From positions 2,834,501 through 2,898,500 of the forward strand of contig NZ_CP092480.1 in assembly GCF_022429645.1 (NCBI RefSeq): a stretch of 64,000 nt of DNA, given 5' to 3'. Positions 1 to 64,000 of the stretch are shown here, piece by piece. Origin of the DNA: Lutibacter sp. A80 (GTDB taxonomy: Bacteria > Bacteroidota > Bacteroidia > Flavobacteriales > Flavobacteriaceae). Numbering within the stretch: the stretch's first letter is position 1; each line of letters starts with the position of its first letter. The position numbers and the translations under genes are program-made. The notes under the pieces were generated by a model. The model saw only the letters and a list, made by a program, of their open reading frames with translations, made no database searches and had not been told where the DNA came from.

Positions 1-1449
1 ATACACTCCAGGTTCTAAAAGCTCGAATTGAACGGTACCTATGTCGCTTAATTTAGCAACTCTAACTACTTTTTCTTTACTGTCTATTAATTCAATTATA
101 AAAGAAGATTTAATCTTACTTTTTATGGTAGTATTTATAATTCCGTAATCTTTAACTAATTTAGTGGTAGCGTTAAACGTTAAAGTATCGTTTACGGTTT
201 TATAAATGTCGGTAATAGCTTTTGGTAGTATTTCAACAGCATATTTAGAGTCTGGTTTTCTATCAAAATTTAGATATAATTTGGTTTTAGATTCTGCTAA
301 AATTGGTTGAAAATCAACTTTTATAGAGTCTTGAACTTTTACCGAAATAAAAGAAGTGTCAACTTTAATAATTGGTGTGTTTGAAATTATAGAAAGTGTA
401 TCTCTTAAATTTAATGTATTACCGCTTCCATTCAGAATTCTTAATGTATCTTTTTTAGAACTTCTTAAATTGGCTGTAAACTCTTCATAATATTCGCCTT
501 TAGATACCGTGAAATTTAAAGAATCTGCTTCAAAAGGAGTGTACCAAAAGTTTATAGTATCTTTATTAGCTTCGTAAATAATTTCAGATTTAAAATCGTC
601 AGGTGTATCGGATAAAAGTTCAATTATTAAATCGTTAGCTTTTCCTTTGTAACCAAAAATTAAATGTCCGCTATTTACTTCTTTAGGTTTTATTACACTT
701 AATTTTGGTATTTCTTTAAAAATTGTAAAATTGTATACGCTATCAGTTGGAAATATTACGGTGTCTTCAATATAACCTATTTTGTCAATTTCAGGATCAT
801 AAATTTTATTGTTATTAGCATCTTTTAATGCCATAAGTAGGTATTTACCTTTTTTTACATTTGTTATTTCGTATAAAGAAGTATCTAAAGTGTTTGAAAG
901 GTACCTTGGTTTTTGTTTAAAAATAATAGAATCTGTATATGCAGTATCATATTCGTAAAGCATTATGTCTAAATCTTTTACAATTCCTTTTACAGAAGGG
1001 TCCGTTACTTCACCTCTAACTTCTAAAGAATCGATATAAGATCCAGTTGAAAAAACATACTTAAAGTTTCCTAATTCATTTTCTTCGTTATAATCTACTA
1101 TACTGTTTCCAAAATTGTATAAATATGTGGTATTGGCATCTAAAGTATCTAGAATTTTTATAGTAATAAATTTACTTGCGGTACCGGTAGGTGTTATTAT
1201 AGGTTCATTTTTTTGAGGAGGTGAAATAATAAGTTGTGTGTTTACATCTTTCAATTTTACATACTCATCAAAATATATTCTTATTTTCTTTTCCTTAAAA
1301 TTTACTGTTTCATTACTAGGTATAGCTTTTTGTAATACAGGAGGAATAGTATCTTTAGCTCCACCAGTTGGAGTTCCTCTTTTAGCACAACTAAAAAGTA
1401 CACTTGCAAGTATTAAAACACTTAGTAATTTTAATAAAGATAACCTCAT
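1..1449 (-). CDS. Ig-like domain lipoprotein (partial, 3' end outside window)
   Basis: An open frame of 483 codons runs from an ATG at 1449 off the left edge without a stop. The first 21 residues form a lipoprotein signal ending in the lipobox LFSC (Cys21). After a short linker (KRGTPTGGAKDTIPP) comes a bacterial Ig-like (Big_5/SbsA-type) region, about residues 28-125, with the pattern IRIYFDEYVKL and a closing YVFSTGSYIDS strand. The remainder is beta-rich, with segments resembling carboxypeptidase-regulatory folds (YEITNVKKGKYLLMALKD). Such lipoproteins are common, poorly characterised cell-envelope proteins in Flavobacteriia. It lies 84 bases downstream of comF on the same strand and could be co-transcribed. 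The family call is confident; no specific function can be given. Confidence 0.85.
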   Translation of the reverse strand, partial: MRLSLLKLLSVLILASVLFSCAKRGTPTGGAKDTIPPVLQKAIPSNETVNFKEKKIRIYFDEYVKLKDVNTQLIISPPQKNEPIITPTGTASKFITIKILDTLDANTTYLYNFGNSIVDYNEENELGNFKYVFSTGSYIDSLEVRGEVTDPSVKGIVKDLDIMLYEYDTAYTDSIIFKQKPRYLSNTLDTSLYEITNVKKGKYLLMALKDANNNKIYDPEIDKIGYIEDTVIFPTDSVYNFTIFKEIPKLSVIKPKEVNSGHLIFGYKGKANDLIIELLSDTPDDFKSEIIYEANKDTINFWYTPFEADSLNFTVSKGEYYEEFTANLRSSKKDTLRILNGSGNTLNLRDTLSIISNTPIIKVDTSFISVKVQDSIKVDFQPILAESKTKLYLNFDRKPDSKYAVEILPKAITDIYKTVNDTLTFNATTKLVKDYGIINTTIKSKIKSSFIIELIDSKEKVVRVAKLSDIGTVQFELLEPGVY

Positions 1450-1532
1450 ATAAATTTATTTTGGATACAAAATAACAATTATTTTATTAAAAAAACGCAG
1501 TAATTATTCAGGTATTATATTTTTGAATTTTT

Positions 1533-2219
1533 TTATTGGGTATAAGCCATAGTTGCAATACTAATTTTAATGTTTTTATAGTCTTTAAAAGCATTTATAC
1601 AAGCCTCTAATGTTGCACCAGTTGTAATAATGTCGTCAATTAAAAGAATATGTTTGCAGTTAAAAGTAGTATTGTTTTGTATTGTAAATTGGTGTTTAGA
1701 GTTTTTCCACCGTTCTAAGCGCAATTTTTTAGTTTGTGTTTTGGTTGCTGATTTTTTTAATAATATATCCTCATAAAAGGGAATATTTAGTTTTTGAGAC
1801 AAGCTTTTACCAAAATTTGAAACTTGATTATAACCACGTAGTTGTTGTTTTTTCTTATGTAGAGGTACTGGAATTATACAGTCAATTGTTTTAAACCTTT
1901 CAGATTCGAGTATAATTTCGCCTAGCCAATCTCCAATAAATGTTCCAACTTTTTGTTGATTTTTATATTTTAATTGGTGTATTAATTCTTGTACTTTTCC
2001 TTTTTTTAAAAAATAAAATAAACTTGTGGCTTCTACAATAGCAACTCTTCCATAAAATATTTTTTCTACAATATTATCTGGTTGGTTAGTAAAGTTTGTT
2101 GTAGGTAAATCGTGCCGGCAGCTAATACAAACTAATTCCTCGTTAGTTGTTAATTGATCTTTGCAACACAGGCAAATATCTGGATAAAAAATGGTAAATA
2201 TATCTTTAAGAAAATTCAT
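1533..2219 (-). CDS. comF: ComF family phosphoribosyltransferase-like protein
   Basis: This 228-residue protein begins with a Cys4 zinc-ribbon-like segment (CLCC, then CISC) followed by a type I phosphoribosyltransferase fold. The PRPP-binding loop is seen as LLIDDIITTGATL near the C-terminus, and the PVPLHKKKQQLRGYNQ segment is typical of ComF/GntX. ComF proteins are linked to DNA uptake in naturally competent bacteria, and the substrate is unknown in most. The reading frame can be extended to a TTG at 2237; I chose the ATG at 2219 because it directly precedes the conserved N-terminal region and is a stronger start codon. The Ig-like lipoprotein follows downstream. Confidence 0.9.
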   Translation of the reverse strand: MNFLKDIFTIFYPDICLCCKDQLTTNEELVCISCRHDLPTTNFTNQPDNIVEKIFYGRVAIVEATSLFYFLKKGKVQELIHQLKYKNQQKVGTFIGDWLGEIILESERFKTIDCIIPVPLHKKKQQLRGYNQVSNFGKSLSQKLNIPFYEDILLKKSATKTQTKKLRLERWKNSKHQFTIQNNTTFNCKHILLIDDIITTGATLEACINAFKDYKNIKISIATMAYTQ

Positions 2220-2374
2220 AACTTTTTTAAAGTACAAAAAAAATTATGATATGTTAAAATAAGTTACTAAATTTATAAATCCTCAGAAAATAAAATCCCA
2301 ATATTTTAGTGTTAAATTATAATTTAATTTTACGTTTTACGTTTAATTGTAAACCCTTAATTAATTTTTAAACC

Positions 2375-3262
2375 ATGGAAGAAGAAAAGAAATCAAATAG
2401 TAAAATTATTGTAATTGTTTTAGCAATTCTTTTAATTGGAGTGTTAGCTTTTACTTTTTACAATATGAATCAACAAAAAAAGCTAACAGATGCCATCACA
2501 GTTGAGAAAGAAGAAATTGAGCTAAATTTAGACAATATGATTGTTAAATACGAAGATGCAATTGGGCAAAATACATCTATGTCTAACGAATTAGCATTTG
2601 AAAGAGATCGTATTATAGCGTTAAGAGATTCAATAAAAAACCTAAAAGCTTCAAATCTTAATTTAATATTTCGATATAAAAAACAAATTGCAGAGTTAGA
2701 AAAAACAAACAGACGTTTATTTTTTATGACTGATTCTTTAACCGGTGCAAATAATTTATTATCTAAAGATTTAGATAGTGCAAGAGTTCATATCACCAGA
2801 CAAATTGCAGTGAACGATACTTTGTCTCTTCAAAACATAAGTTTAGCGGAAAAAGTAGCAATAGGATCTGTTTTAAAAGTTAGCTCGGCTAAGGTGTTAG
2901 CAATGAGAGAAAGAAACAATGGTAAATTAGTAGAAACTTCTAGAGCAAGAAATACAGATGCTTTTAGAATTAATTTTACAGTTGAAAAAAACGAAATTTC
3001 TGAAAAAGGCGAACGTCAAGTTTACATTCAAATAATAGATGTAACAACAGGTACAACTATTGCAAGTAAAGGAAAAGTAACAATACTTAATAATGAAACT
3101 GTAAATTACAGCGATACCACAACTATAAATTATTTAAATGAAGCAATAGATGTTGTTAGTTTAGTAGAAGTTGATAGAGACTTAATAGAAAGAGGTGTTT
3201 ATGCTGTTAATATTTATATAGAAAGTAATATTGTTGGGGCAACTAAAATAACCTTAAAGTAA
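2375..3262 (+). CDS. Membrane-anchored coiled-coil protein of unknown function
   Basis: A 295-residue protein with one transmembrane segment (about residues 9-28) followed by a long charged helical region, about 40-165, with heptad-like spacing (coiled coil), and a C-terminal globular beta-rich domain (about 180-295). Topology is probably inside-out with the bulk in the periplasm. Related flavobacterial proteins are sometimes labelled 'chromosome partitioning protein ParA', but no Walker motif is visible, so that label is not supported. It is a single gene followed by a strong terminator at 3301. Function unknown. Confidence 0.8.
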   Translation: MEEEKKSNSKIIVIVLAILLIGVLAFTFYNMNQQKKLTDAITVEKEEIELNLDNMIVKYEDAIGQNTSMSNELAFERDRIIALRDSIKNLKASNLNLIFRYKKQIAELEKTNRRLFFMTDSLTGANNLLSKDLDSARVHITRQIAVNDTLSLQNISLAEKVAIGSVLKVSSAKVLAMRERNNGKLVETSRARNTDAFRINFTVEKNEISEKGERQVYIQIIDVTTGTTIASKGKVTILNNETVNYSDTTTINYLNEAIDVVSLVEVDRDLIERGVYAVNIYIESNIVGATKITLK

Positions 3263-3300
3263 TAAACGTAACTCCAGATTAATTTTATTTAATGTTAATT

Positions 3301-3335
3301 AGGTGGAAATAGTTTAGGCTATTTCCACTTTTTTG
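3301..3335 (+). terminator. Rho-independent terminator
   Basis: A perfect 10-bp stem (GTGGAAATAG, 3303-3312, with CTATTTCCAC, 3319-3328), a 6-base loop and a following T tract. It ends the transcript of the coiled-coil protein gene. Confidence 0.85.
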
Positions 3336-3366
3336 TTTTTTTGTACTAAAACCTTTACTATTTTTG
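3333..3366 (+). promoter_or_regulatory. Bacteroidota-type promoter of glyS
   Basis: A TATTTTTG box at 3359-3366 matches the -7 consensus TAnnTTTG, and a TTG at 3333-3335 lies 23 bases upstream as a candidate -33 element. The glyS ATG is 5 bases after the -7 box, so the transcript would have almost no leader. Confidence 0.5.
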
Positions 3367-3370
3367 CATT

Positions 3371-4912
3371 ATGGCAAATCAAGAAGATAAATTTAAAAAA
3401 GTAGTTTCACACGCTAAAGAATACGGATACGTATTTCAATCAAGTGAAATATACGATGGTTTGAGCGCAGTGTACGACTATGCTCAAAACGGTGTTGAGT
3501 TAAAGAAAAATATTAGAGACTATTGGTGGAAAGCAATGGTGCAAATGCATGAGAATATTGTAGGTTTAGATTCAGCAATATTTATGCATCCAACAATTTG
3601 GAAAGCATCTGGCCATGTTGATGCTTTTAATGATCCTTTAATTGATAATAAAGATTCTAAAAAAAGATATAGAGCCGATGTTTTAATTGAAGACTATGTT
3701 GGAAAATTAGATGCTAAAATTGAAAAAGAAGTTGCAAAAGCAGCTAAACGTTTTGGTGAATCTTTCGATAAAGAACAATTTTTAGCAACAAATCCACGTG
3801 TAGTTGGTTATAAAGAAAAAGGTGATGCTATTTTACAGCGTATGGGTAAATCTTTAGAAAAAGAAGATTTAGCCGATGTAAAAGCTTTAATTGAAGAGTT
3901 AGGGATAGGGTGTCCTTTATCAGGCTCAAAAAACTGGACAGAAGTTAAGCAATTTAACCTAATGTTTGGAACAAAATTAGGTGCATCTGCAGATACTGCA
4001 ATGGATTTATATTTACGTCCAGAAACCGCTCAAGGTATTTTTGTTAACTTTTTAAACGTACAAAAAACTGGAAGAATGAAAATTCCTTTTGGAATTGCAC
4101 AAACTGGTAAAGCGTTTAGAAACGAGATAGTTGCGCGTCAGTTTATTTTCCGTATGCGAGAGTTTGAACAAATGGAAATGCAATTTTTTGTACGTCCTGG
4201 AACACAAAAAGAATGGTATGAGCAGTGGAAAGAAACCCGTTTAAAATGGCACCTTTCTTTAGGTATGGGTGAAGATAGTTACCGTTTCCACGATCACGAA
4301 AAATTAGCACATTATGCAGATGCTGCTGCAGATATTGAATTTAAATTTCCTTTTGGATTTAAAGAATTAGAAGGAATTCATTCTCGTACTGATTTTGATT
4401 TATCAAGCCATGAAAAATTCTCAGGAAAAAAATTACAATATTTCGATCCTGAAATAAATGAACGCTATGTGCCTTATGTTGTGGAAACTTCAATAGGTTT
4501 AGATCGTATGTTCTTAGCTGTTTTTTCACACGCTTTACAAGAAGAGGCATTAGAAAATGGAACAACACGTACAGTATTAAAATTACCAGCTGTTTTAGCT
4601 CCAACTAAAGCTGCAATTTTACCATTGGTTAAAAAAGATGGATTGCCAGAAATTGCTAGAAAAATTGTTGAAGATTTAAAATGGGACTTTAATGTTAATT
4701 ACGATGAGAAAGATGCTGTTGGTAGACGTTATAGAAGGCAAGATGCTGCTGGAACACCATTTTGTATTACTGTAGATCACGATACATTAACGGATGATTC
4801 TGTAACAATTCGTCATAGAGACACTATGGAGCAACAACGCGTTAAAATTTCTGAATTAAAAGAAATTATTAAAAAAGAAGTTGATGTAAAAAGTTGGCTT
4901 ATGAAAATGTAA
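3371..4912 (+). CDS. glyS: Glycine--tRNA ligase
   Basis: A class II aminoacyl-tRNA synthetase of 513 residues, the dimeric single-chain type that charges tRNA-Gly in the cytoplasm. Class II motif 2 is seen as AFRNEIVARQFIFRMREFEQ and motif 3 as ETSIGLDRMFLAVF. The C-terminal anticodon-binding domain begins around LPAVLAPTKAAILPL. The length fits the alpha2 enzyme rather than the alpha2-beta2 glyQ/glyS type. Monocistronic, between its own promoter and a terminator. Confidence 0.97.
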   Translation: MANQEDKFKKVVSHAKEYGYVFQSSEIYDGLSAVYDYAQNGVELKKNIRDYWWKAMVQMHENIVGLDSAIFMHPTIWKASGHVDAFNDPLIDNKDSKKRYRADVLIEDYVGKLDAKIEKEVAKAAKRFGESFDKEQFLATNPRVVGYKEKGDAILQRMGKSLEKEDLADVKALIEELGIGCPLSGSKNWTEVKQFNLMFGTKLGASADTAMDLYLRPETAQGIFVNFLNVQKTGRMKIPFGIAQTGKAFRNEIVARQFIFRMREFEQMEMQFFVRPGTQKEWYEQWKETRLKWHLSLGMGEDSYRFHDHEKLAHYADAAADIEFKFPFGFKELEGIHSRTDFDLSSHEKFSGKKLQYFDPEINERYVPYVVETSIGLDRMFLAVFSHALQEEALENGTTRTVLKLPAVLAPTKAAILPLVKKDGLPEIARKIVEDLKWDFNVNYDEKDAVGRRYRRQDAAGTPFCITVDHDTLTDDSVTIRHRDTMEQQRVKISELKEIIKKEVDVKSWLMKM

Positions 4913-4938
4913 GTTTTTATTTCAATAAAAAATATTTT

Positions 4939-4973
4939 AAAGGCGCTTCATTGAAAAAATGAGCGCCTTTTTT
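4939..4973 (+). terminator. Rho-independent terminator of glyS
   Basis: Hairpin with arms AGGCGC-TTCATT and AATGAGCGCCT (one bulged T), followed by six T residues, 30 bases after the glyS stop. Confidence 0.85.
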
Positions 4974-5068
4974 GTTAAAGAAATGATAAAATTTAAATAC
5001 ACAATTGCTATGTTAATAGTTTTAAAGAAATTTATCGCTTAAATTAATTATAACCTAACTTTAAAATC

Positions 5069-7588
5069 ATGAAAAAAATAATTTTTTTGTTCTTTATTAT
5101 AGGTACTTACGCTGGTTTAGCACAAGATAAACCAACATCAGATGTACCAGTGCCAAATTATAGGTTGGCTTCTAAATTTTCGCCAACTAATCTTGCCAAA
5201 TTAGTGCACTCTACTTCTGTAAGGCCAAACTGGTTAAAAAATGGCAACCGTTTTTGGTATCAATATAAAACCTCTGAAGGTTCTAATTACTATTTAGTTG
5301 ATGCAGATAAAAAAACCAGAACAAAATTATTTGATAACGATAAAATGGCTAAATGGTTAACTGAAATAACCAAAGATCCATATGATGGTCAGCATTTACC
5401 TAGATTTAACTTTAAATTTGTTAAAAATGAAACTGCAATTCAATTTAGAATTACTTCAACAGAAGAAGTGGAAGCTAAAGATGATAAAAAAGAAAAAAAT
5501 AGAGATGCTGTAAGAAAAGATTCTACCAGAACCAAAAAGGCTAAAAAGCAAAAGCCAAAAATGGAGAAAAAAGTATATTTTCTAGAATATAAATTAGGTG
5601 GTAACGGCTTAACAGTAATAGATAATTCTAAAAAAGATAGTAAAAGAAAATATTGGGCAAACATATCTCCAGATAGTAGTGTAGTCTTATATTCAAAAAA
5701 TTTCAACTTATATTGGATGGATAAAGAGAACTTTTTAAAAGCTCTTAAAGATGAAAAAGATTCAACAATTGTTGAAAACCAATGGACAACAGATGGTGTT
5801 GAAAATTATGGTTATGGAAGCTCTAGAGGTGAAAATAACGAAACTAAAGAAGAAAAAAAGGACGATAGAAAGGGTGTTAGAGGTCTTTGGACAAGAGATT
5901 CTAAAAAGTTTATTTATCAAAAAACAGACGCTAGAGATATTAAAGATTTATGGGTAATTAATTCAGTTTCTAAAAAAAGACCAACTTTAGAAACCTATAA
6001 ATACCATATGCCAGGAGAACAAGAATATTATAAAACAGAATTACAAGTATTTGATATTCCTTCAAAAGAAATTTTAAATGTAAAGTTAGATACGGTTAAG
6101 CAACAAAGTATTTCTGTTTACAGACATAAGTATAAAAAATCTGAGGCTAGTGACGAGTTTAAACCATCATTATTACTTTCAGAAAAAGGAAAAATTTATT
6201 TTAGTACTATAAGTAGAGATCGTAAAAAATTAGACATTTGTGTTGCAGATATCAATACAGGAGATGTTGAGGTTTTAATTGAAGAGCGTTTTAATACTTA
6301 TATTGAAGAGAAAGAATTTGTATTGTTTAATAATGAAACTGAAATGTTGTTCTGGGCTGAACGCGATGGTTGGGGACATTATTATTTATATGACTCAAAA
6401 GGAAATTTAAAAAACCAAATTACAAACGGACCTTACCACGTATCTGGTTTTGAAGGGATTGATGAAAAGTCTCGCGTAATGTATTTTACAGCAAACGGTG
6501 TAGATAGAACTATGGATCCTTATTACGAACATTTATACCGTATTAATTTAAATGGATCGGGCTTAAAAACTTTAAATCCTGGAGATTTTACTACAGATGT
6601 TAGTATGTCTGATTCTAATAAATATTTTGTAAGTAATTATTCTAGAGTAGACAGCACTCCAAAATCTGAATTAAGAAGTAATACAGGTGCTCTTGTTATG
6701 AGTTTAGAAGAAGCAGATTTATCACAACTATTTGCTACAGGATATAAATTTCCAGAAACTTTTAAAATGAAAGCTAATGATGGAATAACAGATTTGTATG
6801 GTGTTATGTATAAACCTTTCGATTTTGATTCTACCAAAGTATATCCTTTATTAGAATATGTATATCCTGGACCACAAACCGAAGCTGTAAATAAAGCATT
6901 TTCTATTCGTATGGATCGTTTAGATCGTATGGCGCAGGTTGGTTTTATTGTTGTAACTGTTGGTAATAGAGGAGGGCATCCAGACCGTTCTAAATGGTAT
7001 CATAATTATGGGTATGGTAACCTAAGAGATTATGGTTTAGCCGATAAAAAATATATTGCTGAACAATTAGCAGATAAACACGATTTTATTGATATTGATA
7101 AAGTTGGAATTTACGGTCATTCAGGTGGTGGATTTATGTCTACAGCAGCTATGTTAGTATATCCAGATTTCTTTAAAGCTGCGGTTTCTTCAGCTGGAAA
7201 TCACGATAATTCTATATACAATAGTTGGTGGAGTGAAACACACCATGGTGTTAAAGAAGAAATGCAAGCTGATGGAAGTATAAAATACAAATATGATATT
7301 GATAAAAATCAATCGTTAGCAGCAAATTTAAAAGGTAATTTAATGTTAATTCATGGAGATGTAGATAATAATGTACACCCTGGAGGAACTATTAGAATGG
7401 CTGATGCGTTGATTAAAGCAAATAAGCGATTTAAATTTATGTTAATGCCTGGACAACGTCATAGTTTTGGAAGAATGACAGAATATTCTTTTTGGTTACG
7501 TGCCGATCATTTTAGTAAATACTTTTTAGGTGTTGAAGCTACAAATGTTGACATTCTTGAAATGAATAGAGATAAACCAAAGGGTTAA
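5069..7588 (+). CDS. S9 family (DPP IV-like) serine peptidase
   Basis: An 839-residue exported peptidase with a signal peptide (cleavage likely after AGLAQ, about residue 19), an N-terminal beta-propeller (DPPIV_N-like) and a C-terminal alpha/beta-hydrolase domain. The catalytic triad is visible: Ser685 in GHSGGG, Asp766 in HGDVDNNVHP and His798 in GQRHSFGR. It probably removes dipeptides from proline-containing peptides in the periplasm. A charged Lys/Asp/Glu-rich insertion at about residues 133-170 interrupts the propeller. Monocistronic, ending at a bidirectional terminator shared with the convergent enoyl-CoA hydratase gene. Confidence 0.93.
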   Translation: MKKIIFLFFIIGTYAGLAQDKPTSDVPVPNYRLASKFSPTNLAKLVHSTSVRPNWLKNGNRFWYQYKTSEGSNYYLVDADKKTRTKLFDNDKMAKWLTEITKDPYDGQHLPRFNFKFVKNETAIQFRITSTEEVEAKDDKKEKNRDAVRKDSTRTKKAKKQKPKMEKKVYFLEYKLGGNGLTVIDNSKKDSKRKYWANISPDSSVVLYSKNFNLYWMDKENFLKALKDEKDSTIVENQWTTDGVENYGYGSSRGENNETKEEKKDDRKGVRGLWTRDSKKFIYQKTDARDIKDLWVINSVSKKRPTLETYKYHMPGEQEYYKTELQVFDIPSKEILNVKLDTVKQQSISVYRHKYKKSEASDEFKPSLLLSEKGKIYFSTISRDRKKLDICVADINTGDVEVLIEERFNTYIEEKEFVLFNNETEMLFWAERDGWGHYYLYDSKGNLKNQITNGPYHVSGFEGIDEKSRVMYFTANGVDRTMDPYYEHLYRINLNGSGLKTLNPGDFTTDVSMSDSNKYFVSNYSRVDSTPKSELRSNTGALVMSLEEADLSQLFATGYKFPETFKMKANDGITDLYGVMYKPFDFDSTKVYPLLEYVYPGPQTEAVNKAFSIRMDRLDRMAQVGFIVVTVGNRGGHPDRSKWYHNYGYGNLRDYGLADKKYIAEQLADKHDFIDIDKVGIYGHSGGGFMSTAAMLVYPDFFKAAVSSAGNHDNSIYNSWWSETHHGVKEEMQADGSIKYKYDIDKNQSLAANLKGNLMLIHGDVDNNVHPGGTIRMADALIKANKRFKFMLMPGQRHSFGRMTEYSFWLRADHFSKYFLGVEATNVDILEMNRDKPKG

Positions 7589-7610
7589 TACGTACTAATA
7601 TATTTTAAAA

Positions 7611-7648
7611 AAGCTGTTTGAAATTTAGTTTTCAAACAGCTTTTTTTG
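7611..7648. terminator. Bidirectional terminator between convergent genes
   Basis: Arms AAGCTGTTTGAAA (7611-7623) and TTTCAAACAGCTT (7630-7642) form a 13-bp perfect stem with a T run on the + strand and an A run before it, so it can serve the genes on both sides. Confidence 0.85.
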
Positions 7649-7658
7649 TTAAATAATT

Positions 7659-8435
7659 TTATTCAAATTCGGGCTTGCGTTTTTCTAAAAAAGCAGTTGT
7701 TCCTTCTTTAAAATCTTCAGTGCCAAAACTAACGCCAAATTGTTCAATTTCTACACTGTATCCGTTTACGCAATTGGTGTAGTTTGCATTTATGGCTTTA
7801 ATTGCAGCACTAATTGCAACTGAAGAATTTTTAATAATTTTACTTGCTAATTTTTCACATAAAGGAATTAGTTCATTTTGCTCTACAACATAATTTACCA
7901 AACCGTATTGTTTAGCTTCTTCAGCAGAAATCATAGCAGCGGTCATAATCATTTCCATAGCTTTTCCTTTGCCTACTAATTGTGGTAAACGTTGCGTACC
8001 TCCATAGCCTGGAATAACACCTAAACTTACTTCTGGCAATCCCATTTTAGCATTGGAACTTGCTACTCTAAAATGTGCTGCCATTGCTAATTCTAATCCG
8101 CCACCAAGTGCAAAGCCGTTAATGGCTGCAATTACTGGTGTACTTAAATTTTGAACAAAATCGAATAGTATGTTTTGACCTTCTCTAGCTAATTCAGTTC
8201 CTTCTTCTACATTATAATCTGCAAATTCAGAAATATCGGCTCCGGCAACAAAAGCTTTTTCACCGCTTCCTGTTATAATAATAACTTTTACAGAGGTGTC
8301 GTTTTCTAAAAATTTAAATGCTTGGTGTAATTCTAGAATTGTATCTTTATTTAAGGCATTTAATTTTTTTGGTCTGTTTATTATAATTGTGGCAATACTC
8401 TCCTGTTGCTCAATTAATATAGTATCGAAATTCAT
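7659..8435 (-). CDS. Enoyl-CoA hydratase/isomerase family protein
   Basis: A 258-residue crotonase-fold enzyme. The oxyanion-hole segments are AGADISEF and GFALGGGLELA, and the catalytic glutamate lies in GLPEVSLGVIPGYGGTQ. It fits short-chain enoyl-CoA hydratase of fatty-acid beta-oxidation or amino-acid breakdown (FadB/PaaF-like); substrate chain length cannot be read from the sequence. It starts 4 bases after the upstream histidine kinase gene ends, so the two are probably one transcript, although their roles are not obviously linked. Confidence 0.93.
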   Translation of the reverse strand: MNFDTILIEQQESIATIIINRPKKLNALNKDTILELHQAFKFLENDTSVKVIIITGSGEKAFVAGADISEFADYNVEEGTELAREGQNILFDFVQNLSTPVIAAINGFALGGGLELAMAAHFRVASSNAKMGLPEVSLGVIPGYGGTQRLPQLVGKGKAMEMIMTAAMISAEEAKQYGLVNYVVEQNELIPLCEKLASKIIKNSSVAISAAIKAINANYTNCVNGYSVEIEQFGVSFGTEDFKEGTTAFLEKRKPEFE

Positions 8436-8439
8436 AATA

Positions 8440-9900
8440 TTATTTTTTTGGTACTATTATTTTAAAAACTGTTCCTGTATCTTTTTGTGTTGTATAAGTA
8501 ATGGTTCCATTATAAGCTTCTACAATGTTTTTTACCATTCCTAAACCTAAGCCCATTCCGCTTGATTTAGTAGTAAATTTTGGTTCAAAAATCTTTTCTT
8601 TATCTTCAAATGAAATTCCTTTACCATTGTCTGCAACAACAATAATAACATTTTTCTCATCATCAGAAACTGTTACTTCAATTTTTTTATTTTCAACCTC
8701 ATCTAAAGCTTGTGTAGCATTTTTAACTAAATTGGTAACAATTCTAATTAATTGTGTTTTATCTAATTTTGCTATAATTTCTTCTTTTTTAGGGAAGTAT
8801 AAAATATAATCTTCTGTAAATATATCTAAAGCATATTTTACAACTTTTACAACATTAAGTTCTTCTCTGTTTTGAGTTGGCATTTTAGCAAAGTTAGAAA
8901 ACGCTGATGCAATTGAACTCATTGTGTCAATTTGCTGGATTAATATTTTACTAAATTCATTTATTTTTTCGTGAATTTCAGGATCTTTTGGGTCAAACTT
9001 ACGTTGAAAACTTTGAACTGTTAAACGCATTGGTGTTAATGGATTTTTAATTTCATGAGCTACTTGTTTTGCCATTTCTCTCCAAGCTTGTTCGCGTTCT
9101 CCTTTTGCTAATTTAATGGCACTTTCTTCCAATTCATCAATCATTTCATTAAAAGCATTTACTAATGTAAACATTTCGGCACTTGCATCTGTTAAGATTA
9201 TTTTTTCGTTACGGCGATTTAAGCGTGTTAGGCTCATTTTATCGGTTACCGTTTTTATAGATCTTGTAATATAGCTAGAAATAAAATAAGCCAAGCCAAT
9301 AGCTAATAAAAACATAAGTGCATAAACATATGCCATTCTAATTAAAAACTCTTCTAAATCTTTATTATGACTTGTATTGTCTTGTACATATTGTAAATTT
9401 AAAATACCAATGGGTTTAAATTTATTATCTGTAATATAAGAATAAGACGATTGTAAGCTGTTTTCATTTATTGTTTTAGTACTTACAACTCGGTGTTTTA
9501 CAGTGTTGTTAATGCCTTTTAAAATTGTATCGCTAAGTTTTGTAGGTGCATCGCTTTTTACAAACCCAGAATGTGAGCTTTTTGCAATATTTCCATCTAA
9601 ATCGTAAATATTGATTTCTAATTTTTCGATATCAGAAATTTCATGAATTTTTTCTCTGAAAATAAGTTTTAAATTTTCTTCAACTATTGGAAATGTATTT
9701 CCTCTACCACTATTTAGCCAATAATTAATAGAGGCTTTTACAGCTTCTTCTTTTCTTTCTAATCTACCTTGATTGTATTCATCGGTTTGTTCTTTGTATT
9801 GGTAAATTGTTACAGTTGCAATTAAAATAGAAGCTAAAAAAATTAACAATATCATTGCTAAAAATATGCGAATGCGTAGTGAGAGGTGTTTAAGTTTCAT
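8440..9900 (-). CDS. NtrY-like sensor histidine kinase
   Basis: A 486-residue inner-membrane kinase: transmembrane segment about 10-30, an extracytoplasmic sensor domain about 35-185, a second transmembrane segment about 190-212, HAMP (about 212-265), HisKA with the phospho-acceptor His282 in VAHEIKNPLTPM, and a C-terminal HATPase with N box LVKNATQAL and G boxes DNGKGIS and GMGLGLGMVKNI. The H-box with NPLTPM is typical of the NtrY/nitrogen-type group. No response regulator gene is adjacent, so its partner is elsewhere. The enoyl-CoA hydratase gene follows after 4 bases. Confidence 0.93.
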   Translation of the reverse strand: MKLKHLSLRIRIFLAMILLIFLASILIATVTIYQYKEQTDEYNQGRLERKEEAVKASINYWLNSGRGNTFPIVEENLKLIFREKIHEISDIEKLEINIYDLDGNIAKSSHSGFVKSDAPTKLSDTILKGINNTVKHRVVSTKTINENSLQSSYSYITDNKFKPIGILNLQYVQDNTSHNKDLEEFLIRMAYVYALMFLLAIGLAYFISSYITRSIKTVTDKMSLTRLNRRNEKIILTDASAEMFTLVNAFNEMIDELEESAIKLAKGEREQAWREMAKQVAHEIKNPLTPMRLTVQSFQRKFDPKDPEIHEKINEFSKILIQQIDTMSSIASAFSNFAKMPTQNREELNVVKVVKYALDIFTEDYILYFPKKEEIIAKLDKTQLIRIVTNLVKNATQALDEVENKKIEVTVSDDEKNVIIVVADNGKGISFEDKEKIFEPKFTTKSSGMGLGLGMVKNIVEAYNGTITYTTQKDTGTVFKIIVPKK

Positions 9901-9914
9901 TTAAATAAATTTTC

Positions 9915-9952
9915 ACCAACTCGCATGTTGTTAACTTTCTATGGAAGTTGGT
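9915..9952. other. Inverted repeat upstream of the histidine kinase gene
   Basis: Seven-base arms ACCAACT (9915-9921) and AGTTGGT (9946-9952) lie just ahead of the kinase start at 9900. This could be an operator or a leader hairpin; nothing else identifies it. A second pair, ATTGTTG (10055-10061) and CAACAAT (10073-10079), follows the SemiSWEET stop and may be a weak terminator. Confidence 0.3.
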
Positions 9953-10095
9953 ATTGGTATTTTTTATAAAAAATGCTTATAAAATTTCAGTCAATAATTA
10001 ACAGTAAATATACTGATTAATATTATCAACTAATATAAGTGTTTTTACAATTAAATTGTTGTTGTAGCCTTGCAACAATAAATGTACCAAGAAAG

Positions 10096-10353
10096 TTATT
10101 TATATTTAAGTTTTAAAATAATTAATAATAAAGCTAAAATTCCGGTGATAATATTTGAAAGAATCATAGCTAAACTATTTAAATGAATACCGTATATTAA
10201 CCATAGTATTATACCCACAAAAAAGATAATAAACATAGGTAATGATAAGCTTTCTGTAGATTTAGTTTTCCAAGCTTTAACTACTTGTGGTATAAAAGAA
10301 GTTGTGGTTAAAGCAGCAGCAATAAGACTAATAATCTCGTAAGTATTTATCAT
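10096..10353 (-). CDS. SemiSWEET-type sugar transporter
   Basis: An 85-residue protein with three hydrophobic helices and the MtN3/PQ-loop signature FIPQVVKAWKTKSTESLSLP. SemiSWEETs are half-size sugar facilitators of the inner membrane that work as homodimers. Length and motif match the family well. It lies downstream of leuS on the same strand, separated by a small hairpin. Confidence 0.9.
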   Translation of the reverse strand: MINTYEIISLIAAALTTTSFIPQVVKAWKTKSTESLSLPMFIIFFVGIILWLIYGIHLNSLAMILSNIITGILALLLIILKLKYK

Positions 10354-10370
10354 AAAAGGTATTTTAATTA

Positions 10371-10402
10371 CATAAAACCCTGAAACAAGTTCAGGGTTAT
10401 GT
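10371..10402 (-). terminator. Possible terminator after leuS
   Basis: Arms AACCCTGAA (10376-10384) and TTCAGGGTT (10390-10398) with a 5-base loop form a perfect 9-bp stem. On the minus strand it is followed by only about four T, so termination may be partial and allow read-through into the SemiSWEET gene. Confidence 0.55.
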
Positions 10403-10411
10403 ATTTAATTT

Positions 10412-13225
10412 TTATCCAACAATATTTACAATTTTACCTGGTACAACAATTACTTTTTTAGGTGTTCTACCTTGTAATTGTGCTTGTGTTTTTTCGTGAG
10501 CAAGTACCGCTTTTTCAATTTCGTCTTTAGACATATCTAATGGTAGCTCCATTGTAAAACGCATTTTTCCATTAAATGAAATTGGGTATTTTTTATTGCT
10601 TTCAACTAAGTGTTTGGCTTCAAATACTGGGAAATCAGCAGTTGAAATAGAAGTTGTATGTCCTAGTTTATTCCATAATTCTTCAGCAATATGTGGTGCA
10701 TATGGCTCAATAATAACTGCTAAAGGTTCTAAAATTGCACGTTTATTACATTTTAATGCTGTTAATTCGTTTACAGCAATCATAAAAGTTGAAACAGAGG
10801 TATTAAAAGAGAAATTAGCAATATCTTCTTCTACTTTTTTAATGGTTTTATGTAATGTTTTTAGCTCTTCTTTTGTTGGAGCTTCATCTGAAACTGAAAA
10901 TTCATTATTAACAATGTATAATTTCCATAGTTTTTTTAAGAAATTGTATACACCAGAAATTCCTGAAGTTTTCCAAGGTTTAGATTGTTCTAATGGGCCT
11001 AAAAACATTTCGAATAAACGTAAACTGTCTGCACCGTATTCTTCACAAATTTCATCTGGATTTACAACATTGTATTTAGATTTCGACATTTTCTCCACCT
11101 CACGACCAACAATATATTTGCCATCTTCTAAAACAAATTCTGCATCTTTAAATTCTTCTCTCCAATTTTTAAAGGCTTCTACATCTAATTCATCTGAACC
11201 ATTTACAAAAGAAACATCTGAATGTATTGCTTGTGTTTTAAAATCTTTTTTTAGTCCTTTTGAAACAAATTTATTTTCACCTTCAACTCTATAAACAAAA
11301 GCACTTGTTCCAGTAATCATTCCTTGATTGATTAGTTTTTTTGCAAACTCATCTGTTGGAATAAAACCTCTATCGAACATAAATTTTTGCCAAAAACGCG
11401 CATATAATAAATGTCCGGTTGCGTGTTCGCTACCACCAATGTATAAATCTACATCTTGCCAATAGTTAATTGCATTTTCTGAAAACATTTCCTCGTTATT
11501 TTGAGAATCCATATAACGATTAAAATATTGTGAACTTCCTGCCCAACCAGGCATAGTATTTAATTCTAGAGGGAAAACAGTTTTATTATCAACTAAACTA
11601 TTTGAAACAACTTCGTTTTTAACAGTGTCCCAAGACCAAATTGTAGCGTTTCCTAATGGTGGTTTTCCGTCTTCTGTAGGTAAATATTTTTCTACTTCAG
11701 GTAGTACAATTGGCAAATGAGCTTTGTCAATCATTTGAGGTAAGCCGTTTTTGTAATATACAGGAAAAGGTTCTCCCCAATAACGTTGACGGCTAAAAAC
11801 AGCATCTCGTAAACGGTAATTTATTTTACCATAACCAAAACCTTTTTGTTCAATTTCATAAATAATACGTTTCATGGCTTTTTTATATGATAAGCCATTT
11901 AAAAAGTCTGAATTAGCAAGTTTAACACCTTCTTTAGTTGCACATGCTTCTTCAGAAATATCTACACCTTCAAAAATATTTGGTATTTCAATATTAAAAT
12001 GTTTAGCAAAAGCATAATCGCGTTCATCTCCACAAGGAACAGCCATAACAGCACCAGTTCCATAGCTTGCTAATACGTAATCTCCAATCCAAATTTGCAC
12101 TTTTTCACCTGTAAATGGATGTAAGGCGTAAGCACCAGTAAATACACCAGAAATGGTTTTTACATCGGCCATTCTATCAAGTTCGCTACGTTTTGCAGTA
12201 GCTTTTATGTAAGCATCTACAGCCTCTTTTTGTTCTGCAGTGGTAATTTTTGAAACCAATTCGTGTTCTGGAGCTAATGTCATAAAACTTACTCCAAAAA
12301 TAGTGTCAGGACGAGTTGTAAACACATCAATTTTATCTTCGAAACCATCAACTTTAAAAGAAACCATTGCACCTTCTGAACGACCTATCCAATAAGTTTG
12401 AGAATCTTTTAATGGTTGTGGCCAATCAAGTTTATTTAAACCATCTAATAGGCGTTGTGCGTATGCTGTAATTCGCATACTCCATTGCATCATTTTTTTC
12501 CTTACTACGGTATGTCCACCACGTTCTGAAACTCCATTTACTATCTCGTCATTAGCTAAAACTGTTCCTAAGGCAGGACACCAGTTTACTTCTGTTTCAG
12601 ACAAAAATGTTAATCGGTATTTTAATAAAATATTTTGTTTTTCTTCTTCAGAATAATTTTTCCAATCTTCAGCAGTAAAAGTTGTTATTTCAGCATCGCA
12701 AGCTGCTTTTACAGTTGAATTTCCTTCGGTTTCAAAAATTGAAATTAAGGTTTCAATAGCTTCAGCTTTATCACTTGTTTTATTATACCAAGAATTAAAT
12801 AATTGCGTAAAAATCCATTGCGTCCATTTGTAATAACTAGGATCTGAGGTTCTTACTTCACGAGACCAGTCAAAAGAAAAGCCAATTTTATCTAATTGTT
12901 TTCTGTATGTTTTAATATTTGCTGCAGTTGTAATTGCTGGGTGTTGCCCTGTTTGAATAGCATATTGTTCTGCTGGTAATCCAAAAGAATCGTAACCTTG
13001 TGGATGTAACACATTAAAACCTTTATGGCGTTTGTAGCGTGCATAAATATCGGAAGCTATATATCCCAATGGATGTCCAACATGTAAACCTGCGCCAGAA
13101 GGATACGGGAACATATCCAGTACGTAAAATTTAGGTTTTTCTGATTTGTTTACGGCTTTAAAAGTTTCATTTTCTGCCCAATATTGTTGCCAGTTAGCTT
13201 CAATTTCTCTAAAATTGTATTCCAT
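10412..13225 (-). CDS. leuS: Leucine--tRNA ligase
   Basis: A 937-residue class I synthetase that charges tRNA-Leu. The HIGH-type motif is in PYPSGAGLHVGHPLGY near residue 48, the CP1 editing domain is in the middle (TTRPDTIFGVSFM; GTGAVMAVPCGDERD), and the KMSKS loop is EKMSKSKYNVV. It is longer than the usual ~860 residues because of an extra acidic segment at about residues 145-205, between the HIGH region and the EVNWCPALGT segment. This kind of insertion is, as far as I recall, usual in Bacteroidota. Confidence 0.97.
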   Translation of the reverse strand: MEYNFREIEANWQQYWAENETFKAVNKSEKPKFYVLDMFPYPSGAGLHVGHPLGYIASDIYARYKRHKGFNVLHPQGYDSFGLPAEQYAIQTGQHPAITTAANIKTYRKQLDKIGFSFDWSREVRTSDPSYYKWTQWIFTQLFNSWYNKTSDKAEAIETLISIFETEGNSTVKAACDAEITTFTAEDWKNYSEEEKQNILLKYRLTFLSETEVNWCPALGTVLANDEIVNGVSERGGHTVVRKKMMQWSMRITAYAQRLLDGLNKLDWPQPLKDSQTYWIGRSEGAMVSFKVDGFEDKIDVFTTRPDTIFGVSFMTLAPEHELVSKITTAEQKEAVDAYIKATAKRSELDRMADVKTISGVFTGAYALHPFTGEKVQIWIGDYVLASYGTGAVMAVPCGDERDYAFAKHFNIEIPNIFEGVDISEEACATKEGVKLANSDFLNGLSYKKAMKRIIYEIEQKGFGYGKINYRLRDAVFSRQRYWGEPFPVYYKNGLPQMIDKAHLPIVLPEVEKYLPTEDGKPPLGNATIWSWDTVKNEVVSNSLVDNKTVFPLELNTMPGWAGSSQYFNRYMDSQNNEEMFSENAINYWQDVDLYIGGSEHATGHLLYARFWQKFMFDRGFIPTDEFAKKLINQGMITGTSAFVYRVEGENKFVSKGLKKDFKTQAIHSDVSFVNGSDELDVEAFKNWREEFKDAEFVLEDGKYIVGREVEKMSKSKYNVVNPDEICEEYGADSLRLFEMFLGPLEQSKPWKTSGISGVYNFLKKLWKLYIVNNEFSVSDEAPTKEELKTLHKTIKKVEEDIANFSFNTSVSTFMIAVNELTALKCNKRAILEPLAVIIEPYAPHIAEELWNKLGHTTSISTADFPVFEAKHLVESNKKYPISFNGKMRFTMELPLDMSKDEIEKAVLAHEKTQAQLQGRTPKKVIVVPGKIVNIVG

Positions 13226-13337
13226 CCTAATTATTCCATTTTTAAAAGTGCAAAGTTACGTTTTATAAATAGAATTATAAAGTGTATTTTTATAGGATGT
13301 AATTTATTAATTTGTACTAATTTAATTTTAAGTAATT

Positions 13338-14111
13338 ATGAATAGTGAAATCGGGTTAGTGCTGTCTGGTGGAGGAGTTCGGGGTATTGCACATGTTGGC
13401 TTTTTACAAGTATTACTTGAGAATAATATTATACCAACAAAAGTGTCAGGTACTAGTGCTGGAGCTTTGGTTTGTGCACTCTATGCGGCGGGTTATAATA
13501 CTCAAGAGATGTTGGCTTTTTTTAAAGAAACACCTTTACTAAAGCTATCTTTATATGCTTTAAATAAGCCAGGTATTATGGATAGTGAGAAATATATCGA
13601 ATTTTTTAAAAGATATTTTTCTGAAGATACATTTGAAAGTTTAAAAATTCCACTAACTGTTACAGCTACTAATTTATTAAATGGTCAGTTAGATTATTTT
13701 AACAAAGGACAGCTTATAAAACCTTTAATTGCTTCTTGTGCATTGCCACCTGTGTTTTCACCAATTGAAGTGAACGGGAGTTTATATTCAGACGGAGGAG
13801 TTTTAAATAATTTTCCAATAGAGCCCTTAAAAGCATCCTGTTCTAAAATTTTAGGAAGTTTTGTTAATCCTATTGAAGAAATTGCGAAAACTGAGATAAA
13901 TTCTTCTTTAAAATTAATGTATCGGGTTTACCATATTGGTTTAGATGCTAGTAATATTAAAAAGTTTTCAGAGTGTAATTATGTGTTTTCTCCTAGAAAT
14001 ATAGATGAAGTAGGTGTTTTAGATGCTGATGGAATTGATAAAGCATATAAAATTGGGTATGACAATGCTCAAAATGAAATAGAGCGTATTTTAAAAGCTG
14101 TTAATTATTAA
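13338..14111 (+). CDS. Patatin-like phospholipase
   Basis: A 257-residue patatin-family lipid acyl hydrolase. The glycine-rich oxyanion loop is LSGGGVRGIAHVG, the nucleophile is Ser40 in GTSAG, and the dyad aspartate is Asp152 in the DGG motif. No signal peptide or membrane anchor is visible, so it is probably cytoplasmic (RssA-like). It is a single gene, divergent from leuS. Confidence 0.92.
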   Translation: MNSEIGLVLSGGGVRGIAHVGFLQVLLENNIIPTKVSGTSAGALVCALYAAGYNTQEMLAFFKETPLLKLSLYALNKPGIMDSEKYIEFFKRYFSEDTFESLKIPLTVTATNLLNGQLDYFNKGQLIKPLIASCALPPVFSPIEVNGSLYSDGGVLNNFPIEPLKASCSKILGSFVNPIEEIAKTEINSSLKLMYRVYHIGLDASNIKKFSECNYVFSPRNIDEVGVLDADGIDKAYKIGYDNAQNEIERILKAVNY

Positions 14112-14112
14112 A

Positions 14113-14138
14113 GGCTCATAGCAGTTACTATAAGCCCT
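14113..14138. terminator. Possible hairpin terminator between convergent genes
   Basis: Arms GGCTcATAG (14113-14121) and CTATaAGCC (14128-14136) with one mismatch lie between the convergent patatin and DUF2911 genes. The T tract is poor. Confidence 0.4.
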
Positions 14139-14164
14139 TAATTTTAAACAAAAAAAGAATAAAT

Positions 14165-14707
14165 TTATTTTTTAATAGGTACTGTTACTAGGGTATTTCC
14201 AAAGCCTAAAAACATGTTAATAGCATCATCTTTTCCATCAAAAGCAATTGAAAATGCTTCTATTGATTCTTTAGATTCAGAAACTGTTCCCTTAACTCTT
14301 ACTACGTCTTCACTTTCTTTATAAAAATAAGATCCCCAAACGTTTTTAGCAGTACTTAAAATTACTGTCCATTCGTCTTTATTTGGTATTGTAAACAAGG
14401 TATATGTTCCTGCTTTTACTGGTGTTCCACCAAATACAACATCTGCATAAAAAGTGATTTCTGTAGCTTCGTTAGCACCAGTTCTCCATACTTTATTACT
14501 CGGTGCTAATTTTTCAACAGTTCTTCCTTTTAGTTGAGGTCTACTGTAAGTTACTTTCACTAATTTATTAGATTCTTTATAGCTTACAGGGTACGCTGCA
14601 GCATCCATTGGACTTTTATCTAAATCGGCAAATTTTTGAGCAGACATTTCGTTAGTAAACAAGAAAGCAATTGTTATAACTGCTATAAATAATACGTTTT
14701 TTTTCAT
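14165..14707 (-). CDS. DUF2911 domain-containing exported protein
   Basis: A 180-residue protein with a signal peptide (MKKNVLFIAVITIAFLF, cleavage near MSAQK). The rest matches the DUF2911 pattern seen in Bacteroidota, with VTYSRPQLKGR, LAPSNKVWRTGANEATEI and AGTYTLFTIPN. The function of this family is not established. Single gene. Confidence 0.88.
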   Translation of the reverse strand: MKKNVLFIAVITIAFLFTNEMSAQKFADLDKSPMDAAAYPVSYKESNKLVKVTYSRPQLKGRTVEKLAPSNKVWRTGANEATEITFYADVVFGGTPVKAGTYTLFTIPNKDEWTVILSTAKNVWGSYFYKESEDVVRVKGTVSESKESIEAFSIAFDGKDDAINMFLGFGNTLVTVPIKK

Positions 14708-14859
14708 TTTGATACTTTTTAGATTATATAATTTTACTGTTTGTCTAAAAAAAAGTGAATTTCATACAAAAAATCTTGTTTTTTGTTTATAAATAGATTC
14801 CTATTTAAAACATTTATAGATAACTTTATACATTTGAGCTAATTGTAAAAGCATATTTT

Positions 14860-15720
14860 TTGAAACAAAAACTACTTTTAATACTTACTATTTTAAGCCT
14901 AAATGTTGTAATTGCTCAGGAATTTGAAGAGGTTGGAATTAAATATAATATTACTTCTGGATCTACTGTAGAGGTTGTTAAAAATTCTCCGGTATATTCT
15001 GGAGTTATAAATATACCAGATACAGTAACGCATTTAGGGATTACATATAATGTAACTTCAATAGCTACTCAAGCATTTTATCAATGTACAGGTTTAACAA
15101 GTGTAACTATTCCAAATTCAGTTATAGTTATTGGAGCTGAAGCATTTCATAATTGTACAAGTTTAACAAATGTAAGTATTCCAAATTCAGTAACTACTAT
15201 AGAGGATAATGCATTTAATAATTGCACAGGCTTAGCTAGTGTAAGTATTGGAAGTTCAATTTTAACTATAGGGAATTACACATTTAATAATTGTACTAGC
15301 TTAACCAGTGTAAGTGTAGCTGTTTCTAACCCGTCAAGTATTTCTTTAGGGGTATTTGTATTTAACAATGTGCCTGTTAGTTCAGCAACTTTAACAGTAC
15401 CTTTAGGTAGTGAAACAGTTTATGCTACTGCTGCTCAATGGTCGGCTTTTGGTACCATTGCAGGAGGTACATTAAGCATTAATAATTATATTTTAGAGGC
15501 TGCTTTTAGTATGTATCCAAACCCAATACAAAACACCTTGTTTATTAAGCAAAACGAAGCTTATCAGTTAGAAAATATAGGTATTTATACAATGCATGGA
15601 AAACATATTTTTAATACTTCCGAAAAAACTATAGATTTTTCAGCGTTGCCTACAGGTTTGTATTTGGTAAAACTTACAACAGATATTGGTAGTATTACTA
15701 AGCAATTTATAAAGGAATAA
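14860..15720 (+). CDS. BspA-type leucine-rich-repeat protein with type IX sorting domain
   Basis: A 286-residue secreted protein: signal peptide (1-19, VVIAQ), about four BspA/LRR_5 repeats of 23 residues (about 65-155, pattern AFxxCTxLTxVxIPNSVxxIG), a short spacer and a C-terminal type IX secretion sorting domain (about 215-286, beginning FSMYPNPIQNTLFI and ending with a basic, hydrophobic strand). It is probably exported by the type IX system and attached to the surface. The start codon is TTG; no ATG lies before the signal peptide. BspA repeats in other bacteria act in adhesion, but that role here is inferred. Confidence 0.88.
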   Translation: MKQKLLLILTILSLNVVIAQEFEEVGIKYNITSGSTVEVVKNSPVYSGVINIPDTVTHLGITYNVTSIATQAFYQCTGLTSVTIPNSVIVIGAEAFHNCTSLTNVSIPNSVTTIEDNAFNNCTGLASVSIGSSILTIGNYTFNNCTSLTSVSVAVSNPSSISLGVFVFNNVPVSSATLTVPLGSETVYATAAQWSAFGTIAGGTLSINNYILEAAFSMYPNPIQNTLFIKQNEAYQLENIGIYTMHGKHIFNTSEKTIDFSALPTGLYLVKLTTDIGSITKQFIKE

Positions 15721-15803
15721 ATTTTTCTTTAAAATTAATATAAGGTTTACTGTGCAGCTAAATTATTGTAGTTTTGAAACTTTAAAATTTTATAAATTTT
15801 AAT

Positions 15804-16724
15804 TTGAAAAATAAAAATTACAAAGCGCATTTAGCATTACTTGGGGCTAATACAATCTATGGAGGGAACTTTCTAATAGCGAAAGGTTTAATGCCTAATT
15901 ATTTACAACCTTCTGCATTAGTTTTATTAAGAGTAGCAGGTGCAGGACTGCTATTTTGGGTAGTAAAATTGTTTGTAAAAGAAAAGATTGAAAAAAAAGA
16001 TGTACTACTACTTGCTTTTTGTGGGCTTTTTGGAGTGTCTGCTAATATGCTTTTCTTTTTTTATGGATTGAGTTTAACTTCTCCAATTGATGCTTCAATA
16101 ATTATGACAAGTACTCCTGTAATTGTTTTAATTTTAAGTGCATTAATTTTAAAGGAGAAAATAACGAGAAATAAATATATAGGTATTTTTATTGGTGGAA
16201 TAGGGGCTGTAATTCTAATTTTATATGGAAAAACTGGGGAAGGAACCAGTTCTGTTATCGGTAATTTATTTGTATTTTTTAATGCTACCTCTTATGGTTT
16301 GTATTTGGTTTTAGTAAAACCTTTAATGAAAAAATATAAAGCGCTAACAGTAATTAGTTGGATTTTTATGTTTGGACTTGTTTTTACAATTCCTTTTGGA
16401 ATTGGTGATTTGTCAACTACAGATTTTAGTACTTTTACAACAGGAGCTTATTTAGCAATAGCTTATGTAGTTATTGGTACTACTTTTTTAACATATTTAT
16501 TTAATATATATGCCCTAAATTATGTTTCGCCATCTGTAAATGGGAGTTATATTTATTTACAACCAGTTGTAAGTTTTACAATGGTTAGTGTACTTGCCTA
16601 TTTTTTTGATAATACTATTTATGCTCAAGATATTAGTATGGTTAAAATATTGAGTTGTATTTTAGTAATTACCGGTGTTTATTTAATTAGTAGAAAAAAA
16701 TCTTTGAGTTTTAAACGACTTTAA
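15804..16724 (+). CDS. EamA/DMT family transporter
   Basis: A 306-residue membrane protein with about ten transmembrane helices in two EamA repeats (about 8-145 and 155-295), matching the drug/metabolite exporter superfamily. Substrate cannot be inferred. The start is a TTG; the first ATG would remove helix 1. A single gene, convergent with panE. Confidence 0.9.
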   Translation: MKNKNYKAHLALLGANTIYGGNFLIAKGLMPNYLQPSALVLLRVAGAGLLFWVVKLFVKEKIEKKDVLLLAFCGLFGVSANMLFFFYGLSLTSPIDASIIMTSTPVIVLILSALILKEKITRNKYIGIFIGGIGAVILILYGKTGEGTSSVIGNLFVFFNATSYGLYLVLVKPLMKKYKALTVISWIFMFGLVFTIPFGIGDLSTTDFSTFTTGAYLAIAYVVIGTTFLTYLFNIYALNYVSPSVNGSYIYLQPVVSFTMVSVLAYFFDNTIYAQDISMVKILSCILVITGVYLISRKKSLSFKRL

Positions 16725-16744
16725 TCTGTTAAAAAATAATTGAT

Positions 16745-17671
16745 TTAAATATTTCTTGCTCTTTTTTCTTGAGGAAGTAGTTCGTAATAAATCAATTCAT
16801 TTATAGGTGTTGGAATACCTAATTCTTTACCTAAACGAACAACAGTTCCGTTTTGGGCTTCTAATTCCGAAGGTTTCCCTTCCATAATATCGCGTTGTAA
16901 AGATGCAGTGGTTTCAAAAGGTAAAGATTCTAGTGTTTCTATTTGTTTATCTATAATATTACTCGGTAAATTAACACCTTTTGCTTTAGCTATTCTAAAA
17001 ATTTCTTCGGCAGTTTTTAACATCATATTTTTAATATATGGTAAGGCTAGCATTTCTCCAAGTGTAGACCGTGTTAATGCTCCCAAAGCACTAAAAGTTG
17101 TTATAAATAAATATTTTGTCCAAATTTCTTTTTGTATATCTTCTGCCAATTTATTTGTAATAGAGGCATTATTAAGTGTTTCTTCTAGCTTTAAAACTCT
17201 TTTAGTTTTTTCATTATTTAACTCGCCAAAAACTATTGTTGGTTTATACGCTACATGGTTAATTATACCGTAATCTTCAACAAAACTTACTATTTTACAT
17301 AAACCACCTAATACGTGTTTTTTATCAATAACTTCAGATAAAACCTCATGATTGTTACAACCATTTAATAGTGAAATTACCAATGTGTTTTCATTTAAAA
17401 CAGGTTTAATTGTTTCAGCAACTTCTTTAAGTTGCCAGGTTTTTACCGAAATTAATATTAAGTCAATATCCTTTACTTCAGAAATATCTGTAGTTGCATT
17501 TGCTGGTTTTACTAAATAATTTCCATCAATACTTTTAAGCTGTAATCCATTTTTTTTAATTGTTTCTAAATGTTTACCTCTAGCTATAAATGTTACATTA
17601 TTTCCTGCTTGTGCTAAACGAGCTCCAAAGTATCCTCCAACGCCACCCGTTCCATAAATTATGATATTCAT
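16745..17671 (-). CDS. panE: 2-dehydropantoate 2-reductase (ketopantoate reductase)
   Basis: A 308-residue NADPH-dependent reductase with an N-terminal Rossmann motif GTGGVGGYFGARLAQAG, the conserved SLLNGCNN segment and a catalytic lysine region (KEIWTKYLFITTFSALGAL). It would form pantoate in the coenzyme A pathway, but ApbA/PanE-like proteins with other 2-oxoacid substrates exist, so the substrate is an inference. No other pantothenate genes are nearby. Confidence 0.85.
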   Translation of the reverse strand: MNIIIYGTGGVGGYFGARLAQAGNNVTFIARGKHLETIKKNGLQLKSIDGNYLVKPANATTDISEVKDIDLILISVKTWQLKEVAETIKPVLNENTLVISLLNGCNNHEVLSEVIDKKHVLGGLCKIVSFVEDYGIINHVAYKPTIVFGELNNEKTKRVLKLEETLNNASITNKLAEDIQKEIWTKYLFITTFSALGALTRSTLGEMLALPYIKNMMLKTAEEIFRIAKAKGVNLPSNIIDKQIETLESLPFETTASLQRDIMEGKPSELEAQNGTVVRLGKELGIPTPINELIYYELLPQEKRARNI

Positions 17672-17845
17672 ATTTTAAATTTTAAGTTCAAAAGTACATG
17701 TTTATTACAAAGCGTGTAATTTAAATTTTAAAAAATATTCTTAAAAATGCTATTTATAAACAAAATATAGGTTGCTTTTGCAGTGTTAATTAGTTTGTAA
17801 ATTGCTAATAACATACTAATTATTAAATATTTTTTGGCTAGTCTA

Positions 17846-17880
17846 AATTTTTATTTATAAAAATAAAAATTGTAGATTTG
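17846..17880 (+). promoter_or_regulatory. Candidate DtxR-type operator and -7 box
   Basis: An 11-bp perfect inverted repeat, AATTTTTATTT (17846-17856) and AAATAAAAATT (17861-17871) with a 4-base spacer, directly abuts a TAGATTTG -7 box at 17873-17880. The regulator ATG is at 17885. Position and symmetry fit metal-dependent autorepression; the AT-rich content means chance is a real alternative. Confidence 0.5.
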
Positions 17881-17884
17881 TGCT

Positions 17885-18553
17885 ATGAAAAATTCTTTAT
17901 CGCAAACTGAAGAAAATTACCTAAAAGCTATTTATAGTTTAAGTTTTGAAAAAAATAAAAGAGCAAGTACTAATGATATAGCCAAAAAATTGTCAACCAA
18001 AGCTTCATCTGTTACCGATATGATTAAAAAATTATCGGATAAAAAGTTAATAAATTATAAAAAATATCAAGGAGCAAACTTAACTGCTGAAGGGAGAGAT
18101 ATTGCGGTAAAAATTGTGAGAAAACATCGTTTGTGGGAAGTGTTTTTGGTAAACAATTTAAATTATGCTTGGGATGAGGTGCACGATTTAGCCGAGCAAC
18201 TGGAACACGTTCGGTCGGAAACATTGATTGATAAATTAGAGCAATTTTTAGAATTTCCAAGTCACGATCCGCATGGAGATCCAATTCCAGATAAAGATGG
18301 AAAAATTCATTTAAGAAAAACAGAATTGTTAAGTGCTGCTAAAAATAATGTTTTGTATACAATTGCGAATGTAAAAGATAATTCAAAATCTTTTTTACAA
18401 TTTTTAGACAAACATTTTTTAGCAATAGGTACTGAATTAACAATAGTAGATAAATTTGATTTTGATGAATCTGTAACTATTAAGTTACATTCAGGAGATT
18501 TTTTAACACTTTCTAAAAAAATATGTGCAAATATATTTGTAACTATAAAATAA
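17885..18553 (+). CDS. DtxR/MntR-family metal-dependent regulator
   Basis: A 222-residue regulator: winged helix-turn-helix (about 1-65, QTEENYLKAIYSLS and TKASSVTDMIKKLSDKKLI), metal-binding/dimerisation domain (about 66-140, with RKHRLWEVFL, HDLAEQLEHV and the HDPHGDPIP motif), and a C-terminal SH3/FeoA-like domain (about 150-222). It probably represses iron (or manganese) uptake genes when metal is bound. It is the first gene of a four-gene iron cluster, 4 bases ahead of the membrane-anchored DtxR-FeoA protein, and carries a palindrome at its promoter. Confidence 0.92.
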   Translation: MKNSLSQTEENYLKAIYSLSFEKNKRASTNDIAKKLSTKASSVTDMIKKLSDKKLINYKKYQGANLTAEGRDIAVKIVRKHRLWEVFLVNNLNYAWDEVHDLAEQLEHVRSETLIDKLEQFLEFPSHDPHGDPIPDKDGKIHLRKTELLSAAKNNVLYTIANVKDNSKSFLQFLDKHFLAIGTELTIVDKFDFDESVTIKLHSGDFLTLSKKICANIFVTIK

Positions 18554-18557
18554 TGTT

Positions 18558-19598
18558 ATGGCAAACCCAGTAATTTCTTTAATTGTATTTGTATTAATAA
18601 TTGCAATTCTTGTAGTTCTATTTTATCCTAAAACCGGTTTTTATTGGAGGCTTCTTAGAAGTTTTAAAAGAGATTCTAAGGTGTTAATTGAAGATATTTT
18701 AAAAAAATTATACCATGCAGAAGACAATGGTAATACCTTAAATAGTAATGATATTATTAGTGCTTTAGATGCCAATCCAAAAAAAGTAATAGAAATTATT
18801 GCCGAAATGGAAGAAAAAGGATTGATAAGTTTTGAAAATGGCGATATAAAACTTACTGAGTTGGGGATGGATTATGCGCTTAGAATAATAAGAGTTCATA
18901 GATTATGGGAAAAATATCTATCTGAAAAAACAGGTTTCGCTAAAAAAGATTGGCACGGGATAGCCGAAAAAATGGAACATGAATTAGATCAAACGCAAAC
19001 TAAAGAGTTGGCAACAGATTTAGGAAATCCTAGATTTGATCCACATGGAGATCCAATTCCTACAGAAACAGGTGAAATAGAGCCAATTAATGGACAGCCG
19101 CTTCCAAATTTTTCAGAAGGAACAATTGGACGAATTATTCATATAGAAGATGAGCCTGAAATAATTTATAAGCAGATTTTAGCCGAAGATTTACATATTG
19201 GATCACATGTTCTTATTATTGAAAATAACGAAAAAAGAATTGTGTTTCATTCTGAAGGAGAAAAGTTTATTTTAGCTCCAATTGTAGCGAATAATATTAC
19301 AATTTCTGAGTTGGAAAAAGAAGAATTTTCAGAAGAAAACACTTCTAGACTTTCAAGTTTAAAAGAAAGTGAACAAGCTAAAATTATAGGAATTTCTCAC
19401 GAATGTAGAGGAGAAATGAGAAGAAGACTATTAGATTTAGGTTTTGTTATTAACACAAAAATTGAAGTAGATTTAACAAGTCCAATGAAAAATCCACGAG
19501 CTTATTTAATTAGAGATACTTCAATAGCAATACGAAACGAACAGGCAAAATTTATACTAATTGAAAAAATACAAGAACATGCAAAAAGTAACAAATAG
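18558..19598 (+). CDS. Membrane-anchored DtxR-like/FeoA fusion protein
   Basis: A 346-residue protein with an unusual order: one N-terminal transmembrane helix (about 5-24), a DtxR-like winged helix (about 38-100), the DtxR dimerisation domain (about 105-165, with [21 protein letters not shown] and FDPHGDPIP), an SH3-like domain (about 180-250) and a C-terminal FeoA domain (about 268-340, with [16 protein letters not shown] and [17 protein letters not shown]). FeoA normally is a small separate partner of FeoB. The FeoB gene starts inside its 3' end, so the fused FeoA is the likely partner. Whether the DtxR part still binds DNA is unknown. Confidence 0.88.
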
Positions 19599-20349
19599 TG
19601 CTTGTGAAGGCTGTGAATTAAATCAGGCTTCAAACCTAAAAAAATTAGGGATAAATGTTGAAAATAACGATTATATAGTTGCTCTTGCAGGAAATCCGAA
19701 TACCGGAAAAAGTACTGTTTTTAATGCCTTAACTGGGTTAAAACAACATACAGGAAATTGGCCAGGAAAAACAGTTACACGTGCAGAAGGAGGATATAGT
19801 TATAACGATAGTAAATATAAATTAGTAGACCTTCCGGGTACCTACTCATTACTTTCTACCTCTCAAGATGAGGAAGTTGCGCGTAATTTTATTCTTTTTG
19901 GAAAACCAGATGTAACAATTATTGTAGTAGATGCAAGTAGATTGGAGCGTAATTTAAATCTAGTCTTGCAAATACTTGAAATAACCGATAAAGCTGTTCT
20001 ATGTTTAAACTTAATGGATGAGGCTAAACGTTTAGAAATTGAAATTGATGATAGAACTTTAGCGCGTGACCTTGGAATACCAGTGGTGCCAACCAGTGCA
20101 AGATCTAAAGATGGAATACCAGAGTTATTAAAAACAGTGCATGATGTTGCAACAGGAGAAATAAAATGCAAACCTCACCGTATTAAAAATGTTCCTAAAA
20201 ATATTAATAATGCTATTGAGAAATTACGTATAGAAATAGAAAAAGCATATCCAAATTTACCAAATAGTAGATGGATAGCACTTCGATTACTAGATGGAGA
20301 TCAACGTATTATTGAAGCAGTAAAAACAGGAGAGTTTATTTCTGAATAA
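19579..20349 (+). CDS. feoB: FeoB GTPase domain protein (split FeoB, N-terminal half)
   Basis: A 256-residue protein that holds only the cytoplasmic G domain of FeoB: G1 [10 protein letters not shown]3 DLPGTYSL, G4 NLMDEA and G5 SARSKDG, then part of the helical regulatory domain (to about residue 256). A CEGC motif precedes the G domain. The protein stops before any membrane segment; the membrane half is the next gene, 30 bases on. The ATG at 19579 is preferred to a TTG at 19561; either way it overlaps the FeoA-fusion gene by 20-38 bases, suggesting translational coupling. Role: GTP-dependent control of ferrous iron uptake. Confidence 0.9.
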
Positions 20350-20379
20350 TTAAATTTTTGAAAGTAGTATAACAATATT

Positions 20380-21792
20380 ATGAAAACGAATAAAATATTA
20401 AATATCAGTAACGATTTAAGGTGGCAAATTGGTGAAGGCTTTCATGATAAATTAACCGAAGGAATTTATTCAGATGCAGCTACTATTTCTCAAAATTCTG
20501 TTCGTAAAAAAGGGGGTAAAAAACGCTTTCGATTCGATAGAGCTTTGGATAAAATTGTAACAAGTAAAACTTGGGGATTTCCAATAATGATTTTTATTTT
20601 ATCTGTTGTTTTGTGGCTTACTATAATTGGAGCTAATTATCCTTCTGGTTTATTAGCAGATTTATTGATAGGGCAAATTTATCCTTGGTTAAAAGGTATA
20701 GGTGAGTCTTTAGGGTTTACTTGGTGGTTAAGTGGGTTTTTGTTTGATGGGGTGTACCTTGCTTTAGCTTGGGTAATTGCAGTAATGTTACCTCCAATGG
20801 CAATATTTTTTCCACTTTTTACTTTGTTAGAAGATTTTGGATATTTACCTCGTGTAGCTTTTAATTTAGATAATTTATTAAAAAAATCTGGTGCCCACGG
20901 TAAGCAAGCTTTAACTATGAGTATGGGTTTTGGTTGTAATGCAGCAGGTGTTATTGCAACGCGTATAATTGACAGTCCTAGAGAGCGATTAATAGCCATT
21001 ATTACAAATAATTTTTCGCTATGTAATGGAAGGTGGCCTACTCAAATACTAATAGCATCTATTTTTATTGGCGTATTGGTGCCAGAAAATTTTGCAGGTG
21101 CAATCTCTACATTAGCAGTTATTAGTATTGCATTGTTAGGTGTATTTTTCACTTTTATGGTATCTTTATTTTTATCAAAAACAATGTTAAAAGGTGAAGT
21201 ATCTTCTTTTACATTAGAATTACCTCCGTATAGACCACCACATTTTTGGAAAACAATTTACACCTCTTTAATAGATAGAACATTAATTGTTTTATGGAGA
21301 GCCTGTGTTTTTGCAGCACCTGCAGGAGCGGTTATTTGGTTAATTTCTAATGTTGCTATTGGAGATTCTAATATTGCAAATTGGTTAATTTTACATTTAG
21401 ATGGTTTTGGATTACTTTTAGGTTTAAATGGAGTAATTTTATTAGCCTATATTGTTGCAATACCTGCCAACGAGATTGTAATCCCTACAATACTAATGTT
21501 AACTGTAATGGCAGCCTCAATTACTGGCGTAGGTAGTGGAAATGGTGTCATGTTCGAATTGGAATCTGTTTCAGCAACGGGAGATATTTTAAAAGCAGGT
21601 GGTTGGACTTTACTTACAGCCATAAATTTAATGTTATTTAGTTTATTACATAACCCATGTAGTACCACTATTTATACTATTTATAAGGAAACAAAAAGTG
21701 TAAAATGGACTGTTGTTGCAAGTATTTTGCCTGTAATTTTAGGGTTTACAGTTTGCTTTATTGTAGCTCAAGTATGGAGAATATTTATGTAA
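20380..21792 (+). CDS. feoB: FeoB membrane domain protein (split FeoB, C-terminal half)
   Basis: A 470-residue integral membrane protein corresponding to FeoB from the end of the helical domain onward. It has the two Gate (nucleoside-recognition) repeats, the [13 protein letters not shown] and [12 protein letters not shown] segments and a conserved cysteine in [10 protein letters not shown]. It lacks any GTPase motifs. It is in the same phase as the upstream G-domain gene, but three stop codons (TAA, TGA, TAG) lie between them, so it must be translated separately from the ATG at 20380. Role: the ferrous iron pore of the inner membrane. Convergent with the response regulator gene, 5 bases away. 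Confidence 0.92.
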
Positions 21793-21797
21793 ACTAT

Positions 21798-22448
21798 TTA
21801 TATAAGCTTATGTTTTTGAGCCATTAAAACAGCTTCCATTTTATTATGAACTTGTAGTTTTTTATAAATATTTTCTATGTGTTTTCTAACCGTTGAGGGT
21901 GAAATTATTAGGTTTTCTGCAATAGCATTGTAGTTTAAACCTTTGCTTAAATGCTCTAAAATTTCAGTTTCTCTATTGGTGAGCTTAATTTTTTCAATTT
22001 CATTTGAAGTGTCGACAATAATGGGGTTACGTAATAAATTTAGAGTTTTTAACGCAATGCTTGGAGTCATAGGTGCACCACCATTTATAACTTCTAAAAT
22101 ACATTTATGTAAATTTTCTGCATCAATTTCTTTCAATAAATAGCCATTTGCACCGGCTTTTATGGCTTTAAAAATGTTTTCATCATCATCAAAAACAGTA
22201 AGCATAATTATTTTAATATGTGGGTATTTAGATTTTATTATTTCCGTAGCCGTAATACCATCCATTTCAGGCATTTGAATGTCCATTAAAATAACATCAA
22301 TATTTCGGTTGACTTCTAGTTTTCCAATTAATTCAGCTCCGTTAACACCTTTAAATTTAAAATCTAAATCGTTAAAAAAGGATAATTTTTCTATAACAGC
22401 TTTTGCTAAAAAGCTATTATCTTCTGCTATGGCTATTTTTAGATTCAT
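21798..22448 (-). CDS. NarL/FixJ-family response regulator
   Basis: A 216-residue regulator with a receiver domain (about 1-120; acidic pocket EDN, phospho-acceptor in VILMDIQMPEMDG, lysine in LLKEID) and a LuxR-type helix-turn-helix (about 150-216, LTNREIEILEHLSKG-like, ISPSTVRKHIENIYKKL). It pairs with the TPR kinase encoded just upstream. The frame extends to an ATG at 22508, overlapping the kinase stop; I chose 22448 because the receiver fold begins there (MNLKIAIAEDN). Confidence 0.92.
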   Translation of the reverse strand: MNLKIAIAEDNSFLAKAVIEKLSFFNDLDFKFKGVNGAELIGKLEVNRNIDVILMDIQMPEMDGITATEIIKSKYPHIKIIMLTVFDDDENIFKAIKAGANGYLLKEIDAENLHKCILEVINGGAPMTPSIALKTLNLLRNPIIVDTSNEIEKIKLTNRETEILEHLSKGLNYNAIAENLIISPSTVRKHIENIYKKLQVHNKMEAVLMAQKHKLI

Positions 22449-22497
22449 AGATAGATGTTTTTGTTGACGTAAATTTAATTGATTAATAGTTTTTAAA

Positions 22498-24459
22498 CTA
22501 TACGACATTTGTCCTATTTTTTGGACAAGAAATTATAATTGAAGTGCCATTGTTAGGTTGCGAGTTAATTGTAATTTCTCCGTCAATTTCTTTAATTCTC
22601 CGTTCCATATTTTCTAGCCCATTACCAAGTCGGGTAGTATTTATGTTGAAACCTTTACCGTTGTCGGTTATTTCAAATTTAATGCTAGTTTCATTTTCTA
22701 AAATTTGTAGTGTTATTTCTGAAGCTTCGGCATATTTTATGGCGTTATTTATAGCTTCTTGAATTACTCTAAAAATATTAATTCCTTTTACTGAAGAAAA
22801 TAACAATTCACTAGTTACTTTAATATTGATATTAAAATGTATTGAATTGTTTGTTGCAGATTTTGCTTTTTCTATAAAAGATAAAATTCTTCCTTGTAAA
22901 TTATCAAAAGAAATTTTATTTGTATTCATAGCCCAAATAGTATCTCTAAGTTCAGAAATTGTGGTGCTTGCAAAATTATTTATTTCAGAAAGTTTGTTAA
23001 GTAGTTTTTTATTGGTTGGGTCTGATAAAAATTTTAAGTTATCTATAGATGAAATTATAAAGGTTAATTGCGACCCAATATTATCGTGTAAATCGCGAGA
23101 AATTCGTAGACGTTGATCTTGCAATTTGTTATAAGTCTGTGCTTCTTTTAAAGCTAATTTATTTTTATATTCTCTTTTTTTATGTTGTTGACGTTTGTAT
23201 AAACCAAACGAAATAATTGTAAACACAAGTAAGCCAGAGCCTAATAATAGGGTGGTTAGATTTTTGTTTTTTATTTCTAATTCATTTTTTAAAAGTTTTT
23301 CTTTTTGTTCAGCGATTTCTTTTTCCTTTTTTTCGGTTTCATATTTTGTTTCTAGCTCAAAAATAGTTTTTGTTTTTTCTTCAACAAATAAGCTATCTTT
23401 TCCTACGGCATAAGCTTCATAATAATTGTATGCTTGTTTATGGTTTCCTAATTTAGATTCAATATTGGCTAATAGTTTATAGGCTTTAATTTCAAATTCT
23501 TTAAAACCTTTTTCTTGAGTTGTTTTTAATGCATTATTTACTACCGAAATGGCTTCAGAATATTTTTTTTCAGTTACTAAACTTTTTGCTAATCCAATTT
23601 GAGCGTGTGCTAACTCGTATAAATTTTGATCTTTTGTAAATAGAACAATTGCTTCTTTATAATAGTGTTGCGCTGCAGTTCTCAATTTTAAACTGTCTTT
23701 GGCAATAGCAATATTATTTAACATATAGGGTACATAACGCTCATAACCTAATTTACTGTAAAGGGTTTTGGCTTCTTCAGAATAGGAAATGGATTCGTTA
23801 TATTTTTCTAAACTTAATAATACAGAACCTATATTTCCTTTTGTTACAACTATACCAAAAGGAGAATTGTTTTCTTCGTAAATGTTTAACGCTTTTTTAT
23901 AATAATTTAAAACCTTGTCGTATTCTTTTTGTTTTTTATATACAATTCCAATATTTCCTAAAACCATAGGAAGTTTATTAGAAGGCACATTTTGTTCTTC
24001 TTCGTAAATTTTTAAAGCTTTAAAATAGCTTTCTAAAGAACGTGCGAAATCACCTTTTAAGTCGTACGCAATTCCAATATTGTTATAGGAATCTGCAGCA
24101 CCAATAGTTTGACCTATTTTTAACTTTATGGCTAAGCTTTTTTTATGATAGGTGAGTGCACTGTCTAAAATTCCTTTGGCATCAAAACAATTTGCTAAGC
24201 TATTGTACGATGAAGCTATTGCTTGTTGTTGATTTAAATTTTTTGAAATTTTTAATGATTTTCGAGCGTAAAAAAAAGCACTATCAATATTAGAGTTTTT
24301 AAATTCCCAAGAGATATCGTTCAAAGTTTTAATTAATTGAACCTCTTTTTGAGTTTTTGAAACCTGTAATAAACTATCTAATATTTTATTATTTTTATTT
24401 TGAGAATAGCCAATGGTTGTAATTAAAATTAAATAACAAAAGAGTATTTTTATTTTCAT
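22498..24459 (-). CDS. Tetratricopeptide-repeat sensor histidine kinase
   Basis: A 653-residue kinase: signal peptide (MKIKILFCYLILITTIGYSQ), about eight TPR units (about 35-370) exposed to the periplasm, one transmembrane helix (TTLLLGSGLLVFTIISFGLY, about 405-425), a HisKA_3 dimerisation domain with the acceptor His in RISRDLHDNIGSQL, and a HATPase (NAIKYAEAS; DNGKGF; GNGLENMERRI). It is the partner of the adjacent NarL-type regulator. The signal is unknown; TPR sensor parts suggest protein or peptide contact. Start ATG 24459 chosen over 24501 because it begins the signal peptide. Confidence 0.92.
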   Translation of the reverse strand: MKIKILFCYLILITTIGYSQNKNNKILDSLLQVSKTQKEVQLIKTLNDISWEFKNSNIDSAFFYARKSLKISKNLNQQQAIASSYNSLANCFDAKGILDSALTYHKKSLAIKLKIGQTIGAADSYNNIGIAYDLKGDFARSLESYFKALKIYEEEQNVPSNKLPMVLGNIGIVYKKQKEYDKVLNYYKKALNIYEENNSPFGIVVTKGNIGSVLLSLEKYNESISYSEEAKTLYSKLGYERYVPYMLNNIAIAKDSLKLRTAAQHYYKEAIVLFTKDQNLYELAHAQIGLAKSLVTEKKYSEAISVVNNALKTTQEKGFKEFEIKAYKLLANIESKLGNHKQAYNYYEAYAVGKDSLFVEEKTKTIFELETKYETEKKEKEIAEQKEKLLKNELEIKNKNLTTLLLGSGLLVFTIISFGLYKRQQHKKREYKNKLALKEAQTYNKLQDQRLRISRDLHDNIGSQLTFIISSIDNLKFLSDPTNKKLLNKLSEINNFASTTISELRDTIWAMNTNKISFDNLQGRILSFIEKAKSATNNSIHFNINIKVTSELLFSSVKGINIFRVIQEAINNAIKYAEASEITLQILENETSIKFEITDNGKGFNINTTRLGNGLENMERRIKEIDGEITINSQPNNGTSIIISCPKNRTNVV

Positions 24460-24521
24460 AAATGTTTTGTTTAAAGCAATATACAAAAAACGAAATAACA
24501 TTTACTACTAAACTTTTTTAT

Positions 24522-24562
24522 AAAAAAAGACTGCTTCAACTTGTGGGAAATTGAAACAGCCT
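24522..24562 (-). terminator. Terminator of the PQQ-like repeat gene
   Basis: On the minus strand, arms AGGCTGTTTCAA and TTGAAGCAGTCT (mostly paired) are followed by seven T. It lies between the beta-propeller gene and the downstream kinase gene. Confidence 0.75.
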
Positions 24563-24577
24563 TTAAAGGTTTTAGCC

Positions 24578-26494
24578 TTATTTGTTTAAATCGTACGCAT
24601 ATAAAGTACTTTTATTGGCTTTGTAATATAAAATTCCACCAAAATCATCTACTTGATATTCAGGCTTTTTATCTTTTAATAGTATTTCTTTAGCAACTTT
24701 CCCCGACTCTTTATCTACTTTAACCAAACCAATACCAGCATCTAATTTTGTTAAAATAAATTGTGCATTTTCTGTTGCAGCAGTCGCTTTAAAACGTTGC
24801 GACATTAATGCAAAAGAGGCATCCCCAATAGATGCAAACATATCTGCTGCACGTTTGTTTTCTTTACCATAATCATTATAACTATCTAGATTGTTTGAAT
24901 TTCCAAAAGCAGATCTATTAGCACCTGCTTTTGCTGCGTGTGCCATAGCAAGTGCTGTTGACGCAACTGCCACTACACCAGATAAAACTTTTACAAAGCC
25001 ACTTTTTCCAGGTGATTTAAAATATTTATGATATATTTCGTCACCTTTACTATTTAATAACATCATATTTTGTGAAGAACTTAAAAATAAATTGTCATTT
25101 TTTATTTCAAGAGTGTTTGCCACTTCTTTTTCATCAAATTTAGTAGCTGCTAATTCTGTAACATCTCCAGAGTTTGCATCTATTGCAAAAACAGTTTGGT
25201 TTGCGGCAATTAAAAACCTGTTTTTTGAACTTTCAAAAGTTGAAGCTACAGCAGCTGAATTTTTATATTTTAATGGTTTTTTCCAAACCTGATCACCCGT
25301 TTTTAAATCTACTATATTGGCATCTTCACTAGTAATATAAATTAACCCTTGTGGTGTTTCTGCCATTGTAAGTATGTTTTCCCCTGTTTTTAAAGGTTTT
25401 TTAAATAGTGGTTTTCCTTCAAAAGAAATTTTATTGATACCACCTTGTTGAATGCCAAATAAAATGCCATCATCTTGTATGTAAAAATGTTGAACCCAAC
25501 CTTTAGTTTTTGGTGCTTTTTCCCAAACATCTTCACCAGTTGCAGCATCTAAAAAAGCGATTTCAGATTCATTTTTAGTAGCAAAAACACTAGTGTCGCC
25601 ACCATCATCTTTATCACTTACAACCGCTATACCTTGTGGTGTTATTTCAAAATTAGATACTTTTCCTTTTACTTTTCTATCATCATTCCAAAGTTCTTCT
25701 CCATTTTTTCCAATTTTATGAATTCTAGTGTTTTTTCCATTGCTAGTAGTTTCAAAACCATAAATTTCGGTTTCAGTAGCATCAGCTACCATCCAATTAA
25801 TTCGTTTTATGTTGTTATCCCAAAGATCTTTTCCTGTATGAGATTTTGCAATTAAACCTTGAGCTGTTGGTACAATTATAAAATCTTTTAATAAAAGAGG
25901 TGTGCCTGTAATACTGTAATCTTTTGAAATTCCAACTTTACCTGGTGTACTTAAGAAGAAACTAAAGTCTAATTTTCTTGAACTTAAATCGTACACAGCA
26001 ACTTTAGGAGTTATTTTCTCAAATTTATCACCTTCTTTTTGTATACCGCTAACAATTAATTTGTTTTGTGGAAGTATTACGTTACAAGTGTAAATCTGAT
26101 TCCAATTATCGTTTTCTGAATTAAAAATAATGGCACCAGTCATATAATCTATAACAGCGCGTTTTGTTTTTGCAATACCTGCAAATTTTGAATTGACACC
26201 TTGTGAAACTACAATGTATGGTGAGTTTGGAATAAACTCAGTTTCTTCTGGTTTTAATTGTCCAAAGTTGTTAAAAATAAATAAAGGTGTGTTTTCAGGT
26301 GGTTTAATACCTACCAGACCATCATTTGTAGCAACTACTAAAACACCACCAATTGTAAGTGTCATTTCATTTATTGTTGCTCCTAAATCATAGATGTTAT
26401 CGGGTTTTTCAGCCTTTTGAGCAGAAATTATAGCTGAAATTGTTAAAAAGGTTACTAGAAATAATCTTTTTAGGTTGTTTTTTTTTGTTTTCAT
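24578..26494 (-). CDS. PQQ-like beta-propeller repeat protein, exported
   Basis: A 638-residue protein with a signal peptide (about 1-25, FLTISAIISAQ) followed by beta-propeller repeats of the PQQ/YVTN type, e.g. AATGEDVWEKAPKTKG, LKTGDQVWKKPL and DANSGDVTEL. It carries a small Gly/Ala-rich insertion (about 510-555) with the AMAHAAKAGANRSAFGNSNN segment. No enzymatic cysteine or calcium/PQQ ligands stand out, so dehydrogenase activity is not supported; a scaffold or binding role is more likely. Single gene. Confidence 0.85.
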   Translation of the reverse strand: MKTKKNNLKRLFLVTFLTISAIISAQKAEKPDNIYDLGATINEMTLTIGGVLVVATNDGLVGIKPPENTPLFIFNNFGQLKPEETEFIPNSPYIVVSQGVNSKFAGIAKTKRAVIDYMTGAIIFNSENDNWNQIYTCNVILPQNKLIVSGIQKEGDKFEKITPKVAVYDLSSRKLDFSFFLSTPGKVGISKDYSITGTPLLLKDFIIVPTAQGLIAKSHTGKDLWDNNIKRINWMVADATETEIYGFETTSNGKNTRIHKIGKNGEELWNDDRKVKGKVSNFEITPQGIAVVSDKDDGGDTSVFATKNESEIAFLDAATGEDVWEKAPKTKGWVQHFYIQDDGILFGIQQGGINKISFEGKPLFKKPLKTGENILTMAETPQGLIYITSEDANIVDLKTGDQVWKKPLKYKNSAAVASTFESSKNRFLIAANQTVFAIDANSGDVTELAATKFDEKEVANTLEIKNDNLFLSSSQNMMLLNSKGDEIYHKYFKSPGKSGFVKVLSGVVAVASTALAMAHAAKAGANRSAFGNSNNLDSYNDYGKENKRAADMFASIGDASFALMSQRFKATAATENAQFILTKLDAGIGLVKVDKESGKVAKEILLKDKKPEYQVDDFGGILYYKANKSTLYAYDLNK

Positions 26495-26700
26495 TAGTTG
26501 AAGTTTTAGTAGTTTGTATTGTCAAATGATATCAATTTTTAAGTTTTCATTTATTTTAAACCTAATTTATTTCAAGTGTTTGATATTGAATTTAGTATTT
26601 CAAAAATAGTAATTGAATGTGCCGTAATCAATACGGCATTTGTCGTATTTTTATATATATAGAATAAAAGCTATAACATAATTTTAACATATTATTATTT

Positions 26701-26739
26701 TTTAGTTCGTTTGTTTCCGAACTAAATGATTTATATTTG
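26701..26739 (+). promoter_or_regulatory. Promoter and candidate operator of the GbsR/RND operon
   Basis: A -33 TTTG (26710-26713) and a -7 TATATTTG (26732-26739) are 18 bases apart. A perfect 9-bp inverted repeat, TTTAGTTCG (26701-26709) and CGAACTAAA (26718-26726), surrounds the -33 element. This fits repression by the GbsR-type protein encoded immediately downstream (ATG 26754). Confidence 0.65.
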
Positions 26740-26753
26740 CTGAAATTTTTATA

Positions 26754-27281
26754 ATGAAAGAGAAAGAAGACTTATTAAAAGAAAAAATGGCTTTAGTAGA
26801 AGAGCTTGGTGTTCATTTTGAGTGTAATGATAATTTATCGCCTTTAGCATCTAGAATAATTGTCTATTTAATTTTAAATGGTGCTCAAGGAGCAACTTTT
26901 GAAGAATTAGTTGATGCGTTAAAGGCTAGTAAAAGTTCAATTTCTACAAATTTACATTTGCTGCAATCTATGGATAGGATATCATATTTTACAAAATGTG
27001 GAGATAGAAAACGCTACTTTAAATTGTCTTCAAACTATATAATGACTAGGATGACGGAAAGAATTTCTTTATGGGAAAACGAAAAAAATAATCATCTTAA
27101 AATATATAATTATAAGGAAAAAATGTTAAAACTTAATAATGAATATAAAGAGGATCATGTGAGCTTACAATTCAATAAACAGCATATGGTCTTTATAAGT
27201 AAAATGATAACTAATTTAAAAGAATTAAAACAAAATCTATTAACAATTATAAATAATGAAGAAAATGAAAAACATATTTAA
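26754..27281 (+). CDS. GbsR/MarR-family transcriptional regulator
   Basis: A 175-residue winged helix protein, helix-turn-helix about residues 35-95 (ATFEELVDALKASKSSISTN), with a C-terminal helical dimerisation part. GbsR-like regulators of this size precede RND efflux genes in many Bacteroidota. It overlaps the start of the membrane-fusion protein gene by 26 bases, so it is the first gene of the efflux operon and probably its repressor. Its effector is unknown. Confidence 0.88.
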   Translation: MKEKEDLLKEKMALVEELGVHFECNDNLSPLASRIIVYLILNGAQGATFEELVDALKASKSSISTNLHLLQSMDRISYFTKCGDRKRYFKLSSNYIMTRMTERISLWENEKNNHLKIYNYKEKMLKLNNEYKEDHVSLQFNKQHMVFISKMITNLKELKQNLLTIINNEENEKHI

Positions 27282-28341
27282 ATATACCATTACAGCTTTG
27301 TCAGTTGTTTTTTTTATGAGTTGTAAAGAGAATAAACCAAAGCAACAAGTTAGAGGTCCAATACCTTTTGCTGTAAAAAAAGTAACAATAAGTGATGCTG
27401 TAGTAGATAAGGAATATTCAGTTAATTTAGAAGGGCAACAAAACGTAGAAATTAGACCAAAAGTAAGTGGGTTTATTCAAAAAATATATGTAGATGAAGG
27501 TCAGCCTGTTAAAAAAGGTCAGCTTTTATTTAAATTAGAAACACAATCGTTAAGTCAAGATGCTGCTGCAGCAAAAGCTAGAATTAATGTAACTCAAGTA
27601 GAGGTTGATCGTTTAATTCCATTAGTTGATAGAAACATTATTAGTAAAGTTCAATTAGAAACAGCTAAAGCTAATTTGGAACAGGCTAAAAGTACTTATA
27701 GTAGTATTGTTGCTAATATTAATTATGCAAATATTACAAGTCCTGTTAATGGAGTAATAGGGAGTCTACCATATAAAGAAGGAAGTTTGGTAAGTAGTGC
27801 AATTGTAGAACCTTTAACAACGGTGTCTGATACAAAAATGGTTAGAACTTATTTTTCAATGAATGAAAAACAACTTTTAGATTTTAGCAGAACATTTCCA
27901 GGTCAAACGATGCAAGAAAAAATAGATAAAACACCAGAGGTTTCTCTTGTTTTAGTAGATAATTCAATATACGAGCATAAAGGAAAAATAGAAACTATTA
28001 GTGGTTTAATTAACCAAAGAACTGGAAGTACAGAGTGTAGAGCAGTTTTTCCAAATCCTAATGGTGTTTTAAGAAGTGGAGGTAGTGGAACTATTAAAAT
28101 TCCATTTGTAGAAAAAAATATTGTTTTAATACCACAAATTGCGGTTTTTGAAGTGCAAGGTAAGTATCATGTGTTTGTAGTTGGAGAAAATAATAAGGTT
28201 AATTCTAGAATTGTAAATGTTAAGGGAACTTCGGAATTAAATTATATAATTTCTAGTGGTTTAAATGAAGGAGAATTGGTGGTTGTTGAAGGTGTTTCAA
28301 AATTAGGTGAAGGACAAGAAATTTCTCCAAAAAATAGTTAA
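27256..28341 (+). CDS. RND efflux periplasmic adaptor (membrane fusion) lipoprotein
   Basis: A 361-residue HlyD/AcrA-type adaptor. The N-terminus is a lipoprotein signal (VVFFMSCKEN), followed by a barrel-sandwich/lipoyl domain (VRPKVSGFI-type IRPKVSGFIQKIYVDEGQPV), a helical hairpin (about 95-160), the beta-barrel and the membrane-proximal domain. It links the inner-membrane pump to the outer-membrane channel of the same operon. Start ATG 27256 overlaps the regulator gene; an ATG at 27265 is equally possible. Confidence 0.93.
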   Translation: MKKMKNIFKYTITALSVVFFMSCKENKPKQQVRGPIPFAVKKVTISDAVVDKEYSVNLEGQQNVEIRPKVSGFIQKIYVDEGQPVKKGQLLFKLETQSLSQDAAAAKARINVTQVEVDRLIPLVDRNIISKVQLETAKANLEQAKSTYSSIVANINYANITSPVNGVIGSLPYKEGSLVSSAIVEPLTTVSDTKMVRTYFSMNEKQLLDFSRTFPGQTMQEKIDKTPEVSLVLVDNSIYEHKGKIETISGLINQRTGSTECRAVFPNPNGVLRSGGSGTIKIPFVEKNIVLIPQIAVFEVQGKYHVFVVGENNKVNSRIVNVKGTSELNYIISSGLNEGELVVVEGVSKLGEGQEISPKNS

Positions 28342-28362
28342 TAAATCAACAAAACTTAGATT

Positions 28363-31300
28363 ATGTTAAAAGTTTTTATTGAAAGACCGGTTCTTTCAAC
28401 TGTAATATCTATAATAATAACAATTTTAGGGGTTTTAGGACTTCAGTCTTTGCCAGTTGAGCAATACCCTGAAATTGCACCGCCTACAGTTAAAGTAAGC
28501 GCAAGTTATACGGGAGCAAATGCAGAAACAGTATTAAATAGTGTTATTGTTCCTTTAGAAGAAGAAATAAATGGTGTTGAGGGAATGACATATATGTCAT
28601 CAACAGCGAGTAATAATGGTGCTGCAAGTATAAGTGTATTTTTTGAACAAGGTGTTGATCCTGATATTGCAGCGGTAAATGTGCAAAATCGTGTTTCAAG
28701 AGCCACAAGTAAATTGCCTTCAATTGTAGTTCAAACAGGTGTTACTACCATAAAAAGTCAAACAAGTGCATTGTTGTTTTTCTCTTTGTTTTCAGACAAT
28801 GAAGAATACGACGATACTTTTGTTCAAAATTATGCAAAAATTAATATTGTCCCTAAATTACAAAGGGTAAATGGTGTGGGGCAAGTTACTATTTTTGGGG
28901 GTAAAGATTACTCAATGCGTATATGGATTGATCCTCATAAAATGGCAATGTACAATGTAGTACCATCTGATATACAAGCAGCTTTAAATGAACAAAATAT
29001 AGAAGCAGCTCCGGGTAAATTTGGTGAAAATGCAGATGGAACTTATGAATATACAATACGTTATAAAGGTCACTTATCTGAAACATCAGAATATGAAAAC
29101 ATTATTGTTAAATCTATTGGAAATGGTCAATTTTTAAGATTAAAAGATGTTGCCACAATTGAATTAGGAGCGCTTAGTTATACATCGCGAAATATGGGGA
29201 TGGGTAATCCTGGTGTTGCCGGGGGAATTTTTCAAACTTCTGGTTCAAATGCAAGGGTTGTTACTGAGGAAGTAATGAAAATTTTAGAAGATGCTTCTAA
29301 AGATTTTCCAAAAGGGGTAGATTATGTGATTCCTTTTAATGTTAAAACATTTTTAGATGCTTCAATAGAAAAAGTAATTTCAACAATTTTAGAAGCATTT
29401 ATATTGGTGTTTATTGTTGTATTTATATTTCTTCAAGATTTTAGATCAACTTTAATACCTATGATTGCTGTACCAGTAGCGTTGATAGGTACATTTTTCT
29501 TTATGAATCTGTTTGGGTATTCTATTAATATGTTAACTCTTTTTGCAATTGTACTCTCCATTGGTATTGTGGTAGATGATGCTATTGTGGTTGTTGAGGC
29601 TGTACACGCTAAATTAGATCAAGGTGCAACTTCGGCTAAAAAAGCAACAGTTTCTGCAATGAGCGAGATAACAGGAGCTATTGTGTCAATTACTTTGGTA
29701 ATGTCTGCGGTGTTTATTCCCGTTACTTTTATTAAAGGATCGTCTGGAATTTTTTACCAGCAGTTTGCAATTACTTTAGCGATAGCAATTATTATTTCTG
29801 CAATAAATGCCTTAACCTTGAGTCCAGCGTTGTGTGCTTTATTTTTAAAACCTCATAAAGAAAAAGAAGGAAAATTAACGCTGGTTGAACGTTTTGATGT
29901 TGCTTTTAATACCGGATTTGATACTATGCAAGGAAGGTATAATAGAATATTAAAAACATTAATAAAAAGAAAATGGATAACTGGAGTAATATTAATATTA
30001 ACAGTAATAACTTCAATTTATTTATTTAGAACTACGCCTACAGGTTTTATTCCTACAGAAGATAGAGGAACAATTATGGCGGATATTTCTTTACCTCCTG
30101 GGGCTACATTAGAGCAAACACAAAAAATTGTAAACAGCTACGATTCTATCCTAAATTCAATGGATATAATTAATGCAAGAATGAATGTAGTTGGGTATAG
30201 TTTATTAAACGGAGTAAGTGGAGGATCTTATGCCTTTTCTATTATTGAATTAAAAGATTGGAGTGAAAGAACAGAAGCAAATCAATCTGTAAGTGCCGTA
30301 GTTGGTGAGCTTTTTGGAAGAACGGCAGGTATTAAAGATGCTAAATTAATATTTTTTACACCTCCTAGTGTTCAGGGTTTTGGAACAGCAGATGGTTTTG
30401 AATTTAAATTGCAAAGTAGTGGAGAAGAAGATTGGATAGCAATGAATAAAACGTCTAACGAGTTTTTAGGTGCACTAAATGCAAGACCAGAAATTCAATA
30501 TGCTATAACAAGTTTTAACCCTAATTTCCCACAATATGAAATAGACATTAATCTTGAAAAAATTAAAGACGCTGGATTAACAGTTAGTGAAATTTTTAAT
30601 ACACTTCAAGGATATTATGGTGGATTATATACAACAGATTTTAACAAGTTTGGAAAGCAATATCGTGTAATGGTACAAGCAAAACCAGAAGATAGGGCTA
30701 CACCTGAAACGTTGAATAGTATTTTTGTTAGAAATAGTCAAAATGAATCGGTTGCAATTAGTCAATTTGTAAGTTTAAAAAGGATTTATGGGCCAGAGTT
30801 TGTTTCTCGATATAATCTTTTAAAATCTATAAGTATTTCAGGTAAATCAAATCCAGGATATAGTACTGGAGATGCAATTAACGCAATAAATGAAGTTGCT
30901 GCAGAATATTTACCAAAAACATATAGTTACGAATTTTCAGGTATGACTCGTGAAGAAATTCTTGCAGGAGGTCAATCTATTTGGGTGTTCTTATTAAGTT
31001 TAGTGTTTGTTTATTTCTTATTATCTGCACAGTATGAGAGTTATATATTACCACTATCCGTATTATTTTCATTGCCTGTAGGTGTAGCCGGAGCAATTTG
31101 GTTTATAAATTTAGCAGGGCTAGAAAATAATATTTATTTTCAGGTAACATTAATTATGTTAATAGGTTTATTAGCTAAAAATGCCATTTTAATTGTTGAA
31201 TTTGCATTGCAACGAAGACGTCACGGATTAACTTTATACGAGTCGGCAATTCAAGGTGCAAAAGCACGTTTACGACCAATTATTATGACATCCTTCGCCT

Positions 31301-31503
31301 TTATTTTTGGAATGCTTCCATTAGCTTTAGCAGGTGGTGTAGGTGCTGTAGGAAATAGATCTATTGGTACAGGTGCTGCCGGAGGTATGTTAATAGGAAC
31401 TTTAATTGGTGTTTTAGTAATACCAGTATTATTTGTAATCTTCCAAGGTTTACAAGAAAAAATTGGAAAAAAACCAACATTAGAAGATCCTGAAATTTTA
31501 TAA
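28363..31503 (+). CDS. RND efflux pump, inner-membrane HAE1-type transporter
   Basis: A 1046-residue AcrB/MexB-like pump with twelve transmembrane helices and two large periplasmic loops (about 30-330 and 560-870). Proton-relay aspartates are visible in VVDDAIVVVEAVH (TM4), and conserved segments such as FIPTEDRGTIM and GLLAKNAILIVEFA are present. It would expel hydrophobic drugs, detergents or similar compounds using the proton gradient. It is the third gene of the operon, between the adaptor and the outer-membrane channel. Confidence 0.96.
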   Translation: MLKVFIERPVLSTVISIIITILGVLGLQSLPVEQYPEIAPPTVKVSASYTGANAETVLNSVIVPLEEEINGVEGMTYMSSTASNNGAASISVFFEQGVDPDIAAVNVQNRVSRATSKLPSIVVQTGVTTIKSQTSALLFFSLFSDNEEYDDTFVQNYAKINIVPKLQRVNGVGQVTIFGGKDYSMRIWIDPHKMAMYNVVPSDIQAALNEQNIEAAPGKFGENADGTYEYTIRYKGHLSETSEYENIIVKSIGNGQFLRLKDVATIELGALSYTSRNMGMGNPGVAGGIFQTSGSNARVVTEEVMKILEDASKDFPKGVDYVIPFNVKTFLDASIEKVISTILEAFILVFIVVFIFLQDFRSTLIPMIAVPVALIGTFFFMNLFGYSINMLTLFAIVLSIGIVVDDAIVVVEAVHAKLDQGATSAKKATVSAMSEITGAIVSITLVMSAVFIPVTFIKGSSGIFYQQFAITLAIAIIISAINALTLSPALCALFLKPHKEKEGKLTLVERFDVAFNTGFDTMQGRYNRILKTLIKRKWITGVILILTVITSIYLFRTTPTGFIPTEDRGTIMADISLPPGATLEQTQKIVNSYDSILNSMDIINARMNVVGYSLLNGVSGGSYAFSIIELKDWSERTEANQSVSAVVGELFGRTAGIKDAKLIFFTPPSVQGFGTADGFEFKLQSSGEEDWIAMNKTSNEFLGALNARPEIQYAITSFNPNFPQYEIDINLEKIKDAGLTVSEIFNTLQGYYGGLYTTDFNKFGKQYRVMVQAKPEDRATPETLNSIFVRNSQNESVAISQFVSLKRIYGPEFVSRYNLLKSISISGKSNPGYSTGDAINAINEVAAEYLPKTYSYEFSGMTREEILAGGQSIWVFLLSLVFVYFLLSAQYESYILPLSVLFSLPVGVAGAIWFINLAGLENNIYFQVTLIMLIGLLAKNAILIVEFALQRRRHGLTLYESAIQGAKARLRPIIMTSFAFIFGMLPLALAGGVGAVGNRSIGTGAAGGMLIGTLIGVLVIPVLFVIFQGLQEKIGKKPTLEDPEIL

Positions 31504-31513
31504 AATTATAAAA

Positions 31514-32890
31514 ATGAAAAAACAAAATATATCAAAATTAATTATTGTTTTAATTGCAAGTGTACTATTGCAGTCGTGCTTTGTAGCAAAAGATTATAAA
31601 AGTCCAGAAGTTGAAACAGCTAATTTATATAGAACAGAACAAGTATTAGATAGCACTTCATTAGCTTCAATTTCTTGGGATACGTTATTTACAGATTCTT
31701 ATTTAAACCAATACATTAAAGAAGGATTAACTAATAATTATGATGTACAAATTGCTTTAGAAAGTTTAAAAGCTGCTGAAGCATCTATGAAACAAAGTAA
31801 AACAGGAAATATACCAACTTTAACTGGTAATGCATCTTGGTTACATCAAGAATATAGAGATACCGATGACTATAATCAATATGAATTGTCTGGAGCTTTG
31901 TCTTGGGAAGCCGATATTTGGGGTAAAATTAGAAGTAATAAAAGAGCGGCAATTGCTTCATATTTGCAAACTGTATCCGTACAGCAAGCTATTGAAACGC
32001 AAATTGTAGCTAGTATTGCTTCAACGTATTATCAATTATTGGCTTTAGATGCACAAGTTAAAATTGCAGAGAAAACATTAATTAATCGTAATGAAAGTAT
32101 AGAAACTATTAAGGTTTTAAAAGATGCAGGAAGCGTAAATGAAGTATCTGTTAAACAAACAGAAGCTCAAAAATATGCTACTGAAATTATTTTAAAAGAT
32201 TTAAAATACAATGTAAAAATTGTTGAGAATACCTTATGTATTTTATTAGGTAGAACACCTTCTGCTATAGCTAGAAACACATTTGATAACCAAAATATTA
32301 CAGCAGATGTTGTAGTAGGTGTGCCAGCATTATTATTAAGTAATAGACCAGATGTAATTGTGGCAGAGCTTAATTTTAGAAGAACTTTTGAGCTAACTAA
32401 TATTGCTAGAAGTAATTTTTATCCTTCACTAACGGTTAGTGCTTCAGGTGGTTTTCAAAATATTGAATTAGAAGATTGGTTTAATACAAAATCGTTATTT
32501 GCTTCTGTATTAACAGGCTTAACACAACCAATTTTTAATCAAAGAAAAATTAAAACTAATTATGAAATTGCTCAAGCAAACCAGCAAAAAGCATATTTAG
32601 AATTTAAGCAAACGTTGTTATTAGCAGGTAAAGAAGTTTCTGATGTTTTGGCAGATTATAAAAATGAAACCGAAAAATTATCTATTAGAAAAAATCAATT
32701 AGAGTCTTTAACACTTGCGGCTGATTATTCTGATGAGTTATTGCAATATGGAATGGTAAATTATTTAGAAGTGTTAACTGCTAAAGACAATGCTTTAAAT
32801 ACAGAGCTTGCATATATTACTAATAAATACAACCAAATGAATGCTATAATTACACTATATAGAGCTTTGGGTGGAGGTATAAAAAATTAA
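31514..32890 (+). CDS. TolC/NodT-family outer-membrane efflux lipoprotein
   Basis: A 458-residue outer-membrane factor with a lipobox (LLQSC, about Cys22) and two OEP repeats of long helices with short beta segments. Conserved bits include LSNRPDVIVAEL and the ANQQKAYLEFKQTL helix. It completes a tripartite RND system. The gene ends at a hairpin just before the IS element. Confidence 0.93.
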   Translation: MKKQNISKLIIVLIASVLLQSCFVAKDYKSPEVETANLYRTEQVLDSTSLASISWDTLFTDSYLNQYIKEGLTNNYDVQIALESLKAAEASMKQSKTGNIPTLTGNASWLHQEYRDTDDYNQYELSGALSWEADIWGKIRSNKRAAIASYLQTVSVQQAIETQIVASIASTYYQLLALDAQVKIAEKTLINRNESIETIKVLKDAGSVNEVSVKQTEAQKYATEIILKDLKYNVKIVENTLCILLGRTPSAIARNTFDNQNITADVVVGVPALLLSNRPDVIVAELNFRRTFELTNIARSNFYPSLTVSASGGFQNIELEDWFNTKSLFASVLTGLTQPIFNQRKIKTNYEIAQANQQKAYLEFKQTLLLAGKEVSDVLADYKNETEKLSIRKNQLESLTLAADYSDELLQYGMVNYLEVLTAKDNALNTELAYITNKYNQMNAIITLYRALGGGIKN

Positions 32891-32912
32891 TTATAATTGA
32901 TTAAATGTGAGA

Positions 32913-32950
32913 AAGGAGGAGGTTATTTTATATAATTTCCTCTTTTTTTA
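32913..32950 (+). terminator. Terminator of the RND operon
   Basis: Arms AGGAGGTTAT and ATAATTTCCT (two G-U pairs) followed by seven T. It lies 7 bases before the left end of the IS3 element. Confidence 0.7.
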
Positions 32951-32997
32951 TGTCTTTGTCCCGTCCTGAAATAGCGATACACTAAAACACAAGTGTA

Positions 32998-33432
32998 ATG
33001 AAAACATCAGACAAATCAGGTGCAGCAAAGCGAACTCAAAAAGATTACTCGCTTTCTTTTAAACTTCAATTAGTTGAAGAAGTAGAACAAGGATTTTTAA
33101 CAAAAACCCAAGCCAAGCGTAAATATGGTATTCAGGGAGACGCTACAGTAACCAAATGGTTGCAAAAATATGGTAACTTTGATTGGGAAAACCAAGTTCC
33201 AAAAACGATGTCAAAAACTCCAGAACAAAAAATACTTGAGCTTGAAGCTAAAATAAAGCTCCTTGAAAAACAGAAAGCTAGAGCTGAACATCTAGCAGAA
33301 CGTGCTGATAAAAAGGTTATTATTTTCGATATGCTTGTTGATATGGCAGAAAAGGAATATGATATTCAAATAAGAAAAAATTACACACCCGACTTATCAA
33401 CATCTTCAAAGAAGAATATAAAGAAACTTTAG
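32998..33432 (+). CDS. IS3 family transposase OrfA
   Basis: A 144-residue protein with an N-terminal helix-turn-helix (about 15-60, QGFLTKTQAKRKYGIQGDAT) and a leucine-zipper-like helix (about 75-100, ILELEAKIKLLEKQKA). It binds the element ends. The OrfB frame overlaps its 3' part in the -1 frame. Confidence 0.92.
   Translation: MKTSDKSGAAKRTQKDYSLSFKLQLVEEVEQGFLTKTQAKRKYGIQGDATVTKWLQKYGNFDWENQVPKTMSKTPEQKILELEAKIKLLEKQKARAEHLAERADKKVIIFDMLVDMAEKEYDIQIRKNYTPDLSTSSKKNIKKL
33375..33381 (+). promoter_or_regulatory. Candidate -1 ribosomal frameshift heptamer
   Basis: A AAA AAT in the OrfA reading phase fits the X XXY YYZ slippery pattern. The -1 (OrfB) frame is open from 33363 onward, so slippage here would give an OrfAB fusion continuing KKLHTRLINIFKEEYKETL into OrfB. 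Known IS3 elements more often use A AAA AAG/C, so efficiency is uncertain. Confidence 0.5.
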
Positions 33433-33446
33433 TTTCTACCTGTGAT

Positions 33447-34298
33447 TTGCTCGGGGTAAACAGACAGGTTTACTATAGATCCATAAAATCAAGACTTCAT
33501 AAACAAACTGTAGCACAAAAAGTTATCGTTTTGGTTCGTGATATTCGGATGCTAATGCCAAGATTGGGTGGTAAGAAATTATACTTTCTGTTAAAGGATA
33601 AATTATCACTATTAAAAGTAGGAAGAGATAAATTGTTTAGAATACTAAAAGCTAACCATATGTTAATAATACCTAAAAGAAGCTACCACATAACTACAGA
33701 CTCTCATCATAGATTTAGAAAGCACAGAAACCTTGTCAGCTCAATGGATATAGAAGGGCCTGAATCAGTTTGGGTGAGTGATATTACATATATCGGAACG
33801 AGAACCAACCCTTCGTATCTGGCATTAATCACAGATGCTTATTCTAAAAAGATTGTAGGATATGATGTGTCAAAATCTTTATCAATGGATGGTTCATTGA
33901 GGGCATTGGAAATGGCTATAAATAATAGAAAATACAAAGAAAGTCCATTAATACATCACTCTGATAGAGGGTTGCAATATTGCTCGAATGAATATCAAAG
34001 ACTATTAGAAAACAATGAGATTAAGCCTAGTATGACTGAAAAATATGATCCATATGAAAATGCAGTTGCAGAGCGAATAAATGGAATTTTAAAACAGGAA
34101 TTTAGTGTAGCACAGAAGATTCAAGATTTTAAAGTAAAGAAGAAACTGGTCAAAAATGCAATAGAAATATACAACAATATAAGACCTCATTTATCTAACG
34201 AAATGCTAACACCAATACAAATGCACGCACAAAAAAAAATTAAACCAAAACAATACAAATCAAAAAAGCTGAACAATGATGTCATTATTCAGCTTTAA
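33447..34298 (+). CDS. IS3 family transposase OrfB (DDE integrase domain)
   Basis: A 283-residue frame (from a TTG) with the HTH_21 segment and the rve/DDE catalytic core. The catalytic acidic residues are visible: Asp in VWVSDITYIGT, Asp in IHHSDRGLQYCSNEY and Glu in YENAVAERINGILKQEF. The frame is open upstream to 33363, and the natural product is probably an OrfAB fusion made by -1 frameshifting rather than a TTG-initiated protein. Confidence 0.9.
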   Translation: MLGVNRQVYYRSIKSRLHKQTVAQKVIVLVRDIRMLMPRLGGKKLYFLLKDKLSLLKVGRDKLFRILKANHMLIIPKRSYHITTDSHHRFRKHRNLVSSMDIEGPESVWVSDITYIGTRTNPSYLALITDAYSKKIVGYDVSKSLSMDGSLRALEMAINNRKYKESPLIHHSDRGLQYCSNEYQRLLENNEIKPSMTEKYDPYENAVAERINGILKQEFSVAQKIQDFKVKKKLVKNAIEIYNNIRPHLSNEMLTPIQMHAQKKIKPKQYKSKKLNNDVIIQL

Positions 34299-34351
34299 TT
34301 TTTAACTTTTACCCTTTAATAATCTGTATCGGTTATTTAGGACTAGACACT

Positions 34352-35296
34352 TTAAAATTTAATAGCCAATTGTTTTTCTATTGTAGCTATTTTTTTTTGC
34401 AGTTTTTTTAAAAATAATTGATGTTGTTCTGAAGTTGGGTTAAATGGTTTATGCGCCAAGCCTTTTTGAATAGTATCAATCTCTTTTTGAATTGTTTGTG
34501 TTTTATTGTTAATCCAAACTTGTTGAAATTGTTTCCAAATATAAGTGATTGCAGTTTCGTTTGGATGAAGCATATCATTATTATAAAAGCGGTAATCACG
34601 TAAATCGTCCATCATAATTTCATACGAAGGAAAATAGAATAAATGCTTTTGTTTATCAATAATTTGATGAATTGCAGCTAATAAATGTGCTTTACTCTGC
34701 ATATTTTCTACAAAACCATCTTTTAGATGTCTTACTGGACTTACCGTAAAAATAATGTTAATTTTAGTATTTACACTTTGTACAAGTGTACAAATAGTAC
34801 TTAATAAAGCTGTAATTTCTTCAACAGAAAGCAGTTTTTTTAAAAATTCTTTTTGAGGTATTTTATGACAATTTCCAACAAAAGTTTCGGTTTCAATATG
34901 TTTGTAAACCCAAGAAGTTCCTAGTGTAATTACTAAATGTGAAGCTTCTTTTAACTGTTTATTAGTACTATTTATTGCATTGTTTAAATTAGAAAGCAAC
35001 TCATTTTTGTTTGAATTACTTAAGTCGGAATGCGCATCAAAGCAGTGCCAACGTTCATTTAATTGAAAAATATCTTTTTCGGTATAAGTTTTTAAATTAA
35101 GAGCATTGGTAATTAAATTTTCAATTGCTTTTGGATTGAATAAAATACCAAACGGATTGCTAAAAGTTTTAAATTTATAATACTCTAATTTTTTATTAAT
35201 ATTTTCTGAAAAGCAAGAACCAATTAGCAATATTTCTGAATTATAATCTACTTGATTATACTCAGGTTTAAGTGCTAGGTTGGTTCTAAAATTCAT
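34352..35296 (-). CDS. GSCFA domain-containing protein
   Basis: A 314-residue protein that contains the family-defining GSCFSEN motif near residue 27 and downstream SGNH-hydrolase-like blocks (LVITLGTSWVYKH; HPNETAITYIW). GSCFA proteins are a Bacteroidota/alphaproteobacterial family probably related to SGNH/GDSL hydrolases; substrate unknown. Its TAA stop lies at 34354-34352, so the IS3 target duplication overlaps the last base of the stop, and the protein is unchanged. It follows alaS on the same strand. Confidence 0.9.
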   Translation of the reverse strand: MNFRTNLALKPEYNQVDYNSEILLIGSCFSENINKKLEYYKFKTFSNPFGILFNPKAIENLITNALNLKTYTEKDIFQLNERWHCFDAHSDLSNSNKNELLSNLNNAINSTNKQLKEASHLVITLGTSWVYKHIETETFVGNCHKIPQKEFLKKLLSVEEITALLSTICTLVQSVNTKINIIFTVSPVRHLKDGFVENMQSKAHLLAAIHQIIDKQKHLFYFPSYEIMMDDLRDYRFYNNDMLHPNETAITYIWKQFQQVWINNKTQTIQKEIDTIQKGLAHKPFNPTSEQHQLFLKKLQKKIATIEKQLAIKF

Positions 35297-35383
35297 AACT
35301 TTATTGTATATGTAGTTTCATGCAGAATTTATTTCAGGTTTTTTTATGACACTGAGAATCAAGTTTAGAGTGATGTTATGTGT

Positions 35384-37996
35384 TTAAACAATATATTTTT
35401 TTACTTCACTTAAAGCTTTTTCAATTCCTTCAGGGTTTCTACCACCAGCGGTTGCAAAAAATGGCTGTCCGCCACCGCCACCTTGAATTAATTTTCCTAA
35501 TTCACGTACAACTTTACCAGCATTTAAGTCTCTTTCAGCGACTAAATTTTTAGAAATAAAACAAGTTAAAAATGCTTTTCCTTCTTTTTCAGTTCCAAAT
35601 AACACAAATAAATTGTCAACGCTTTTTTCTAGATCAAAGCATAAATCTTTAATACTATTTTGATCTAGATCTATTTTTTTAGTTAAAAAGTTAATGTCAT
35701 TTATAACTTCAACTTCGTTAATTAATTCACCTTTTAAGTTTTTAGCTTTGTCTTTTAAAAGGCTTTCAATTTGTTTTTTAAGACTTGTATTTTCTTCTTG
35801 TAAATCTATAATAGTTTTTAAAGGATTTTTAGCGCCTTTTAAGTAATCTTTTATTTCGAAAAATGCTCTGTTGTTTTCAAAATAAAAGTCTTTTGTGGCA
35901 TCACTAGTAATAGCTTCAATACGTCTAACACCAGCAGCAATTGCACTTTCTGAAGTAATTTTAAAATGCCAAATATCGCTTGTATTTTGAACGTGGCAAC
36001 CACCACAAAGTTCTACAGATTGACCAAATTGAATGGCACGTACTGTATCTCCATATTTTTCGCCAAATAGAGCCATTGCTCCTTTATCAAGAGCGGTTTC
36101 CATTGGAATATTTCTAAATTCTTGTAAAGGAATTTTATTGTCTATACGTGCATTTACAAAATCCTCTACTTCGCGCAATTCATCAACAGTTAATTTTGCA
36201 AAGTGAGAAAAATCAAAACGCAAATGTTTTGAATGAACTGCAGAGCCTTTTTGTTCTACGTGAGTACCTAAAACTTCTCGTAGTGCTTGGTGTAATAAAT
36301 GTGTAGCTGTATGGTTACAAGCAGTTCTAAAACGTTGTTTTTCATCTACTGTAACGTTAAAAGTTTGAGTTGGATCTTTTGGTAGATTTTTAGTGAAGTG
36401 AATTATTAAATTGTTTTCTTTTTTGGTATTTACAATATAAATTACATTTCCATTATCTACTTCTATATAACCTTTGTCTCCAACTTGTCCACCTCCTTCA
36501 GGGTAAAAAGGAGTTAAGTTAAATACTAACTGGTATAAATCGCCATCTTTTTTAGAAGAAACTTTACGATAGCGGGTAATTTTAACTTTAGCTTTTAAAG
36601 TATCATATCCAATAAATTCAACTTCATCATCTTCGTATAAAACAACCCAGTCATCTGTTTCTACAGCAGCAGCAGCTCTAGATCTATTTTTTTGTTTTTC
36701 CAATTCACTTTTAAAACCTTCTTCATTTAAAGTCATTCCTTTTTCAGAAAGAATTAAGGCTGTTAAATCTATTGGGAATCCATAAGTATCGTATAATTGA
36801 AAAGCTTTTTTACCAGAAACCTCAGTTCCATTTGTATTAGCTATAATTCCATCTAATAATACCAACCCTTGATCTAAAGTTTTTAAGAATGAATTTTCTT
36901 CTTCTTTAATAACATTGGTTATTAATTGTTTTTGAGCTATTAACTCTGGGAAATAAGGCCCCATTTGTTTGCTCAGTGTATTAACTAATTTGTAAATAAA
37001 AGGTTCTTTGGTATTTAAAAAAGTAAATCCATAACGAATGGCTCTTCTTAAAATACGTCTAATTACATATCCAGCACCATTGTTAGAAGGTAATTGTCCG
37101 TCTGCAATTGCAAAAGCAACAGCTCTTACGTGGTCTGAAATTACACGAATGGCAATATCTATTTCTTCATTTTTACCATAATCGTTGTTAGTTATTGTTT
37201 CAACTTCTCTAATAAGAGGTGTAAAAACATCGGTATCGTAATTAGATTGTTTATTTTGTAAAACCATACATAAACGCTCAAATCCCATTCCTGTATCTAC
37301 ATGTTGTGCAGGTAATTTTTCTAAAGAACCATCGGCCATACGATTAAATTCCATAAAAACTAAATTCCATATTTCTACAACCTGTGGATGATCCATATTA
37401 ACTAAACTTTTTCCAGAAACTTTAGCTTTTTCTTCAGCAGAACGGATATCAACATGAATTTCAGAACAAGGTCCACAAGGTCCTTGCGCTCCCATTTCCC
37501 AGAAATTATCTTTTTTATTTCCGTTTATAATACGGTCTTCGCTAATATGTTGTTTCCAAATATCGTAAGCTTCCTGATCAAATTCTAATCCATCTTCTTC
37601 AGCACCTTCAAAAACAGAGACATACAAACAATCTTTATCAATTTTTAAAACATCTACTAAAAATTCCCAAGCCCATTCTATAGCTTCTTTTTTAAAGTAA
37701 TCACCAAAACTCCAGTTCCCTAGCATTTCAAACATAGTATGGTGGTATGTATCTTTACCTACCTCTTCTAAATCGTTATGTTTTCCAGAAACACGTAAAC
37801 ATTTTTGCGAGTCGGAAACACGTTTATTTACGGCGTTTTTTTGACCTAAAAAATATTCTTTAAAAGGTACCATTCCAGCATTATTAAACATTAATGTCGG
37901 ATCGTTTTTTAAAACCATTGGAGCTGAGGGAACAATGGTGTGTTTTTTTGATGCAAAAAAGTCTAAAAACTGTTGACGGATTTCTTGTGATTTCAT
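35384..37996 (-). CDS. alaS: Alanine--tRNA ligase
   Basis: An 870-residue class II synthetase. It starts with the conserved IRQQFLDFF segment and the motif around [15 protein letters not shown], has the editing-domain zinc ligands HTATHLLH and CGGCH, and ends with the glycine-rich [14 protein letters not shown] of the C-Ala domain. It charges tRNA-Ala and clears Ser/Gly mischarging. Length is as expected. Confidence 0.97.
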
Positions 37997-38220
37997 TTGT
38001 AAAATATTACTTATTTTTTATGGTTTCAAATAATATAAAATACATTAATTTTTTATTGTATTTAGGGTATTATTCTAGACAATTTCTATGTTAATTATAT
38101 GCTAAATTACATGTGCTTTAACTAATTTGTAAAACATTTTGTAATTTTGTTAAATCTGCACCGCAATAAAATTTAATAATATGGCGTTTTGTTATGCAAA
38201 AATAAGATAAATTATACACA

Positions 38221-39192
38221 ATGGCGAAAGTAAAATATTATTATGATTCTGATACTTTATCTTATCAAAAGATAAAACCTAAAAAAGGGCAAAAAATTAA
38301 GGGCATATTGCTTACATTGCTTGGAGGTTTTGTGTTTATGATACTCGGTTTTGTTGTATTTACTCCAATTTTTGAATCTCCTAAAGAAAAAGAATTAAAG
38401 CGCGAATTAGAATTTGTAAAGCTTAATGAGGAGTTACACGCTAAAAAAATAGCTCAGTTAGATAAAATATTAAAGGAAATTCAGGATAGAGATAATAATA
38501 TTTATAGATTGTATTTTGAAGTTAACCCAATACCAGAAGAGCAAAGAACGGCAGGTTTTGGAGGTGTAAATAGATATAAAGCATTAGAAGGTTTTGATAA
38601 TTCTCAAATGATAATTGATGTTACTAAAAACATGGATATTTTATCTAAACAATTATATGTACAATCAAAATCGTTAGATGAAATTGTAAAATTAGCAGAA
38701 AATAAAGAGAAGTTATTAGCTGCAATTCCAGCAATTCAACCTGTAAAAAAAGAAGATTTAACACGTATGGCTTCTGGTTATGGATGGAGAACTGACCCGT
38801 TTACAAAAGCGCGTAAAAGGCATTGGGGAATGGATTTTACAGCACCAAGAGGAACGCCAGTTTACGCCTCTGGAGATGGTACAGTAACTAGAGCTGATCA
38901 AAACTCATCGGGGTACGGAAAACATATTAGAATTAACCACGGTTTTGGCTATCTTTCTTTGTATGCACACCTCAGTAAATACAATGTTAAAAAAGGTCAA
39001 AAAGTAAAACGTGGAGATTTAATTGGTTTTGTTGGTAATACAGGACGTTCTCAAGCACCACATTTACATTATGAAATTCATAAAAATGGAAAAAAAATAA
39101 ACCCTATTAATTTCTATTACGGAGATTTATCTCCTGAAGAATTTGAAGCAATGCAAAAAGAAGCTCAAAAAGAAGGACAATCACTTGATTAA
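38221..39192 (+). CDS. M23 family metallopeptidase, membrane-anchored
   Basis: A 323-residue protein: a cytoplasmic N-terminus, one transmembrane helix (about 27-50), a coiled-coil/helical region (about 55-180) and a C-terminal M23 (LytM) domain (about 190-295). The zinc ligands are intact: HWGMD (H, D) and HLHYE (final H), with the GYGKHIRINHG segment between. It probably cleaves peptidoglycan cross-bridges. A candidate -7 box TAATTTTG lies at 38142-38149. The MerR gene overlaps its stop by 1 base, so they form one operon. Confidence 0.93.
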   Translation: MAKVKYYYDSDTLSYQKIKPKKGQKIKGILLTLLGGFVFMILGFVVFTPIFESPKEKELKRELEFVKLNEELHAKKIAQLDKILKEIQDRDNNIYRLYFEVNPIPEEQRTAGFGGVNRYKALEGFDNSQMIIDVTKNMDILSKQLYVQSKSLDEIVKLAENKEKLLAAIPAIQPVKKEDLTRMASGYGWRTDPFTKARKRHWGMDFTAPRGTPVYASGDGTVTRADQNSSGYGKHIRINHGFGYLSLYAHLSKYNVKKGQKVKRGDLIGFVGNTGRSQAPHLHYEIHKNGKKINPINFYYGDLSPEEFEAMQKEAQKEGQSLD

Positions 39193-39524
39193 TGTATATA
39201 GATTTACCAGAAAAACGTTATTATAAAATAGGTGAAGTTGCAAAAGCATTTGGCTTAAATACTTCGCATATTCGCTTTTGGGAAAAAGAATTTGACATAT
39301 TAAAACCTAAAAAGAACAATAAGGGCAATCGGTTATTTACTCCAGAAGATCTTAAAAATTTACAATTAATATATCATTTAGTTAAAGAGAAAGGGTTTAC
39401 TTTAGAAGGCGCTAAAATTAAAATGAAACAACAACCAAAAATTGTAAAAGGGAATCATGATATTATTTTAAGATTAGAATCTATAAAAGCAGAATTGATT
39501 AATATTAAAAAAGAAATTTCTTAA
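39192..39524 (+). CDS. MerR-family transcriptional regulator
   Basis: A 110-residue protein with the MerR winged helix-turn-helix (YYKIGEVAKAFGLNTSHIRFW, about 8-30; NRLFTPEDLKNLQLI) and a short C-terminal helix. No cysteine effector site is present. Short MerR proteins of this type directly follow M23 genes in many Flavobacteriia; target genes are unknown. The start overlaps the upstream stop (TAATG). Confidence 0.9.
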   Translation: MYIDLPEKRYYKIGEVAKAFGLNTSHIRFWEKEFDILKPKKNNKGNRLFTPEDLKNLQLIYHLVKEKGFTLEGAKIKMKQQPKIVKGNHDIILRLESIKAELINIKKEIS

Positions 39525-39596
39525 ATTTTTTATTAATTTAGTAACATTGTAACAAATAAAACAACTAATTAAGTATAAATTAAAAAACATCAAAAC

Positions 39597-40205
39597 ATGA
39601 AAAAGTGGTTAATACCTGTAATTATAATAGCATTACTAGTTTTTGGAGGCTATTCTTGGGTTAAAGGATTTTACAATACTGGAATACAATTAAATGAAAA
39701 TGTTTCAGAAAGTTGGGGTAATGTAGAAACAGCTTACCAGCGTAGAGGAGATTTAATTGGAAATCTTGTAAAAACAGTTCAAGGTGCAGCAGATTTTGAA
39801 AAAGAGACTTTAACACAAGTTATTGAAGCTAGAGCAAAAGCTACATCTGTAAATATTGATCCTTCAAATATTAGTCCAGAGCAGTTAGCACAATTTAACC
39901 AAGTACAAGGTGGTTTAAGTGGTGCTTTAAAAAGTTTATTGGTTACAGTAGAACGTTATCCAGATTTAAAAGCAAATCAGAATTTCTTAAAATTACAAGA
40001 CGAGTTGGCAAGTACAGAAAATCAGATTTTAACAGCACGTACACGTTTTAATGAAGCTATTAAGCCATTTAATAATCATGTTAAAACGTTTCCAAACAAT
40101 ATATTAGCTGGATTTTTTGATTTTGAAGGAAAACCTTATTTTGAAGCTGAAGCTGGTTTAGAAAAAGCACCTAATGTAGAATTTGATTTCGGAAAAAAAG
40201 AATAA
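39597..40205 (+). CDS. lemA: LemA family protein
   Basis: A 202-residue protein with an N-terminal transmembrane helix (about 4-22) and the LemA four-helix domain (SESWGNVETAYQRRGDLIGNL; about 30-190). LemA proteins are membrane-anchored and often sit beside TPM-domain proteins, as here; their function is not settled. First gene of a three-gene operon with 1-base overlaps. Confidence 0.93.
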   Translation: MKKWLIPVIIIALLVFGGYSWVKGFYNTGIQLNENVSESWGNVETAYQRRGDLIGNLVKTVQGAADFEKETLTQVIEARAKATSVNIDPSNISPEQLAQFNQVQGGLSGALKSLLVTVERYPDLKANQNFLKLQDELASTENQILTARTRFNEAIKPFNNHVKTFPNNILAGFFDFEGKPYFEAEAGLEKAPNVEFDFGKKE

Positions 40206-40642
40206 TGTCTAAAGTTGAAGATTTTTTAACAACAGCGCAAGAACAGGTTTTAGTTGATACTATTCAAGTTTCAGAAAAAAATACTTCAGGTGAAATACGT
40301 GTTCATATAGAAAAATTTACAGAAAAATCTCCAATGGATAGAGCATTGGAGGTTTTTTATTTGTTAGAAATGGATAAAACAGAACTAAGAAATGGCATAC
40401 TTATTTACGTAGCTGTTGAAAGTAAAAAAATTGCCATTCTAGGCGATGAAGGAATTAATAACTTAGTTCCAACAAATTTTTGGGATGAAGAATTGTCCTT
40501 AATGCTTACACATTTTAAAAAAGGTGATTTTACTAAAGGATTGCAATTAGCAATTATAGAAATTGGAGAAAAATTAAAACAATTTTTTCCTTATCAGCAA
40601 AATGATATTAACGAATTATCTGACGAAATTTCTAAAGGATAA
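40205..40642 (+). CDS. TPM domain-containing protein (short, no signal peptide)
   Basis: A 145-residue protein with a TPM_phosphatase-like fold (about 20-140, SGEIRVHIEKF and RNGILIYVAVESKKIAILGDEGIN). Unlike its neighbour it has neither a signal peptide nor a membrane helix and so appears cytoplasmic. It overlaps lemA by one base and is immediately followed by the second TPM gene. The family (Psb32/YgcG) has proposed phosphatase or photosystem-repair roles in other organisms; the role here is unknown. Confidence 0.9.
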   Translation: MSKVEDFLTTAQEQVLVDTIQVSEKNTSGEIRVHIEKFTEKSPMDRALEVFYLLEMDKTELRNGILIYVAVESKKIAILGDEGINNLVPTNFWDEELSLMLTHFKKGDFTKGLQLAIIEIGEKLKQFFPYQQNDINELSDEISKG

Positions 40643-41464
40643 ATGATTTTTACACACAACATGTTAAAAAAATACACTCTTTTTTTTGCTGCAATTTTGT
40701 TTTTTCAAGTTGCATTTGGGCAATTTACAATACCTGAAAAACCAGAATTACAAACAAGTGTTTACGATTATGCAAACCTATTATCGGCTTCACAAAAAAG
40801 CACTTTAGAACAAAAGCTTATTAGTTATTCCGATTCAACTTCAACGCAAATTGTAATTGCAACTATTGAAACTCTTGAAGGGGAAGATATTGGTATTTTA
40901 ACTCCAAAATGGGCTCATCAATGGGGAATAGGTCAAGCTAAAGAAGATAATGGAGTTTTTATTCTGTTAGCAAATAAAGAACGTAAAATATGGATTTCTC
41001 CAGGCTATGGTGTAGAGCATAAATTAACGGCAGGTACAACTGGTACAATTATTAGAAATGTAATTATACCAGAGTTTAAAAAAGGTGATTATTATAGTGG
41101 TTTAGACAAAGGAACTTATGCTGTTTTTGAAGTGTTAAACGGTACTTATAAAAATACAGCTCCTGCTGAAAGCGGTAATGATGGGTTTCCATCAATTTTT
41201 ATTATTGTAATTTTTATTGTTTTCTTATTAATTATTTTTTCTAAAAAAAATAAAGGAGGAGGTAATGGAAGCGGTGGCTTTAAAGATAATTCTACAGCTG
41301 CAGATATATTAAATGCAATTATACTAAGTCGTGTTGGAAGAGGCGGTTTTGGAGGCGGAAGCTTTGGAGGTGGATCATCTAGCGGTGGATTTGGAGGCGG
41401 AGGCTTCGGTGGAGGTTTCGGCGGCGGAGGTTTCTCTGGTGGTGGAGCAGGAGGAAGCTGGTAA
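40643..41464 (+). CDS. TPM domain protein with Gly-rich C-terminus (YgcG family)
   Basis: A 273-residue membrane protein: signal peptide (to about AFGQ, residue 27), TPM domain (about 40-170, STQIVIATIETLEGEDIG, NGVFILLANKERKIWISPGYG), a transmembrane helix (about 183-200) and a low-complexity tail of Gly-Gly-Phe/Ser repeats (about 225-273). This matches YgcG-type proteins partnered with LemA. ATG 40643 directly follows the upstream stop; an ATG at 40661 starts closer to the signal peptide and may be the real start. Confidence 0.9.
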   Translation: MIFTHNMLKKYTLFFAAILFFQVAFGQFTIPEKPELQTSVYDYANLLSASQKSTLEQKLISYSDSTSTQIVIATIETLEGEDIGILTPKWAHQWGIGQAKEDNGVFILLANKERKIWISPGYGVEHKLTAGTTGTIIRNVIIPEFKKGDYYSGLDKGTYAVFEVLNGTYKNTAPAESGNDGFPSIFIIVIFIVFLLIIFSKKNKGGGNGSGGFKDNSTAADILNAIILSRVGRGGFGGGSFGGGSSSGGFGGGGFGGGFGGGGFSGGGAGGSW

Positions 41465-41602
41465 AAAATTTAATAAAATTATGTATTTTAAAGTGCTAAT
41501 GATACGTTAAGTTTCTAAATCATATTTAATTACCTCTTTGTTTTTTAGTGGTTTTAATACTACTCAATATATTTTATAATTTATTTTCTTATTTATAATA
41601 AC

Positions 41603-41624
41603 TATTTGGTAATTTTGCCAAATA
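41603..41624 (+). promoter_or_regulatory. Candidate ArsR operator around a -7 box
   Basis: A perfect 7-bp inverted repeat TATTTGG (41603-41609) and CCAAATA (41618-41624); the 8-base spacer is exactly a TAATTTTG -7 box (41610-41617). It lies 17 bases before the rhodanese start. The position would let a repressor block the -7 element; the ArsR protein of the same operon is the obvious candidate. No clear -33 element is seen. Confidence 0.55.
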
Positions 41625-41641
41625 CAAAATTTGTTAGTAAT

Positions 41642-42046
41642 ATGAAAAAATATACTTCCATAGTAATCAGTTTACTTTTTGGTTTAAATGCAATTGGTCA
41701 AACAATAGAAAAAATAGCGGCAAAAGATGTTTTAGAAATAGTTGTTAGTAGAGATACAATAAATACTATAATGATTGATGGTAGAAGTGCTGAAATGTTT
41801 GCAGATACGCATATTGAAGGAGCTGTAAATATAGATGCTTTTAGTGAATCGTCTTCAATAGAATTAAAAAATTATATCGATAAAGAAGAGTTTATAGTGT
41901 ATTGCTCTAACAATAAAAGAGGTGGAATTATTATTGAAAAACTTATAGAGTTAGAATATAAAGGGAAAATTATATTTATAGCTGATGGTATAAATGGATG
42001 GAATTTAGCCGAATATAAAACAGTAAGTTCTAAAAAACAAGACTAG
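41642..42046 (+). CDS. Periplasmic rhodanese-like protein
   Basis: A 134-residue protein with a signal peptide (MKKYTSIVISLLFGLNAIGQ) and a single rhodanese domain whose active-site loop CSNNKRG carries the catalytic Cys. Rhodaneses move sulfane sulfur between carriers. ATG 41642 was chosen over a TTG at 41606 because it begins the signal peptide. The following ArsR GTG start overlaps its TAG stop by 1 base. Confidence 0.9.
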   Translation: MKKYTSIVISLLFGLNAIGQTIEKIAAKDVLEIVVSRDTINTIMIDGRSAEMFADTHIEGAVNIDAFSESSSIELKNYIDKEEFIVYCSNNKRGGIIIEKLIELEYKGKIIFIADGINGWNLAEYKTVSSKKQD

Positions 42047-42342
42047 TGAATAAAGATATAGAAAATAAATTTCTAGAGAAAGCAGAACTTTTTAAAGCAT
42101 TGGCACACCCAACGCGCTTATTTATTATTCATACAATAAAAGATGAGGCTATGTCTGTAAAGGAACTTACCGCATTGGTAGGTGTTGATATATCTACTAT
42201 GTCGAAACATTTAAGTATTCTAAAAAATCACAGAATAATTAAAGGGGAAAAAGTTAAAAATTATATTTATTATAGTTTAGCTATTCCTTGTGTGTTAGAT
42301 TTTATGACTTGTGCAGTTAAGGTTATCAAAAAAAATAAATAA
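42046..42342 (+). CDS. ArsR-family transcriptional regulator
   Basis: A 98-residue winged helix repressor (ALAHPTRLFIIHTI; VDISTMSKHLSILKNHRII) with two cysteines, Cys82 and Cys89, both in the C-terminal dimerisation helix. No ArsR-type CxC in the DNA-binding helix is present. The context (rhodanese, TauE permease) suggests sensing of sulfur species or persulfide, but the Cys pattern is not the Cys-alpha2/Cys-alpha5 pair of BigR/SqrR. Start is GTG, translationally coupled to the rhodanese gene. Confidence 0.9.
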   Translation: MNKDIENKFLEKAELFKALAHPTRLFIIHTIKDEAMSVKELTALVGVDISTMSKHLSILKNHRIIKGEKVKNYIYYSLAIPCVLDFMTCAVKVIKKNK

Positions 42343-43122
42343 ATGAGCATTTGGTTACTTGGAGTTATTATAATGTTAATTGCATTTTTAATGACAATGA
42401 CAGGAAGAGGTGGTGGAAATTTTTATGTTCTTGCATTGGTATTTTCAGGTATTAGTATGAATTTATCTGCTTCAACGGGACAATTTATTTTAATGTGCTC
42501 ATCATTAATGGCTGCGATACTTTTTAGTAAACAAAAAATGAACCATTGGAAGTTAACCTTTTTTTTAGGTGTTTTATTATTTATTTCTGCAATGGCTGGT
42601 GGATTTTATGGGCAGTTTTTTAATGAAAAAGTACTTAAGGTAATTTTTGCAGTATTTATGTTTATAGCAGCTTTATTAATGCTAAAAAAACCAAAACAAA
42701 AGCTTAAAAATAATACTAAATGGGTTGTTTCGTTAGCATCAAATGGTGATGTGTTTAAAGTAAATTTATTAGTTACCGTTCCAATTGTGTTATTAACTGG
42801 TTTTTTGTCAGGAATGGTAGGCGTTTCTGGAGGATCTTTTTTAGTGCCATTAATGTTATTAAGCATGAATGTGCCAATGCACACGGCTGTTGGAACTTCT
42901 ACAACCTTGGTGTCTATTTCTGCAGCAGCAGGATTTTTTGGGCATATTGGTGCGGGTATATTTGATTTTAATTTAGCGATACCTTTAGCCTTAGGAGGTG
43001 TTATTGGTGGTTTTTTGGGTGCTAAAATGGCTTTAGAGTCAAAATCTAAAAATTTAAAATATCTTTTTGCTAGTACGCAATTGATAGCTTCTATTATTAT
43101 GATTATTAATGTTTTATATTGA
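42343..43122 (+). CDS. TauE/SafE family sulfite exporter-like permease
   Basis: A 259-residue protein with about eight transmembrane helices in two TauE repeats (GRGGGNFYVLAL; GMVGVSGGSFLVPLML) typical of the family, which moves sulfite, sulfoacetate or related anions. It starts directly at the ArsR stop, so it is the third gene of the sulfur operon. Confidence 0.9.
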   Translation: MSIWLLGVIIMLIAFLMTMTGRGGGNFYVLALVFSGISMNLSASTGQFILMCSSLMAAILFSKQKMNHWKLTFFLGVLLFISAMAGGFYGQFFNEKVLKVIFAVFMFIAALLMLKKPKQKLKNNTKWVVSLASNGDVFKVNLLVTVPIVLLTGFLSGMVGVSGGSFLVPLMLLSMNVPMHTAVGTSTTLVSISAAAGFFGHIGAGIFDFNLAIPLALGGVIGGFLGAKMALESKSKNLKYLFASTQLIASIIMIINVLY

Positions 43123-43296
43123 TTTTTTTACCTTTAATATTAGATAATTTTTTAAAAAAATAGTAGTAATATACTCATTTTAAAAATTTTAACATTTTAA
43201 TAAGAAGGTATTATATTAGATTTGTTGGACGTTTTATTAGAATTGATAAGATTAATAATCTGAATTCTATAAGCTAAAGATTAAATAATACGTACA

Positions 43297-43809
43297 ATGC
43301 AAAATACTATTTTACTACTAATTTCTTTATTCTTTGTTGGATTTACTTCAGATAATAAAGAAATAGTTGCAAAACAACCATTAAATAACGCTACCATACC
43401 GGTTTATAACTTTTCTGAATTAGAGCCTTTATTATATACAGATTCAGAAAAAATACATATTGTAAATTTTTGGGCTATGTGGTGTGCTCCTTGCGTAAAA
43501 GAGTTACCAATTTTTCAAGCGTATGAAAAAAATAATGAAAATGTAGAAATGATTTTTGTGAGTCTTGATTTTCCTGAAGATATTGAAACAAAACTTAAAC
43601 CATTTTTAGAACAAAAAGGGATTACATCAAAAGTTGTGCTTTTAGACGATCCAGATGCAAATACTTGGATAGATAAAATTGACCCTAATTGGTCTGGTGC
43701 AATTCCATTTACCATAATATTTAATAAAAATAAGCGCTCTTTTCACGAACGTGCTTTTGAAAATATTGAAGACTTAGAAACTGAAATTAATAACACAATA
43801 AATAACTAA
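43297..43809 (+). CDS. TlpA-like thioredoxin-fold protein
   Basis: A 170-residue protein with an N-terminal hydrophobic segment (about 1-17) for export and a thioredoxin-fold domain with the redox motif WCAPC (Cys63, Cys66). It is expected to be a periplasmic thiol reductase. A possible -7 box TAGATTTG is at 43217-43224. The next thioredoxin-fold gene follows after 4 bases. Confidence 0.9.
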   Translation: MQNTILLLISLFFVGFTSDNKEIVAKQPLNNATIPVYNFSELEPLLYTDSEKIHIVNFWAMWCAPCVKELPIFQAYEKNNENVEMIFVSLDFPEDIETKLKPFLEQKGITSKVVLLDDPDANTWIDKIDPNWSGAIPFTIIFNKNKRSFHERAFENIEDLETEINNTINN

Positions 43810-43813
43810 AAAA

Positions 43814-44512
43814 ATGAAGAAAAGTAATTTAACATTCATAGTAATTTTAATTTTATGTAGTTTTTTAACAACTATAAATACAAACGCGCAAGAAAGAAAG
43901 GGACCACCACAAAATGGTGAGCGTAAAGGACCTCCAAAAGGTGGTCACAGTCCTGAACAAACTAAAACTTTGGATGAAATTGGAGGTTATAAAATAGGTG
44001 AAGTTGCTACTGACTTTAATCTTAAAAATGTTGACGGTACTATGTTTTCTTTAGCAGATATTAAAAATGCAAAAGGATATATTGTAGTATTTACTTGTAA
44101 TGAATGCCCGTTTGCTAAAATGTATGAAGATCGTTTAATAGAGCTTCATAATAAATATGTTTCACAAGGATATGCTGTAGTAGCTATTAACCCAAATGTA
44201 AGTGAAAATAACGCGAAAGAAAATTTTGAATCAATGCAAAAAAGAGCAGCAGAAAAGAAATTTCCTTTTGTTTATTTAGCTGATGAAAACCATGATGTTT
44301 TTCCAAAATATGGAGCCGTTAGAACACCTCACGTATTTTTATTAGATAGCGATAAAAAAGTACAATACATTGGTACAATAGACGATAATGCTAGGTCTGC
44401 GGCTAATGTTAAAGTAAAATACCTTGAAAACGCTATACAGGCGCTTCAAAAAGGAACAACACCAGAAGTTACTTTTACTAAAGCAATTGGATGCCCTGTA
44501 AAAGCAATTTAA
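43814..44512 (+). CDS. Exported peroxiredoxin/redoxin-like protein
   Basis: A 232-residue protein: signal peptide (about 1-25, TNTNAQ), a basic Pro/Gly-rich repeat linker with two copies of ERKGPP (about 27-45), and an AhpC/redoxin domain with CNEC (Cys95, Cys98) in place of the usual WCxxC. The C-terminus has another Cys in GCPVKAI. It probably works with the upstream TlpA-like protein in periplasmic thiol redox chemistry. Confidence 0.88.
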   Translation: MKKSNLTFIVILILCSFLTTINTNAQERKGPPQNGERKGPPKGGHSPEQTKTLDEIGGYKIGEVATDFNLKNVDGTMFSLADIKNAKGYIVVFTCNECPFAKMYEDRLIELHNKYVSQGYAVVAINPNVSENNAKENFESMQKRAAEKKFPFVYLADENHDVFPKYGAVRTPHVFLLDSDKKVQYIGTIDDNARSAANVKVKYLENAIQALQKGTTPEVTFTKAIGCPVKAI

Positions 44513-44584
44513 TTAAAGTAGTATTTATGCTTGTTTATAAATAGTAAACAGCAATATTATTATTAAAAGTTTATTTTATTAATA

Positions 44585-44721
44585 ATGAAAAATACTTCTA
44601 GTATTATTTGTATCTACAATTTTAACATTTGGAGAAGAAACTCAAATGTTAAAATTGTTTGATGCAATTCTAGACAGAAAGAATGTATTTCTTAAAAAAT
44701 CTCTAAAATTTCGGCATTGTT
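44585..44721 (+). pseudogene. Possible frameshifted remnant of a small exported protein
   Basis: An ATG at 44585 starts with the bases of MK, but only a +1 shift in the following A run gives KILLVLFVSTILTFGEE, a typical signal peptide with a following QMLKLFDAILD stretch. The shifted frame stays open to a TAA at about 44721, into the 3' end of the opposite GreA-like gene. A one-base deletion in an A run would explain it. Chance is possible because the frame is only about 40 codons. Confidence 0.3.
44617..44657. other. Perfect 15-bp inverted repeat
   Basis: Arms CAATTTTAACATTTG (44617-44631) and CAAATGTTAAAATTG (44643-44657) with an 11-base loop. It lies downstream of the redoxin gene and upstream of the stop of the convergent GreA-like gene. 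It may act as a terminator for either gene, although no long T tract follows. Confidence 0.6.
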
Positions 44722-45147
44722 AAAAGCTAGTGTTGCACCAACTTTTTGTCCTAATAACTGCTTTCCAATAGGAGATTGCGCCGAGATTATAAAATAAGCA
44801 ACATTTTCAATTAAGATTTTTCCTACACTAATTGCTAAAAAATAAGTACCTTTTGTTGTTTTAATAAGACTTCCTAAGCAAATAACTTTAGTAGGTTTGT
44901 CAATAGTAACTTTGTTTAAAACTGTATTCATAGCTGTAATTTCAGCTAATTGTTGACTTGCTTTTTCCATTTCTAACTGAATCATTGCTCTTCCGGTTTC
45001 GTGTTTATCACCAGCAGAGCTTTTTGTTTCCGAAAACAAATCGTTTTTGTTAGAAGCTATACTTTGGCTAATAACAGTACTTTTTTGTTGAACAAAGTAA
45101 AAGCAGTGTTCAAGTAATTGTTGTTTTATTTTTAAATAATTCTTCAT
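44692..45147 (-). CDS. GreA/GreB C-terminal domain-like protein
   Basis: A 151-residue protein: a helical N-terminal part (about 1-90) with the SAGDKHETGRAMIQLEMEKA segment and a C-terminal FKBP-like fold (about 95-151) with the SAQSPIGKQLLGQKVGA motif seen in GreA/GreB factors. Related flavobacterial proteins are sometimes wrongly labelled 3-oxoacyl-ACP synthase. It may bind RNA polymerase, but the acidic tip of true Gre factors is not evident. Confidence 0.8.
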   Translation of the reverse strand: MKNYLKIKQQLLEHCFYFVQQKSTVISQSIASNKNDLFSETKSSAGDKHETGRAMIQLEMEKASQQLAEITAMNTVLNKVTIDKPTKVICLGSLIKTTKGTYFLAISVGKILIENVAYFIISAQSPIGKQLLGQKVGATLAFNNAEILEIF

Positions 45148-45191
45148 ATAAAGTGTTGTAAAAATAACAATTCTTAATTTTGCAGTTAATT

Positions 45192-46124
45192 ATGCAAATT
45201 ACAGGAAAACGGTATTTAGATTATAGCTCATTCATTAAATTAAATTTTGGTGAACGCGTACAAAAAATTTCATTAGATATTGGATTTTCTTGTCCAAACA
45301 GAGACGGAACAAAAGGTTTTGGTGGCTGTACATATTGCAATAATAATACTTTTAACCCAGATTATTGCGAACCTCAAAAAAGTGTTAAAACACAATTAGA
45401 ACAAGGTATAAAATTCTTTTCTAGAAAAGGGAAGAACAACAAATTTTTGGCATATTTTCAAGCTTATACAAATACCTATTCCGATTTTGAATCGTTAAAA
45501 CAGTTGTATTTGGAAGCTTTAAGTGTTCCAAAAGTTGTTGGCTTGGTTATTGGAACACGTCCAGATTGTATTTCAAAAGAAATTATTGAATTTTTAGATG
45601 AACTTTCTAAATCGTATTTTATTTCTCTAGAATTTGGTGTAGAAAGCACCAACGAAGCAACGCTATTAAAGGTAAATCGTTGTCATACCTTTGAAGAAAC
45701 AAAAGCTACTTTTAATTTATGTAATAATAAAGGCTTTCATCTAGGAGCACATATTATTTTAGGATTGCCTGGTGAAAATAAAGAAGCATTAATGAACCAT
45801 GCGTTGGAATTGTCTAAATTACCAATTTCAACTTTAAAATTACATCATTTACAGATTGTAAAAAACTCGGTAATGGCGGTTCAATATAAAAGAAATCCTG
45901 AGAGTTTTAACTTGTTTACTGCGGAAGATTATATAGCTTTTATTTCAGAATTTATTACTTATTTAAGACCAGATATAGTTGTGGAACGTTTTATTAGTGA
46001 AGCACCAAAAGACCTATTAATTGCACCTAAATGGGGTGGGCTTAAAAACTTTGAAATTGTAGCAAAAATTGATAAAAATCTTCAAAGTTCAGATAATTGG
46101 CAGGGGAAAAATTGGCATAATTAA
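45192..46124 (+). CDS. TIGR01212 family radical SAM protein (YhcC-like)
   Basis: A 310-residue radical SAM enzyme. The cluster cysteines are visible in CPNRDGTKGFGGCTYC, followed by a TIM barrel with ISLEFGVEST and GAHIILGLPGE. The family is conserved but its substrate is unknown. ATG 45192 was chosen over a TTG at 45180. A -7 box TAATTTTG lies at 45175-45182. It is divergent from the GreA-like gene. Confidence 0.92.
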   Translation: MQITGKRYLDYSSFIKLNFGERVQKISLDIGFSCPNRDGTKGFGGCTYCNNNTFNPDYCEPQKSVKTQLEQGIKFFSRKGKNNKFLAYFQAYTNTYSDFESLKQLYLEALSVPKVVGLVIGTRPDCISKEIIEFLDELSKSYFISLEFGVESTNEATLLKVNRCHTFEETKATFNLCNNKGFHLGAHIILGLPGENKEALMNHALELSKLPISTLKLHHLQIVKNSVMAVQYKRNPESFNLFTAEDYIAFISEFITYLRPDIVVERFISEAPKDLLIAPKWGGLKNFEIVAKIDKNLQSSDNWQGKNWHN

Positions 46125-46149
46125 CAATTTACAAATTAGCGTATATTTA

Positions 46150-46200
46150 TTTGTTTTTTATTTAAAATAAATGTGTTACTTTTGTTGAGTGATTAGTCAA
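46150..46200 (+). promoter_or_regulatory. Promoter and candidate operator of the TetR gene
   Basis: -33 TTTG (46150-46153) and -7 TACTTTTG (46177-46184), 23 bases apart, are followed by the imperfect palindrome TTGAGTGATTAGTCAA (46185-46200) just before the ATG at 46204. A close copy lies upstream of the SDR gene. Confidence 0.6.
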
Positions 46201-46203
46201 TAA

Positions 46204-46770
46204 ATGAAAGATAAAAGAGAATTATTGTTAGAAGCAGCAACTAAACTTTTTGTAGAAAGAGGTTTGCATGCTACACCAACATCAGCAATTTCAAAAGAAG
46301 CTGGAGTTAGTGCTGGAATTCTATTTCATTATTTTAAAACCAAAGATGATTTAATTGATGAATTGTATGTTTCTTTAAAAAAAGAGTTTTCAAATTCTAT
46401 TTTTAAAGATATACATAGTATTAAATCAGATCTTGGAAAGTTGCGTTTAATCTGGTCTAATTCTTGGAGCTGGGCAATAGATAATGCTATAGAGTTTAAG
46501 TTTTTATTACAATTAGATAATACAAGTTGTTCAGAAAGGGTTAAACACCATCCAGAAATTATTGAAAAATATGAACTATTTAATAATTTTATTCAAGAGT
46601 ATATTGATAAAAAGCTTATTAGAAATACTGATAGTAATTTTTTAATAGGATCTATGTTCGGATTAATTGTATCTATGGTTAATTATTTAGAACAATTTCC
46701 TGAAAAAAGAACGAATCAAGTTTTTGTTGAACAATCTTGGGAAATGTTTTATAACTATCTAAAACCATAA
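46204..46770 (+). CDS. TetR/AcrR-family transcriptional regulator
   Basis: A 188-residue regulator with an N-terminal TetR helix-turn-helix (about 5-50, RELLLEAATKLFVERGLHA, SKEAGVSAGILFHYF) and a helical ligand domain. It probably represses itself and the following SDR and MBL genes through shared operator boxes. Ligand unknown. Confidence 0.92.
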   Translation: MKDKRELLLEAATKLFVERGLHATPTSAISKEAGVSAGILFHYFKTKDDLIDELYVSLKKEFSNSIFKDIHSIKSDLGKLRLIWSNSWSWAIDNAIEFKFLLQLDNTSCSERVKHHPEIIEKYELFNNFIQEYIDKKLIRNTDSNFLIGSMFGLIVSMVNYLEQFPEKRTNQVFVEQSWEMFYNYLKP

Positions 46771-46788
46771 AAAAATTTAACTATATAA

Positions 46789-46812
46789 TTGACTGAATAA
46801 TCAATCGATTGA
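46789..46812 (+). promoter_or_regulatory. Second TetR operator candidate before the SDR gene
   Basis: TTGACTGAATAATCAA (46789-46804) matches the box upstream of the TetR gene at 13 of 16 bases, and overlaps the perfect 12-bp palindrome TCAATCGATTGA (46801-46812). The SDR ATG is at 46831. Confidence 0.6.
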
Positions 46813-46830
46813 CAAAATAAATTATTTAAA

Positions 46831-47610
46831 ATGAAAAATGTAGCATTAATTACAGGAGCAAGTACAGGAATTGGTAAAGAATTAGCAATACTTCATGCTT
46901 CAAAAGGTGGAGATTTAATAATTATTGCTAGAAATGAGCATAAATTAATTCAACTTAAACAAGAATTGGAAGAAAAATACAGAATAAAAGTTGTTGTAAT
47001 TGCCAAAGATTTAAGTGATTTAACTGCAGCTAATAGTATTTATTCCGAAGTTAAAAAACAAGGTATTGAAATTGATTATTTAATAAATAATGCAGGTTTT
47101 GGAGCCTTAGGTAAATTTTATCAATTAGATTTAGATAGACAAATCTCTATGATTAATTTAAATGTGACTTCATTAACAGCGCTTACACATTTATTTCTTC
47201 AAGATTTTCTTCAAAAAAATAGTGGTAAAATATTAAATACGTCTTCTACTGCTAGTTTTATGCCTGGTCCACTACAAGCCGTTTACTTTGCTACTAAAGC
47301 GTATGTTACTTTTTTTAGTAACGCACTTACAGAAGAATTAAAAGATACTAATATTTCGGTAACTAATTTAATGCCGGGTGCTACAGAAAGTGAGTTTGGT
47401 GCTACTTCTGGAATGGATAAAACGGATATGTTTAAAAATACAGTTACTGCTCGTAGTGTTGCTAAAGATGGTTATAATGCAATGTTAAAAGGTAAGTTAG
47501 ATGTTATTTCTGGTTTAACATTTATGCAAAAAATAATGATGGCAATGATTCCTTTTACTCCAAAAAAAATGTTGTTAAAACAAATTCGTAAAATGCAAGA
47601 AGTAAAATAA
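46831..47610 (+). CDS. Short-chain dehydrogenase/reductase (SDR)
   Basis: A 259-residue Rossmann-fold oxidoreductase with GASTGIGKE (coenzyme site), NNAGFG, and the active-site Ser/Tyr/Lys in NTSSTASF and YFATK. It matches classical SDRs of the YqjQ/DltE-like group acting on lipids or alcohols. It lies between the TetR gene and the MBL gene and is probably TetR-controlled. Confidence 0.92.
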   Translation: MKNVALITGASTGIGKELAILHASKGGDLIIIARNEHKLIQLKQELEEKYRIKVVVIAKDLSDLTAANSIYSEVKKQGIEIDYLINNAGFGALGKFYQLDLDRQISMINLNVTSLTALTHLFLQDFLQKNSGKILNTSSTASFMPGPLQAVYFATKAYVTFFSNALTEELKDTNISVTNLMPGATESEFGATSGMDKTDMFKNTVTARSVAKDGYNAMLKGKLDVISGLTFMQKIMMAMIPFTPKKMLLKQIRKMQEVK

Positions 47611-47676
47611 TAGGCTTATAAAAAGTTAAACTGAATATTTTAACCAATTAATTTAATACAATAGCTATCATTAAAA

Positions 47677-48798
47677 ATGATAAAAAAAATAGTAAAAAGA
47701 ATGTTGATAGGAACTATCGGAATTATACTTTTAATAATAGTATTTGTAGTATTATTTGTTAATTTAAGTCCACAGTTTGGCGGTAAACCATCTAAAGAAA
47801 GTCTAGTTAAAATTGAACAATCGCCTAATTATAACGGAGATGGAACATTTAAAAATTTAGAGTTAACGTTGGCTAGTACTGGAATGAAATTAAGCACCAT
47901 TCCTAAATTTTTTACCAATGGAGATAATAAAGTTCCTGAACAAGAATTACTTTCAAAAAAATTATCTAAAACATATTTTGATAAAAAACCTAAACAACCT
48001 AGAATAACTTGGTTTGGTCATTCTGCATTATTTGTAGAAATGGAAGGCTTAAATATTTTTATAGATCCAATGTTAGGTGAAGTGCCAGCACCACATCCAT
48101 TATTGGGAAATGCTAGGTTTAATAAAGAATTACCAATTGCAATTGAAGAATTACCAGAAATTGATTTGGTCTTAATTTCACACGATCATTACGATCATTT
48201 GGATTATGAATCTATTCAAAAATTGCATTTAAAAGTAAAGCAATTTTATGTTCCTTTGGGTATAAAATCGCATTTAACAGCATGGGGAGTAGCTGCATCT
48301 AAAATTACTGAATTCGATTGGTGGGAGAGTAAAAATTTAAATGGGATTGAATTTGTAGCTACGCCTGCTCGTCATTTTTCGGGAAGAGGTTTTACAAGAA
48401 ACAATACATTATGGAGTTCTTGGGTGTTAAAATCTAAAAATTCTAGTATTTATTTTAGTGGAGATAGAGGTTATGGAAAGCACTTTAAAGAAATAGGTGA
48501 AAAATATGGGCCTTTTGATTTTGCAATGATGGAATGTGGGCAATATAACGAACAATGGGCACATATACATATGACTCCAGAAGAAACAATTTTGGCTTCT
48601 ATTGATGTAAAAGCAGATTTAATTATGCCAATTCACTGGGGTGCTTTTAAATTAGCACTACACGCCTGGAACGATCCAATTATTAGAGCAACAAAAAAAG
48701 CAGCTGAATTAAATGTACAAATAAGTACCCCAAAACTGGGAGAGGCAATTGTTTTAAATGGAGAAGATTTTCCATTTTCACATTGGTGGTTGAAATAA
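47677..48798 (+). CDS. MBL-fold metallohydrolase (NAPE-PLD-like), membrane-anchored
   Basis: A 373-residue protein with an N-terminal transmembrane helix (about 10-30) and a metallo-beta-lactamase domain of the UlaG/NAPE-PLD branch: WFGHSALFVEMEG, the metal motif SHDHYDHLD, HFSGRGF and HIHMTPEE with PIHWGAF. The likely reaction is phospholipid or phosphodiester hydrolysis; substrate not established. It follows the SDR gene. Confidence 0.9.
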   Translation: MIKKIVKRMLIGTIGIILLIIVFVVLFVNLSPQFGGKPSKESLVKIEQSPNYNGDGTFKNLELTLASTGMKLSTIPKFFTNGDNKVPEQELLSKKLSKTYFDKKPKQPRITWFGHSALFVEMEGLNIFIDPMLGEVPAPHPLLGNARFNKELPIAIEELPEIDLVLISHDHYDHLDYESIQKLHLKVKQFYVPLGIKSHLTAWGVAASKITEFDWWESKNLNGIEFVATPARHFSGRGFTRNNTLWSSWVLKSKNSSIYFSGDRGYGKHFKEIGEKYGPFDFAMMECGQYNEQWAHIHMTPEETILASIDVKADLIMPIHWGAFKLALHAWNDPIIRATKKAAELNVQISTPKLGEAIVLNGEDFPFSHWWLK

Positions 48799-48921
48799 AA
48801 ATAATATAAGAAAATACATATTTAAATTTCTTATTTCGAGATTTATAAAATTGGAGATTATTTACTGGCTATAACTCGGTTTAAACGCGTTTATATTTAC
48901 TTTGTTAATTATAAAAGCAAG

Positions 48922-50160
48922 TTACATTTTGTAAATCCAAGGTCTTGGATTTTCTTTATGGGTATTGTTCCAAAATTCAAATCCTAAAATGGTTTTTCCA
49001 GTAATTTTATCGGTAAAAATAGTACCAATTTCTTGTTTGGTTTTTACATTGTCACCAGATTTTACAAAGGTGTTTTCTAAATTTTTATATACAGTTATAT
49101 AATTACCGTGTTGAATTAAGACAGCTTTTTTATTCCCAGATGTTACTTGAACCGCTAATACTGTACCATCAAAAACAGCGCGTGCTTTACTGCCTTTTTC
49201 TGTTGTAATTCTAACTCCATTACTTTGTATAGTAGTAGTTTTTACAATTGGGTGAGGTTGCTTGCCATAGAATGTAGAAACATAACCTCTTTCTACTGGC
49301 CAATCTAATTTACCTTTATTTAATTTAAATTTTGAATTTAATTCTTTTGCAGCAGGAGTTAAAGCAAATGAAGTTGCGCTTTTAGAAGTAGTTGTAGTTT
49401 TAGTAGCTCCAGATTTTTTGTTAGATGCGGCAATTGCAGCTCTAATAAGCTTATCTATTTGACTGGCAACTCTGCTTTCTTCTTTTTGAAATTGTTTAAT
49501 TTGTTTTTTATAGGTGTTTTCTTTCTTTTTTACTTTAGCTAATAAAGCTTCTTGCTCCTTTTTTTCTTTTTCAATTACAGAATGCTCTTGCTTTTGTATA
49601 TCTAAAAGTGCTTTCTTTTGATCTTTTTTAACTTGTAAAGAGTCTGTTAAAGCTTGTAATTCTGAAGTTTTTTTATGAATCTCATCACCTTGTTTTTTTC
49701 TAAAAGCCGTATATTGTTTCATATACTGAAAGCGTTTATAGCCTTGGAAAAAATTTTCTGAAGATAATAAAAACATAATTCTACTATTTTGAGACTTACT
49801 TTTGTAAGAACTATAAATCATTTCGCCATAGTCCTTTTTTAGGGCTTCTAAAGCTCTTTTATTTTTATTTATTTCAAGTTGATTTGTATAAATTTCGTTG
49901 CTAAGTTCTTTAGATTCATTTTCTATTGCCTTAATTAATTCTTGCCTTGTTTTAATTTTAGCTTTAAGATCGTTTAATTGATTTAATACATTTTTTTCTG
50001 TTCTTATTGTGTTAGACAGTAGCGCATTAATGTATATTTGATCTTTTTGAAGTTGCACACGTCGTGCCTCTAGTACTTGTCGTTTAGATTTTTGAGCAGT
50101 ACTATTTATACTAATAGATACTATTAAAAGCAGTAAAATGTACTTTAATTTAAATTGCAT
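48922..50160 (-). CDS. EnvC-like murein hydrolase activator (degenerate M23 domain)
   Basis: A 412-residue exported protein: signal peptide (about 1-22, NSTAQ), a long coiled coil (about 25-240) and a C-terminal M23/LytM fold (about 285-405). The zinc ligands are not recognisable: the HxxxD position reads SNGVRITTEKG and the final HxH position reads LGFEFWNN. This is the pattern of EnvC, which activates amidases instead of cutting peptidoglycan itself. It is the last gene of a three-gene operon, overlapping the DUF4292 gene by 1 base. Confidence 0.9.
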   Translation of the reverse strand: MQFKLKYILLLLIVSISINSTAQKSKRQVLEARRVQLQKDQIYINALLSNTIRTEKNVLNQLNDLKAKIKTRQELIKAIENESKELSNEIYTNQLEINKNKRALEALKKDYGEMIYSSYKSKSQNSRIMFLLSSENFFQGYKRFQYMKQYTAFRKKQGDEIHKKTSELQALTDSLQVKKDQKKALLDIQKQEHSVIEKEKKEQEALLAKVKKKENTYKKQIKQFQKEESRVASQIDKLIRAAIAASNKKSGATKTTTTSKSATSFALTPAAKELNSKFKLNKGKLDWPVERGYVSTFYGKQPHPIVKTTTIQSNGVRITTEKGSKARAVFDGTVLAVQVTSGNKKAVLIQHGNYITVYKNLENTFVKSGDNVKTKQEIGTIFTDKITGKTILGFEFWNNTHKENPRPWIYKM

Positions 50161-50933
50161 TATTTTAAACTAATTTCTTTGTAACCATTTGGTATTGAAA
50201 ACGGAAAAGTTAAATCTTCATTAAACTCAACGGTACGGTATTCAATATCTATGGTTGTTAATTTTTTATGATCTACAGCTTTAATATTAATATTTTTCGG
50301 AAACTGTTCTCCTTTAATTTTATTATAATCTGGGTAAGAAACCGTTAATAACTGTTGTTTTTCTTTATTGCTAATTTCTTGTTTATTTATTTTAAAATTA
50401 TCTGAATTTAAAAAGAATAAAATACCAAATAATTCTATATCTTTTTTAGGTTGTAATTGGTATAATTTATTAGTTACTGTTGAGTTGTATTTGCCTTTTT
50501 TTAGATTTAAAACCGCTTGTCCTAGTAAAATGTTTTGAACTTTTTCATAATCTAATTCTGTTCCAAGCCATTCACTTAATAAAGAGAAATCTCCATCAAA
50601 AAAAGTTTTTTTCATTTTTTCGTAATAAAGAACTCTGTTAGGTGTTATCATTACTTTTGCTACAGGAAAACCAAATTTCGTTGCACTCATCCAGATAGTT
50701 TTATCTTTTTCTAAACGCAATTTAATACTGAAACTTACCGATGTTTTATCATCTTTAAATTTAGCATTTATTTTTGCATCTACTGTTTTTTGGTCAAAAT
50801 TAGAACTGTAATGGTTATTTATAATTTTTTTTGTTGAAATATTTTTGATGTTAGCATCAACAGTACTTTTATTAGATTTACACGATGTGAAAATTAATAA
50901 AAAGATTAATACTATTTTAGAAAACTGTTTCAT
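50160..50933 (-). CDS. DUF4292 domain-containing lipoprotein
   Basis: A 257-residue lipoprotein (lipobox IFTSCKSNK, Cys18) with a LolA/LppX-like beta-rich fold expected for DUF4292. The conserved segment LEKDKTIWMSATKFGFPVAKVMITP is diagnostic of the family. It sits between the TPR and EnvC-like genes with 0-1 base spacing, a widely conserved order in Flavobacteriia. Function unknown, envelope-associated. Confidence 0.88.
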   Translation of the reverse strand: MKQFSKIVLIFLLIFTSCKSNKSTVDANIKNISTKKIINNHYSSNFDQKTVDAKINAKFKDDKTSVSFSIKLRLEKDKTIWMSATKFGFPVAKVMITPNRVLYYEKMKKTFFDGDFSLLSEWLGTELDYEKVQNILLGQAVLNLKKGKYNSTVTNKLYQLQPKKDIELFGILFFLNSDNFKINKQEISNKEKQQLLTVSYPDYNKIKGEQFPKNINIKAVDHKKLTTIDIEYRTVEFNEDLTFPFSIPNGYKEISLK

Positions 50934-51893
50934 TTAATTTACCTGTTTTAAACGGTCTATTTTTTGTTTGTATTTTAAAACTTCTTTAGTGTTATTTAAG
51001 CCTTGGTAGCTTATTATTAACTGATTGTAGAAGTTTACTTCCATTTCATTGTTGTCAATCACAAAATCAATGCCAATTGTTAAAACGTCAATTGCTTCAT
51101 TATATTTTTTAAGTTTATTAAGTGCGTAACCATTTAATTGATATAGTACTGGTTGAGTAGGATATAATTCCAATGCATTTTTACTATCTGCCTCTAACAT
51201 TTCAAAATGATTGTGCTCTAGTTCGTAACTTAAAATTTGAAGTAGTGTTTTAAAGTTCTGATTTTTTTTATAAGAAGCTTTTAAACTTTCAATATCTGTA
51301 CTTTTAGGGAAATTTTCAGTAATTCTATCCCTTTGTTCTACTAATTTTTTTCTGTTGATTAAATAGGTTTTAAGTCTTTTTACTTTTAATGTGGTAAGTG
51401 CTTTATTTTCAATTTCTGTAATTAAATCTTCTGCTTTTTTAAATTCTTTATTTTGAATATATAGCAAAACTAGCTCGTCGGTATAAAAAGGCTTTATTTT
51501 TACAAGTTCCTTTTGAATTTCAACGGCATCTGTATAATTATTTTGTGCTTTAAGTATTGCAACTTTATGTTTTAATAAATAGCTGTTTTTTGGTTCTTTT
51601 GTTAATGCACGATTAATATATATTTCCGCCTCGTAATATTTTTTTAGCAATAAATAATTCTTAGAAAATTCAAAATCAACAGCCATATTTTCGCTATCAA
51701 TTAAGTTGCATTTCTCTAGGCTTTCAATAGCTTTTGAATAATTATTTGTGCTAGTTTCTTTTAATGCTTCAAAAAAGTATTCCTGAAATTTTAAATTTTC
51801 AACTTCGGGGTTTTGTGTGTTTTGAGCGTATGAAAAACCAGAAAAGAGCACAATTCCAACTAAAAATATAGTATGTATTTTCTTTAAAATCAT
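50934..51893 (-). CDS. Tetratricopeptide repeat protein, exported
   Basis: A 319-residue protein with a signal peptide (about 1-24, GFSYAQ) and several TPR units (about 35-150 and 225-315; e.g. ALTKEPKNSYLLKHKVAIL). Such proteins scaffold envelope complexes. ATG 51893 was chosen over a TTG at 51905. First gene of the operon leading to DUF4292 and EnvC-like genes. Confidence 0.88.
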   Translation of the reverse strand: MILKKIHTIFLVGIVLFSGFSYAQNTQNPEVENLKFQEYFFEALKETSTNNYSKAIESLEKCNLIDSENMAVDFEFSKNYLLLKKYYEAEIYINRALTKEPKNSYLLKHKVAILKAQNNYTDAVEIQKELVKIKPFYTDELVLLYIQNKEFKKAEDLITEIENKALTTLKVKRLKTYLINRKKLVEQRDRITENFPKSTDIESLKASYKKNQNFKTLLQILSYELEHNHFEMLEADSKNALELYPTQPVLYQLNGYALNKLKKYNEAIDVLTIGIDFVIDNNEMEVNFYNQLIISYQGLNNTKEVLKYKQKIDRLKQVN

Positions 51894-51983
51894 ATAAAAG
51901 TGCAATATACAATTTATTAAGGTGATATAAAGTTGATTTTTTTCAATTTTAAAATCAATTGTTTGTGTTTAGTTTTAATTATT

Positions 51984-52061
51984 GCGTTAGGGATGGCAGC
52001 GGAAAGCCCACAGCGATAGCGAGGACTTGAAACGAACAGCCCGACCTGAAAGGGAACGCCC
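51984..52061. repeat. GC-rich structured intergenic repeat element
   Basis: A 78-base GC-rich block in an otherwise AT-rich spacer, closed by GCGTT (51984-51988) and AACGC (52055-52059). Inside are three AGCG-containing units and a CCT/AGG mini-hairpin. It resembles a dispersed intergenic element I recall from several Flavobacteriia (with AGCCCGACC... and AACGCCC ends); this comparison is from memory only. Confidence 0.55.
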
Positions 52062-52072
52062 AAAATATAATA

Positions 52073-52107
52073 TTTGTAGTTTTCGGTATTTATTTTGCGT
52101 AATTTTG
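52073..52107 (+). promoter_or_regulatory. Promoter of the ABC-F gene
   Basis: -33 TTTG (52073-52076) and -7 TAATTTTG (52100-52107), spacing 23, with the ATG at 52126. Confidence 0.5.
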
Positions 52108-52125
52108 CGTTAAAATACGTGGTTA

Positions 52126-53994
52126 ATGAATTACTTGTCAGTTGAAAATATATCGAAATCGTTTGGAGAATTAACACTTTTTGAAAACATTTCTTTTGGA
52201 ATTAATAAAGATCAGAAAATTGCTTTTATTGCAAAAAATGGTACCGGTAAAACGTCGATGCTAAATATAATTGCAGGTTTAGATAGCTCCGATACTGGGC
52301 AGGTAATTTCTAGAAAGGGTTTAAATATTGAATATTTGTCGCAAGAAGATCATTTAAATGAAGCTTTAACTATTGAGCAAACTATTTTTGATTCGGATAA
52401 TGAGACTTTGAAAATTATTGAGGAATATGAGCATGCTTTACAAAATCCGGATGACGTAAATGAGTATCAAAGAGCTTTTGAAAAAATGGAACGTTTAAAT
52501 GCTTGGGATTTTGAAACACAGTTTAAACAAATACTTTCTAAATTAAAATTAGACGATTTAACCAAAAAAGTAGGTGATCTTTCCGGAGGGCAACGTAAGC
52601 GTTTGTCTTTGGCTTTAATTTTAATTCATAAACCAGATTTATTAATTTTAGATGAGCCAACCAACCATTTAGATTTAGAAATGATTGAATGGCTTGAAAG
52701 TTATTTTGAAAAAGAAAAAATTACCTTATTTATGGTTACACACGACCGCTTTTTTTTAGAACGTGTTTGTAACGAAATTGTGGAGTTAGATAATGGTGGT
52801 TTTTATACTTATAAAGGCAATTATTCTAACTATTTGCAAAAAAAAGAAGAACGTATAGAAATTGAACAAGCTACAGTAGATAAAGCTAAAAACTTATTTA
52901 AAAAAGAACTTGATTGGATGCGTAGGCAACCAAAAGCCCGTACTACTAAAAGTAAAAGTAGAATTGATGATTTTTATGTAATTAAAGAAGCTGCATCTAA
53001 ACGTAGAAACGACCACAAAGTACAGTTAGATATTGATATGGAGCGTATGGGAACTAAAATTTTAGAGCTTCATAATATTTCTAAATCGTTTGGAGATTTA
53101 AAAATTTTAGACAAATTTGATTACAATTTTTTACGTGGTGAACGTATTGGAATTATTGGTAAAAATGGGACGGGAAAATCTAGTTTCTTAAATGTTATTA
53201 CCGGAGAAATTCCTACGGATAGTGGTAAGGTTGTTATTGGAGAAACTATAAAATTTGGATACTATACACAAGATGGAATTGTAATTAAACCAGGTCAAAA
53301 AGTAATTGAAGTTATTAAGGAATTTGGAGATTATATTCCATTAAAAAAAGGTGGAATTATTTCAGCAGGACAGTTGTTAGAGCGTTTTTTATTTAGTAGA
53401 AAACGCCAGTACGATTTTGTTGAAAAATTAAGTGGAGGAGAACGTAAACGTTTGTTTCTATGTACTGTTTTAATTCAGAATCCAAACTTTTTAATTTTAG
53501 ATGAGCCTACTAACGATCTAGATATTATAACGCTAAATGTGTTGGAAAACTTTTTACTAGATTTTCCAGGTTGTTTATTAGTGGTTTCGCATGACCGTTA
53601 TTTTATGGATAAAATTGTAGATCATTTATTTGTGTTTAGAGGTAATGGTGTTGTTGAAGATTTTCCTGGTAATTATTCAGATTTTAGAGCTTATGAAGAT
53701 TCTAAGCCTAAAGAAGAAGCTCCTGTAGTTAAAAAAAATGAACCTGTTGTTGCTGTTAAAACTACTACAAAAGCAAAGCTAACGTATAAAGAAAAAAAGG
53801 AATTTGATGGTATTGAAGGTGAAATAGAGAAGTTAAATAAAGAAAAAATTTCGATTGAAGCTAAGTTTTTAGATGGTTCGCTTTCAGGTGAAGAAATTAA
53901 TGAACTATCAATTAAACTCCAAGAATTAGCAACTGAAATTGATGCTAAAGAGGAGCGTTGGTTTGAGCTTTCTTCTAAGTTAGAAGAGAATTAG
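52126..53994 (+). CDS. ABC-F family ATP-binding protein (Uup-like)
   Basis: A 622-residue soluble protein with two ATP-binding cassettes and no membrane helices. Walker A motifs AKNGTGKTS and GKNGTGKSS, signatures LSGGQRKRLSL and LSGGERKRLFL, Walker B LILDEPTNHLD and LILDEPTNDLD, an interdomain linker (about 240-310) and a C-terminal coiled-coil domain (about 550-622) are all visible. ABC-F proteins act on the ribosome; the coiled-coil tail points to the Uup subgroup. Confidence 0.95.
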   Translation: MNYLSVENISKSFGELTLFENISFGINKDQKIAFIAKNGTGKTSMLNIIAGLDSSDTGQVISRKGLNIEYLSQEDHLNEALTIEQTIFDSDNETLKIIEEYEHALQNPDDVNEYQRAFEKMERLNAWDFETQFKQILSKLKLDDLTKKVGDLSGGQRKRLSLALILIHKPDLLILDEPTNHLDLEMIEWLESYFEKEKITLFMVTHDRFFLERVCNEIVELDNGGFYTYKGNYSNYLQKKEERIEIEQATVDKAKNLFKKELDWMRRQPKARTTKSKSRIDDFYVIKEAASKRRNDHKVQLDIDMERMGTKILELHNISKSFGDLKILDKFDYNFLRGERIGIIGKNGTGKSSFLNVITGEIPTDSGKVVIGETIKFGYYTQDGIVIKPGQKVIEVIKEFGDYIPLKKGGIISAGQLLERFLFSRKRQYDFVEKLSGGERKRLFLCTVLIQNPNFLILDEPTNDLDIITLNVLENFLLDFPGCLLVVSHDRYFMDKIVDHLFVFRGNGVVEDFPGNYSDFRAYEDSKPKEEAPVVKKNEPVVAVKTTTKAKLTYKEKKEFDGIEGEIEKLNKEKISIEAKFLDGSLSGEEINELSIKLQELATEIDAKEERWFELSSKLEEN

Positions 53995-54106
53995 TAGTTT
54001 TTAGTTGCTAGTTACTGGTTTTGCGTGTTTAATAAGTGTAAATTTTTTTCAATTTAGACATTTCTTTTATTTGTATAAGTGTTAAATATTGTTCACTTAA
54101 ACTCGA

Positions 54107-54176
54107 GTGTCATTCCTGTGAAGACAGGAATCTATTTTTACCGAGTATGGATACCTGCCTGCGCAGGTATGACAGC
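54107..54176. repeat. Palindromic intergenic repeat, copy 1
   Basis: Two hairpins, ATTCCTG/CAGGAAT (54112-54118, 54125-54131) and ATACCTG/CAGGTAT (54151-54157, 54164-54170), are enclosed by TGTCAT/ATGACA (54108-54113, 54169-54174), giving a nested cloverleaf-like shape. This resembles the REP-like 'CATTCCTG...CAGGAATC' repeats spread in many bacterial genomes. Confidence 0.7.
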
Positions 54177-54237
54177 ATAAAACACAGCTTTTTAATTTAG
54201 AAAACTTATATTTTTTTGAATTTTAGCACAATATATA

Positions 54238-54312
54238 GTGTCATTCCTGTGAAAAATAGGAATCTATTTTAGCTGAGTTTTGGATATTCGTCCGCGTTTG
54301 TATAAGGACAAA
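54238..54312. repeat. Palindromic intergenic repeat, degraded copy 2
   Basis: Shares the leading GTGTCATTCCTGTGAA and AGGAATCTATTTT with copy 1, but the second hairpin has decayed. A third, weaker trace (GAGTTATGGTTACTTGCCTGTGT-like) is at about 54388-54420. Confidence 0.6.
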
Positions 54313-54439
54313 ACGGCTTATTTTTTTACTTATAAAAGTGTTTAATTATTGGTGAAAAAACCAACCTTAGCTGTTATTTATTTTTAAAGAGTTATGGTTA
54401 CTTGCCTGTGTAGGTAGGATAATTAAAGTTTTGTTTTAT

Positions 54440-55015
54440 TTACGAAGCTCTTTTTTTTCGATGTTTTTTTAATCTTTTAGGTCCATACCATAACCAAAAG
54501 CCAGTTATTGTAAAAAGTAATAGCGCTAGGCCTAGTATTGAGGTGTAAATTACTCTAAAAATTTTTGAAGGAGTGGAGAACCAATTGTCTAAAATTGTTC
54601 CGTCGTGTAAATTTTCAATAAAATCGGAATGTCTTTTACCTATATTTAAAACAGTGCCAGTCACACCATCTAATTGAATTTCCCAAGTGTGTTTTTCAAA
54701 AATAAATTTTACCATTCCTTTATTTTTTCGAATGTCAATTCTATCTAGTTCTGTAGATAAATTGGGTGCAATAGAATCTTTAAGAACAGCGAGTGCTTTT
54801 TTATGTAAAAAATCTACAGGAAGCCATTCTTGTAAATTACTTGAAGTACCTTTGTGAGATTGTGGTGTAATTAAGTTATTACTATGACTTTTCCAGCCAA
54901 GTAAAATTCCGGTTATAGCAATTATAAAAAAGAAGATAAAAAGTAAAGCACCAGTAGCTCTGTGTGCTTTTCTAAAGTTTCGTAAAATTTTTGCTTGTGT
55001 TTGTCTTGAGTTCAA
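54440..55015 (-). CDS. PepSY-associated transmembrane helix protein
   Basis: A 191-residue protein with two transmembrane helices (about 22-44 and 150-172) around a periplasmic PepSY-like segment (about 60-140). The family is linked to siderophore/iron uptake or flavin reductase systems in related bacteria. The start is a TTG; no ATG is available before helix 1. LysE-type gene upstream on the same strand, 26 bases away. Confidence 0.85.
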   Translation of the reverse strand: MNSRQTQAKILRNFRKAHRATGALLFIFFFIIAITGILLGWKSHSNNLITPQSHKGTSSNLQEWLPVDFLHKKALAVLKDSIAPNLSTELDRIDIRKNKGMVKFIFEKHTWEIQLDGVTGTVLNIGKRHSDFIENLHDGTILDNWFSTPSKIFRVIYTSILGLALLLFTITGFWLWYGPKRLKKHRKKRAS

Positions 55016-55041
55016 GTTTTAAAAAGTGTTAATTGGTTACT

Positions 55042-55725
55042 TTAATTTGATTTTTCAACATTATCAATTACATTTTTTAGATTTAAGCGTTCTTGAGGAA
55101 GAAAACCTTTTAAAATTAAGACGATACCGAAAATCATTAAAATTATTCCCATAGCGCGTTTTATTTTATACGTAACTGCGGGTGTTAAGTATTTTTTAAG
55201 TTGTTTTGCAAGTGTTATTTTACCAATATCTGTAATAAAATAACTTAATAATATAACCGAAAAGTAATTGAATATTTTTCCAGGATTCATTTGTAAGTTA
55301 GAGCCTACAACAACAATCATTCCTAGCCAAAATGCTAAAACACCAATATTTATAAAGTTTAATAAAAAGCCTTTTGCAAAAAGTCTTATATAATTTGTTT
55401 TTTCAGGAAGTACCAAAGTTTCATCTTGTACAATTCGTTTTTGACTTTTATCTAAAAAACTAATTATACCATAAATTAGTAAAATTAAACCACCAATATA
55501 AAAAAGGCGAGGATCATCTTTAATGCTTTCTAAAAGACTTTTACTACCAAAATAAGCAATTAAAATAAAGGTTATGTCACCTAAAATTACACCTAAGTCA
55601 AAAGCAATAGCAGCACGAGCTCCTTTAATAATACTAGTTTGAATTAGCATAAAAAAGACAGGTCCAATCATAAAGGCTAAAAAAAAGCCAATAAATATTG
55701 CTTCTTTAATTTCGTTAAATGTCAT
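55042..55725 (-). CDS. LysE family translocator
   Basis: A 227-residue membrane protein with about six transmembrane helices and the LysE/RhtB-type N-terminal segment GFFLAFMIGPVFFMLIQTSI. Family members export amino acids such as lysine, threonine or homoserine; the substrate here is unknown. In a run of three minus-strand genes with PaaE-like and PepSY genes. Confidence 0.9.
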   Translation of the reverse strand: MTFNEIKEAIFIGFFLAFMIGPVFFMLIQTSIIKGARAAIAFDLGVILGDITFILIAYFGSKSLLESIKDDPRLFYIGGLILLIYGIISFLDKSQKRIVQDETLVLPEKTNYIRLFAKGFLLNFINIGVLAFWLGMIVVVGSNLQMNPGKIFNYFSVILLSYFITDIGKITLAKQLKKYLTPAVTYKIKRAMGIILMIFGIVLILKGFLPQERLNLKNVIDNVEKSN

Positions 55726-55761
55726 AGTAATTGTTTAATAAAATCCAATTTACTATAAATA

Positions 55762-56817
55762 TTAAACATCATCATAATCAACAGTAATTTTTTGTGAAGT
55801 TGGGTGTGCTTGGCAGGTTAAAATTAAACCTTCTTCAATTTCACTATCCGATAAAATAGAGTTTTTAGCCATTTTTGCTGTTCCTTTAGTTACTTTTCCT
55901 AAGCAACTACTACAAATTCCACCTTGGCAAGAGTAAGGAGCATCTAAACCTTGCTCTAAAGCAGCATTTAAAATGGTTGTTTTAGCATCCATATTAAAAG
56001 TAGTTTCTTCATCGTCAACAATTATAGTAATTTCAGAAGTTCCTTCAATATTTTTCGAAACTTTTTCTTCGGAAGTTGTAGGTGTTGAAAATAATTCGAA
56101 ATGAATATTATTTTTATCAATATTGTTTTCAATTAGTGTATCAGTAGCTACCTGAATCATAGCTTCTGGTCCGCATAAAAAAGCATTGTTAAATGTTGTG
56201 TTTTTTAATTTATTTTTAACAATATAATTAATGTTTCCTTTGTCAATTCTACCAAATAAAGAATTTTCTTGTTCTTCTTGGCTGTACACATATTGTAAAT
56301 TTAACCGATCTGGAAAACTGTTATGTAAGTTGTCAATTTCAGTTTTAAAAATAGTTTCAGTAACTGTTTTGTTTCCGTAAATAAGTGTAAAAGTACTATT
56401 AGGTTCTTCAGTTAATACTGCTTTTAACATTGCCATAATTGGAGTAATTCCGCTTCCTGCAGCAATAGCTAAATAATTTTTAGTGTTACTTTTACTAGTT
56501 TTTAAAATAAACTTGCCTTCTGGTTTTTGAACATCTAAGGTGTCGCCTTCTTTTAAAATGGTATTGGAAAAAACAGAAAATGTACCATTGTCAACGGCTT
56601 TTACAGCAACTCTTAATTCGTTACTATTTGGTGCGGAACAGATAGAATATGCACGGCGTAATTCTTCACCATTCAATTCTTTTTTAATATTGAGATACTG
56701 ACCTGCAGTAAAGGTAAATTCGTTTTTTAATTCGGTAGGAATATCAAATACAATAGAAACCGCGTTTTTAGTTTCTTTTTTGATTTCTTTTATAGTAAGC
56801 GTGTAAAATTTCGACAT
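55762..56817 (-). CDS. PaaE-like 2Fe-2S ferredoxin/NAD(P)H reductase
   Basis: A 351-residue flavoprotein: FAD-binding barrel (about 1-105, RRAYSICSAP), NAD(P)-binding domain (about 108-235, AIAAGSGITPIMAML; FLCGPEAMI) and a C-terminal plant-type 2Fe-2S ferredoxin domain (about 265-351) with cysteines in CQGGICSSCLGK and a later LTCQ. It resembles the reductase PaaE of the phenylacetyl-CoA epoxidase, but no paaABCD genes are nearby, so it may feed another oxygenase. ATG 56817 preferred; 56823 also possible. A -7-like TACTTTTG box lies at 56844-56837. Confidence 0.9.
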   Translation of the reverse strand: MSKFYTLTIKEIKKETKNAVSIVFDIPTELKNEFTFTAGQYLNIKKELNGEELRRAYSICSAPNSNELRVAVKAVDNGTFSVFSNTILKEGDTLDVQKPEGKFILKTSKSNTKNYLAIAAGSGITPIMAMLKAVLTEEPNSTFTLIYGNKTVTETIFKTEIDNLHNSFPDRLNLQYVYSQEEQENSLFGRIDKGNINYIVKNKLKNTTFNNAFLCGPEAMIQVATDTLIENNIDKNNIHFELFSTPTTSEEKVSKNIEGTSEITIIVDDEETTFNMDAKTTILNAALEQGLDAPYSCQGGICSSCLGKVTKGTAKMAKNSILSDSEIEEGLILTCQAHPTSQKITVDYDDV

Positions 56818-56823
56818 AATCAT

Positions 56824-57124
56824 TTTTATAAGTTTACAAAAGTAGTTAATCTAAAAATAAATTTTTGTTAAAATTAATACCTAAGAAAGTTATACATAAG
56901 AAAATTATGTATATATTTGTGATGAATCGTCACAGATAAATTTTATTGGTGGATGTTTTTTTAAGTGTTAGAGTGAATTAAAATGAGCCAAATGCCAAAT
57001 TTAAAATTGTATAGAGCTTAAATAAAACCTTTATTCAGATTCATTATCAGAATACGCAGTGCTGATAATTAAAAAACAACTACCTATTACACAAATAAAC
57101 GATTAAACTTTTAAACCAACATAA
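56824..57124. other. Divergent regulatory gap
   Basis: About 300 bases between divergent genes. It holds a -7-like box for the reductase gene, the PadR-type palindrome with a -7 box (56891-56919), a TGTGA-N7-TCACA motif (56918-56934) and a 7-bp hairpin TTATCAG/CTGATAA (57044-57050, 57062-57068). No coding frame of note. Confidence 0.7.
56891..56919 (+). promoter_or_regulatory. Candidate PadR operator overlapping a -7 box
   Basis: A perfect 9-bp inverted repeat TATACATAA (56891-56899) and TTATGTATA (56905-56913) with a 5-base spacer; its right end overlaps TATATTTG (56912-56919), a -7 match. ACAT/ATGT half-sites are usual for PadR-family operators. The PadR start is about 200 bases downstream. 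Confidence 0.5.
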
Positions 57125-57463
57125 ATGGGAAATCAAAAATTATATAAAGGTTCTTTACAAACCATTATTTTAAAATTATTGGAAGAAAAGGATAAAATGT
57201 ATGGTTACGAAATTACGCAAAAAGTAAAGGAATTAACCAAAGGGGAGCTTTCAATTACTGAAGGAGCCTTATATCCTGCGCTTCATAAATTAGAAGCTGA
57301 AGGTTTGTTAGATGTTGAAGTTGCAAAAGTTGACAATCGATTACGAAAATATTATAAGTTAACTGAAAACGGAACTAAAGAAACCGTAAGTAGGTTGGCT
57401 GAAATGGAAGATTTTTTAAGAACCATGCAAACTATTGTAAATCCTAAATTTAGTTTAGAATAA
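57125..57463 (+). CDS. PadR-family transcriptional regulator
   Basis: A 112-residue PadR winged helix protein (LEEKDKMYGYEITQKVKEL; ITEGALYPALHKLEAEGLL). It begins a cluster of two related membrane proteins and an ABC exporter, which is the usual setting for PadR regulators in Bacteroidota. Confidence 0.93.
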   Translation: MGNQKLYKGSLQTIILKLLEEKDKMYGYEITQKVKELTKGELSITEGALYPALHKLEAEGLLDVEVAKVDNRLRKYYKLTENGTKETVSRLAEMEDFLRTMQTIVNPKFSLE

Positions 57464-57473
57464 AATTCCTGAT

Positions 57474-58157
57474 ATGAAACTTAACAAAGAACAAATAAAG
57501 GAAGTAGAAGCTTATTTAAATAACAAAGATGTTGAATATATTGATTTACATTTAGAAGTGTTGGATCATATTTCTACAGCTATTGAAAGTGAAATAGCTG
57601 AAAATGAAATTTCATTTAACAATGCTTTTGAAAAAGTAAAAACAAAATGGAATGGAAATTTTAAAAACACAACTAGTTTATGGTTAGGATGGAGAAATAA
57701 TGGTCCTAAATTACTAATTAATAAATGTATAGAAATTTATAAACCTTTATTTATAAAAGCATTTTTACTTTTACTTTTATTTATAGCGATAGGTACTATT
57801 TTAAATTATTCGTTTGAGTACTCAGTAGAAAAATATAAAAGTCTAATTTTCAATTTAATTTCTTTCGTGCTTATTTTATATTGTGTAAGTATCCTTTTTT
57901 TGTATGTTAAAATACGATTGGAAAAAATAAAGACTTCTTATAGTTATCTATTTCAGAAACAAATCATGCCAAATTTATTTTCTGTATTAATTTTTATACC
58001 ATATATAAATGATAGCTACATTACTAGAGATGGTAAATTTAATTTAATAATGTTCGCAATGCTATTTGTATTTTTTTTAACTTTTTTAGGTGCTAGATAT
58101 TTTTACAAAAACCATTTAAAAGTAGTTTCAAACTATAAAAAATATCAGTTGCAATGA
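57474..58157 (+). CDS. Membrane protein with N-terminal helical domain, unknown function
   Basis: A 227-residue protein: a soluble helical domain (about 1-75, starting MKLNKEQIKEVEAYL, with LEVLDHISTAIE) and four predicted transmembrane helices (about 90-110, 123-145, 165-182, 188-208). The N-terminal domain is paralogous to that of the next gene. It starts 10 bases after the PadR stop and overlaps the next gene by 4 bases (ATGA). Confidence 0.85.
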   Translation: MKLNKEQIKEVEAYLNNKDVEYIDLHLEVLDHISTAIESEIAENEISFNNAFEKVKTKWNGNFKNTTSLWLGWRNNGPKLLINKCIEIYKPLFIKAFLLLLLFIAIGTILNYSFEYSVEKYKSLIFNLISFVLILYCVSILFLYVKIRLEKIKTSYSYLFQKQIMPNLFSVLIFIPYINDSYITRDGKFNLIMFAMLFVFFLTFLGARYFYKNHLKVVSNYKKYQLQ

Positions 58158-58843
58158 AACTCACCTCAGAACAAATACAAGAACTCTACAAATTTACCCG
58201 TCAACATTACGTAGAACATTACGATATGCAAACCGAGTTAGTTGACCATTTAGCAAACGATATTGAACAAATTTGGCAAGAAAAACCAAGTCTTTCTTTT
58301 GAAGAAGCTAGAACTATTTCATTCAAAAAATTTGGTGTTTTTGGTTTTATGGATGTGTATGGAGCTAGACAAGGAGCATTGAGTAAAAAGTACATGAAAA
58401 TATTATGGCTCCATGCTAAAGAGTGGTTTAGATTGCCAAAAATTATAGCAACTATTACCTTTTTTTATTTTTTCTACAGAGGTTTAATTCAGTATGGAGA
58501 TACATTTGCGCTTTCAGTTTTAGCCGTGGTAGTTGTTTTTGGTTTGGTAAAACATATTCTATTACTTAAAAAAGTAAAAAAAAGACAAAAATTAAGTGGT
58601 AAAAAATGGTTGTTAGAAGATATTATTTTTAGAGGCTTATTTTTAGGCGGCGGAATGTTAGGTGTAAATCTGTTTAATATTATTAATATAGCAAGTCCAG
58701 ATGTTTATAATGTATATTGGGCAATTTTTTATGCTGCTATTTTTACAATAATGGTTGTTTACGTGTATATTAGTGTTGTTGTTTTACCAAAAAAAGCAGA
58801 AGAATTATTAATAGAAACGTATCCAGAATATAAAATCGTGTAA
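58154..58843 (+). CDS. Membrane protein, paralog of the preceding gene product
   Basis: A 229-residue protein with the same type of N-terminal domain (MKLTSEQIQELYKF; TELVDHLANDIEQ; LSFEEARTISFKKFG) and about four transmembrane helices. It differs in the membrane part. Together with PadR, the preceding gene and the ABC exporter it forms one probable operon. Function unknown. Confidence 0.85.
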   Translation: MKLTSEQIQELYKFTRQHYVEHYDMQTELVDHLANDIEQIWQEKPSLSFEEARTISFKKFGVFGFMDVYGARQGALSKKYMKILWLHAKEWFRLPKIIATITFFYFFYRGLIQYGDTFALSVLAVVVVFGLVKHILLLKKVKKRQKLSGKKWLLEDIIFRGLFLGGGMLGVNLFNIINIASPDVYNVYWAIFYAAIFTIMVVYVYISVVVLPKKAEELLIETYPEYKIV

Positions 58844-58908
58844 ATTTACCTGTAACAAATTGTATAAAAAATATACTTATTAACCATAAAGTCACAAAAA
58901 CTACCCAA

Positions 58909-60378
58909 ATGATTAAACAATTTTTAAATTTTGAATGGAAACAATTTTCCCGTTCATCATACTTCAAAAAAGGTATTGGAATAAAAATTTTACTTGCCTT
59001 GGCTGTAATTTATTTTGGAGGAGCTGCCTTACTTTTAGGGGTTGGGCTCTTTTTTATTTTAGAGAAAACAATGCCAGAAATAGATCCAATTATTACGGTA
59101 AATAACTTTTTAATTTATTGGTTTATTTTTGATTTGGCACTTCGGTTTTTTATGCAGCAATTACCAGTGATGAATGTAAAACCATTAATGATTATTCCTG
59201 TAAAACGAGATGCCGTTATAAATTATTTGTTGAGGAAGACAGCAATTTCATTTTTTAACTTTATACCGCTCTTTATTTTTATTCCTTTTAGTATTGTATT
59301 ATTAGTAAAAGGTTATCCGGTTTTAAATGTATTATGTTGGTTTTTTGCAGTGGTGTGTTTAGTGTTTTCAAATAATTTTATAAACTTTTTAATTAATAAA
59401 AGCAATACGGTTTTTTATGTGTTGCTTACAGTTTTTGCTGCTTTAATTGGTTTGGAGTTTTTTAATATTTTTAAAGTTTCAGAGCCAATAGGTGTAGCTT
59501 TTAATGCATTGTATAACAATCCTGTGTTGGCTATTATACCACTTGTTTTAGTATTTGTGCTGTACCGCATTAATTTTAATTTTATACGAAAAGGATTTTA
59601 TTTAGATGATGCTGTTACAAAAAAAATAGAAGAAGCAAGTGAAGTAGATTTATCGTGGATGGATCGTTTTGGAAGTGTTGCAATTTTTTTAAAAAATGAT
59701 GTGAAGCTTATTTGGAGAAATGCACGTCCGAAACAAGTATTAATGATGTCTTTTTTATTCTTATTTTACGGATTAATTTTTTACACAAATAAAATGTATA
59801 GCGATTCGCCAGCTTGGATAGCATTTGCATCTATATTTGTAACAGGTGGTTTTTTATTAACATTTGGACAGCTAGTACCGTCTTGGGATAGCGAATATTA
59901 TAAAATGCTAATGAGTCAAAATATTCCGTATAAAAAGTATTTAGAATCTAAATGGTATTTAATGATAGTTGGTGTTGCAATTTCGTTTGTATTAAGCACG
60001 CCTTATATATATTTTGGTTGGAAAATTTATGCTATGATTGCCGCTGCAACATTATTTAATATTGGACTTAATTCGTTTATAACTTTATTTGGAGGTGCAT
60101 TAAATAGAGTTCCTGTAGAGTTAAATGTAAAAGCAAAAGCATTTGGAAATACAAACGGATTTAATCCAACACAAATGTTAATTGCATTACCAAAAATGCT
60201 GTTACCAATGTTGTTATTTTACATACCTTATAAGTTAGTGAATTACGAAACCGGAATTATAGTGCTTGGTTTAAGTGGTGTTTTAGGAATTGTTTTTAAA
60301 AACTTTTTCTTAACTAAAATTGAAAACATTTACCAAACAGGAAAATACAAAACAGTTGCTGCCTTTAGCGAAAAATAA
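58909..60378 (+). CDS. DUF5687-type ABC transporter permease
   Basis: A 489-residue membrane protein with about ten to twelve hydrophobic segments, matching the DUF5687 permease family, next to an ATP-binding subunit gene 19 bases downstream. It likely forms the channel of an ABC-type exporter of unknown substrate. Confidence 0.88.
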   Translation: MIKQFLNFEWKQFSRSSYFKKGIGIKILLALAVIYFGGAALLLGVGLFFILEKTMPEIDPIITVNNFLIYWFIFDLALRFFMQQLPVMNVKPLMIIPVKRDAVINYLLRKTAISFFNFIPLFIFIPFSIVLLVKGYPVLNVLCWFFAVVCLVFSNNFINFLINKSNTVFYVLLTVFAALIGLEFFNIFKVSEPIGVAFNALYNNPVLAIIPLVLVFVLYRINFNFIRKGFYLDDAVTKKIEEASEVDLSWMDRFGSVAIFLKNDVKLIWRNARPKQVLMMSFLFLFYGLIFYTNKMYSDSPAWIAFASIFVTGGFLLTFGQLVPSWDSEYYKMLMSQNIPYKKYLESKWYLMIVGVAISFVLSTPYIYFGWKIYAMIAAATLFNIGLNSFITLFGGALNRVPVELNVKAKAFGNTNGFNPTQMLIALPKMLLPMLLFYIPYKLVNYETGIIVLGLSGVLGIVFKNFFLTKIENIYQTGKYKTVAAFSEK

Positions 60379-60397
60379 AATTTAAGAAGATTTAAAA

Positions 60398-61093
60398 ATG
60401 ATTATAACAAGCGAACTTTCAAAAAAATACGGAGAAAATACGGTTTTAACTATAGATGCTTTAGAAATTCCAAAAGGGCAATCTTTTGGTTTGGTAGGTA
60501 ATAATGGAGCAGGTAAAACCACTTATTTTAATTTATTGCTAGATTTAATAAAGCCAACAACAGGTCATATAAAAAACAATCAAATTCAAGTAAATGTAAG
60601 TGAAGATTGGAAACCTTTTACAGCAGCTTTTATAGATGAAAGTTTTTTAATAGGTTATTTAACACCTGAAGAATACTTCTATTTTATAGGAGAGTTAAGA
60701 GGTTTAAACAAAGCTGATATCGATACTTTTTTAAGTCAATTTGAAGAAATTTTTAATGGAGAAATTTTAGGAGGAAAAAAATATTTAAGAGATTTATCGA
60801 AAGGAAATCAAAAAAAGGTAGGAATTATAGCTGCTCTAATTGGAAGTCCAGAAGTTATTATTTTAGATGAACCTTTTGCAAATTTAGATCCAACAACACA
60901 AATTAGGCTTAAAAAATTATTAAAAGATCTAACCATAAATAGCAATGCAACAGTGTTGATTTCTAGTCACGATTTAGGGCACGTTACCGAAGTTTGTGAA
61001 CGTATAGTTGTATTAGACAAAGGAGTTGTTGTAAAAGATATTAAAACTTCTGAAGAAACATTAAAAGAGTTAGAGTCTTATTTTTCGGTGTAA
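60398..61093 (+). CDS. ABC transporter ATP-binding protein
   Basis: A 231-residue single cassette with Walker A GNNGAGKTT, signature LSKGNQKKVG, Walker B VIILDEPFANLD and H-loop SSHD. It energises the adjacent DUF5687 permease. Last gene of the PadR-led cluster. Confidence 0.93.
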   Translation: MIITSELSKKYGENTVLTIDALEIPKGQSFGLVGNNGAGKTTYFNLLLDLIKPTTGHIKNNQIQVNVSEDWKPFTAAFIDESFLIGYLTPEEYFYFIGELRGLNKADIDTFLSQFEEIFNGEILGGKKYLRDLSKGNQKKVGIIAALIGSPEVIILDEPFANLDPTTQIRLKKLLKDLTINSNATVLISSHDLGHVTEVCERIVVLDKGVVVKDIKTSEETLKELESYFSV

Positions 61094-61185
61094 TCAAATT
61101 AAATTCATTGTTTTTTGTATTTTTACAATCCTATTACAATATTAAACAAGGTATTTAGTTAAAGGAAACGTAAAACAGAACTCTT

Positions 61186-63438
61186 TTGAATAACATTAAT
61201 AAAATATTTATTAGCATAATTTTAGTGCTTATTGTTGTTGGTTGCTCAACCAAAAAAGATGCATTTTTAAACAGAAATTTTCATGCACTTAATACTAAGT
61301 ACAATATTCTTTATAATGGACATGAGGCACTTAGAGTTGGCTTAGAGCAATTAAATGCTAATTACGAAGATAATTTTTGGGAGCGCCTACCCGTTGAGCC
61401 GCTGGAAGTTGATGAATTGATAATTCCAGGTGTTACACTTGAAGAAAATGCTCCAAAAGAATTTGAAAGAGCAGAAGAAAAAGCAGTAAAAGCCATACAA
61501 AAGCACTCGATGCTTATTGCACGTCAAGAAAGAAATAAGCAAATAGACGATGCTTATTTGTTGTTAGGAAAAGCTAGGTATTATTCTAAAAGGTTTGTGC
61601 CTGCCTTAGAAGCATTTAATTACGTAATTAGCAATTATCCGAGAGCTAATTTAATAAACGAAACTAAAATTTGGCATGCAAAAACTCAAATTAGATTAAG
61701 AAACGAAGAACAAGCTATTGATAATTTAAAAGAGTTATTAGAAGATCCAACTATAAAGCAAAAGATTTTTGAAGATGCGCATACAGCTTTAGCAATGGCT
61801 TATATGAGTATAGATAGTTTAGACCTTGCTTTGTATCACTTAAATAAAGGCGTTTTAATTACCAATAAAAATAAAGTTATTGCAAAAGCAATGATTACTC
61901 AAAAGAAAACAAATGTAATTAAGCCACAATTGTCTACTAAAAATGCCGAGCAAACCGCTCGTAATCTTTATATTATTGGTCAAATGTATAAAGAGAAAGG
62001 TTTAATAGATTCTTCAAATATAGCATTTACAAACATTATAAAATTTAATAGAGCACCTAGAAAATACCAAGCAAGGGCTCAAATAGAAAAGGCTAAAAAT
62101 TTTGTTACCAAAAAAGATGCTGCAGCTGCAATTGAAGCACTTCAAAAAATGGTAAAAAACACCTATAACAAACCTTATTTAGACGAAATTTACTATCAAC
62201 TAGGTGTTATTGAAAAATCTAACAACTCTGAGGAAGCAATTACATATTTTAAAAAATCTTTAGAAGCGAGTGAAACATCAAATTACCAAAGAGAATTAAC
62301 GTATGAAGCTGCTGGAAATTATTATTTTGATAAGGCTAAATTTGCTGTTGCAGGCGCTTATTACGATAGTATTTTGGGTATTACAACTTCAGAAAATTCA
62401 AAAAGGATTAGAAGTTTAACTAGAAAAAGAAATAACCTAAACGACGTTATTTTATATGAAAATATAGCAAAAACTAACGATAGTATTTTAACTATTTCAG
62501 CAATGAGTATTGAAGATCAAACAGAATTTTTTAGTAATTATATAAAAAAATTAGAAGCTGAAGATGAGAAAAATCAAAAAGTAACAACTACAGGTAGTGG
62601 ATTTTTTAAAAATTTAGGTTTAAGTAGTAACAACGGTAAGAGTACAGGTAAATGGTATTTTTATAATACGCAGACACTTGGTTTTGGAGAACAAGAATTC
62701 AGAAACGTTTGGGGAACTCGTCCGTTAGAAGAAAATTGGAGGTTAAGCGATAAAACACAACTAAATTTTCAAGGAAATAATGTTGCTGCAGAAGTTGGTA
62801 TAGCTGAAATTGATATTTCTAAAATGTACGATCTTAATTATTATTTAGAGCGTATTCCTTCAGAAAAACCTGTAATTGATAGTTTAAAACAAGAACGAAA
62901 TAATGCTTATTACAAGCTAGGAGTTATTTATAAAGAGCAATTTAACGAATATGATTTAGCTATTGACAAATTAGAAAATTTACTATTGTTTGAGCCAAAT
63001 GAGAAAGTTGAAGTTCCTGCAAAATATCATTTATATAAAATGTATGAAGCTCAAAATAATACAAGAGCAATTGTTTTAAAAAAAGATATTACTGTTAACC
63101 ATCCGGAATCGTTGTACGCAAAAAATATTTTAGATCCGAATTCGGTTTTAACTCAAGATTTAGAAAGTTCTCCTGAAAGTGAATATGCATTGGTTTTTTA
63201 TGATTATAAAGAGAATAAATTTGATACTGTTTTAGAAAAAGCAACTTTAGCAATAACCAAATATGAGGGTCACGCTATTGTTCCTAAATTTGAATTGTTA
63301 AAAGCATATACAATTGGTAAAAAAGAAGGAATTGAAGCTTTTGAAGTAGCCTTAAACTTTGTAGCAACAAATTACCCAAATACAGAGGAAGGAAAAAAAG
63401 CATTAGAAGTAGTTGAAACCATAAAATCAAAAATATAA
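61186..63438 (+). CDS. sprE: Gliding motility/type IX secretion TPR lipoprotein SprE/PorW
   Basis: A 750-residue lipoprotein (lipobox VVGCSTKK) with a long TPR region (about 90-750). The N-terminal segment NRNFHALNTKYNILYNGHEAL is characteristic of SprE (gliding bacteria)/PorW (Porphyromonas), needed for type IX secretion and gliding. The start codon is TTG; the first in-frame ATG would delete the lipoprotein signal. Bactofilin and atpZ follow on the same strand. Confidence 0.92.
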   Translation: MNNINKIFISIILVLIVVGCSTKKDAFLNRNFHALNTKYNILYNGHEALRVGLEQLNANYEDNFWERLPVEPLEVDELIIPGVTLEENAPKEFERAEEKAVKAIQKHSMLIARQERNKQIDDAYLLLGKARYYSKRFVPALEAFNYVISNYPRANLINETKIWHAKTQIRLRNEEQAIDNLKELLEDPTIKQKIFEDAHTALAMAYMSIDSLDLALYHLNKGVLITNKNKVIAKAMITQKKTNVIKPQLSTKNAEQTARNLYIIGQMYKEKGLIDSSNIAFTNIIKFNRAPRKYQARAQIEKAKNFVTKKDAAAAIEALQKMVKNTYNKPYLDEIYYQLGVIEKSNNSEEAITYFKKSLEASETSNYQRELTYEAAGNYYFDKAKFAVAGAYYDSILGITTSENSKRIRSLTRKRNNLNDVILYENIAKTNDSILTISAMSIEDQTEFFSNYIKKLEAEDEKNQKVTTTGSGFFKNLGLSSNNGKSTGKWYFYNTQTLGFGEQEFRNVWGTRPLEENWRLSDKTQLNFQGNNVAAEVGIAEIDISKMYDLNYYLERIPSEKPVIDSLKQERNNAYYKLGVIYKEQFNEYDLAIDKLENLLLFEPNEKVEVPAKYHLYKMYEAQNNTRAIVLKKDITVNHPESLYAKNILDPNSVLTQDLESSPESEYALVFYDYKENKFDTVLEKATLAITKYEGHAIVPKFELLKAYTIGKKEGIEAFEVALNFVATNYPNTEEGKKALEVVETIKSKI

Positions 63439-63461
63439 TAACCCATAATAATTCAATAATC

Positions 63462-63860
63462 ATGTTTTCAGAAAAAAAAGAAAAGCAATCAGGAGTTTCA
63501 GAGCGAAATATAATTGGAAAAAATACATCAATAGTTGGAGATGTAATTTCTGAAGGAGATTTTAGAATTGATGGTAAAGTTAAAGGTACAATAAAAACTA
63601 ATGGAAGAGTTATAATTGGTAGTTCTGGTTCTGTTAGTGGAAAAGTAGAATGTAGCAATGCAGATATTGAAGGTAATTTCTCGGGAGAATTATTAGTTCA
63701 TAGTGTTTTATCTTTAAAAGCTACAGCAAAAATATCTGGCGATGTAATTATTGGGAAATTATCTGTTGAGCCAGGTGCAGAGTTCAATGCAACTTGTGCA
63801 ATGAAAGGGACTGTTAAAGAACTTAAAAATGGACAATCCAAAAAAGAAAAAACAGCTTAA
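63462..63860 (+). CDS. Bactofilin (polymer-forming cytoskeletal protein)
   Basis: A 132-residue bactofilin: short disordered termini around a right-handed beta-helix core (about 15-115) with repeated GDVISEGDFRIDGKVKGTIK-type strands. It would self-assemble into filaments that organise cell shape or envelope machines. It overlaps the start of atpZ by 32 bases in another frame. Confidence 0.93.
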   Translation: MFSEKKEKQSGVSERNIIGKNTSIVGDVISEGDFRIDGKVKGTIKTNGRVIIGSSGSVSGKVECSNADIEGNFSGELLVHSVLSLKATAKISGDVIIGKLSVEPGAEFNATCAMKGTVKELKNGQSKKEKTA

Positions 63861-64000
63861 TAAATATTTGCAATTAACAGGTGTAGCCATGCAAATGGGT
63901 ATAACTATCTATTTAGGTGTTTATTTTGGAAAGTGGCTAGATTCTTATTTCGAAACACATAACAAAACTTTTACAATTATACTTACATTATTTGCCTTGG
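63829..64000 (+). CDS. atpZ: AtpZ/AtpI-family protein (partial, 3' end outside window)
   Basis: An ATG at 63829 opens a frame (MDNPKKKKQLNKYLQLTG...) that runs off the window after 57 codons. It has a basic N-terminus and the first transmembrane helix (QMGITIYLGVYFGKWLDSYF), matching AtpZ/AtpI proteins that precede F-type ATP synthase genes. Its start lies within the bactofilin gene. Confidence 0.85.
   Translation, partial: MDNPKKKKQLNKYLQLTGVAMQMGITIYLGVYFGKWLDSYFETHNKTFTIILTLFAL

Follow-up and report, generated by a model that had tools for sequence, protein, structure and literature searches.

The window, i.e. the whole stretch of 64,000 nucleotides of Lutibacter sp. A80 DNA that was analysed, contains a group of four genes on the forward strand (Table 1). 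They stand in the order that is usual for this module: a soluble DtxR, a protein combining a DtxR-like part with FeoA (the fusion protein), the GTPase half of FeoB and the membrane half of FeoB. The soluble DtxR is 222 aa long, with DNA-binding, metal-binding and SH3/FeoA-like domains that are all intact in a Pfam search. Its gene ends 4 nt before the start of the fusion gene; the gene of the FeoB GTPase half overlaps the 3′ end of the fusion gene by 20 nt, in agreement with the overlap with a split feoB noted in the preliminary description, and the gene of the membrane half starts 30 nt after the end of that of the GTPase half.

Table 1. Features of the module in the window (positions counted from the first letter of the window)
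Feature	Position	Strand	Evidence and remarks
DtxR/MntR operator-like palindrome TTTTGGCTAGTCTAAA	17832..17847	+	53 nt ahead of dtxR start; 1 mismatch to TTTAGRYNNRYCTAAA
Soluble DtxR/MntR-type repressor, 222 aa	17885..18553	+	Pfam Fe_dep_repress 4.1e-16, Fe_dep_repr_C 2.1e-31, FeoA 2.1e-8
Membrane-anchored DtxR-like protein fused to FeoA, 346 aa	18558..19598	+	
Transmembrane helix, residues 4–22	18567..18623	+	AlphaFold2 helix; hydropathy and positive C-terminal flank conserved
Winged helix, residues 44–99, with degenerate recognition helix and wing	18687..18854	+	
DtxR metal-binding/dimerisation domain, residues 100–169	18855..19064	+	Pfam 9.7e-22; ligand positions
First SH3-like domain, residues 185–252	19110..19313	+	Within 5zr6 superposition (residues 43–252)
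H-I-E-D-E-P motif, residues 195–200	19140..19157	+	Alignment of 64 fusion proteins
FeoA domain, residues 264–337	19347..19568	+	Pfam 4e-20; 7r7b superposition
FeoB GTPase half and first part of helical domain	19579..20349	+	Pfam FeoB_N 2e-61, FeoB_Cyto positions 3–46 of 90
CxxC motif (CEGC) before P-loop of FeoB-N	19603..19614	+	Kept in 61/63 relatives
FeoB membrane half	20380..21792	+	Pfam Gate 2.3e-23, FeoB_C 2.5e-13

A search of GTDB genome contigs found 23 loci, namely 21 with a complete fusion ORF together with L008 and L026. FeoB-N is the next gene in all 23, and FeoB-C comes next in all except L007, where the contig ends. The record titles of the loci name Lutibacter, Tenacibaculum, Polaribacter, Roseivirga, Cyclobacteriaceae, Ignavibacteria, Melioribacter and Anaerolineae, as well as Acidobacteriota, Verrucomicrobia, Omnitrophota and Methylococcaceae; because most are metagenome bins, single taxon labels may be wrong. 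A profile was run over 392 genomes of the phylum to which the window belongs (GTDB Bacteroidota, which as sampled includes an Ignavibacteria contig) and detected the module in 44, the window's own genome counted. All 44 matches have an E-value of 1.1e-98 or lower; the next match (1.4e-49) is an ordinary DtxR. All 44 proteins have the membrane helix, FeoB is split in 42 of these genomes and fused in two, and dtxR ends within 40 nt upstream in 38. In the phylum of an Anaerolineales locus, the module is present in 8 of 201 genomes (profile, E 1e-60).

Comparisons were made with a set of 64 fusion proteins that includes the window's protein and omits L008 (the reading of its ORF stops after 23 codons), L026 (a partial copy) and L083 (on the same contig as L016). 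All 64 sequences are different, two pairs being more than 90% identical. The FeoB part or parts lie directly 3′ of the fusion gene in 64/64 loci, as far as the contigs extend, and a separate DtxR gene lies within 40 nt upstream in 49/64. No DtxR match was present upstream in 12 of the 64 loci, some of which lie at contig ends. A FeoA profile run over the fetched loci revealed no second FeoA inside the module; its five further matches are all 5.7–6.3 kb from the fusion start, outside the module, and four of them are in loci with another FeoB nearby. The fusion protein and the split FeoB are thus a conserved module of several phyla, not a one-off. In the upstream flanks, two divergent minus-strand neighbours recur in 22 loci each; by eye, they resemble an Mrp/ApbC-type ATPase and triosephosphate isomerase.

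The fusion protein, with its 346 aa and membrane helix, differs from the stand-alone FeoA, which is small and cytosolic. The N-terminal transmembrane helix proposed in the preliminary description is present in the AlphaFold2 model and is predicted in 62 of the 64 proteins, which rules out that the hydrophobic N-terminus is an artefact of start choice. According to the positive-inside rule, the topology of a membrane helix can be read from the charge of its flanks; in all 62 helix-bearing proteins the positive flank faces the sensor domains. The exceptions, L022 and L023 (Verrucomicrobia), have no membrane helix, and both have a fused FeoB. In the AlphaFold2 model and the superpositions, the DtxR metal domain is followed on its C-terminal side by two domains of the FeoA/SH3-like type. 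The first is the SH3-like domain that had been suggested, as seen in the superposition on 5zr6; the second is a true FeoA domain (PF04023, 72.1 bits, cut-off 23), as had also been claimed, and superposes on 7r7b with an RMSD of 1.4 over 74 residues, B. fragilis FeoA being the closest structure. FeoA and the metal domain were found in 22/22 scanned members.

The GTPase, Gate and FeoB_C domains of FeoB all exceed their Pfam cut-offs and are spread across two proteins; against the NCBIfam feoB model (cut-off 315.65 bits), the halves score 209.3 and 164.6 bits, neither reaching the cut-off alone. Of 63 loci, 57 have a split and 6 a fused FeoB; one further locus is cut by the contig end. The split point is in the helical domain, between the GTPase and membrane parts, where FeoB-N ends after part of FeoB_Cyto. 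For the fused relative L014, the best match to a solved NFeoB stops at residue 219 of 271, close to the point at which the split relatives end. Neither the membrane helix nor the split is indispensable, as the two proteins without a helix and the six loci with unsplit FeoB demonstrate. The two halves share a frame, with three stops in between, as in a broken gene, in which case the adjoining fusion would be a relic. Such decay is extremely improbable, however, for a split that falls near one place in the 57 loci, of several phyla, whose FeoB parts are mostly 55–94% identical to those of the window; the same conservation rules out chance or a frameshift as its origin.

In a FeoB tree, 60 module FeoBs form one clade (local support 0.78) with none of 28 other FeoBs inside; the latter include FeoB of E. 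coli K-12 and second FeoBs of module genomes, and L018, L021 and L023, cut by contig ends, were omitted. A CxxC motif, a possible metal site, is found on FeoB-N 28–32 residues before the P-loop in 61/63 loci and is absent from L069 and L070. Several further genes were seen around the FeoB genes. A GxxExxY/PDDEXK_3 gene lies between the two FeoB genes at L085:4798-5127, L097:4699-5073 and L016:7113-7622, assigned by Pfam for L085 and L097, by NCBIfam for L085 and by resemblance for L016. In L004, L005, L006 and L013, a second, unsplit FeoB and a FeoA match lie on the minus strand a few kb downstream of the module. The window's genome has a second FeoB elsewhere (C1:2283896-2285401).

The sensor half of the fusion protein had been described as a complete-looking DtxR winged helix and metal domain. 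The fold is indeed complete and the metal ligands are kept, but the DNA-reading surface has lost its conservation and its positive charge. The metal-binding/dimerisation domain of the window's protein (PF02742) scores 77.2 bits with a cut-off of 27. When the 64 fusion proteins are aligned with 52 DtxR proteins of the same loci, residues H114, E118, H133, E140 and H141 are identical in 64/64 fusions, E137 in 60/64 and D46 in 59/64; we take these seven positions to correspond to the metal ligands of DtxR/MntR. Residues H195, E197, D198, E199 and P200 of the next domain are also present in 64/64. The DNA-binding domain (PF01325, Fe_dep_repress) of the window's protein scores 16.8 bits, below the cut-off of 26, and this model matches only 4/22 scanned members even at E 0.01. 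The winged-helix fold is intact in the AlphaFold2 model and the superposition, whereas positions of the recognition helix and wing that are conserved and basic in soluble DtxR are variable in the fusions. In the soluble proteins, the equivalent of fusion position 82 is K/R in 49/52, and the wing has Y in 50/52, G in 49 and K/R in 42 at position 94 and in 43 at position 96. Over 52 matched pairs, the mean entropy is 2.45 bits in fusions versus 1.18 in soluble DtxR for the recognition helix and 3.07 versus 1.51 bits for the wing; the corresponding values for the metal domain are 1.22 and 1.27 bits. The winged helix carries a mean net charge of −2.88 in fusions and +2.13 in soluble DtxR. Since the two groups conserve the metal domain to the same degree, the contrast in the DNA surface is not accounted for by overall divergence. 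Judged by these patterns in the alignment, the sensor half is apparently a gene regulator without its former DNA-reading surface, joined to FeoA.

Upstream of the dtxR genes, one word family emerged from an unguided palindrome search, present in 23 of 51 loci compared with 5–7 in ten letter shuffles. Sites within two mismatches of the pattern TTTAGRYNNRYCTAAA, which was derived from the same 51 loci, occur in 32/51 versus about 2 expected from shuffles; a good operator-like site is missing in 19/51 loci. The soluble DtxR therefore probably controls transcription of the operon through this candidate operator. A scan of the window's own genome, giving 86 matches per strand versus 44 for the reversed pattern, was too noisy to define a regulon.

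A membrane-bound DNA regulator, one of the two functions first suggested for the fusion protein, would bind DNA with its winged helix from the membrane, so that transporter events steer expression. The modelled fold is compatible with this, DtxR relatives bind DNA, and position 83, K/R in 52/52 soluble DtxR proteins, is still K/R in 38/64 fusions; some residual weak DNA binding may have been retained. Promoter DNA is also bound by PG1044 of Porphyromonas gingivalis (PgMntR), a repressor of the DtxR family that carries two FeoA domains (PMC4805248). A role as a membrane-bound transcription factor is nonetheless quite unlikely: the recognition helix and wing of the fusions vary and have an acidic average, whereas those of the adjoining DtxR are preserved, the metal ligands are retained while the Fe_dep_repress score of the window's protein is below the cut-off, and the operon already has a separate soluble DtxR and an operator-like site.

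PgMntR is the nearest described protein to the fusion. As described (PMC4805248), PgMntR likewise has the DNA-binding and metal domains of DtxR ahead of a pair of FeoA/SH3-like domains, and H166, D169 and E170, its candidate ligands, are spaced in the way that H195, D198 and E199 are in the fusion. Judged by neighbouring locus tags, it is also linked to a FeoB-family system (feoB2, PG1043). The DNA-binding domain of PgMntR, however, starts from residue 13, too near the N-terminus for a membrane helix to fit, and the paper nowhere uses the word ‘transmembrane’; this comparison with the fusion follows the published description (PMC4805248). The twin-FeoA DtxR subfamily is thus represented by a soluble DNA-binding repressor, whereas the fusion has a membrane helix and a degenerate DNA surface. 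No PgMntR-like protein was recognised in four loci with ORFs of about 220–320 aa (L079–L082), the DtxR match of L081 not being among the ORFs kept. The DtxR/MntR repressors (5zr6; DR2539, 8pvt) share the fold and metal ligands with the fusion, but have no membrane helix and no second FeoA domain, and their DNA-reading surface is intact.

Among Feo proteins, FeoA and the FeoAB fusions (B. fragilis, 7r7b) resemble the present protein in that a FeoA domain forms part of a larger Feo-system protein; in FeoAB, however, FeoA is fused to FeoB itself, according to the available text of a JBC survey of FeoA fusions, from which FeoA-DtxR proteins were removed by hand (PMC8980893). An mBio survey, in its available part, mentions FeoA with ‘an additional domain’, with no detail, and discusses Meo, a proposed Mn2+ branch of Feo (PMC8749426). 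Meo parallels the module in being an additional system of the FeoB family that may transport Mn2+, but neither a within-gene FeoB split nor a membrane DtxR is described for it in that part of the survey (PMC8749426). A full-text search of CC-licensed PMC papers, with subscription literature outside its range, returned no description of a membrane DtxR-FeoA fusion or a within-gene FeoB split.

We infer, with somewhat better than even confidence, that the fusion acts as a FeoA subunit, tethered to the membrane and sensing metal, in a divalent-metal importer built on a split FeoB, that it would form a complex with the two FeoB proteins and gate them in the closing direction, and that the cargo would be Mn2+. 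With a DtxR-FeoA sensor at a split FeoB, import may be under the direct control of the imported metal itself. Cytosolic metal, most likely Mn2+, would fill the site in the DtxR-type half and bring about a conformational change like that of DtxR proteins. The FeoA domain, linked to this half and kept at the membrane next to both parts of FeoB, would then alter the GTPase and close the pore. The soluble DtxR/MntR encoded upstream would separately switch off transcription of the operon. The direct metal sensor or gate at the transporter, proposed in the preliminary description, is accordingly favoured over the membrane-bound DNA regulator. Alternatively, the sensor half could be a metal buffer, a chaperone or a dimerising scaffold that takes metal from the pore and positions FeoA, with no gating. 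Ligand-type residues are conserved in several places (D161, H163, D165, H195, E197–E199), and the conserved CxxC on FeoB-N could form a relay; such a role is unlikely, however, given that the entire DtxR switch architecture is retained, beyond the ligands.

The same sensor-gate mechanism could also serve Fe2+ as the cargo, the module then being an additional iron system suited to different conditions. This is a serious possibility, if short of an even chance. It is favoured by the FeoB homology, by the three pore cysteines of iron-type FeoB, kept in all tree members, by the structural closeness of the FeoA domain to that of B. fragilis and by the CxxC on FeoB-N. The residues around the pore cysteines, however, are fixed differently in the 60 module FeoBs (e.g. 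GCNAAG) and constant in at least 58/60 where counted, in comparison with 14 other FeoBs retained by a narrower motif filter; the GCN part is also present in E. coli FeoB. The sensors, too, are MntR-like, with Mn regulators as top matches: for both the soluble DtxR and the fusion, the best-scoring model is MntR, both being far under its cut-off. In L085, an mntH gene (597 bits with NCBIfam MntH, cut-off 430) separates dtxR from the fusion gene. Mn2+ is also favoured by at least one further FeoB_C match in 43/44 module genomes. Nramp is scarce in module genomes, with matches above the cut-off in 10/44 versus 31/36 hand-picked others (Fisher p 1e-8), a difference that is mostly between families and confounded by phylogeny. 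Within families, the counts for module versus non-module genomes are 3/3 versus 14/16 in the window's family, 0/1 versus 3/3 in f31 and 1/12 versus 1/2 in f35; the window genome's match, one of the three in its family, reaches only 61.7 bits. G120 and G200 have no module and belong to the family of G093, a module genome; in both, a homologue of DtxR is encoded next to an Nramp gene. On balance, Mn2+ appears somewhat the likelier cargo. The MntH inside the L085 operon (L085:7264-9186) has a C-terminal universal stress protein domain; Nramp frames of about 630–650 codons are also found in G021, G047, G057, G156 and G298.

The role of FeoA and the way in which Feo transporters are switched off are open questions. 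The module joins FeoA to a well-understood metal switch and has FeoB cut between its GTPase and membrane parts, so that separate proteins and known ligand substitutions could be used to probe how FeoA couples with metal sensing, GTP hydrolysis and the pore. There is about an even chance that a transcription-factor fold was anciently converted here into a metal-sensing gate and that, with the split FeoB clade, it makes up an unrecognised uptake system for Mn2+ (or Fe2+), spread over several phyla and having two sensors of DtxR fold, one at the promoter and one at the pore. If true, this would be a case of a transcription factor turned transporter subunit, and the module might explain the manganese supply of bacteria where no Nramp transporter is found.
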